From a virus: DNA of 28,187 nucleotides. This document shows positions 1 to 28,187 of the stretch, one piece after another. The stretch lies in IMG/VR virus record IMGVR_UViG_3300027857_000051, positions 1-28,187 of that record, one strand, 5' to 3'. The notes under the pieces were generated by a model that did no database searches, had not been told where the DNA came from, and was given only the letters and a program-made list of their open reading frames with translations. The translations under genes were made by a program, and so were the position numbers. Positions within the stretch are counted from its first letter, which is position 1. Every line of letters begins with the position of its first letter.

Positions 1-20
1 CGTGTGACCGTGACACTCAC
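1..20 (-). CDS. Start of next downstream gene (partial)
   Basis: A GTG at 20-18 overlaps the TGA stop of the preceding gene as GTGA, the same coupling used at many junctions in this window. A GGAGG Shine-Dalgarno sequence lies about 11 nt upstream. Only six codons (M-S-V-T-V-T) are inside the window, so no function can be read. From its position it should be another neck or tail gene. Confidence 0.4.
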
Positions 21-532
21 AGCTGGATCGCCTCCTTGATGATCAATCCGAGACGTGTGGTGTAGTACAGCATTCGCAGGGTCGCTGGTGTCTTCTCAGG
101 TGGATAGTCCATCTCAAACTCCTCACCGATGGAGAGGATCTGAGAGTACTGACCGGTGGACGGGTCCTGGATCACCTTCGGCATCTCAGTGACCATGAGG
201 GTGTTCAACACCCCGTCGATCACCAGTGGGAACTCCTGGTCCAGGGTGTCGCCGTTCGTGTTGTTTCTGGCCACCGTTTCATAGCTCAGATACACATCCA
301 CGATCCAGTTGAACTCGTGGTAGCCTGAGGCACCGGCGAGGGTGGCGTTGCCGATGCGTGGTGCGGTCTGACGACGACCATGAAGTCTGGCACCCCAGAC
401 ACATGCCACCGGTGCGTTAATGTTCATGACCGTCGGAGGCGTCACGAAGGCTGCCATCTGCTTGGTCACACCCGGCATGGTGATGCCGTCCAGCAAGCTC
501 TTGACGTACAGCTGAACGGAGTTCGTTGGCAC
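17..532 (-). CDS. Putative neck / tail-completion protein (171 aa)
   Basis: The protein has 171 residues and a GTG start (532-530). It mixes beta-rich and helical segments, with no signal peptide, membrane helix or catalytic motif. The size and the position two genes after the connector fit a head-closure or tail-terminator (tail-completion) protein, which joins the filled head to the tail. That assignment rests on gene order; I do not recognise a family-specific motif. It follows the 47-residue basic gene by 7 nt and is coupled by GTGA to the next gene. Confidence 0.5.
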   Translation of the reverse strand: MPTNSVQLYVKSLLDGITMPGVTKQMAAFVTPPTVMNINAPVACVWGARLHGRRQTAPRIGNATLAGASGYHEFNWIVDVYLSYETVARNNTNGDTLDQEFPLVIDGVLNTLMVTEMPKVIQDPSTGQYSQILSIGEEFEMDYPPEKTPATLRMLYYTTRLGLIIKEAIQL

Positions 533-539
533 GTCTCAC

Positions 540-683
540 CTACCAGATGTTGTGCGGTGCGTTGACCGTCTTGAAGCGTGCGGAACGAGCGCCGACGTGC
601 TTGTCCTTGGCGCTGTGCTTCGCCTTCTTGGTCTTCCTCAGAACCGAACGAGAGCTGGTACGAGACCAACGCCTACGAACCAT
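540..683 (-). CDS. Small highly basic protein (47 aa)
   Basis: This short frame starts with ATG at 683-681, preceded by an AGGGG ribosome binding sequence 4 nt upstream, and stops with TAG at 542-540. It fills the gap between the connector stop (693) and the next GTG (532) almost exactly, which supports it as a real gene. The 47-residue product begins MVRRRWSRTSSRS and is rich in Arg and Lys throughout, ending VNAPHNIW. Small basic proteins at this position may bind DNA or fill a gap in the head-tail interface, but the function is unknown. A longer overlapping minus-strand frame at 466-669 is a shadow. Confidence 0.7.
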   Translation of the reverse strand: MVRRRWSRTSSRSVLRKTKKAKHSAKDKHVGARSARFKTVNAPHNIW

Positions 684-692
684 CACTGCCCC

Positions 693-1646
693 TTAGATGA
701 CACGCTTGTACGGCTCGAGAATGGTCTCATACTCGATCTTCAGATCTGTCACACCATGGCCGCCCTCAGTGAGAGAGCCGGGGAGGTTCTGGATGGAGAT
801 CGACGTGATACCAGCCTCCAACGCCTGGGACGCACATGCGAGGATCGTAGCCCAGAGCACGTCACTCGGAACCGTGGAGATGATCACCTCAGCTGGCACT
901 GCACCGGTGTGTGAGAAGAGCGTGGGTGAGGCGAGAGTGAGAGTGCCGGGGCCGCCAGGAGCGGTGCCTCCACCGTTCGGCAACGTCACGTTGTTGTTTG
1001 CCGTCACAGAGCTGATCGTCACAGACTCAGTGTTAGAACCATCATAGATCATCGCAGTGGCACCAGTGAAGCCGGTGACGTCATCAACGGTGAGTGTGGT
1101 GACACCAGCGTTAGCTGAGACGGTGAGACCAGCGTGAGGCCAACCATTGATGTAAGTGGCGCAGAACCGCATGCCTTGACGGCCGGCCGCCCAGGTGGCG
1201 TAACCCGGAGCGATCGTGATCGATTGACCACCTGCACCGCCAGAGCCGGATGGTACCGTGGAGTTGTAGATCCCGATGGCGGGGTTCTCAACCTCCATCA
1301 TGTTGGCTGGGATCTGTGTCCACTGACGTGGGAACGTGCCAGCGAAGCTCACCTGACCAGCCAGGACCTCCAGCACCGGCCACCTGCTGAGGATCCACCT
1401 CGTGGTGCCGTTGTACTGGTTGATGTTGATGCGATAGTCGCCCGGTCCGTTCCGATACTCAGTGTCGATGGTGGCGCGGAACACCTGGTTGACGTAGCCA
1501 TCAACGATCTGGGTGGCTCGCCAGCAGATGTTGTACTGCTCAGCGAGCTGATCTGGGGTGGTCGCCTGTGGGAACGGGATGATCTCCCAGGAGATGCCAG
1601 TGGGAGCACTGGTGATCATGTTAGGTGTCACGAGTGGGGAAACCAC
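693..1646 (-). CDS. Putative head-tail connector/adaptor with inserted beta module (317 aa)
   Basis: The likely role is the adaptor ring docked under the portal. The N-terminal half is helical with aromatic residues (for example TTPDQLAEQYNICWRATQIV near residues 29-48), and the C-terminal part (from about residue 258) has another helix and the ending DLKIEYETILEPYKRVI. Between them, roughly residues 173-256, sits a beta-rich module with the pattern AGVTTLTVDDVTGF...ESVTISSV...LTLASPTLFSHT, which I know as a recurring insertion module in phage structural proteins. The GTG start at 1646 is supported by a strong GGAGGGAGGAG sequence inside the end of the upstream zinc-protein gene, which it overlaps by 26 bp. 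The adaptor role is inferred from position and architecture. Confidence 0.6.
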   Translation of the reverse strand: MVSPLVTPNMITSAPTGISWEIIPFPQATTPDQLAEQYNICWRATQIVDGYVNQVFRATIDTEYRNGPGDYRININQYNGTTRWILSRWPVLEVLAGQVSFAGTFPRQWTQIPANMMEVENPAIGIYNSTVPSGSGGAGGQSITIAPGYATWAAGRQGMRFCATYINGWPHAGLTVSANAGVTTLTVDDVTGFTGATAMIYDGSNTESVTISSVTANNNVTLPNGGGTAPGGPGTLTLASPTLFSHTGAVPAEVIISTVPSDVLWATILACASQALEAGITSISIQNLPGSLTEGGHGVTDLKIEYETILEPYKRVI

Positions 1647-1800
1647 TTGACTCCTCCCTCCTCACACACTTGGTGCACCACCACTCATCGTTATGCCAGG
1701 TGAGGTGCTTACCACACATTTGATCGTTACAGTTCGCACACACACCAACGGGGACGCTCTTACGTGTTGAGCAAAGCCGGCAGGTCTTCCTTCCACGCAT
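1621..1800 (-). CDS. Small zinc-finger protein (59 aa)
   Basis: The frame starts with ATG at 1800-1798 and stops with TAA at 1623-1621, filling the space between the 220-residue gene and the connector. The 59-residue product has regular cysteine pairs: C7-x2-C10, C21-x2-C24, C29 with H32, and C42-x2-C45, enough for two zinc sites of zinc-ribbon or treble-clef type. It ends in a charged tail. The ribosome binding site is weak (GGGGAC) and falls in one arm of a 12-bp inverted repeat whose other arm is inside this gene. Function is unknown; the neighbours are head and connector genes. Confidence 0.75.
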   Translation of the reverse strand: MRGRKTCRLCSTRKSVPVGVCANCNDQMCGKHLTWHNDEWWCTKCVRREESSGFPTRDT

Positions 1801-1812
1801 GAGCGTCCCCGT
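1748..1812 (-). repeat. 12-bp inverted repeat covering the start region of the 59-aa zinc protein
   Basis: The plus-strand arms ACGGGGACGCTC (1748-1759) and GAGCGTCCCCGT (1801-1812) are exact reverse complements separated by 41 nt. On the mRNA the upstream arm ends right at the ATG (1800) and contains the only GGGGAC ribosome-binding candidate. Pairing with the arm inside the gene would hide the translation start. The effect on translation is inferred. Confidence 0.6.
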
Positions 1813-1821
1813 CGTCAGTTG

Positions 1822-2484
1822 TTAATCACGCAGCTGCGAGAGCAGCTTCTCCCTGGAGTTGGCACCCGGCAGTCCTCGCTGCTTGGCGAGTGCCCTGAGC
1901 TCACCGAAGGTCATCTTGTCGAGGTCATCAGGCACATCATAGGGCAGGTCTTCCTTGTCCATGCCCTGAACAGTGTCGTTGATGAACTCAGTGACCGTAG
2001 CGGTGTCGAGTAGTGCCTTCCCTCGGTAGGATGGCACACCCTCATCCATGCTAGCACCGCACGTGCTGCAGAAGTGAGCGCCGTACTGGTTCGAGTGCCC
2101 GTTCATGCACAACCTGTCTATGGTCGGCTTCTCCAGCTGACCAGCCATTGTGTGCTTGAGCATCGTGGCGAGAACCTCTGGCAGCGTGCCCAGCTTGGCC
2201 AGCTCCATCAGAGCCTTGGCCGTGGACTCCTGCTGCTCCAAAGCTCCGCGACGCTCCATGTCCTCACGCTGAGAGACCTCGTCTGGGGTCTCTGGAATGG
2301 AGTGGTGCGTGCTCGACCACATGCTATCACCGCGAAGGTAATCCTCGCACCCGCCGTGGCAGGTGAGTCCCCACACGGGGACGGGGTCTCCACCGGGAGC
2401 TGGTCGGACGTGGGTTGCCCCACAGCCGCCATGGGCCGGCGAGATGGAAACCGCAGAGATGTCACTGCGGGCGTAAACGGTCAT
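1822..2484 (-). CDS. Zinc-ribbon protein with C-terminal SAP/Rho_N-like domain (220 aa)
   Basis: The start is ATG at 2484, chosen because GGAGG lies 6 nt upstream; the longer frame would run through the 92-residue gene. The N-terminal part has C21, H25, C42 and C46. A helical stretch follows (about 70-115), then a zinc ribbon C126-x3-H130...C139-x2-C142. The last 30 residues (189-219, MTFGELRALAKQRGLPGANS...) match the helix-extended loop-helix pattern of SAP or Rho N-terminal domains, which bind nucleic acids. It may be a DNA-binding virion or packaging-associated protein, but its exact role is not known. Confidence 0.7.
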   Translation of the reverse strand: MTVYARSDISAVSISPAHGGCGATHVRPAPGGDPVPVWGLTCHGGCEDYLRGDSMWSSTHHSIPETPDEVSQREDMERRGALEQQESTAKALMELAKLGTLPEVLATMLKHTMAGQLEKPTIDRLCMNGHSNQYGAHFCSTCGASMDEGVPSYRGKALLDTATVTEFINDTVQGMDKEDLPYDVPDDLDKMTFGELRALAKQRGLPGANSREKLLSQLRD

Positions 2485-2530
2485 CGCATCCTCCGAGATT
2501 GTTCGGTTCAGTTTGTGGTGCTCAGAGTGG

Positions 2531-2809
2531 TCAAACTTCGACGGTCTCAGCACCGCACTTGTTGCAGGTGTGGTTCCAGACGTTCCAGAGGCGGTTGCAC
2601 GTCTCGCACAACCGCCCCTTCTTGGTTCCAAAGGACAGCGCACCCTTGGCAGACACCAGACCGGTGTCGCCGAACTGTCCGCTGTTGATCGCGTTGGCGT
2701 GACGCTCGTCAACGGTGATGCTGCCACCCGGCTTGTTGGCAGTGTACTTCGTGCCGTCCTTGCAGTCAAAGCCACTACAGCCTGGTGGAAGCTGCACCTT
2801 GACGCTCAT
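2531..2809 (-). CDS. Small zinc-binding head-region protein (92 aa)
   Basis: An ATG start at 2809 follows an AGGAG sequence and comes 9 nt after the stop of the upstream decoration-like gene. The protein has an N-terminal pair C11/C16 and a C-terminal zinc ribbon C68-x2-C71...C82-x2-C85. The part between includes GGSITVDERHANAI, which suggests a small beta fold. It lies between decoration/head-fibre genes and connector genes and is probably made late. Function is unknown. Confidence 0.7.
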   Translation of the reverse strand: MSVKVQLPPGCSGFDCKDGTKYTANKPGGSITVDERHANAINSGQFGDTGLVSAKGALSFGTKKGRLCETCNRLWNVWNHTCNKCGAETVEV

Positions 2810-2818
2810 CGCACTCTC

Positions 2819-3100
2819 CTAGCTTGCGGTAGAGATGAAGACACCAACTGGCGTGGGGCCGGCCACGTTCGCGATCGCATACAGGTCGGTGCCCTTGGAG
2901 CCAGGGTACATCGGAATCGTGACGGTGGAGCCACCCACGATCGGAGCCCCGTTGGTGACAGTGGTACCGCTGGCCACACCGATGTACACGATCGTGGTGT
3001 TGACTGCGGCCACCGTGATGGTCACCGTGCCCACCCCAGGCGGCACGGTGCACAGCTTGGCAGCACTGTTGGTCACGCTGCCTGGGATGGGGATGATCAT
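2819..3100 (-). CDS. Putative capsid decoration-like beta protein (93 aa)
   Basis: The ATG at 3100-3098 overlaps the upstream TAA by one base (TAATG), a typical coupled start. The 93-residue product is almost all beta-strand-forming residues with Gly/Thr/Val turns. Its C-terminal two thirds resemble the 109-residue protein at 3891-4220: both have an asparagine-led strand pair, a G-x-V-T or V-T-I strand, and a D-[LI]-Y-A-I-A motif near the end. This suggests a second copy of a small decoration or cement fold. The long N-terminal extension of this frame up to 3751 is a shadow of the 244-residue gene. Confidence 0.65.
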   Translation of the reverse strand: MIIPIPGSVTNSAAKLCTVPPGVGTVTITVAAVNTTIVYIGVASGTTVTNGAPIVGGSTVTIPMYPGSKGTDLYAIANVAGPTPVGVFISTAS

Positions 3101-3834
3101 TAGGCCAGCCGCTCCACGACGCCACCCACCAGGGAGATGGTGTTGGACGCGGACGCGGCACCCCAGGTGACACCCATGGTGAAGCCGCTGGCGACGTTGC
3201 TGACGACCGTGGTGGCCGTGGTCGGGTTGGCCACGTAGGTGGTCGCCGCATCGGTCGCAGCCGAGGTGCCCAGGTTCAGGGTGATGTTCGCCCACACAGA
3301 GGTGGCGGTGCGGAAGGTCACCATCGCGTCGTAGCTGAACGGCACGTTGGTGACACCGGAGCCCAGGGTGACGGCAGGCACGGTGGCGATCGCGGTGCCA
3401 GCGACGCCGCCCCAGTACAGGATGAACTGCAGGGTGGGCGTGCCGGTGTCGGAGTACAGGCCGTAGCCCATCATGTTGTAGACAGCACCGACGCCGGGGT
3501 CGTTGGCCGGCACCGTGTACGACTGCAGCGCGGTCGCAGCGGCGGTGTTGGCGACGGTGGTCGTGGTGGTCTGGGACTGGACCACACCACCGATGGACGT
3601 GATCTGGCCGGTGGAGCTGACCGCCGTCAGCACACCGCCATTGGCGGAGTAGAGCACACCCGCACCGGTGGGCGTGGTGGGTGCGGCGGTGAGAGCAGGG
3701 AGGGTGACACCCGCGTTGAACGAGGTTGAGCTGCCGGAGCGGAACTGCCACTGACCGTCCGCCCAGACGTTCGCCAGGTCAAGCCGCGTGCCCGCTGGGG
3801 GCATGGTGCCGAAGTCGGAGCCGCCAACAGGCAT
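3100..3834 (-). CDS. Putative head fibre / capsid surface protein (244 aa)
   Basis: An AAGGAAGG sequence precedes the ATG at 3834. Residues 1-35 contain LDLANVWADGQWQFRSG, and residues 50-82 carry the PTTPTGAGVLYSANGGVLTAVSS pattern, which I recognise from actinophage head-fibre and tail-fibre proteins. The rest (about 85-244) is a Thr/Val/Ala-rich beta domain with the look of a jelly-roll or lectin-like head. Just after the capsid and decoration genes, a capsid surface fibre is the best guess. A minor tail protein is possible. Confidence 0.6.
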   Translation of the reverse strand: MPVGGSDFGTMPPAGTRLDLANVWADGQWQFRSGSSTSFNAGVTLPALTAAPTTPTGAGVLYSANGGVLTAVSSTGQITSIGGVVQSQTTTTTVANTAAATALQSYTVPANDPGVGAVYNMMGYGLYSDTGTPTLQFILYWGGVAGTAIATVPAVTLGSGVTNVPFSYDAMVTFRTATSVWANITLNLGTSAATDAATTYVANPTTATTVVSNVASGFTMGVTWGAASASNTISLVGGVVERLA

Positions 3835-3858
3835 GGCTACCTTCCTTTGTTAGAGACG

Positions 3859-3880
3859 GGGGCCGCCTTGCGGCGGCCCC
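3859..3880 (-). terminator. GC-rich hairpin with GCAA tetraloop between decoration and head-fibre genes
   Basis: On the minus strand GGGGCCGCC-GCAA-GGCGGCCCC forms a perfect 9-bp stem closed by a GNRA-type GCAA loop. No T-tract follows, so it may be a weak terminator, an RNA-processing site or a 3' end stabiliser that tunes the relative amounts of head proteins. Confidence 0.6.
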
Positions 3881-3890
3881 ACGAAGGTGC

Positions 3891-4220
3891 TTAGACGACG
3901 TACTCAACCGTCGCGGGACCAGCCAGCGCGGAGGTACCCGCAGAGCTGGAGGCGATGGCGTAGATGTCGAAGTTGGTGCTCGACTGCAGCGCGCCGAAGC
4001 CGGTGATCGTCACCTGGGCGCCTGGCGGAACACGCAGACCCGTGGAGGTCGTGACGCTGGAGCCACCGACGAACATCGTGACGGCGCCGGTGTTGACGAC
4101 CGTGACGTCACCGATGGTGACACCGGTCGGGATGCCGGAGGCGTCGGAGTCGAAGATGAGAGTGGCGGAGTTCGGCACCGTGGTGGCCTGGACCGCCGAA
4201 GAGTTCGCGAAGATGGGCAT
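3891..4220 (-). CDS. Putative capsid decoration / cement protein (109 aa)
   Basis: This is the first gene after the major capsid gene, the usual place for a decoration protein that binds the assembled capsid surface. The 109-residue product is nearly all beta: strands around VTVVNTGAVTMFVGG, RVPPGAQVTITG and FDIYAIASSS, with no Cys and no catalytic residues. The ATG at 4220 follows AGGACAGGG. GC-rich hairpins sit on both sides of the gene, which suggests that its transcript level is set separately. It resembles the 93-residue protein at 2819-3100. Confidence 0.65.
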   Translation of the reverse strand: MPIFANSSAVQATTVPNSATLIFDSDASGIPTGVTIGDVTVVNTGAVTMFVGGSSVTTSTGLRVPPGAQVTITGFGALQSSTNFDIYAIASSSAGTSALAGPATVEYVV

Positions 4221-4242
4221 GTTGCCCTGTCCTTTCGGTACA

Positions 4243-4269
4243 GCGGCCGCCGCGTGTTGCGGCGGCCGC
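4243..4269 (-). terminator. Strong GC-rich hairpin after the major capsid gene
   Basis: GCGGCCGCCGC (4243-4253) pairs perfectly with GCGGCGGCCGC (4259-4269) around a 5-nt loop. The hairpin begins 9 nt after the capsid stop codon and has no T-tract. It shares the core GGCCGCC/GGCGGCC with the hairpin at 3859-3880. A role in partial termination or protection of the capsid mRNA 3' end is likely but inferred. Confidence 0.65.
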
Positions 4270-4277
4270 GGCGTCGA

Positions 4278-6107
4278 TTAGCTGAACGGCGTGGTGTCCG
4301 AGACCTGGAGACCCTGGAGCAGACCGCTGTACTGCGGCGCGTGGGCGACCATGGCGCCGTAGAGGAAGATCGAGTACCGGAAGGTGGCGTCGATGACCGG
4401 CCAGGCGATGGAGACGTAGTCCTGCACGCAGGTCATCTCCCAGGCGTTGGCCACGTTGGACCACGTCTGCGGCAGCTGGTAGGTCATCAGGGCCGCGGTA
4501 CCCTGGGTCAGCCACGGGTGGACGACCATCTTCAGAACCGAGCGGGTGATCGGGTTCTGGAACTCAGAGACGGCCGCACCGACGCGAACGCCAGGCACCT
4601 CGCTCTGGTCCAGGAAGAGGCGGTAGTTCGTGGCCGCACCCTGGCTGATGACGTCGTTGGAGAGGCGCATGATGTCGCCACCCTCACCGACGATCTCAGC
4701 CGGGTCAGCGCGGAACGCACCCGGAGAGTTGGAACCGGTGTTGCCGTCCCACAGCTGCTGCAGCGCGGTGTAGATCACGTTGTAGCTGAGGTGGGCACCG
4801 ACGGCACCGTTGTAGTAGCCGCCCTGCCACCCGGACGGGTAGATGCCGCCCGTGGCGGACTTGCCGGCCAGGGTCGGGATGATGCCCTCCATGCGGGTGT
4901 TCTTACCCGTGGAGGTGTCCGTGGTCGGCGGGGTCGCGCCGGAGCCGGGGAGCGAGCCCTGGACGGTGTACTTGACACCACCGACGCCGGTCGCAACGCG
5001 GAAGGCATTGGCCGTGGTTGGAGAGCCGTTGGTGCTGACGTACACGTTGTACGAGAGGGCACCGACGGATGGGCCGATGGTCAGGTCGACAACCTGGCCG
5101 GAGGAGGTGCTGATGGTGGAGCTCTGAACCGAGACGGTCTCACCGTAGTAGTTCGTCGCGGTGACGAAGACGGTGAAGTTGGTGTTCGCACCGACCGTGG
5201 TCTCGTTGGAGCCAGCGGTACGCGCGGTGAGCGACACGACGGTCGGCGCAGCCAGCGGGGTGCTGGTACCGGCGATCATCATGTACTCCTCGCCCAGCAT
5301 CATCTCCTGGAGAAGGATGAGGTTGGCGAGCGCGGAGATGTCCTCAAAGCCCTGACCAGCGAACTGAGCCAGCCAGCTCAGAGACTCAGTCAGACCGAAG
5401 AAGCGGTATGGAACGTTGAGCTGGACCTCGGTCTGAGAACCGGTGCCCGGGATGTTCAGCGGCCAGCTGGTGCTGGACAGGGTGCCGTTGTTCTGGACGA
5501 GCTCGCTGATCGCGATGTCCAGGACGGACTGGCCACCAGTCTGGGTGCCGGAGATGCCGGTGAACACGCGCTCGATGCGGCTGGTGCCCTGGCCGGCTGG
5601 ACGTGGCAGCTTGTTGCGGAACACCGTGTACATCGGGTAGATCAGGCGAGACGGCGCCAGGAGGTCGAACGGCACGAGGCCGCTGACGGTGCCGATGCCC
5701 AGGTTACCGGCGGTGAAGCTACGAGCCAGGTCAGGGGCGGCCGCACCACCGAAGACCTGAGAGATCTGCTCACCCAAGGTTGGCATGGACAGCGCGGCCT
5801 TGAGGTAGCCGAAGTTGTCCAGGAACGACGGGTTGAGGCTCTTGACCACGCTGGCACGGTCGTGGTAGCCGCGGTGGGTCTCCGTGCGGAGGTCCAGGGT
5901 GGCCTGGTGTGCCTTGGTGGTGATCTGCATCTGGTCAGTCAGCGGCGTGTTGCCGGTGCCGGCGTAGCCAGCGCCCTTGACCATGAAGGGCATCTTCGCG
6001 GAGAGCATGTCTCCGGAGCTGGTGTAGCGGTTCGCAGAGGCCGCAGCCTCCTTGAGTGGCGACTGGCTCGTGGTCGGCGCGACCTCAGAGCCGAGAATGT
6101 CAGCCAT
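4278..6107 (-). CDS. Major capsid protein, HK97-type, with inserted Ig-like domain (609 aa)
   Basis: The ATG at 6107 has a strong AAGGAG sequence upstream. The 609-residue length exceeds the usual 300-450 of HK97-fold capsid proteins, and an insertion explains the excess. About residues 285-395 form a beta-sandwich-like segment (SLTARTAGSNETTVGANTNF, YYGETVSVQSS, LSYNVYVSTNG, VKYTVQG), typical of Ig- or fibronectin-like domains displayed on capsids. The flanking sequence is helical and mixed, with an early helical region and the C-terminal VSIAWPVIDATFRYSIFLYGA as expected for the capsid core. Gene order (protease/scaffold upstream, decoration downstream) supports the call. There is no obvious separate delta-domain boundary visible by eye. 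Confidence 0.8.
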   Translation of the reverse strand: MADILGSEVAPTTSQSPLKEAAASANRYTSSGDMLSAKMPFMVKGAGYAGTGNTPLTDQMQITTKAHQATLDLRTETHRGYHDRASVVKSLNPSFLDNFGYLKAALSMPTLGEQISQVFGGAAAPDLARSFTAGNLGIGTVSGLVPFDLLAPSRLIYPMYTVFRNKLPRPAGQGTSRIERVFTGISGTQTGGQSVLDIAISELVQNNGTLSSTSWPLNIPGTGSQTEVQLNVPYRFFGLTESLSWLAQFAGQGFEDISALANLILLQEMMLGEEYMMIAGTSTPLAAPTVVSLTARTAGSNETTVGANTNFTVFVTATNYYGETVSVQSSTISTSSGQVVDLTIGPSVGALSYNVYVSTNGSPTTANAFRVATGVGGVKYTVQGSLPGSGATPPTTDTSTGKNTRMEGIIPTLAGKSATGGIYPSGWQGGYYNGAVGAHLSYNVIYTALQQLWDGNTGSNSPGAFRADPAEIVGEGGDIMRLSNDVISQGAATNYRLFLDQSEVPGVRVGAAVSEFQNPITRSVLKMVVHPWLTQGTAALMTYQLPQTWSNVANAWEMTCVQDYVSIAWPVIDATFRYSIFLYGAMVAHAPQYSGLLQGLQVSDTTPFS

Positions 6108-6143
6108 GGTGGCCTTCTCCTTGGTTCGTTCGGACTGTGAGAG

Positions 6144-8993
6144 CTAGACCGTGTAACCGGTCATCTTCATGAGCTGGTTCCAGCAAGCCTCGCGCTCAGC
6201 GGGGTCCGAGCTGTTCCGGATCTGGTTCTGAAGGACACTGATCATCGCGAGCTTCTGCCGCTCCGCGGCCTCAGCAACGGTAGCAGCTCCCACCGGGAGG
6301 CTAGCCGTCTTGTTGATGGTGTCACTGGTGTTGTGCTGCTGTGCGGCGCCCTTCCAGGCGGCGACAGCTGGGTCAGGAAGGTCGCCCAGCTGGTTGACGA
6401 TCTCCTGAAGCTTGGAGGTGGTGGTGGTCTGCTCGTCCAGGCGCTTGCTCATCTCAGTGAGCTGGGCCTTGAGCTCCATGAGCGCGTCCACGGTGGCGTT
6501 CTTCTCAACCTGCGGCACCGCCGCAGCCTTCTGAAGCTGCTCACCGTTGACGAGCACGTCCTCGAGGAATGGAGCCAGACCAAGCATCTGACGAGCCTCG
6601 TTGAGGCTCTTCAGTGCCTTCTTGGCCTTCTTCGCAGCCATCTTCATCGTGTCCTCAACCGGCGTCTCAACGACGGCGGCCGTGGCCTCGACGGTCTCAG
6701 ACTTGAGAGCACCATGGACTGGAACCGGCACCGGTCGGCTGGCGGCGGCACCGTCCATGCCCATGTTCGGCTGAGTGGCTGGGCACAGGTCGGGGAAGGT
6801 GTTAGCGATGTGCTCGTGCATGGCCTGCATCGCAGACTTGGCCTTGTCACGCATGCCGGTCGTGTAGTACACCCTGGTCGGCTCACCGGCTGGCACCGGC
6901 GCAGAGATGACCTCACCCTTGTTGGCTGGTGACGGAGCGGCGTGACCATCCGTCAGTGGACCTCGAGTGAAGTCATTGGCGCAGATGTGGCTGGTCGTCA
7001 CTGCGTGAGTGTTCGGACCGTCATGGCCGGGGCTGTCAGCGGCGTGACCAGCTGTGATCGAGCCACGACGGAACTGCGTCGGGTTGATCTCCATCGGCGT
7101 TGGGAAGGTGCCGGGACCAACCTGAGCGTCACTGTAGGACTTGTGAGCCTCAGCGCGAAGCTCAAAGATCAGGCTTGGGTCCACACTCTTCAGCGTCTCA
7201 GCGTGCTGCCACATCTGAGTCGCCTGACCGGCCTCATCGAGTGGAGCGGTAGCCGCAGCCTTGAGAGCCGCCTGAGCCCAATAGTTGACGTCGAGATCCT
7301 CGATGCGAGCGCTCGGGTGAGACTTCGCGACGTCGTCCAGGCAGTAAGCTGGGCACAGCATGTCGTGAAGAGAACCGATGTCATAGCTGACACCGATGTT
7401 CTTGAGACGCTCAGCAGCCATCGCCTCGTGGTTCACGTTCTTCACCGAAGAGTCAGGAACCGTGGGAAGACCTGCGTCATGTTCGAACGCCTCGATCGCC
7501 ACACCGTCAGGCTCACGATGAGCTGGCAGAGGCTGGATGTTGGCAGCACCAGCTCCGACGACACCCTCACCCGGGTCACACTTCTCAACCTCGGTGTCAG
7601 CGCTCTTGGAGATCTTGAGCTGGGAGTCGGCCATAGGAAGGTATCCCTGGTTCTCAGTGCCGCACTTGGGGCAGAACTTCTCACCCTTGTCCAGTGGCTC
7701 ATTGCCACAGGTCAGGCAGGTGAACTTGTGGTTCTTCTTCATCGTGGAGGGCTTGGCACCAGCCAGGGACTTGCCACACTCCGGGCAGAAGCTGTGCTTC
7801 TTGTCGACGTTGGCGCCACAGCCAGCGCAGAGAACCTTGGCCTTCTTCTCTACGTCAGCGGTGTCACTCTTCGGTGCCATCGGCAGCTTGCGATTGCACT
7901 CAGTGCAACGACGAAGCTTGGAGTCAGCGTCATAGCCAGTCTTGCAGTTCGGGCACGTCTTGCCACCGGACTTGGTGGTGTCCGGCTTTGCCTCGGAATC
8001 CTCTGGCTTCTCATCCTCGCTGTCGTCGAACGCCTTCTTGGCGTCCTTCGGCTTGTCACCGTCCTCAACGTCCTCGTCAGACTCATCGGTGTCATCGTCT
8101 GGACTGACGTCACCCTTAGCGATCAGCTCCATGGCGAGATCAGCCTTCCAGGACTCCGGCAGCTCCGCCACGAACGACGGACCCTTGCGACGGGCGATGT
8201 TAGTGATGCGACGCTTCAACTCATCGCTGGAGTAGTTGTCAGCGCCAGCACGACCGATAGAGGAGGCAGCATCCGACACGTCACCAGGGGTGACGATGGG
8301 AAAGCTGCGGTCACGACCGGCGAAGTCAGAGGCTGGGATCTTGTCACGGTCCACACCGCCACCGACGTTCGGGTCCATCTGACGCTTCTCAGCTGCCTCG
8401 CGGTGCTCCAGGAGCTTGGCCAGGTCAGCGGGGCTGAAGGTGGAGGCACCCTTGGTCAGCGTCTCAGTGTCACCGAACATCTTGCCAACGTACTCAGCGT
8501 GGCCGTCCTCAGCGGACTTCACCAGCTGAATGCCGCAGTTCTTGTTGGCCGGCCTGTCCACCAGGCTGATCTCAACGATGATGCCATCAACGATGCGACC
8601 ACCACGAGCGACGTTGTCACGAACGATCTTCGGACGAGCGATCCCGACGGAGTAGGCGCGAAGAGCACCCTTCTCCACCAGTCGCTTGGCGGTCGGCTCG
8701 ATGACCAGGGACTTGACCCATGTCTCACCATCCGGACCGGTGTTGGCCTCGATGCCGACACCGGCGGGGTCACGCTGAGCGTTGTGCTGAACCCGCACGT
8801 TGCCGCCGGTGGCGAGCCAGTCCTGGATCGCCTTGCCAGAGAACGTCGGGTCGACGATCTGCTCGTCAGAGTCCACAGAGCCGTCGGTGGCCTTACCATA
8901 GACGATCAGGTCACCGTCGGGAGTGGTCTCAGTCTTCTCGATCGGGAAGCTGAGGTAAGTGAGCTCCCCGCTGCTGGTCATCGTGGCGGCCAC
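6144..8993 (-). CDS. Prohead protease fused to triple zinc ribbon and scaffold-like region (949 aa)
   Basis: Residues 1-160 look like an HK97-type (S78) prohead protease: the catalytic His is in NVRVQHN (H70), the Ser in LRAYSVGI (S115), and EISLVDRPAN closes the domain. About 205-290 resembles an XkdF-like segment with IPASDFAGRDRSFPI. An acidic stretch (about 297-340) follows, then three tandem zinc ribbons: C347/C350-C363/C366, C389/C392-C403/C406 and C426/C429-C441/C444. The last third has Ala-rich helical and coiled-coil segments (about 800-870) like a scaffold. Such fusions are expected to guide capsid assembly and then be cut up by the protease. A GTG start at 8993 is chosen for the AAGGAG 4 nt upstream. 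The zinc ribbons are the odd part. Confidence 0.8.
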   Translation of the reverse strand: MAATMTSSGELTYLSFPIEKTETTPDGDLIVYGKATDGSVDSDEQIVDPTFSGKAIQDWLATGGNVRVQHNAQRDPAGVGIEANTGPDGETWVKSLVIEPTAKRLVEKGALRAYSVGIARPKIVRDNVARGGRIVDGIIVEISLVDRPANKNCGIQLVKSAEDGHAEYVGKMFGDTETLTKGASTFSPADLAKLLEHREAAEKRQMDPNVGGGVDRDKIPASDFAGRDRSFPIVTPGDVSDAASSIGRAGADNYSSDELKRRITNIARRKGPSFVAELPESWKADLAMELIAKGDVSPDDDTDESDEDVEDGDKPKDAKKAFDDSEDEKPEDSEAKPDTTKSGGKTCPNCKTGYDADSKLRRCTECNRKLPMAPKSDTADVEKKAKVLCAGCGANVDKKHSFCPECGKSLAGAKPSTMKKNHKFTCLTCGNEPLDKGEKFCPKCGTENQGYLPMADSQLKISKSADTEVEKCDPGEGVVGAGAANIQPLPAHREPDGVAIEAFEHDAGLPTVPDSSVKNVNHEAMAAERLKNIGVSYDIGSLHDMLCPAYCLDDVAKSHPSARIEDLDVNYWAQAALKAAATAPLDEAGQATQMWQHAETLKSVDPSLIFELRAEAHKSYSDAQVGPGTFPTPMEINPTQFRRGSITAGHAADSPGHDGPNTHAVTTSHICANDFTRGPLTDGHAAPSPANKGEVISAPVPAGEPTRVYYTTGMRDKAKSAMQAMHEHIANTFPDLCPATQPNMGMDGAAASRPVPVPVHGALKSETVEATAAVVETPVEDTMKMAAKKAKKALKSLNEARQMLGLAPFLEDVLVNGEQLQKAAAVPQVEKNATVDALMELKAQLTEMSKRLDEQTTTTSKLQEIVNQLGDLPDPAVAAWKGAAQQHNTSDTINKTASLPVGAATVAEAAERQKLAMISVLQNQIRNSSDPAEREACWNQLMKMTGYTV

Positions 8994-9012
8994 ACAGCTC
9001 CTTGAGTTGGGG

Positions 9013-9216
9013 TCAGGCGGTGGCCGTGAGGGCCACTACTGGGTTGAGGTGAACGGGCACCGCCTTGACGGGGTTCCCGGTGGCATCGACGAACACCACG
9101 AAGAACTGCTCCACCTGAAACCCCACCGCCTGAACCGTGTCTGTGATGGGTGGCGGTGGGGTGGTGGCTGCGTCGGAGTAAAGAGGCGGCCAATACGTGA
9201 CGATGTAGGTGTTCAC
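9013..9216 (-). CDS. Small protein between portal and protease (67 aa)
   Basis: The GTG at 9216 overlaps the preceding TGA as GTGA. The 67-residue product begins MNTYIVTYWPPLYSD, then has a proline run and a beta-rich half (VGFQVEQFFVVFVDATGNPV) ending in Ala/Thr. The sequence looks coding and the tight coupling supports a real gene. It has no recognised domain. Confidence 0.6.
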   Translation of the reverse strand: MNTYIVTYWPPLYSDAATTPPPPITDTVQAVGFQVEQFFVVFVDATGNPVKAVPVHLNPVVALTATA

Positions 9217-9422
9217 GTAGTTTCCAGCTCCTGGGTCATCGGCCCACCGTTGAGCTTCAGCTTCGCCTCCCAGGTCCCGGTGATCGGGTTGGGGAGGACA
9301 TAGCCGTGATCAGTCATGACGGCGCCATACTTGACGATCGGGCGGGAGCCGTGGTGGCTGAGTGCGTTCAGCGCCCGCTCGATGGTGATGAGGAGGTCGT
9401 GCTCAACGTTGTCGGACATCAC
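9213..9422 (-). CDS. Small protein following the portal gene (69 aa)
   Basis: Translation starts at GTG 9422 (overlapping the portal stop as GTGA) or at the next codon, ATG 9419. A GGGG sequence is upstream. The 69-residue product has an N-terminal helix (VEHDLLITIERALNAL) and a beta segment (YGYVLPNPITGTWEAKLKL-like pattern). It is coupled to the portal upstream and to the 67-residue gene downstream. Function is unknown. Confidence 0.6.
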   Translation of the reverse strand: MMSDNVEHDLLITIERALNALSHHGSRPIVKYGAVMTDHGYVLPNPITGTWEAKLKLNGGPMTQELETT

Positions 9423-12154
9423 GTCATCCCCTTGTTCTCAGGATCATCACCCTGGTGGAACTGAGAGCTGTGTGTCTCTTCCCAGTCACGACTGTCGGTG
9501 AGGCCGAGATAAGCCGGAACTGGCAAGCAGAGCTTCTGATGTGCGAGGGTTCGGTGATGACCATCAACGACCTTGACGCGATCGTCATTCGGCATCTTCA
9601 CCATCACCGCCGGATGGATTGGCTTACCCGCCTTGATCTGGTCCACAAAGTGCTGAACACGCTCTGGCTGGTGACTGGCGGCCCAGGACTTGATGGAGTC
9701 CTCATCGATGCGATCCACTGGAATCTTTGTTGGGCCGGTCCAGGTGGCGTCCTTGACCCATGCGATCGCCTTTGGTGGGTAGTTCTTCAGAAGCTGGTTG
9801 TAGACTAGCTCTTCAGTGTCACCCTTGGAGGCGTTGCTCACGGTGCCAGGGTGGTTCAGGTTGGGCTCCCACCGAGGTGGGGTGGAGTCGACCTTGCCAC
9901 CGGATGGCACTCGTCCATCGTCATATGGTCGACCCACCGGGTCCTGATACTCAGTGCCATCCTCATCGTGAGGGGTTGGCACCCGGCCACCGCCACCAGC
10001 CGCTGAGTTGACCGGGACGAAGTCCTCCCAGTATATCTGGCCGTCCATGTTGACCAGACGTCGCTGAGAGACGACCTTCACCGCATCAGCTGGGTCAAGG
10101 CCCAGTGCGAGCTGGTGGCTGACCATCCCAAGTTCCAAGCGCCCGATGTGTCGGGTCTCCCAGGTGTCAAGCTGACGCCCCTTCTTGAGATGGCGTCCCA
10201 GGGCGTCCATCTCAGAGAGGACAGCCTTGGTCTTGTCAGCGCTGAGAAGAACTCGCCTGATCGTGGAGTCCTCCGCCTTGGCGGCTGGCTTCTTTGCGGT
10301 GGCACCCTGAGCGGCAGACTCACCTGGAGTGCTGGGCTTTGTCGTTGGCTTTGCCGCTCCAGCTGCAGGTTTGACGGCTGGCTTGGCGGCCGGTGCCCCT
10401 GGCTTGGTTGGCTGGGTACCGCCTGGCGAAGCGGGGGAAGGGGCTCCGCCAGGCGGCGTCATCGCGCCCTGCTGCTGAGCCGGTGCGGCTCCAGCGGGCA
10501 GTTCAAACTCCGGCCCCGCAGCGAGGCCGGTAGCGTGGGCCTGGACCGCCTGAGCGAGCGGGATCCAGCCGTTGGCTGGGGTAGCCCACCCTGGGTCAGA
10601 CGTCTCTGGCAGACCCCAAGGCTGCAGGTTCAGCTCCTGACGGGCCTCATCGATGGAGCGGAGCGAGGCGCCGACCTGAGCGATCAACATCTTGGTCTTG
10701 GTCTCCTCGTCCTCCTTCTCCTCCAGGCCCTCAAAGACGAACCGCATGTCACCCTGGCCACATACGCCCTGAAGGATGCGGTTCATGATGGTCGCCAGGA
10801 ACATGAGCGTCGGCTTGGTGGCCTTGCGTTCCTGGATACCCTGAGTGGCCTTGCCCATCTGGTGGGCGGCACCAGGAGTGACGGTGGTGGAAACCTTCGG
10901 CATGATGCCCAGCTCCATCGGCTGGACGTCGAACGCCATACACACCTGGCTCATGACGACCTCATCGAAGGCGTCAGCCAAGTCAGCCTGGCGCTGCGGG
11001 TGGACCTTGGAGTCAGCCGGCAGCACGATGATCTTGTGGTGGAACGCCGGATCACCAGCGATCGCATTGAGCGCGTCCTGAAGCTCACGGATCTGGTTCG
11101 GTGTCATGTTGACGTTGGCGCCACCCGGCGAGATGTAAACGGCCGGAACCGTACCCTCACGGAAGTAGTCCAGCTGGAAGCCCTGCTTCTGAAGGCCGGA
11201 CATCACCGGGACCAGGGCGCGCTCGATGGGCGGAAAGCCGTACGGTGTCCACCGACGGTTCACCATCGGCAGGTACAACAGCTGCTCAACGTCGAACTTG
11301 CCCATCTCCGAGCCACGCAGGTTGCCCATCTCGATGTCACGCTCATCGATCATCGTCATGATGTCACAGCGTGGAACACCGTACAGGTACTGCTGATAGG
11401 CGGGAGCTGGTGGGCGTGGGGTCGCACCGTGGAGGTCGAACAATGGTCGGATGGTCTGACCACTGATCAGGCTCAGACTGTCCAGGTCGGAGCCGAGAAG
11501 TCCCTTGCCGTGGCCCTTCAGCCACTTCGGCCGCATGAGGAGTGAGAGAGCGTCAAAGACGAGGACCTCCTCCATGACGGAGTCGATCCAGCTGTCCCAC
11601 GAGAAGTAGTCTGGGTCAGGGCGACGGAAGAAGCGGACGGCCTCAGCTCGCCTCTTCCCAAAGTCCTTCATCTGACCGTGGCTGTTACGCATCGACTTGG
11701 CGGCATCCACGGTGGGAAGGATGTCCCACTCAATGCCGCGGATCTCAGCCTTACGAAGCTGGATGGCGGCACGTGCCACTGAGTAAAGGTCAGCCAGGGT
11801 GCGCAGAGTGTTGAAGTCTGCGAGCTTGATGCCCTCGGTGCCAGGCTGACCGACCGGGAGGTTCCAGCCAACCTGGTACTCGTGGGTGCGAGGCTCAGCG
11901 AACTCAGAGCCCTCTGGGGGCGCGTCAACCGGAGTGGGAATGATCGGACTCAGTGGTCCGAACGCACCCTCGGTGAAGTCACGTGATGGGCGCGGCAGGT
12001 ACGACTGGTACGCCTGCGCCCAGCCAGCCCCACCGCTCTCAAGCTGTGCCTGAAGCGGTGAGACCTGGCCAGCATAGATGTTCTGTGGACCGGGAGTAGG
12101 CCTGGCGCCACCAGGAATGTTCCTGGCACCACTGATGATGGAACCACGTGGCAT
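9419..12154 (-). CDS. Portal protein with C-terminal ParB-like domain (911 aa)
   Basis: The portal forms the DNA entry ring of the head. Residues about 95-545 carry the portal region: RKAEIRGIEWDILPT, a helical stem region, GFPPIERALVPVMSGL, EGTVPAVYISPGG, and MAFDVQPMELGIM, as in DUF935/SPP1-like actinophage portals. A Pro/Ala/Lys-rich linker follows (about 575-645). The last 107 residues form a separate domain: IPVDRIDEDS, a helix, PIHPAVMVKM, and D864-G-H-H-R868 in VVDGHHRTLAH. This matches the ParB/Srx-like N-terminal fold with its DGHHR nucleotide/phosphate site. The ATG at 12154 follows GGGGGTGG. The fusion makes the protein much longer than typical portals (400-550). Confidence 0.85.
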   Translation of the reverse strand: MPRGSIISGARNIPGGARPTPGPQNIYAGQVSPLQAQLESGGAGWAQAYQSYLPRPSRDFTEGAFGPLSPIIPTPVDAPPEGSEFAEPRTHEYQVGWNLPVGQPGTEGIKLADFNTLRTLADLYSVARAAIQLRKAEIRGIEWDILPTVDAAKSMRNSHGQMKDFGKRRAEAVRFFRRPDPDYFSWDSWIDSVMEEVLVFDALSLLMRPKWLKGHGKGLLGSDLDSLSLISGQTIRPLFDLHGATPRPPAPAYQQYLYGVPRCDIMTMIDERDIEMGNLRGSEMGKFDVEQLLYLPMVNRRWTPYGFPPIERALVPVMSGLQKQGFQLDYFREGTVPAVYISPGGANVNMTPNQIRELQDALNAIAGDPAFHHKIIVLPADSKVHPQRQADLADAFDEVVMSQVCMAFDVQPMELGIMPKVSTTVTPGAAHQMGKATQGIQERKATKPTLMFLATIMNRILQGVCGQGDMRFVFEGLEEKEDEETKTKMLIAQVGASLRSIDEARQELNLQPWGLPETSDPGWATPANGWIPLAQAVQAHATGLAAGPEFELPAGAAPAQQQGAMTPPGGAPSPASPGGTQPTKPGAPAAKPAVKPAAGAAKPTTKPSTPGESAAQGATAKKPAAKAEDSTIRRVLLSADKTKAVLSEMDALGRHLKKGRQLDTWETRHIGRLELGMVSHQLALGLDPADAVKVVSQRRLVNMDGQIYWEDFVPVNSAAGGGGRVPTPHDEDGTEYQDPVGRPYDDGRVPSGGKVDSTPPRWEPNLNHPGTVSNASKGDTEELVYNQLLKNYPPKAIAWVKDATWTGPTKIPVDRIDEDSIKSWAASHQPERVQHFVDQIKAGKPIHPAVMVKMPNDDRVKVVDGHHRTLAHQKLCLPVPAYLGLTDSRDWEETHSSQFHQGDDPENKGMT

Positions 12155-12186
12155 TTGGCCACCCCCTTCTATGCTGAGTTACGAGG

Positions 12187-12213
12187 ACCGGCCTGAGATA
12201 GTCTCAGACCGGT
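12187..12213 (-). terminator. Hairpin between fibre and portal genes
   Basis: ACCGG-C-CTGAGA pairs with TCTCAG-A-CCGGT around a 3-nt loop, giving 11 pairs with one mismatch. It lies in the 74-bp gap between the fibre gene stop (12229) and the portal ATG (12154). There is no T-tract, so it may be a processing or attenuation hairpin. Confidence 0.5.
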
Positions 12214-12228
12214 CAGCGATGACATCAG

Positions 12229-14496
12229 TTAGATGTTCACGTTCGCGTTGGCACTGCGGTTGCGGTTGCGGTTGAACGCGCGAGCGTCAGCCTCGTCGGA
12301 AACGAAGTCAGCGAGGTTGATGTGCACGTTCTGGTTCACGCGCTCATCCTCATCACGACGACGACGGCCGCCACCACACGGGTCACAGCATGGGTCCTTC
12401 TTGCACGTGGCCTCGAGGACATCGATCTTGGTGCGGAGCTGCGTCTCCGTGGCCAGGCCGCGGGCGAAACGACGCTCAGCACCCTCCTCATCGATGTGAC
12501 GGATGAGAGCGCGAGTGGCGTCCTCATCGTCACGAGAGCGACGCTCAAAGCTACGCATCTCGTCCAGGTTGCGGTCGGACAGCGTGCGAATGAGATCGTG
12601 GGTACGGTCCTCACGGTCACGCAGGTAGAGACGAGTCTCCAGTTCACTCTTCTCAACCAGACCACGTGTGCGGTCACCCTCACGCCCAACCTCACAGCGA
12701 AGCTCAGCCAGACGCTCAGCGGTGCGACGGTCGTGGTCGGAGAGAGACTCCGACAGCTCCTCCAGGTTGTGGGTAACCTGGCGCTCGATCTGGTGCTCGA
12801 TGCGGCGCTCGGCCTGGTCGAGGTGGTGCGTGGACCGACGCTCGAAGTCGTCGGTGCCCTTGGTCAGACGGCGCTCGGTGCCGTCGACCTCCTTGGTCAG
12901 GCGACGCTCCGTGCTGTCCGCGTTGTGGGTCAGACGGCGCTCGGTGTCATCACCGTTCTTGGTGAGACGGCGCTCCGCGTCATCCGCGTTCTTGGTCTGA
13001 CGCAGCTCGGACTGGTAGATGTCGCGCTCGATGTTGCGCTGCACCATGTCGAGGTGGTCGACACCACGGCGCTCGGCCTCGCGCGCGAAGTCGCCCAGAC
13101 GGCGCTCGGTGTTGCAGACCTCGTCCCCGAGGTCGCCGAACGCCTCCGCGTTCTCCTCGCCGTAGTGGGCGAGACGGCCCTCGATGCGGCGCTCGGAGTT
13201 GGTCAGGTGGTCAGCCAGGCGCTCACGGCCCGACGCACCCTCACGACGACCGGCGTCGATGTCACGCTCGATACGACGCTCAGCGTCGGCGAGGTGTTCG
13301 TTGGTGTGGGCGAAGCCCTTCTCGCTCTCGCGACGGCCACCATCGACGTTGCCGTCCAGCCACTTCGCATCGCGCTCCTGGCCCTCGCGCAGGAAACGGG
13401 TGTCGGCACCCGCCTGCTGCGCGAGCCGCCACGCGTTCGCGTCCTGACCAGAGTGAAGCCACTTCGCGTTGCCGTTGACGGCCTCACCCAGCTCACCCAG
13501 GTCACGGCGAACCTCGCGACCCTCACCACGCACGTCAGAGCGAGTCTCACGGCCATCCTCACCGATGTGACGGTGAAGGTCGCGCTGACCGCGCTCCAGC
13601 CAACGAGCGTTGTCGTTGACACGGTCATCCGTCAGACGCTGACCACGCTCGGTCTCACGGAAACCCTTGTTGACGTCGCGATCAACGTCATCGATCTCAG
13701 AGTCGAGGTGGCGCACGCCGTGGCTGACGGCGTCCTCAACGTCATCAACCTCACGCCCAAGCCAGCGAGCGTTCGCGTTGACCTGGTCACCAACCCAACG
13801 ACCGTTGGCGTCCACGTTGCGGTCGGTCGCAGCCTGGCTACGAGCGGTGCGCTCGAAGCCGTCACCGACGTGGTGGTCCAGCTCGAAGATGTTGCGCGCG
13901 TTGAACTGCGCGTTGCGATTCGCCTCCGCGTCCAGGTACATGGTGTCCTGGTTGATCTGACGCGCGGTTCCGATGAAGCCCTCGGCGACCCGACCATCGG
14001 TGTGACGCTGACCGTTGGACAGGTGGTCGACGCCCTCGGTGACCAGATGGTCAGTGTGACGCTGGCCATTGGCCAGGTACTCCACGCCGTTGGAAATGCG
14101 AGAGTCGGTAAAACGCTGTCCGGTCAGGTCGGCGAGGGTACCGTCCTGGACCGCACGGTCAGTGACGCGCTGACCCGCCTCCAACGCGAGGGCCGCGTTG
14201 CCGACGTGGCGATCGACGCCCTGGATGGACATCAGAACGCGCTGGGTGTCATCGTCGTCATCCCAACAGGTTGGCATGGTGTCGGCCATATACTCCTTGC
14301 TTGAGGTGTTGCCGTCCATGTTTGGTGATGCACTGTCGCTTTCAGGCCCTTCCATAGCCTGAGGCGTCAGGTGAACGTCGCCGACTACGTGAATGTCAGC
14401 TGGCGTTCCTTCAAACTGAAAATCACCACTAACGTGGATCTCCCAGTTTGCTGAACCAGGAGTGACATCGGTGGCGCGAAACGTAGCGCCAGACAC
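12229..14496 (-). CDS. Long repeat-rich coiled-coil fibre protein (755 aa from GTG)
   Basis: This is a predicted elongated appendage. Residues 1-35 continue a tail-fibre module (TNTVSGATFRATDV, SANWEIHV). Then come several repeat systems: four 18-residue units starting GQR-x-TD (about 13960-14175), recurring NARWL/NAKWL units, and 11-residue units starting ERRLT (about 12790-13010), which fit long helical coiled coils. Near the end is a Cys cluster (CKKDPCCDPC) and a basic RRRRD stretch. The GTG at 14496 is the first listed start, yet the frame stays open and protein-like up to 14598. A second candidate, ATG at 14289, has a strong AAGGAG 4 nt upstream and would give 686 residues. It sits between the spike and portal genes. 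Confidence 0.65.
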   Translation of the reverse strand: MSGATFRATDVTPGSANWEIHVSGDFQFEGTPADIHVVGDVHLTPQAMEGPESDSASPNMDGNTSSKEYMADTMPTCWDDDDDTQRVLMSIQGVDRHVGNAALALEAGQRVTDRAVQDGTLADLTGQRFTDSRISNGVEYLANGQRHTDHLVTEGVDHLSNGQRHTDGRVAEGFIGTARQINQDTMYLDAEANRNAQFNARNIFELDHHVGDGFERTARSQAATDRNVDANGRWVGDQVNANARWLGREVDDVEDAVSHGVRHLDSEIDDVDRDVNKGFRETERGQRLTDDRVNDNARWLERGQRDLHRHIGEDGRETRSDVRGEGREVRRDLGELGEAVNGNAKWLHSGQDANAWRLAQQAGADTRFLREGQERDAKWLDGNVDGGRRESEKGFAHTNEHLADAERRIERDIDAGRREGASGRERLADHLTNSERRIEGRLAHYGEENAEAFGDLGDEVCNTERRLGDFAREAERRGVDHLDMVQRNIERDIYQSELRQTKNADDAERRLTKNGDDTERRLTHNADSTERRLTKEVDGTERRLTKGTDDFERRSTHHLDQAERRIEHQIERQVTHNLEELSESLSDHDRRTAERLAELRCEVGREGDRTRGLVEKSELETRLYLRDREDRTHDLIRTLSDRNLDEMRSFERRSRDDEDATRALIRHIDEEGAERRFARGLATETQLRTKIDVLEATCKKDPCCDPCGGGRRRRDEDERVNQNVHINLADFVSDEADARAFNRNRNRSANANVNI

Positions 14497-14598
14497 GGTG
14501 TTGGTCCACAGTGAACCGACACCGTACCCTTGGGTGCTGTCATTGTTGGGTCCTGGGTCGCTGCTGGCTACCAGGTTGTGTGGTGGCTGGCTCAGATA
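14497..14598 (-). other. In-frame upstream extension of the fibre frame carrying a fibre motif but no ATG/GTG/TTG start
   Basis: Upstream of GTG 14496 the same frame is open back to a TGA at 14601-14599. It encodes SSDPGPNNDSTQGYGVGSLW running into TNTVSG, the N-terminal module found in many phage fibre proteins (consensus-like NDD..GY.VGS.W..T). No ATG, GTG or TTG lies in this stretch. It overlaps the 3' end of the 109-residue gene in the +1 frame relative to that gene. Confidence 0.7.
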
Positions 14599-14869
14599 TC
14601 ACCTGTGTGTCTGAGTCATCCGGACGGTTTGAGAGCCACGGAGGTGGCGATGTTGGCCACCGTGTGGCGTCAATCTCGACCGGGTCGGAGCGGCTGAAGT
14701 GCCAGATCACCTGGCAGTACAACTCAAAGTTAGCCGCGAAAACTTCGAGCTGGTCTGTGGACTCCATCACCAACGATGGTGTAAACACCACCTCAGTCTT
14801 GGTGATGGGGTTGATCGCCGTCGTCAAGAGGATGCCCTTGCCGATAGCGAAGTTGCAGAAGAAGCGCAT
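14540..14869 (-). CDS. Small protein between spike and fibre, possible N-terminal part of a frameshifted fibre (109 aa)
   Basis: The ATG at 14869 comes right after the spike stop (TAG at 14873-14871), and the frame stops with TGA at 14542-14540. Residues 1-60 look like a small folded domain (NFAIGKGILLTTAINPITKT, ESTDQLEVFAANFELYCQVIWHF). The rest is a Pro/Ser/Gln-rich linker. Its last 20 codons overlap the fibre-like frame. It may be a stand-alone gene or the N-terminal part of a fibre joined by +1 frameshifting, for example at CCC-AGG near the end. No family recognised. Confidence 0.6.
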   Translation of the reverse strand: MRFFCNFAIGKGILLTTAINPITKTEVVFTPSLVMESTDQLEVFAANFELYCQVIWHFSRSDPVEIDATRWPTSPPPWLSNRPDDSDTQVISEPATTQPGSQQRPRTQQ

Positions 14870-14870
14870 G

Positions 14871-16901
14871 CTATGCCGTCTCGTACCAGCCCCACACGCT
14901 GTTGACACGCGCGGGGGTAACGGTCACCTTACTGTACTGACCGGTGAGAGCGACGAAGCTTGCTCCGTTGATCAGCTCACTGCCGTTTGCGACAACGTGC
15001 AACGTGTTACCAGTGCTGTCGATGCGAACGACCGTGATCACCTGAGGTGTCCAAGCGGCGCTCAGCAGGTTCACCGTGGTGTTACCGGTGGATGCGTCAA
15101 CCAGGAGGACGCGATCAATGACACCGACACTGTAGTTGGTCGTGCCATGCACCCACTGTGCTGGACTACCCTGTTGGCCGTTGATGATGTTGAGACCAGT
15201 GGGAGCTGTTGTGTTCACACCCGATGGACTGTACAAGCCAGTGAGTGTGATTGTGCCCAGAGCGGCGTTGAGACCGGTGCCGGACGTGCGGTCAGTGAAC
15301 GTCGGATCTGCGATCTCAGTGTCGATGTTTGCGAAGACCCACGGACCGATGCCGTTGGAACCAATGCCGATGATGTTGACGACGTTCGGACACGCCTCGA
15401 TGCTAGCCTGCTGGATGGCGATCGAGTGAGTAGAACCAACCGAGCCGAAGTAACTACCGACCGGGCAAAGACCAGACCAGCAGTACAGGATGCACAGACG
15501 ATCACAAACGAAGTGCTCCGTTGCGAAGATCCCGAACGTGTACCCACCGTGGCAGCTGACGTTCGCCGCTCGGTTGTTGTCGTTGTTGCCATTGGCTGGC
15601 ATGAGCAAGCCGATGGACAAGCCGTTACCGAGAAGAGCCGGGCTGCTGTAGCTGCCGAGCTGAACGGAACCAGTCGTGCCGTAGGCGAAGTTCTCCAAGT
15701 TGGCCTCAGCCAGTCCAGAGAAGTCAACGGCGGAGTAGGTGAACCCATTGACGCTGTGCGTGGTGAGAATCGACAGGTTCCGCAGGGTCACAAGCTTGTT
15801 GTCGAACACCGAGGTGCCAGTGCCGTAGCCGCCAGGCTGAGCCGGCCCACCGATCACACACGGGTTACCGTTGGTGTTGATCGAGTTGGTCTGGGCCGTG
15901 GAGTTTGCGAACACTCCGAAGCTGACCAGGGTGGAGCCGTTGACCTGCTGGTTCAGCTGCTGCCAGTGCTGAAGGCCGGCACCGTTGGTCACACCCTCAA
16001 TGGTGAGGATGACCTTGTTGGCGGAGGTGGCTACCGGCGCGCCCAGGGTGAGCTGGCTGTTGCCGAGGGTGGAGCCACCGGTGATCAGTGAGCCAGCGAC
16101 GCCGTAGAACCGACCAGTGCTGGTCGGAATCCTGACGACGGCGCTGCCGTGTGTCGTAGCGTAGCTGAGAGCGGCGTTGATCGCCGACTGGATCGCAGAG
16201 GTGTCATCAGTGGCCCACATGGCGACGGTAGCGCTGACGTTGCCACCGGAGGCGTTCGTTGCCGCCAGCGTCACCTGAGTAGACGACTGGAACGAGGCGA
16301 TCGTGGTTACCAAGGTGGTGACACCACTGGCACCAGCACCGAGGACCATGATGTGCTTGTTCACATCATTGGAGGTGAACAAGCCACTGGCAGAGGTCAG
16401 AACGGCGGAGCCGCTTGACATCGCAGCATCAGTGACGAACTCACCGTCACCCTTGGCTCCGTAAGCCGCGGTGGTGACGTCGAAGATCCAGGGGGTGGCC
16501 TGTGGCAGCTGGCTGACGTTGACGGCGTCTGTCGATGCGACACCGACTGCGAGATGAGTGATCTTGTGGCTGTTGTTCGACCAGTCACCTGCCGGTGGCT
16601 GATCAGTGGCAATCACGTCCAGAGTGCCGGTGTGCACAGTCGGGTTGGTCCCAGTGCCACCGATGACGATAGAGGTGTCACCAGCTGTGATCGAGGCGAC
16701 CCCAGAGGATCCGAATGGCTGGCCGGAACCCCAGGCGCCTGCCGTCTTCGGACCGTACATCACAAGGGCGGTAGGCGTGCTGTTGTCGATGTACCAGTCA
16801 CCATCGATGCCGAGGGTACTGGATGGGGCACCATGTCCGTTGTAGATGGTGTTGCCACGAGGACCACTGGTGCCACCAGATGAGATGACGACGACGCTCA
16901 C
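14871..16901 (-). CDS. Tailspike-like protein with pectate-lyase-type beta-helix (676 aa)
   Basis: The N-terminal 60 residues hold a fibre-type module (GDWYIDNSTPTALVMYGPKT). KITHLAVGVASTDAVNVSQLP (about 113-133) is a linker motif common in tail fibres. AYGAKGDGEFVTDAA (about 146-160) is the start motif of pectate-lyase-3-type right-handed beta-helices, followed by a long series of short beta turns to about residue 580. The C-terminal domain (STGNTTVNLLSA...VNSVWGWYETA) matches small terminal beta domains of phage spikes. It likely binds and may degrade a cell-surface polysaccharide; catalytic residues cannot be assigned by eye. The GTG start overlaps the upstream stop as GTGA. Confidence 0.75.
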   Translation of the reverse strand: MSVVVISSGGTSGPRGNTIYNGHGAPSSTLGIDGDWYIDNSTPTALVMYGPKTAGAWGSGQPFGSSGVASITAGDTSIVIGGTGTNPTVHTGTLDVIATDQPPAGDWSNNSHKITHLAVGVASTDAVNVSQLPQATPWIFDVTTAAYGAKGDGEFVTDAAMSSGSAVLTSASGLFTSNDVNKHIMVLGAGASGVTTLVTTIASFQSSTQVTLAATNASGGNVSATVAMWATDDTSAIQSAINAALSYATTHGSAVVRIPTSTGRFYGVAGSLITGGSTLGNSQLTLGAPVATSANKVILTIEGVTNGAGLQHWQQLNQQVNGSTLVSFGVFANSTAQTNSINTNGNPCVIGGPAQPGGYGTGTSVFDNKLVTLRNLSILTTHSVNGFTYSAVDFSGLAEANLENFAYGTTGSVQLGSYSSPALLGNGLSIGLLMPANGNNDNNRAANVSCHGGYTFGIFATEHFVCDRLCILYCWSGLCPVGSYFGSVGSTHSIAIQQASIEACPNVVNIIGIGSNGIGPWVFANIDTEIADPTFTDRTSGTGLNAALGTITLTGLYSPSGVNTTAPTGLNIINGQQGSPAQWVHGTTNYSVGVIDRVLLVDASTGNTTVNLLSAAWTPQVITVVRIDSTGNTLHVVANGSELINGASFVALTGQYSKVTVTPARVNSVWGWYETA

Positions 16902-17185
16902 GTCTCGTCCTCCTCATCGTCATAGACGTCATCTGGGAAGATCACGTTGTCTTCCCAGTCACCATTCGGCCAAAACTCCAGGACCAGGATGCTGCCATCT
17001 GGGTGCCGCTCGATGCGACGAATCCTCGGGCAGGGCTGCCAATACGCATCCACGTTGGCTACGTGAGAGTGGATGCCAGCACAGTAGACACAAGCTGAGC
17101 GGCCCTCAATCTCACCCTCGAAGATCTCCCTGGCCAGCTTCTTCTGATGGTCAGAGAGTGGCTCCATGTACTCAACGTGGCTCAC
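16898..17185 (-). CDS. Small acidic protein with Cys/His motif (95 aa)
   Basis: The frame (start 17185) overlaps the Ig-like gene upstream by 4 bp and the spike gene downstream by GTGA. Residues 1-30 form a helix (LSDHQKKLAREIFEGEIEG). C32-x2-C35, H39, H41 and C52 could bind a metal. The C-terminal 20 residues are very acidic (DDVYDDEEDET). It is translated within the appendage module, so a structural or assembly role is possible, but no family is recognised. Confidence 0.65.
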   Translation of the reverse strand: MSHVEYMEPLSDHQKKLAREIFEGEIEGRSACVYCAGIHSHVANVDAYWQPCPRIRRIERHPDGSILVLEFWPNGDWEDNVIFPDDVYDDEEDET

Positions 17186-17565
17186 GGAGCTGCCACCACC
17201 CTCGCAGTCATGGTTCCGGTGAGAAGCGCGGTGGCGTCAGTCAGGTTGGGATCCATCCACAACGCGACGGCGTAGACGTCAGTGCCAGTAAGCAACGCCG
17301 TGGCGGTCGGTGAGGCCACCACCTGGATCGTGGAGGTGGCCGTGTTCACCGTGATCTGACCGTTGGCACCTGAGGTGGTGGTCACCGTGAAGACGGGCGA
17401 GGAGGCACGAGAGCTCGTCCTGACCACCAGCTCAAAGGTCTTGTTGGTGATGTTCATCAGGGTGCCATCGTCGTTCTGAAGCTGGAACGAGTAGACCCAC
17501 TGAGATCCCGGAACGGCGAAGGTGGTCCACATGGCTGGCACAGTGGGGATGATCGGTGTACTCAC
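17182..17565 (-). CDS. Putative Ig-like / BppU-N-like appendage protein (127 aa)
   Basis: The GTG at 17565 overlaps the terminase stop as GTGA and has GGAGG upstream. The 127 residues form a beta-sandwich pattern: WVYSFQLQNDDGTLMNITNKTFELVVR, PVFTVTT, GQITVNTATSTIQVVAS and DVYAVALWMD. This resembles N-terminal domains of baseplate upper proteins (BppU) and related Ig-like modules that anchor fibres. Next to a spike and a fibre gene, it may be an adaptor for them. The assignment is by fold pattern only. Confidence 0.55.
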   Translation of the reverse strand: MSTPIIPTVPAMWTTFAVPGSQWVYSFQLQNDDGTLMNITNKTFELVVRTSSRASSPVFTVTTTSGANGQITVNTATSTIQVVASPTATALLTGTDVYAVALWMDPNLTDATALLTGTMTARVVAAP

Positions 17566-19235
17566 GCGTCATCCTCCTCTCCAGTCAACACCAGCTCGTT
17601 GGGATCCTTCACACCAGCCCCACAGAACGGACAGACGCTTCGCCTGGACCCGTTCACGTGGGTCATGAAGCCTCGACGGCACCCTGTGCACTTGACGGTG
17701 CCATAGGCGTCGTGCCAGTTGCCCTTCTCCGTCCAGAAGGCCTGAACGACCGCGTCACCCTTGTCGGTGGAGCGGCCGATCCGCTTCTTGATGTCCTTCT
17801 TGGACTCGATCTTGATCTTGCCGCCGCTGAGGACCTCACCGGAGTGAGGAGCGGTCAGGTCACCCAGCAGGCTGTCATCCGGTGGCAGGCAGATGTCACT
17901 GCCAGCGGATGGGTCGAGGAGCTCCCGCAGGTTCCACCAGGCAGCGGAGCGGGCGTTGGAGAAGCCCATCTCGCCGGTCTTGTCCCTGCGGTAGCTGGTT
18001 GCGGCGGCATTGAACGCCTGGACCCGCGCTCCCATCTCCTTGAGACGGTCGTACACGCCGGCGCCGATGCCGATGACGTCCACGATGGCTGTGCGCTCAG
18101 GCTCACCCTCTAGGATGGCCATCACGTTGCCGGTGGTCGTCATGGTGTCGTTCTTCGAGTACGAGCGGATCTCGGTGATGACGTGACCATCCCGAACCGC
18201 CAGACACGTCTTGTCATCACCACTGCGAGCGACGTCGACACCGACGGTCATCGGCTTGCCAGGGGCCCGTCGCCCGTTCTCGTTCCACTCATGCCAGCGC
18301 TCATTGGCAGCCTCAACCCAGCTGAGTGGGATGACACTGTCCTCGTCACCAGAGTAGAACTCACCGAGGACGCGGTTCTGATAGAGAGCGCTGTGCTCGC
18401 CCCACTGGGCCTTACGTTGATCCGCCCACTTCTGGGAGATGCGGTTGGCCTTGATGGCGTCAGCCAGGGTGACGTGGACCGGGCACCAGTCCTCGTAGCC
18501 CGGCTTGCGCGCGTGGATGTCATAGAACCGCCCCTGGGGTGGGCCAGGGGTGGAGAGCGCCATCGCATACGTCTCACCGGTGCCGGAGAAGGCACCCTCA
18601 CACGCGTCGAAGGTGCCAGCGTTGATGGACTTGCTCTCATCATAGATGAAGAGCAGGCTGTCAGCGTGGGCACCCTCGATGAGGGCCGGGTTCGACGCGG
18701 CTGCCGCGAAGGCTGACCCATACTGCAGACGGAGAGCCAGGTTCAGCATCTCAGCGTTGGTGAAGGGGCGGTCTCGCACCTTGTCCCACTTGATGCGGCC
18801 GGCCCACTTGTGGATCTCAGGGCTGAGGTAGTTGATCAGCTGGCGCCAGGCACCTGCGGTGTAGACCGCCTTCCAGTCCACCCCATTGGCGTCCCTGGTG
18901 AGGGCGAACCACAGAATCGTGAAGGCGCTGATCGTGGACTTGCCCAGGCCGTGAGGGCCACGAACGGCGACGCGATGGTGTTCCTTCAGCTTCTGAACGA
19001 TGTTGAGCTGATAGAAGGTCAACCCATCAGAGTTGCCCCAGTCGATGCAGTTCTCAGCGAAGCCGATCGGATCATCATAGTACTTCGCAACACCGGTGTT
19101 GAACTTCTCCGCCTCACGTTGCAGCTTGCGCAGGTAGGCGAGCTTCTCCAGCTTCAGTTCATCGATGGTGTTGTAGTACGGCTCCAGGCCAGCACCGGAG
19201 CCGTACTCCTCCGGTGGGACCTTGAAGTTACTCAT
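17562..19235 (-). CDS. terL: Terminase large subunit with C-terminal zinc ribbon (557 aa)
   Basis: This is the ATP-driven DNA packaging motor and nuclease. The ATPase part has Walker A G93-PHGLGKS-T101 and Walker B LLFIYDE (D199, E200). The RNase-H-like nuclease part has D334 in TVGVDVARSGDD, D386 in AIVDVIG and D494 in KGDAVVQAF, in the right order for the three metal-binding acids. The last 45 residues add a zinc ribbon, C516-x2-C519...C535-x2-C538, which most large terminases lack. The ATG at 19235 (MSNFKV) overlaps the small-subunit stop by 8 bp; the longer frame to 19277 is not favoured. Confidence 0.93.
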   Translation of the reverse strand: MSNFKVPPEEYGSGAGLEPYYNTIDELKLEKLAYLRKLQREAEKFNTGVAKYYDDPIGFAENCIDWGNSDGLTFYQLNIVQKLKEHHRVAVRGPHGLGKSTISAFTILWFALTRDANGVDWKAVYTAGAWRQLINYLSPEIHKWAGRIKWDKVRDRPFTNAEMLNLALRLQYGSAFAAAASNPALIEGAHADSLLFIYDESKSINAGTFDACEGAFSGTGETYAMALSTPGPPQGRFYDIHARKPGYEDWCPVHVTLADAIKANRISQKWADQRKAQWGEHSALYQNRVLGEFYSGDEDSVIPLSWVEAANERWHEWNENGRRAPGKPMTVGVDVARSGDDKTCLAVRDGHVITEIRSYSKNDTMTTTGNVMAILEGEPERTAIVDVIGIGAGVYDRLKEMGARVQAFNAAATSYRRDKTGEMGFSNARSAAWWNLRELLDPSAGSDICLPPDDSLLGDLTAPHSGEVLSGGKIKIESKKDIKKRIGRSTDKGDAVVQAFWTEKGNWHDAYGTVKCTGCRRGFMTHVNGSRRSVCPFCGAGVKDPNELVLTGEEDDA

Positions 19236-19836
19236 TGATGGCCGGGCGCACCTTGCTGGCGTGCACCTGGGCCTCAAGACGGGCGATCTCAGCGTCGATG
19301 GAGTCGATCGTGATGACCTCAGCCCTGGTCGGTGCGTCCAGACCCAGCATCCTGGCCCGACGCTCCTTGATCTTCAGGATGCGGTCGACCATCTCCAGGA
19401 CGAAGCGGTCATCCTCAAGTGGCTCACCGGTCTCATCGTGAACAACGCGACCGTTGGAGACGAGCACGTGACGGTTGCGGAGGGTCCGCCAGGTGGTAGC
19501 TTCCAGCTCCTCAAGTGACTGCATTTCCATGATCCGCATCTCATCGTACGCGAACCTGACGGAGCGGGCGAGAGCCCTGCGGATCGCTGCGGCGGCCCTG
19601 GAGGTGTCCGGTCCGAGCCTCAGCCTCTCACAGATCTCTGGAAGGGTGTAGCCGATGGCCTTCAGACGGGCCGCTTCCGCGTCCCGGTCGAAGCCACGCT
19701 TGTAGAGGTCAGCGCCCTCACGCGGCATCGGCATGAGGTACTGCTCCTTGACGGGAGCCTTGTCCTCCGGCTCGTCCGCGTACTCACCGCTGTCATCAGG
19801 GTGATAAACGACGTCACCCTCGATCTCATCGCTCAC
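19228..19836 (-). CDS. terS: Putative terminase small subunit (202 aa)
   Basis: The gene lies directly upstream of terL and overlaps it. About residues 50-90 form a helix-turn-helix (AARLKAIGYTLPEICERLRL), followed by long helices (about 95-165), RRARMLGLDAP, which is common in small terminase subunits, and a C-terminal helix. These subunits bind the packaging start and regulate the motor. The start is GTG 19836 with a weak GGTGG upstream. The first 40 residues are acidic and probably disordered. It is the first gene after the promoter at about 19900. Confidence 0.8.
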   Translation of the reverse strand: MSDEIEGDVVYHPDDSGEYADEPEDKAPVKEQYLMPMPREGADLYKRGFDRDAEAARLKAIGYTLPEICERLRLGPDTSRAAAAIRRALARSVRFAYDEMRIMEMQSLEELEATTWRTLRNRHVLVSNGRVVHDETGEPLEDDRFVLEMVDRILKIKERRARMLGLDAPTRAEVITIDSIDAEIARLEAQVHASKVRPAINE

Positions 19837-19863
19837 GGATTCACCACCACTCCCTGGCTAGCA

Positions 19864-19937
19864 CCACTGATGTGGACGTAGCTCTCCCCTCGACATCAGT
19901 ATACCACACTTTGATGCGAATGTACCACCATCAGTGG
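19864..19937. repeat. Inverted CCACTGATG/CATCAGTGG motifs around the late promoter
   Basis: CCACTGATG at 19864-19872 and CATCAGTGG at 19929-19937 are exact reverse complements. A third partial copy, CATCAGT, is at 19894-19900 overlapping the -10 box. The arrangement fits operator sites for a repressor or activator; the binding protein is not known. Confidence 0.5.
19898..19926 (-). promoter_or_regulatory. Putative late-operon promoter
   Basis: On the minus strand, TATACT (19903-19898) is preceded by TGG, giving an extended -10 TGGTATACT. GGTACA (19926-19921) sits 17 bp upstream as a partial -35. It follows a terminator hairpin and precedes terS by about 60 bp, with CCACTGATG-type inverted motifs around it. 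Confidence 0.65.
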
Positions 19938-19960
19938 AAAAACTTTCTGAGAACGTGAGA

Positions 19961-19986
19961 AAGCCCCATCCGAGTGGACGGGGCTT
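19961..19986 (-). terminator. Terminator between early cluster and late operon
   Basis: AAGCCCC (19961-19967) pairs with GGGGCTT (19980-19986), and the stem continues inward with TCC/GGA after a mismatch. On the minus strand the stem ends in GGGGCTTTCTC, giving a short T-rich tail. It begins 12 nt after the stop of the 70-residue gene and lies before the next promoter. Confidence 0.7.
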
Positions 19987-19998
19987 CTCCTGTAGATG

Positions 19999-20211
19999 CT
20001 AGACGATCCCTAGCTCTTCATCGAGAGCCGTGATGCTGTCAGCTATCCACTTGCGGAAGGCGTAGTCTCGTTCCAGACGCTTCCGGCGGCGCTTCTGGTT
20101 GCCAGCGGTGATGCGGCCCTTGGATGGCCAGGACTTGTGAACCCGAGGAGCGTTGATCAACTCACTCAGTTCACCCCTCCAGCCCTGGGCTCGGCGCTGG
20201 GCCCTGTTCAC
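19999..20211 (-). CDS. Small basic protein (70 aa)
   Basis: The GTG at 20211 overlaps the upstream TAG by one base (TAGTG). The protein begins MNRAQRRAQGWRGEL, an N-terminal pattern I know from small actinophage proteins, and is strongly basic in the middle (NQKRRRKRLERDYAFRKW) with an acidic C-terminus (DEELGIV). It is the last gene before the terminator at 19961. It may bind nucleic acid, but the function is unknown. Confidence 0.65.
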   Translation of the reverse strand: MNRAQRRAQGWRGELSELINAPRVHKSWPSKGRITAGNQKRRRKRLERDYAFRKWIADSITALDEELGIV

Positions 20212-20504
20212 TACTTGCTCGCCTTCGGGGCCTCAGCCGGGGCCTGAGGAGCCTCGGCGGGGGTCTCAGCAGCCGGGGACGGGGCGGGGTTGCTGATCTT
20301 GCTCAGCTCACTCTTGATGTCGGCCTCGATGCCATCGAGCAGAGCCTTCACCCTGGTGACAATCTTCTCCTCGTGCTCCGACAGCACCGTGGTGAGTGCC
20401 TCACCGAGGTGAGTGCCGACCTCCTCGAGGACCTCCTTGGTGGCGGTAACCTCAGGCGCCGTGTGGCTGAACAGCTTGAGGAACGACTCGACCAGCTTGG
20501 ACAT
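20211..20504 (-). CDS. Helical protein with Pro/Ala-rich tail (97 aa)
   Basis: The ATG at 20504 has AGGAG 6 nt upstream. Residues 1-70 are amphipathic helices (FLKLFSHTAPEVTATKEVLEEVGTHL, EEKIVTRVKALLDGIEADIKSEL) without a clear membrane segment. Residues 71-97 are a Pro/Ala/Glu-rich tail. No domain recognised. It is coupled to the basic gene that follows. Confidence 0.65.
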   Translation of the reverse strand: MSKLVESFLKLFSHTAPEVTATKEVLEEVGTHLGEALTTVLSEHEEKIVTRVKALLDGIEADIKSELSKISNPAPSPAAETPAEAPQAPAEAPKASK

Positions 20505-20512
20505 GGAATCTC

Positions 20513-20923
20513 CTAGTTCTTCTCTTCGGTGAAGCGGACCAGGCGATCATACGCCTTGATCAGCTCCTCTGCCTTGTACACCCTGGCGTGCCGGCCAGAG
20601 GTGCCGAAACGAGTGGTGCGTCGCTTGCCGACCGGCTCGAGAGCGGCAAGCCTGACCAAGCTACGAACCTGGCTGGGGGTCAGCTCCGGGGGACCGAGCA
20701 ACTGAGAGGCCTCGGACACGGTCCACAGCTTGTCGTCATCACCCACGGTGGGAAGGCCCTCACTGGACCAGCCTCGCCCAGACGTGGCCTTCGACTTAGG
20801 CTTCGGGGTCTGGTTGGTGGTGTTGGTGACGACCGTGGGAACGTCAGAGTATGGCACCAGCCTGGGTGCAGGTGCGGCGATCGGCCAGGTGAAGACCGGC
20901 TGATCCGGTGTGGGGTCGCTCAC
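20513..20923 (-). CDS. HTH DNA-binding protein, MerR/excisionase-like (136 aa)
   Basis: GTG at 20923 is chosen because GGAG precedes it and it overlaps the upstream TGA as GTGA; the frame to 20980 is an overextension. The first 65 residues are Pro/Thr-rich and probably disordered. The C-terminal half holds a winged-helix/HTH of MerR or excisionase type: LWTVSEASQLLG, then SQVRSLVRLAALEPVGKR, then ARVYKAEELIKAY. It probably binds DNA as a regulator. The target is unknown; the late promoter lies about 1 kb downstream. Confidence 0.65.
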   Translation of the reverse strand: MSDPTPDQPVFTWPIAAPAPRLVPYSDVPTVVTNTTNQTPKPKSKATSGRGWSSEGLPTVGDDDKLWTVSEASQLLGPPELTPSQVRSLVRLAALEPVGKRRTTRFGTSGRHARVYKAEELIKAYDRLVRFTEEKN

Positions 20924-21630
20924 GCTGACTCCATTATCTCGGTGTTGGGTTCCGGCAGCCCGACGGTGCCGTCCCGCCAACTGATAGCCGTCTCACCACT
21001 CACCGGGTCAACGAGGAAGAGCCCGACTGGACGTGCTCCGAGACTGTCTGAGCACCCCGGGTTGATACAGGTGACTGTACCTACCGACAACCTCATCCGC
21101 AGGGTCTGATAGGTGCACCAAGGGCACCTCGGCTCCCTTTTCCCAGGCTCCCTGGGGAGCCTTCGGGGAGGTTCGTGCTCTCCAAGGACCACGTGGGCCT
21201 GGGTGACCCAGTTGCCCAAGTCGTCCAACACGAGGAGAACGAGAGTGTCACTGACGCGATAGCTGAGGGTGACCACATGTTCCAGGGCCAGCTTGGTGTT
21301 CTTGTCACTACCGCCCCTGGTGATGGTTGGCACCTCAACCCGGGTCTCCGCATATCGGACCGCCAGTCGCATGTCTGCGAGCATCTGAGCCTCAAGGTCA
21401 CGGGCCATCGTATGAAGGTCCAGAACCAAAAGGGCGGCACGATGGTTCCACGGAGGTTTAGAACCTCGCTTTCCGCCAGCCCCTCCACCCCCACCAGCCA
21501 CGCTGGCGGGGTGCAGGGAATGCACGGTGAGAACGTCCCGAAGATTGAGGGCGACGGTGACCTCGTTGGTGAGGCGACCACGCAGGGTGTTGGGATCACT
21601 GGTGACTGCCACTTTGTGATCGTAACCCAT
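20920..21630 (-). CDS. Conserved phage protein with zinc ribbon (236 aa)
   Basis: The ATG at 21630 comes 7 nt after the stop of the LuxR-like gene; the open frame up to 21945 is a shadow of that gene. The N-terminal half has helices with a Gly-rich loop (AGGGGGAGGKRG). The C-terminal half has a zinc ribbon RCPWCTYQTLRMR...VTCINPGC. I have a general memory of similar proteins in actinophages near HTH genes, but do not know a function. It ends in GTGA coupling with the HTH gene. Confidence 0.65.
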   Translation of the reverse strand: MGYDHKVAVTSDPNTLRGRLTNEVTVALNLRDVLTVHSLHPASVAGGGGGAGGKRGSKPPWNHRAALLVLDLHTMARDLEAQMLADMRLAVRYAETRVEVPTITRGGSDKNTKLALEHVVTLSYRVSDTLVLLVLDDLGNWVTQAHVVLGEHEPPRRLPREPGKREPRCPWCTYQTLRMRLSVGTVTCINPGCSDSLGARPVGLFLVDPVSGETAISWRDGTVGLPEPNTEIMESA

Positions 21631-21637
21631 TTTGTGA

Positions 21638-22222
21638 TCAAAGCCCAGAGATGTGACGAACCGGGTGTGAGGCGCCGGGGTGAGGCACCGGATACGGCGT
21701 CCACTTGAGGTAGGGACCATACTCCTCACGCACTGCGATCCACCCCTCCTTGAGATCGAGCGTGGATGGCGCTGACCAGTGATTGACCAGCAGTCGGTGC
21801 TGGTGGCCCAGAGCGACGGCGTGACCACGGTTGTTGGCGTCCAACCGCCTGAAGAGAAGAGTCGTGAGCGTCTTGATGGTGTGCATCGAGATGTCCAACG
21901 CGTCGGCGAGACCATCAGAGTCCAAGCCAGCGGCCAGCAACCCAAGGATCTGAGTCTGACGGCCAGTGAGTCCGGAGATGAAACGTGGCTCAGGTGTCAG
22001 CTTGCTCATCAACCCCCTGGCGTAGGCGTGAGCCACGATGTTGTATCGGTGCTCACACTCAAACGCCGCCAGAAGGATGTTCACCCGGTACTTGACCGTC
22101 GCCTCACTGATGCCCAGCTCCTTGCCGATCTGATGGTTCGTCTTCCCCCTGGCCATGCCGTTAAGAACAGCGTAGTGCTGCTCAGTCAGCTTGGACCCGG
22201 CGTTGTTGGTGGGAGGCAGCAT
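21638..22222 (-). CDS. Regulator with two tandem LuxR-type HTH domains (194 aa)
   Basis: ATG 22222 has GGAG upstream and lies one base after the TGA of the preceding gene. Residues about 10-65 carry one LuxR/GerE-type HTH (LTEQHYAVLNGMARGKTNHQIGKELGISEATVKYRV) and about 80-140 a second (LTGRQTQILGLLAAGLDSDGLADALDISMHTIKTL). LuxR HTHs usually occur once, after a receiver or ligand-binding domain; here there is none. The pair could bind a two-site operator or act as a constitutive regulator. Confidence 0.75.
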   Translation of the reverse strand: MLPPTNNAGSKLTEQHYAVLNGMARGKTNHQIGKELGISEATVKYRVNILLAAFECEHRYNIVAHAYARGLMSKLTPEPRFISGLTGRQTQILGLLAAGLDSDGLADALDISMHTIKTLTTLLFRRLDANNRGHAVALGHQHRLLVNHWSAPSTLDLKEGWIAVREEYGPYLKWTPYPVPHPGASHPVRHISGL

Positions 22223-22223
22223 C

Positions 22224-22637
22224 TCAGTGCTCCACCGCGCAATCGGTGACCTTGCCAGCCACGTCGATGACGCCGCTGACGTCCTTGACACCCTTCACAG
22301 TGCTGTAGGGCAGGTTGGCGTTCCAGGTGAAGGAACCGGGGCCGCCCTTCCAGTCACTCTTGACACCCTTGTTGCCGTCGCCGTAGACGTACAGGGTGAC
22401 GCTGCCAGCCCTGGTGATGGTCACGTTCATGGCGACGTCAGCGCCGTGCTGGCTGCCTGACGCCTTGGTGACCACCGGCTTGATGACGCAGACGCCGAGT
22501 GTGTCAGTCATAGCCACGGTGACGGCACCCTGAGTGTCGGTGGGTGTGTCATCACGGTCCAGGTGGGCCATCCTGATCACGTTGCCCATCACGACGAGCA
22601 GCGTTGCGGCTGCTATCGTCCTCACTGCGAGGTTCAT
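22224..22637 (-). CDS. Exported or membrane-anchored beta protein (137 aa)
   Basis: The ATG at 22637 has GGAGAGG upstream. Residues 3-20 (LAVRTIAAATLLVVMGNV) form a hydrophobic signal or anchor segment. The rest, after an acidic DRDDTPTDTQG linker, is a beta domain (VTVAMTDTLGVCVIKPV, AMNVTITRAGSVTLYVYGDG, FTWNANLPYSTVKG), with two Cys (C50 and near the end) that could form a disulfide outside the cytoplasm. A surface role such as superinfection exclusion is possible but is only a guess. Confidence 0.6.
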   Translation of the reverse strand: MNLAVRTIAAATLLVVMGNVIRMAHLDRDDTPTDTQGAVTVAMTDTLGVCVIKPVVTKASGSQHGADVAMNVTITRAGSVTLYVYGDGNKGVKSDWKGGPGSFTWNANLPYSTVKGVKDVSGVIDVAGKVTDCAVEH

Positions 22638-22670
22638 CGTTCCTCTCCGTTCCTGTTCCTTAACGAGTGG

Positions 22671-22702
22671 GTGGGAGCCCGAACTCTCGTTCGAGCTCCC
22701 AC
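22671..22702 (-). terminator. Hairpin after the VWA gene
   Basis: GTGGGAGC (22671-22678) pairs with GCTCCCAC (22695-22702), with an inner GAAC/GTTC stem around a TCTC loop and a small internal loop. It sits in the 115-bp gap between the VWA stop and the next gene. No T-tract follows. A weak promoter-like TGTACA-17-TACAGT lies just upstream. Confidence 0.5.
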
Positions 22703-22752
22703 CAACTACTGTAACTGCGAGACGTGCTGCTGTACAGCCCCTCTGCTCAGTG

Positions 22753-23871
22753 TCACTTGCCCGTGAGGATCAGCAGCTTGGTGCCAGCGTAGAGCTTGCG
22801 GTTGAGGCTGGTGGACTGGACGAAGACGATGTTCTTGGTGCCCATGTTCTGCGGGTCCACCGTGATATCGTGGTCCGGCAGGTTGGCCAGGCTACGGACA
22901 CCCTTGCCGGTGTAGACCCGCTTGGTGTCGTTGTCCATTACCTTGACGTCCTTGTTGCCCTGGACGATGATACCTCGCTTGCCCTTCGGGGTCTTGCTGT
23001 TGTTGAGCTGGTAGTACGCCTGGCCGATCTTGTAGTTCGGCGTGCACTCCTCCACCATCTCCTTGATGGTGCAGTCACGGATGACCGGCACGATGACGTA
23101 CTCACTGGCGTCCATCGCATTGGCGCCAGCCTTGATGGCGTCCGCTGGGGTCATGGCGGCGTCATTGATCTGAAAGAGCGTCTTGGTGCCGCGGAAGGTG
23201 CCGCCGGACTGGCTGCGGGCGGAGACGTAGGAGTTGGTGGCGACCGTGACGCGGTCGACCATCTCCTCCACACCCCTCGTGCTGGTGGCGTCCCACATGG
23301 CGATGTTACCGGCGGGGAAGCCGAGGTTCTTCGCCATGTTGACGCCGAGGGCGTTCGGGACCAGGCAGGCCAGGGTCCAGGTGTCCGGCAGAGCGGCGAT
23401 CTTGTTGGGCAGGTTGCGACGGCCCTCAGCGGTGCTGTGAAGCTCCTCGCCGTCGGTGATGACGTAGAACAGGTACGAGTGCTTGCCGTACTTGTCGAAC
23501 GTCTGACCGAGGTCATCGATGGCGAGCGTGGTGGCGTCGGCCAGGGCGGTGCCGCCGTCCGAGTCGTAGTAGTCCGCGATCGACGGCAGGTCCGTGACGG
23601 ACATGTCGAAGATGACGCAGCGAGCCGCGTTGCTGAAGAGGTAGACCGTGACACGGGTCTCGGTCTTGACGTCAGCCGTCTTGTTGATCTCTCGCACCTG
23701 GGCCGCCATGTTGGCGATCAGGCCATCAACCACCTTGATGACCGCCTGGGAGAGGCCCATCATGGAGCCAGACTCATCCACGACCAGGGTGACGTGGGTG
23801 ATGATGTTGTCCGCGACGCGGTTGCGCTTCGGCTTGTGGCCGCCGTACATGGCAACGTAAGGAGTCGTCAC
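22753..23871 (-). CDS. VWA-domain protein with complete MIDAS (372 aa)
   Basis: The VWA domain covers about residues 22-200. The MIDAS metal site is complete: D32-E-S34-G-S36, T108 in DGGTALADA and D140 in YVITDGEE. VWA domains use this site to bind a metal and a partner protein. The C-terminal half (about 230-372) is a separate region with beta strands (RGIIVQGNKDVKVMDND, KRVYTGKGVRSL, NIVFVQSTSLNRKLYAGTKLLIL) that I do not recognise. There is no signal peptide, so it is probably cytoplasmic. The GTG at 23871 overlaps the preceding TGA as GTGA. No MoxR-type ATPase is present in the window. Confidence 0.8.
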   Translation of the reverse strand: MTTPYVAMYGGHKPKRNRVADNIITHVTLVVDESGSMMGLSQAVIKVVDGLIANMAAQVREINKTADVKTETRVTVYLFSNAARCVIFDMSVTDLPSIADYYDSDGGTALADATTLAIDDLGQTFDKYGKHSYLFYVITDGEELHSTAEGRRNLPNKIAALPDTWTLACLVPNALGVNMAKNLGFPAGNIAMWDATSTRGVEEMVDRVTVATNSYVSARSQSGGTFRGTKTLFQINDAAMTPADAIKAGANAMDASEYVIVPVIRDCTIKEMVEECTPNYKIGQAYYQLNNSKTPKGKRGIIVQGNKDVKVMDNDTKRVYTGKGVRSLANLPDHDITVDPQNMGTKNIVFVQSTSLNRKLYAGTKLLILTGK

Positions 23872-24089
23872 TTCGTTCCTTTCAAGCGCTTACGAGGCGC
23901 TGGTGCGGGTGCTGGCGGCATCGCCTTGCGAATGACCACCGCCCCACCCGGTGGAAGGCTTTCCAGTGTGTCCCTGAGGACACGACAGACGTGAGCAAGC
24001 TCAGTGTCATCCTCAACGAGGTGAGTCGGGCTCTTGTCTGGATCGAGGTATGTGTGAACGGTTACCTGGAAGTGGGTCTTCTCGCTCAC
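23868..24089 (-). CDS. Small protein coupled to the VWA gene (73 aa)
   Basis: GTG 24089 (VSEKTHFQV) has GAGG 7 nt upstream and lies downstream of the promoter boxes at 24139-24167, which would exclude an ATG start at 24143. The protein has beta strands (HFQVTVHTYLD, GGAVVIRKAM), a helix (TELAHVCRVLRDTLESL) and a Pro/Ala/Arg/Lys-rich tail. It overlaps the VWA gene by GTGA, so the two may act together. No family is recognised. Confidence 0.6.
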   Translation of the reverse strand: MSEKTHFQVTVHTYLDPDKSPTHLVEDDTELAHVCRVLRDTLESLPPGGAVVIRKAMPPAPAPAPRKRLKGTK

Positions 24090-24138
24090 CGGACACCCTC
24101 GGATCTGGCCAACGTGGTTTCCTTCCTGTTCCCGTTCA

Positions 24139-24167
24139 ATCATACCACGCTTGAGGGGTGCTGACCA
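24139..24167 (-). promoter_or_regulatory. Putative promoter for the 73-aa/VWA gene pair
   Basis: Minus-strand TATGAT (24144-24139), preceded by TGG as an extended -10, lies 17 bp from TGGTCA (24167-24162) as a four-of-six -35. It is between a hairpin and GTG 24089. It resembles the boxes at 27757-27785. Confidence 0.55.
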
Positions 24168-24191
24168 GGGCCGCCGCCCCGACGGCCCTGG
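24165..24191 (-). terminator. GC-rich hairpin upstream of the VWA operon
   Basis: CCAGGGCCG (24165-24173) pairs exactly with CGGCCCTGG (24183-24191) around a 9-nt loop, directly after the 113-residue gene (stop 24199). The -35 box of the next promoter overlaps its edge. There is no clear T-tract. Confidence 0.55.
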
Positions 24192-24198
24192 CCAGGTC

Positions 24199-24540
24199 TC
24201 ACTCGCCGACGGCGTCCTCAGCCAGCTCGGTGAGCTCAGCCGGCTCCACCTTCGTGACCGGCTCCACCGTGATGAGCTGGCACGGGTCGTTCTTGCGGTG
24301 GAACTCCAGGGTGAGCTCCCGGTAGTGGTGCAGCATGTTCTGCACCTCACGGGTGGAGTGCTTGTAGTTGCCGTACTGGTCCTTAGCGGACAGCAGGGCG
24401 TTACGAATCTCGTTGTGGTGCTCCAGCAGCGCCATGTACTCAGGCGACTCTTGGAGCTTCATCGCGGCGGCGATGATTGCCTGCTCCTCGTCGGAGAGGG
24501 TGAGAGTGATCGCATCGACGGCCTCATAGGTGTCGGTCAC
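24199..24540 (-). CDS. Acidic helical protein (113 aa)
   Basis: GTG 24540 has GGAAGGA upstream. The protein is mostly helical (SDEEQAIIAAAMKLQESPEYMALLEHHNEIRNAL, REVQNMLHHYRELTLEF), with an acidic tail (EPAELTELAEDAVGE). It has one Cys and no membrane segment. No family recognised. It is the last gene before the hairpin at 24165. Confidence 0.65.
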   Translation of the reverse strand: MTDTYEAVDAITLTLSDEEQAIIAAAMKLQESPEYMALLEHHNEIRNALLSAKDQYGNYKHSTREVQNMLHHYRELTLEFHRKNDPCQLITVEPVTKVEPAELTELAEDAVGE

Positions 24541-24581
24541 GTCTGTGTTCCTTCCTGGGTCACTTCCTTGACTGGAATGAC

Positions 24582-24609
24582 CTTATCAGCCGTGTTTACG
24601 CCTTGTCCA
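24582..24609 (-). promoter_or_regulatory. Possible weak promoter before the 113-aa gene
   Basis: TGGACA (24609-24604) and GATAAG (24587-24582) are 16 bp apart on the minus strand, in the end of the 152-residue gene and the following 55-bp gap. Five of six and four of six bases match the consensus. The boxes are plausible but could be chance. Confidence 0.3.
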
Positions 24610-25054
24610 GGGTCTGCAGGATGCCATCCAGGCGCCTCACCCAGTCTGGGGTGGCGTCATAGATGCCCTTGGCAACCTTCACCAGCTCCTTGATCTCTCG
24701 GATGACACGGTCACGTTCCTTGAGCCTCTCCTTGGCGGCCGCGGCGTCACGCTCATGACCGTTCCGCAGGGCGAGGTTGCTCGCGCACTTGGTGCAGCTG
24801 GTGTGGTAGGTCTGACAGTTTCGCAGCACCTCCAGCTCATCTCGCAGCTCCTTGATGACCTCATCGCGTTGCTTGGGGCGATCAGCCACCTGTTCACCCA
24901 TGGCGCGGCGGTGCTCCCGATGGGCGTCCTCCTGTGCGCGAACCGTCCCTTGGATCGGCACGTAGTCGCTGCACCGACACATGATGATGGTCTTGCCATC
25001 CTTGATCAGCCGACGAGCCAGGTGGACACGTGGACCATTGAACCCCTTACCCAT
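24596..25054 (-). CDS. Coiled-coil protein with Cys motifs (152 aa)
   Basis: ATG 25054 is chosen for the GAGGAG 4 nt upstream; it overlaps the preceding stop by 8 bp. The N-terminal part is basic (GPRVHLARRLIKDGKT) with CRC around residue 26. C79 and the CxxC pair in NCQTYHTSCTKC could bind zinc. Long charged helices precede and follow this region (about 45-78 and 95-150), consistent with a zinc-hook-like coiled coil. No family is recognised. Confidence 0.65.
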   Translation of the reverse strand: MGKGFNGPRVHLARRLIKDGKTIIMCRCSDYVPIQGTVRAQEDAHREHRRAMGEQVADRPKQRDEVIKELRDELEVLRNCQTYHTSCTKCASNLALRNGHERDAAAAKERLKERDRVIREIKELVKVAKGIYDATPDWVRRLDGILQTLDKA

Positions 25055-25538
25055 CACTCTCCTCAGTGCTCCTCTTCTGGAAAACCGGCCTCGGCAGGTC
25101 ATCCGGGATCACACCCATGGACCTGGCGCGTTCCAGCATCACCGCACGGTGTCGAGTGCCGAAGGCGGTCTTCAGCTTCGCCACGGCGGAGTCAACCTCA
25201 TAGTGGTTGAGGCCGCACACCTCGCTGATCTCCACCAGGGTAAGGCCGGCGTCGATGCACCTCAACACTGGCATCATATCAGCGTCCACAGTGTCCAGAC
25301 GGGTGGCCTGCTGGCGCCTGGACGGCTTGCCGGGCTGCTGCTCAACCTTCATACGGTCCCTGGGGATGGCCAGCCAGGCGGCGTGTGCCAGCTCCCTCAG
25401 ACCGTACTCGGTGACCTGGAGATGCTGATTGAACGCCACCTGTCGCATGGCCTTCAGCAGCATCTCCTCGATCTCACGCGGAATGCCGTTCGGTGACGTG
25501 CCAGCGATTGCGGTGGCGACCACCGCCCCCCTGGGCAT
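25047..25538 (-). CDS. HTH protein, LuxR/sigma-like (163 aa)
   Basis: ATG 25538 overlaps the upstream TGA (TGATG) and has a GAGGG sequence; the start at 25583 lacks room for a binding site. The N-terminal half is helical. Residues about 100-150 hold a LuxR- or sigma-region-4-like HTH (LRCIDAGLTLVEISEVCGLNHYEVDSAVAKL). It may regulate host or phage transcription. It is overlapped by the coiled-coil gene downstream. Confidence 0.6.
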   Translation of the reverse strand: MPRGAVVATAIAGTSPNGIPREIEEMLLKAMRQVAFNQHLQVTEYGLRELAHAAWLAIPRDRMKVEQQPGKPSRRQQATRLDTVDADMMPVLRCIDAGLTLVEISEVCGLNHYEVDSAVAKLKTAFGTRHRAVMLERARSMGVIPDDLPRPVFQKRSTEESDG

Positions 25539-25792
25539 CAGGCCACCCTCGTTCGCTTGGGGTTGGCCACCCTGGTCGGCCATCCCTCAGGGTCGTTGTC
25601 GATCCCCATCATGTCACCAGCGTAACCGACGACGAACGGGTCCCAGTAGCCTCGGTTCTTCGTCGTGTCGTGCACCACGTCCGCAACGGCGTTGAACACC
25701 GCCTCCACCTCGGTGGACGAGGCCTGCGGCGGCATGTACACCACTATGGTGTACCCGTTCTCATTGTTCAGCTGTCGTTCCGTCTCCGTCAT
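25538..25792 (-). CDS. Small protein of unknown function (84 aa)
   Basis: ATG 25792 follows GAGGAGG at good spacing; a GTG one codon upstream is possible. The protein has a beta strand (GYTIVVYMPPQ), a helix (STEVEAVFNAVADVVHDT) and a second half with YWDPFVVGYAGDMMGIDND. It looks like a small alpha/beta fold. It overlaps both neighbours, so it belongs to the same transcript. Confidence 0.6.
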   Translation of the reverse strand: MTETERQLNNENGYTIVVYMPPQASSTEVEAVFNAVADVVHDTTKNRGYWDPFVVGYAGDMMGIDNDPEGWPTRVANPKRTRVA

Positions 25793-26045
25793 CACGTTCC
25801 TCCTCTCGCTTCATCGTGCGGTTGAACCGCTCGATGCCGTTGCGGTCCACCCACTTCCGCCATCTGAGCCGGTAGCCACACCCGCTGTTGTTGCTGCACG
25901 GAAACCTGGCGTTGTCGTGCATGGGGATGGTTCTCAGCTTGATGACGTGTTTGCACTCCAGGGTGACGGAAACGAGGTCAGACGGTCGCCTGCCGTGGAA
26001 GCTGTCGTATCCGTCGTTGACCTCAGGTGCCCTGCCCCTTGACAT
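25761..26045 (-). CDS. Small zinc-binding protein (94 aa)
   Basis: ATG 26045 is preceded by GAAGAGG and overlaps the upstream gene by 23 bp; the frame further up to 26264 is a shadow of the Cro-like gene. A metal site can be made from C32/H34 (ECKHVIKL) with CSNNSGC downstream, like a zinc ribbon. The C-terminal tail is charged (MKREEERDDGDG). Function unknown. Confidence 0.65.
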   Translation of the reverse strand: MSRGRAPEVNDGYDSFHGRRPSDLVSVTLECKHVIKLRTIPMHDNARFPCSNNSGCGYRLRWRKWVDRNGIERFNRTMKREEERDDGDGTTAEQ

Positions 26046-26334
26046 CGTACCTCTTCTGACTGGCCAGGTCGAGCAGCGCCTCGTTGAGGAGCTGTGCGGG
26101 TGGCATTCGCAGCGCCCTGGCGACGCGAACCACCTGGTCAGCCGTCCATTGGTGATAACCCTTCTCCAGGGCGGCGACTGAGGTGTAGCGCTGCCCGAGA
26201 CGCTCTGCGAGCTGGTAGCGGTCCAGGTTGCCTGCGACTCGATGCCGTCTGGCGACCTCACCAAGCGATTGGGCGAGCCCGGCGACCATGTGGTGCTGCT
26301 GGCCGCCGGTTCGCCCCTGATTGAGCTCGGTCAC
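26023..26334 (-). CDS. Cro/XRE-family HTH protein (103 aa)
   Basis: The GTG at 26334 follows the upstream stop directly. Residues about 20-85 form a five-helix XRE/Cro-type HTH: LGEVARRHRVAGNLDRYQLAERLGQRYTSVAALEKGYHQWTADQVVRVARAL. The product lacks a second domain. It could be a repressor or a Cro-like regulator acting on the promoters in this window. Operator sites cannot be tied to it from sequence alone. Confidence 0.75.
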   Translation of the reverse strand: MTELNQGRTGGQQHHMVAGLAQSLGEVARRHRVAGNLDRYQLAERLGQRYTSVAALEKGYHQWTADQVVRVARALRMPPAQLLNEALLDLASQKRYDVKGQGT

Positions 26335-26799
26335 CTACTCGCTCTTGCCCTGAGCGGCTCGCTCGGCCTTCGCCTCGTCGAGGGCTTTCTGGAACTCCCG
26401 GCTGAGGTGCCTGCCGTAGCAGGTGAAGTCCACGGTGTCTGCCAGCTCAATGCCAGCCAGCCGGCAGAACTCCGGCAGCTCAAGGTAGCCGTCGAGCGGG
26501 TGCCCGTGACTGAACGAGGCGACGAGATAGAGCTCGTTGTACCGCTTCCAGTAGGCGTCCCAGGCGGCCCGAGACACCTCCTCGTCCACCTTGTACGACG
26601 TCGCCCGGGCCGTGGCCTCCAGGACGCGGAGCTCCTCGTGCATGTCGTCCTTGGACCACTCAGGGCCGCTGTAGCGGTGGACGGTGCCATGTGCGTGCCG
26701 GTACCGCAGGTAGTAGTATTGCCCGTTCGCGTCCCAGGCGTCCCACTGAGATGGGCACGCCGAGGACGTTTGAACAGCCTTGACGAGGGTGACGGTCAC
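26335..26799 (-). CDS. Protein of unknown function with aromatic-rich N-terminus (154 aa)
   Basis: The GTG at 26799 overlaps the TGA of the membrane-protein gene as GTGA. The N-terminal half has a beta sheet pattern rich in Tyr/Trp (SQWDAWDANGQYYYLRYRHAHGTVHRY). The C-terminal part is helical (REFQKALDEAKAERAAQGKSE). I recall similar short proteins in actinophages but no function. Confidence 0.6.
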   Translation of the reverse strand: MTVTLVKAVQTSSACPSQWDAWDANGQYYYLRYRHAHGTVHRYSGPEWSKDDMHEELRVLEATARATSYKVDEEVSRAAWDAYWKRYNELYLVASFSHGHPLDGYLELPEFCRLAGIELADTVDFTCYGRHLSREFQKALDEAKAERAAQGKSE

Positions 26800-27113
26800 T
26801 CCTCAATCCCTTCCTGGTCCCACCAGTCGTCACCCTCACTCGGACGGGCGAGGCCGTCGGCGACCAGGGTCGCCTGACGGTCCTCCTTGCGCCACTTGAG
26901 CCAGTTCTTGACGTACATGATGGCGTAGAAGCTGGTGCCGATGAGCATGCCGGGCTGGCTGAGGGCGATCGCATAGATCGCCCACAGCGCCTGGGTGAAC
27001 AGGCTCATCAGCCAGCCGACGGTCTTCTTCTTCCCCTGGAGGTGCACCCCGATAAGGCTGATGGGGAACAAGCACCATTGGAAGTACGTGACGACGAGGT
27101 GATGGACGTTCAT
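26796..27113 (-). CDS. Small membrane protein (105 aa)
   Basis: ATG 27113 overlaps the previous TGA (TGATG). Three or so hydrophobic segments are visible: VVTYFQWCLFPISLIGVHL, GWLMSLFTQALWAIYAIAL and MLIGTSFYAIMYV, separated by a basic GKKK loop and followed by a charged cytoplasmic-type tail. It might be a transporter-like (PnuC- or PQ-loop-like) or holin-like protein; no lysis gene is nearby. Confidence 0.65.
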   Translation of the reverse strand: MNVHHLVVTYFQWCLFPISLIGVHLQGKKKTVGWLMSLFTQALWAIYAIALSQPGMLIGTSFYAIMYVKNWLKWRKEDRQATLVADGLARPSEGDDWWDQEGIEE

Positions 27114-27478
27114 CACAGCTCCCGTCGTTGGTCCGTGGATCCGAGCTGGTTGAGCGGTGACGCCGGGCCGTCGATCTCCGGCAGGTAGCTGGTGTTCGGG
27201 CCGACGTAGCGCACGCAGGTGCACTCAGCGGGTTCCCACTCGATCGGGGTGCCGGAGACACTGTACCTGGTGACCCGCCCCTTCCCGATGACGTACCGGC
27301 AGCCCGCTCCGTCGTGGTATGAGGCGCCGTGCTCGCACTGGCACACCTCGGTGGTGTTGATCGCCGCCCTGGACCGCTGCTTGCTGGCCATGGTGGAGCA
27401 GACCACGGCGGCGACCCAGGCACCGGTGGCACCCGCCCACGACATGACCATGGGCAGGCCGGAGGTGAGAGTGCTCAT
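27113..27478 (-). CDS. Membrane-associated Cys-rich protein (121 aa)
   Basis: ATG 27478 overlaps the previous TGA (ATGA). Residues 8-30 (LPMVMSWAGATGAWVAAVVCSTM) form a hydrophobic segment. Then come CxC-x-H (C46, C48, H50), C60 and CTC (C86, C88), which could bind a metal or iron-sulfur cluster. The pattern CQCEHGASYHDGAGC looks like a small zinc site. Function unknown. Confidence 0.6.
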   Translation of the reverse strand: MSTLTSGLPMVMSWAGATGAWVAAVVCSTMASKQRSRAAINTTEVCQCEHGASYHDGAGCRYVIGKGRVTRYSVSGTPIEWEPAECTCVRYVGPNTSYLPEIDGPASPLNQLGSTDQRREL

Positions 27479-27723
27479 GAGCTCTCGCCACCCTCCATGT
27501 CATCGGAGTCGATGCTCTTCGTACACGGCGCCTCGGTGGGAACCAGCATGACCACGCCCGCGGAGGTCATGCTGACCCTGTACCGCTGGCCGGGGATGAC
27601 GCCGAAGCGCCTGAGGCTGATCCGCCCGCTGGTGTCAGCCTGACGAACGATGGCGACACCGGGCTTGACGTTCCCGTGTGGACCTGCGATCTTGCTCTTG
27701 CCGGTGGGTGTCGACTTGTCCAC
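27475..27723 (-). CDS. AbrB/SpoVT-like small DNA-binding protein (82 aa)
   Basis: GTG 27723 has AAGGAG upstream. Residues about 31-63 (TSGRISLRRFGVIPGQRYRVSMTSAGVVMLVP) follow the AbrB swapped-hairpin pattern: GRISL strand, PG turn, V strand, then a final beta strand. Such proteins act as DNA-binding dimers or antitoxins. No toxin gene is visible beside it, so the role is open. Confidence 0.55.
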   Translation of the reverse strand: MDKSTPTGKSKIAGPHGNVKPGVAIVRQADTSGRISLRRFGVIPGQRYRVSMTSAGVVMLVPTEAPCTKSIDSDDMEGGESS

Positions 27724-27756
27724 GTGAGCTCCTTCCTTATCTCTTCCTGTGCCTCT

Positions 27757-27785
27757 ATCATATCAAGGTGTCGGATGATGGTCCA
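27757..27785 (-). promoter_or_regulatory. Putative promoter for the 82-aa gene and followers
   Basis: Minus-strand TATGAT (27762-27757) and TGGACC (27785-27780) are 17 bp apart. The boxes overlap the end of the 117-residue gene and are followed by AAGGAG and the GTG at 27723. They resemble the boxes at 24139-24167. Confidence 0.55.
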
Positions 27786-28111
27786 GGGTTGCGGGGCTGA
27801 CGGTGCCGATAGATCGTCTTTGACAGGTTGCTGATCATTGGGCCGCCATCCCCGTAGATCCACTGACTGTGCAGGGTGGAGTAGTGTGTGGCTGCGGCGT
27901 CACCGAGATGACGCCAGACGTAGCCATGCGTGAGGCAGTCACTCACCAGGTCACGCATGAGATAACCAACCGCTGGCTGCAGCTCCCTGGCGACGATGGC
28001 AAGCCTCTTCAGCGGGTCCGGCTCGTTGATCAGAGCCTCGATGGTGTCTGCCAGGTCCCGCACATGGGAAGTTACTGGCTGGTAAGATGGGTGGACCCGC
28101 TCATCCGCCAT
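27758..28111 (-). CDS. Small helical protein, possible HTH (117 aa)
   Basis: ATG 28111 (MADERVHPS) has GGGGG upstream and overlaps the previous stop by 11 bp. The middle (DPLKRLAIVARELQPAVGYLMRDLVSDCLTHGYVWRHLGDAAATHYSTL) resembles actinobacterial short HTH proteins in which helices are followed by a GxxWxxLG HTH. A DNA-binding role is possible. It is the first full gene in the window. Confidence 0.55.
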   Translation of the reverse strand: MADERVHPSYQPVTSHVRDLADTIEALINEPDPLKRLAIVARELQPAVGYLMRDLVSDCLTHGYVWRHLGDAAATHYSTLHSQWIYGDGGPMISNLSKTIYRHRQPRNPGPSSDTLI

Positions 28112-28187
28112 CGAACCCCCAGCTCACGCGGTTCAGGGTGTAGGCGGCCGGCAGCATGAGGTCACGGATCTGCCGGTCCACCCACTC
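28101..28187 (-). CDS. 3' end of an upstream gene (partial, 28 codons seen)
   Basis: A minus-strand frame enters at 28187 and ends with TGA at 28103-28101. The last residues read EWVDRQIRDLMLPAAYTLN and end RVSWGFDGG. It overlaps the next start by 11 bp, as is usual here. The product cannot be named from this end. Confidence 0.5.
   Translation of the reverse strand, partial: EWVDRQIRDLMLPAAYTLNRVSWGFDGG

Follow-up and report, generated by a model that had tools for sequence, protein, structure and literature searches.

A viral portal protein with a C-terminal ParB/Srx-type domain, possibly a head-borne effector

What does a ParB-type domain do at the end of a viral portal protein? The question is raised by a minus-strand gene in a virus record of IMG/VR (IMGVR_UViG_3300027857_000051, 28,187 bases; this whole stretch of DNA is the window below). 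The initial annotation had described the gene product as a portal joined by a Pro/Ala linker to a ParB/Srx-like domain and had suggested a role at packaging or ejection. The fusion itself is confirmed by Pfam (PF04860), by PHROG 2662 and PHROG 1033, and by an AlphaFold2 model with its Foldseek matches. The gene has the following features, all on the minus strand.

9419-12154, minus strand: portal-ParB/Srx fusion gene, 911 aa (ORF and translation, ATG start)
10613-11974, minus strand: portal core, residues 61-514 (Pfam PF04860, PHROG 2662, HMM built here)
10238-10612, minus strand: Pro/Ala/Lys-rich linker, residues 515-639 (sequence)
10304-10333, minus strand: STPGESAAQG, a variant of the conserved linker motif [ST]P[GAQ][HE]xxA (motif counts in linkers of relatives)
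10055-10216, minus strand: conserved helical element ELDALxRHxRKGR.., residues 647-700 (HMM built here)
9455-9826, minus strand: ParB/Srx-superfamily domain, residues about 777-900 (AlphaFold2 model, fold search, PHROG 1033, profile against PDB)
9671-9673, minus strand: H828, aligned to catalytic E30 of SerK (profile alignment; His in 67 of 74 relatives)
9551-9565, minus strand: D864-G-H-H-R868, motif of phosphate-binding type (sequence, conservation in relatives)
9461-9472, minus strand: H895-S-S-Q898 (H and Q kept in every copy of the DGHHR subfamily, 74 of 74)

The N-terminal part is a portal of the HK97/SPP1-like family. The curated PF04860 profile recognizes residues 286-509 (E 3.5e-10; 40.0 bits, just above the cut-off of 39.1) and PHROG 2662 matches residues 86-694 with E 4.8e-44; the portal is the only Pfam family above cut-off in the whole protein. 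The linker (about residues 515-640) is present as described earlier and is Lys-rich as well, and the DGHHR motif does lie at D864-R868, with the protein ending 43 residues past it. Besides the portal, the helical element and the ParB-like domain no other module was detected in the 911-aa ORF, and a search of the window 3′ of the portal stop found no MuF, Nudix or Cys-motif module that might have been lost from the ORF.

The C-terminal domain belongs, by its predicted fold, to the ParB/Srx superfamily. Residues 829-875 match PHROG 1033 (‘ParB-like partition protein’) with E 3.8e-6; the Pfam scan of the C-terminus gave sub-threshold matches to ParB-superfamily models only (ParBc_2, DndB, DUF1015 and ParB_N). 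An AlphaFold2 model of residues 774-910, made from 12 sequences (pLDDT 88, pTM 0.82), has the alpha+beta order of the ParB/Srx type. Foldseek against PDB placed sulfiredoxin, Noc, PadC, ParB, SbnI and SerK at the top of the list with probability of about 1.0, at modest E-values of 1e-3 to 1e-2; the VIA-align Z score was 9.3 for sulfiredoxin (88 residues, 2.5 A), 9.0 for Noc, 7.8 for ParB and 7.4 for SerK. Viral structure models matched in the fold search bear ParB/Srx annotation. Structure prediction and comparison with ParB and Srx folds had been proposed in the initial annotation as a check, and the adverse outcome that it named, a fold unlike ParB, did not appear in AlphaFold2, Foldseek or VIA-align. 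Only the extent of the domain has to be corrected: a start at residue 805 is too late, as both conservation and the model make two helices at 777-802 (including W799) part of the conserved unit.

Within the superfamily, the domain carries the phosphate-binding motif (GxxR / DGxHR / GGCHR type) in the form DGHHR. The features of a canonical ParB CTPase, the DNA clamp, are missing: there is no GERRxRA, no HTH for parS binding and no dimerisation domain. The catalytic Cys of sulfiredoxin (GGCHR) is replaced by His866. A PDB search with a profile of 12 relatives gave SerK with E 7e-4, SbnI with E 0.006 and Noc with E 0.4; thus, the nearest relative by sequence profile is SerK, the archaeal free serine kinase, followed by SbnI, both of them nucleotide-using kinases. 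In this light the ParB analogy drawn earlier stands for the fold and the motif, while the nuclease and CTP-clamp analogies are weak, because the nearest sequence relatives are the SerK/SbnI kinases and both HTH and GERRxRA are absent. The catalytic Glu of these kinases is not found either; His828 takes the place of E30 of SerK in a profile alignment that adjoins an indel and is therefore moderately certain. With His828 aligned to E30, the domain is not predicted to carry out the specific reaction of SerK.

The kinase kinship also bears on the idea that the domain is a head-borne, ParB-like DNase directed against host DNA or competing elements. Some ParB/Srx proteins are said to be nucleases, by report or by proposal, as discussed in PMC5512222 (Iyer et al. 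2017) and PMC3482391; however, the original nuclease assignment of RK2 ParB was called confused (PMC3482391), and the P. furiosus homologue of SerK was first reported as a nuclease, with SerK later shown to be a kinase (PMC5120207). The Pfam ‘nuclease’ matches (ParBc_2) are very weak, and a free nuclease next to packaged DNA would require strict control. We consider a DNase very unlikely.

How constant are the domain and its motif? Twelve portal relatives were found by patterns that leave out the motif; DGHH is kept in all 12 and Arg in 11. A second search, with the portal core alone as query, yielded 67 distinct portals: the domain is in the same ORF in 56, in another ORF of the locus in three and absent in one, the remaining seven being cut by contig or locus ends. 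From the 71 domain matches of this search three cut by contig ends were left out, and DGxHR is kept in 67 of the 68 complete copies (55 with DGHHR, the rest with DGW/Y/R variants), so that the loss of DGHHR in homologues, the second adverse outcome named beforehand, did not occur. A larger set of relatives was picked on DGHH and W-A/S-A/S motifs; because both were selection criteria, the 100% conservation of DGHH and WAA in that set is no independent evidence. Beyond the motif, H895 and Q898 are invariant in all 74 non-redundant copies of the DGHHR type and missing from the DG[WY]HR subfamily. The dN/dS ratio of close pairs, where computable, is roughly 0.04-0.3, i.e. the domain is under purifying selection.

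These data can be set against the view that the domain serves for binding only, or is structural (an internal head or tail-interface protein), with the enzymatic function of the fold lost. Such a loss would agree with the unconserved SerK catalytic Glu and with a subfamily, DG[WY]HR, that does without the THxxQ motif; but the invariant residues D864, H867, R868, H895 and Q898 are polar and go beyond core residues alone, and dN/dS is low. We regard a domain of this kind as quite unlikely.

This second subfamily of portal-borne ParB-like domains was seen in L144, L146-L150, L152, L156 and L164; it has DG[WY]HR, RRPGGARD replacing WAASHQ, and no THxxQ. A scan of GTDB with query A1 found no relative. 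The same scan with the DG[WY]HR subfamily found three weak relatives (one in a MAG contig, and two small proteins), and the fetched stretches were without a portal. Small bacterial proteins with a DGYHR ParB/Srx-like domain are encoded at 1339-1758 of L172 (a Chthoniobacterales MAG) and at 4758-5138 of L173 (Chryseobacterium); these are possible cellular relatives of the domain. A second DGHH match upstream of the portal in L001 and L002 is out of frame and was rejected as spurious.

The company that the domain keeps is varied. In the 74 non-redundant ORFs that bear it, the same ORF contains a portal in 60 cases, Nudix in 49 and MuF in 37, with rarer modules being the Cys-rich motif (19), 2H phosphoesterase (5), ART (2), zeta kinase (1) and an Arr-like module (1); these counts come from HMMs built here and seeded with Pfam-supported examples, and the Arr-like match is below the Pfam cut-off. 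Module order varies among these ORFs. The helical element accompanies the portal in 60 of the 74, and its distance to the ParB-like domain ranges from 15 to 811 residues across relatives. In some relatives the domain sits in the gene after the portal: among 11 complete cases of a domain ORF without portal, eight adjoin a portal ORF, and the other three (L042, L062 and L090) have ART-like matches in an adjacent ORF.

Portal and domain also diverge separately. L001, the nearest relative, has a portal core 97% identical and a domain 59% identical to those described here, and carries a C-terminal Cys-motif extension that the 9419-12154 ORF is without. Conversely, the domains of L080 and L085 are 43-44% identical to the present copy while the portals are merely 23-27% identical (44% and 23%, respectively, in L085). 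Over 1275 pairs, portal identity and domain identity are barely correlated (rho 0.17). Given the varied partners, order and spacing and this uncoupled divergence, the domain behaves as an exchangeable module. The relatives show the hallmark of polyvalent/portal-effector proteins, in that effector modules which can be exchanged are joined to a head protein; these modules are Nudix, MuF, 2H, ART and zeta kinase.

Two further observations concern the portal ORFs. The Cys motif, CxxCxMF..C..DVCDxW, lies beside the ParB-like domain at 8815-8943 of L001 and in other portal ORFs (19 of the 74 non-redundant ORFs) and is perhaps metal-binding. Inserts of roughly 260-420 residues split the portal core in L041, L055, L076, L079 and L143 with the frame staying open; they are probably inteins, and residues 575-622 of L041 give a sub-threshold LAGLIDADG match.

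The exchangeability has to be weighed against a function in the head itself, in which the domain would be a nucleotide-switched DNA-binding or gating module that works like the ParB CTP clamps and helps to package, retain or eject the DNA. The domain is fused to the DNA gate, shares its fold with CTP-binding ParB and Noc, and is near-universal in the portal clade, as expected of a core head function. Yet HTH and dimerisation domain are missing, DGHHR stands in place of GERRxRA, the domain lies hundreds of residues nearer to the portal in some relatives than in others, versions in separate ORFs exist, and the partners are Nudix, ART, 2H and zeta modules. The role at packaging or ejection suggested initially thus finds no support in the variable spacing, the separate-gene copies, the divergence of portals that carry similar domains or the effector modules alongside. 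We judge a head function unlikely; near-universality in the clade argues against its outright dismissal and keeps it a low but real possibility.

If the domain is instead an enzyme that leaves the head, it might have to be cut from the portal, and the linker and the neighbouring genes are of interest in this respect. The loose motif [ST]P[GAQ][HE]xxA is present in 49 of 56 distinct linkers versus 1.0 expected in shuffles, and its strict, H-only form in 43 of 56 versus 0.1 expected. It stands out in portal linkers that are otherwise of low complexity and is a candidate cleavage or assembly signal. The fusion gene lies within a minus-strand late-gene block that includes the following genes.

4278-6107, minus strand: probable major capsid protein (gene order; PHROG 13692, function unknown, E 8.6e-57)
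6144-8993, minus strand: head maturation protease with a long C-terminal extension including a double zinc ribbon (weak PHROG 3270/80, Pfam DZR)
17562-19277, minus strand: terminase large subunit (PHROG 2, E 5.2e-35)

The protease-type protein contains two T-x-G-H-A-A-x-S-P repeats that resemble the linker motif and recur in the proteins of relatives; it is a candidate enzyme for freeing the ParB-like domain. Between terminase and portal the block also encodes a long repetitive, probably coiled-coil protein (12229-14496, minus strand) and another protein that matches a YadA stalk (14871-16901, minus strand), an unusual site if these are tail or adhesion proteins.

Because it mixes with known injected-enzyme modules in related phages, the domain is probably not part of the DNA motor; an enzyme that travels in the virus head is the most likely reading. 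By analogy with these, the protein would be a polyvalent-type portal with a head-borne, nucleotide-dependent ParB/Srx enzyme that would act as soon as the DNA has entered the host, a reading to which we give a probability of about 0.6. The C-terminal side of portals generally faces the capsid interior. An otherwise ordinary portal would thus hold the flexible linker, the helical anchor and the ParB/Srx-fold domain at its C-terminus inside the capsid, alongside the DNA. The domain is predicted to bind nucleotide via DGHHR and, as the most likely chemistry, to perform or control phosphotransfer or NTP hydrolysis, with a nucleotide or some other small molecule as substrate. The head protease may cut the linker and release the domain, which would be delivered with the DNA like the published portal/MuF effectors, fusions of ART, 2H and Nudix (PMC5512222; NAD-ADPr survey 2022, PMC9503650). 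Possible targets in the host are, e.g. nucleotide or NAD-type defence signals.

At the level of sequence, the varied modules, the decoupling of portal and domain, purifying selection, the conservation of DGxHR and the kinship with kinases favour the effector. Other points count against it. The domain is nearly always there (56 + 3 portals versus one absence) whereas the presence of MuF and Nudix varies, and a typical arms-race effector shows less constancy; furthermore, most copies are still joined to the portal, which normally remains in the virion. A broader proposal is tentative, and we hold it to be more doubtful than not: that the domain represents a family, so far undescribed, of phosphotransferases with the ParB/Srx fold and a DGxHR motif, which are borne in the head as standard in a large uncultured phage clade, often share their portal with Nudix and MuF, enter the host with the DNA and modify a nucleotide-type metabolite or defence signal. 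A true injected enzyme would be a defined, testable candidate for early takeover or counter-defence; a domain working in the head would give the portal a part that depends on nucleotide.

Nearly all members of the phage clade, for which environmental contigs are the only source here, have the ParB/Srx module. A tblastn search of 50,697 records of cultured phages with the present domain and three relatives (one from the DG[WY]HR subfamily) gave no match. A survey of the ParB-CTPase fold, across which CTP, ATP or GTP is bound, was searched with Pfam PF02195, of which the portal domain falls short, and the word ‘portal’ is not in its text (PMC12704722). The domain thus escaped the Pfam ParB models, the tblastn search and, judging by its text, the recent fold survey. 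No ParB/Srx domain on a portal was found in the open-access papers searched; a report elsewhere is possible.

Among solved structures the nearest relatives by profile, SerK and SbnI, have the DGHHR motif and the fold in common with the portal domain; SerK differs in having E30 at the position aligned with His828 and in the rest of its chain (240 aa), which is missing from the present protein, itself a portal fusion. The ParB/Noc CTPases and sulfiredoxin share the fold, while HTH, dimerisation domain and GERRxRA are missing from the portal domain. Gp3 of the Arthrobacter phages Mufasa8 and Sonali is a homologue of the portal (26-27% identical over 38-44% of the query) to which Nudix, MuF and a helical element like the present one are fused; unlike the 9419-12154 product, both translations are without a DGxHR domain. 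The polyvalent and MuF/portal-effector proteins described earlier (PMC5512222, PMC9503650) are, like the relatives here, head or portal proteins that bear several effector modules, Nudix, ART and 2H among them; they are encoded in a late-gene locus and are predicted to be packaged and injected. The ParB domains in the covered part of those two papers are of the DdrB type and belong to other polyvalent proteins; a portal with a ParB/Srx domain of the DGHHR type is not described there. DdrB-like ParB domains in polyvalent proteins are thus already published, as are fusions of portals to MuF, Nudix, ART and 2H; to the list of portal fusions the present gene adds a ParB/Srx-type module with predicted nucleotide binding.

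Follow-up and report, generated by a model that had tools for sequence, protein, structure and literature searches.

p109 and the fibre gene that follows it are probably two separate, neighbouring genes, with no frameshift between them and a junction that is one base shorter in this phage than in its relatives. The stretch that we analysed (the window) is a whole IMG/VR virus record of 28,187 bases, possibly part of a larger genome. Its minus strand carries genes for the small and large terminase subunits, g127, p95, a pectin-lyase-like fibre, p109, the coil or "fibre" gene, a portal, a capsid-maturation-like protein and the major capsid protein; the names of the last-listed genes derive partly from gene order and relatives. 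The window's relatives are uncultivated tailed phages as well; by terminase, the nearest isolates are Streptomyces phage TurkishDelight and Actinoplanes phage phiAsp2 (51-52% identity).

Table 1. Positions of the features discussed, in window coordinates
Feature	Position	Strand	Remarks
p109	14540..14869	-	Small gene upstream of the fibre gene; ATG 14869; 109 codons
AGGTGAT	14598..14604	-	Resembles a ribosome-binding site; upstream of CTG 14595; L013 and L018 have AAGGGTGAT at the matching place
CTG	14593..14595	-	Displaced start codon, presumably that of the long form of the fibre; relatives have an ATG start here
N-terminal fibre module, PHNLVASSDPGPNNDSTQGYGVGSLWTNTVSGATF...	14440..14595	-	tblastn matches and PHROG 33012
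CCC-AGG	14552..14557	-	Slip site of the initial annotation; inside the conserved module; judged a chance occurrence
Hydrophilic linker, module to coil	14290..14439	-	Codon score +0.217 per codon
Shine-Dalgarno AAGGAG	14293..14298	-	3 nt before ATG 14289; duplex -8.4 kcal/mol
Coil protein	12229..14289	-	686 aa; long alpha-helical repeat, fibre-like; own start ATG 14289

The junction between p109 and the fibre gene

The features given in the initial annotation of this region are all as stated. The fibre frame is open on the minus strand from 14598, just after an in-frame TGA (14601-14599), to a stop ending at 12229, and it contains no ATG, GTG or TTG between that TGA and GTG 14496. The motif NNDSTQGYGVGSLW lies at 14547-14506 on the same strand, p109 has the limits first given for it, and its frame and that of the fibre differ by one base, the fibre being at +1. 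Absent from that account were two CTG codons in the fibre frame, at 14595 and 14574, the former being the sole codon resembling a start in the interval from the TGA to the point where homology begins. As fibre starts we rejected CTG 14574, which lacks a Shine-Dalgarno sequence (-1.9 kcal/mol), and GTG 14496, which also lacks one (-3.0 kcal/mol) and would cut the conserved module.

Comparison with the uncultivated tailed phages L013 (IMGVR_UViG_3300045391_004889) and L018 (IMGVR_UViG_3300017937_000001) provides intact copies of the junction. Both have the gene order p95, p109, then module and coil in one frame, and resemble the window in this order, in the module, in the type of Shine-Dalgarno sequence and in an internal ATG with a Shine-Dalgarno sequence before the coil. 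Unlike in the window, the module starts with ATG, p109 ends upstream of it in TAA, and one more base separates the Shine-Dalgarno sequence from the start: the TAA is followed by GGGTGATnnC (GGGTGATGAC or GGGTGATTGC) and then by the module's ATG, so that 7 nt lie between the TGA of the Shine-Dalgarno region and the start codon, compared with 6 nt in the window. In all three phages, 12 residues lead without gaps from the start codon (CTG 14595 in the window) to an invariant Asp-Pro, an equality that could be coincidence as the first 12 fibre residues are poorly conserved. CTG 14595 thus occupies the homologous start position with a properly spaced Shine-Dalgarno sequence. The duplex of AGGTGAT with the 16S 3′ end (-9.8 kcal/mol) is stronger than that at the window's capsid-gene start (-8.3 kcal/mol); of the CTGs inside the window's genes, 2.8% reach this strength, and some initiation at CTG 14595 is plausible.

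The end of p109 also departs from that of its homologues, which occupy the same place in L003, L013, L014, L016, L018, L030 and L035 and have 88-106 codons. In the window, the gene runs 18-20 codons beyond its expected end. By a codon-usage score trained on the genes of the window itself, p109 is coding over 14869-14603 (+0.386 per codon), while its last ~20 codons (14602-14543) have no coding signal (-0.657 per codon) and the fibre frame there scores +0.253. Aligned by tblastn with L013 and L018, p109 matches as far as 14582, ~14 nt beyond the CTG, though identities are sparse in the tail. PHROG and Pfam searches with p109 and the coil protein yielded nothing useful.

These observations fit a model in which the fibre gene's start site would lie at 14604-14593. 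The window's shorter junction would place CTG where relatives have ATG and would make p109 miss its stop and run on into the fibre gene. In the sequence as written, the CTG would then yield little of the long form (module plus coil), and most of the product would be the short coil protein initiated at the conserved internal ATG 14289. The absence of the ATG and the run-on tail of p109 can thus both stem from a single base difference, and for this reason mutation or sequencing error is the best supported of the three options that the initial annotation had offered. The comparison indicates a lesion at the base level and falls short of proving it; a single-base sequencing error was among the findings that the initial annotation had named as speaking against its reading. 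We take the difference to be a deletion, either an assembly error or a real mutation. Indel errors are commonest in homopolymers, and the junction is not one. None of the other window genes that we compared is split between frames; the oddity is therefore local and the sequence generally good. A 23-base exact search of IMG/VR recovered no near-identical contig, so a deletion is not separable from a CTG start that evolved long ago.

Frameshifting and other readings of the start

As one of its options, the initial annotation had raised a programmed +1 frameshift, in which ribosomes leaving the p109 frame at CCC-AGG would continue in that of the fibre. Such frameshifting is known in phage tail genes, for example in Listeria phage PSA, and the window resembles these in having overlapping frames that need a +1 shift; the frames of p109 and fibre overlap in the required order. 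CCC-AGG is present in the overlap (14557-14552, minus strand), and CCC is among the more slippery +1 codons (PMC10885494). AGG is not a stop, and we found neither a stop nor an evident pause codon at the site; the RNA fold of the region is no better than that of shuffled sequences (z -0.29). The tail-gene likeness also ends with the relatives, as L013 and L018 have p109 and fibre as separate genes with a stop between them and a normal ATG just before the module, and a start of this kind is what the initial annotation had itself listed as evidence against frameshifting. Neither the frame relation nor the slip site is conserved: the offset from p109 to fibre is +1 in L013, L018, L014, L003 and L035, 0 in L016 and +2 in L030, and since it takes all three values no shift is conserved. 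Further, the zero frame has no coding signal in the approach to the slip site, as the score of the p109 tail indicates. The best point for the coding signal to pass from p109 to fibre lies between 14600 and 14577, and a switch at 14555 is 8.4-8.6 nats worse. Homology in the fibre frame, which the initial annotation had not described, begins upstream of CCC-AGG with PHNLVASSDP (14583-14554), and the slip site falls inside the conserved module. With gene structure in relatives, the start of homology and codon usage all opposing it, and no unusual RNA structure, we rejected the frameshift and consider it highly improbable.

Two further readings accept the sequence as correct or the module as silent. 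If the sequence is right and long established, the long fibre would be translated from CTG 14595 as a rare start, perhaps coupled to translation of p109. The homologous position, the strong Shine-Dalgarno sequence and the coding signal that the module retains speak for this, and the suggestion of a non-standard start in the initial annotation survives to the extent that this CTG is well placed and has a good ribosome-binding site. Against it, CUG is an extremely rare and weak start, making up 0.024% of bacterial starts and working at 0.86% of the efficiency of AUG in E. coli, or about 1% (PMC11497404). Both relatives with the same module (L013 and L018) use ATG, and the unusual run-on tail of p109 is left unexplained. 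We regard this reading as rather unlikely. Alternatively, the module may be untranslated in the window's virus, with only the coil protein made, from ATG 14289, and the upstream frame a recent relic. In its favour, ATG 14289 with its Shine-Dalgarno sequence corresponds to a conserved stand-alone start in L003, L014 and L016, and no strong start lies upstream of it. However, the extension is 102 codons long without a stop and still has in-frame codon usage, as would be expected if it had been translated until very recently; we consider the relic unlikely. The preferred reading, two separate genes with a one-base difference at their junction, removes a false frameshift candidate and illustrates that such a difference can imitate recoding.

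The N-terminal module and the internal coil start

The fibre-like motif that first drew attention to this frame is genuine. Its matches include, at 2e-6, a tail fibre of Pseudomonas phage SM1 and, at values down to 7e-13, several uncultivated relatives, and tblastn with the module found L013, L018, L024, L026, L036, L040 and SM1. The window at 14586-14437 aligns with L024 in the fibre frame. The module is coding by codon usage (+0.22 per codon in frame, -0.55 and -0.76 in the other frames) and matches PHROG 33012, a family of unknown function, at E 0.001; a search of solved structures with the N-terminal extension gave only a meaningless match (E 0.23). It is a domain reused in phage fibres (SM1, L024, L026, L036 and L040), usually near the N terminus, and by analogy it probably helps the fibre to attach or trimerise. 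The SM1 tail fibre (YP_009594429.1) carries the module as KHNLTATTDPTSADDASQGYSILSKWLNTTT; unlike in the window, it is internal, lying ~140 residues into the protein and preceded by a different N-terminal part, and SM1 has no coil homologue. In L024, a short fibre (4781-5428) has a head segment resembling the one in the window's pectin-lyase fibre (16704-16913), fused to the module of the window's coil gene (14437-14586). As it combines both segments, modules are shuffled between fibre genes.

Alignment-based scans found the coil gene in ten lineages, including the window, and an additional coil alignment search added no further ones. Over 570-784 aligned residues, homologues share 50-52% identity. 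Long and repetitive, the coil part is helix-like and has a weak apolipoprotein-like Pfam match below the cut-off. Its own start at ATG 14289, not recognised as such in the initial annotation, aligns with stand-alone starts in L003 (ATG) and in L014 and L016 (GTG), giving proteins that begin MAD...PVLPVV or VAD...PVLPVV, and in these three relatives it is the only start. In six lineages (the window, L010, L013, L018, L030 and L035), the coil carries in-frame N-terminal extensions that differ in length and content, and all six keep the internal ATG with a Shine-Dalgarno-like sequence. L010 and L035 carry AAGGAG, spaced as in the window, and L003 has the similar AAAGAG. L013 and L018 share the same 14 nt ahead of the internal ATG despite differences in the adjoining linker; linker counterparts in L010, L013 and L018 vary in sequence. 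With lineages combined, Shine-Dalgarno strength at the internal start exceeds that at codons of the same genes with p 0.0001, or 0.003 when the close pair L013 and L018 is counted once, a signal that comes mostly from these two and is modest in the other lineages.

Retention of the internal ATG and its Shine-Dalgarno sequence hints that both a long and a short form may be made; from sequence, two coil products are plausible, and both starts are presumably used in the relatives. Lambda C/Nu3 also yields long and short forms from an internal in-frame start, and it and the phi2638A endolysin share with the window a second Shine-Dalgarno sequence and start codon inside one open frame; the window differs from both in that the gene encodes a coil or fibre protein, the N-terminal extension varies by lineage and the two products are predicted only. 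In the literature on internal starts in tail fibres, we found only the endolysin case, in which such a start likewise gives long and short forms (PMC12203907). A more elaborate possibility is that, in this virus group, one frame yields the coil protein both as a long form, whose N-terminal module can be exchanged, and as a short form begun at the conserved internal start, and that in the window's virus a genuine CTG start sets the long form very low, rationing the attached, module-bearing copies. We consider this combination unlikely. A by-product of the analysis is a coil/fibre gene family, found only in uncultivated phages, in which varied N-terminal modules are fused in frame before a retained internal start, and which offers a testable case of two-form fibre proteins.

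Distribution of the coil gene and features of neighbouring genes

The full coil frame, the L013 coil and the L013 p109 all lacked a match among 50,697 phage records, and none was found for the coil and p95 in bacterial and archaeal genomes. The closest relatives by portal, L024 and L025 (88% identical to the window's), lack any match to p109 or the coil in the interval from p95 to the portal. p109 and the coil gene thus come and go as a cassette.

Several genes of these phages carry other unusual features. The terminase large subunit of L008 (8628-11255) has a ~335-residue intein-like insertion with LAGLIDADG homing-endonuclease matches (Pfam 1.3e-6), and the portal of L030 (7434-10250) has one of ~360 residues that starts with a Hint domain (Pfam 8.6e-8); the insertions are absent from the window's terminase and portal, respectively. 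The gene for the terminase large subunit of L009 is divided between two frames that overlap (8580-9098 and 8978-10249), reflecting a break or sequencing error in the contig. The portals of the window (9419-12154) and of L009 (12922-16458) have a long C-terminal extension in which a ParB-like VVDGHHR motif was recognised by eye, and the L009 portal also contains a NUDIX domain (Pfam 1e-9). Finally, the window's capsid-maturation-like protein (6144-8993) has double zinc-ribbon motifs in mid-protein (Pfam DZR 9.5e-10), which is unusual for such a protein.
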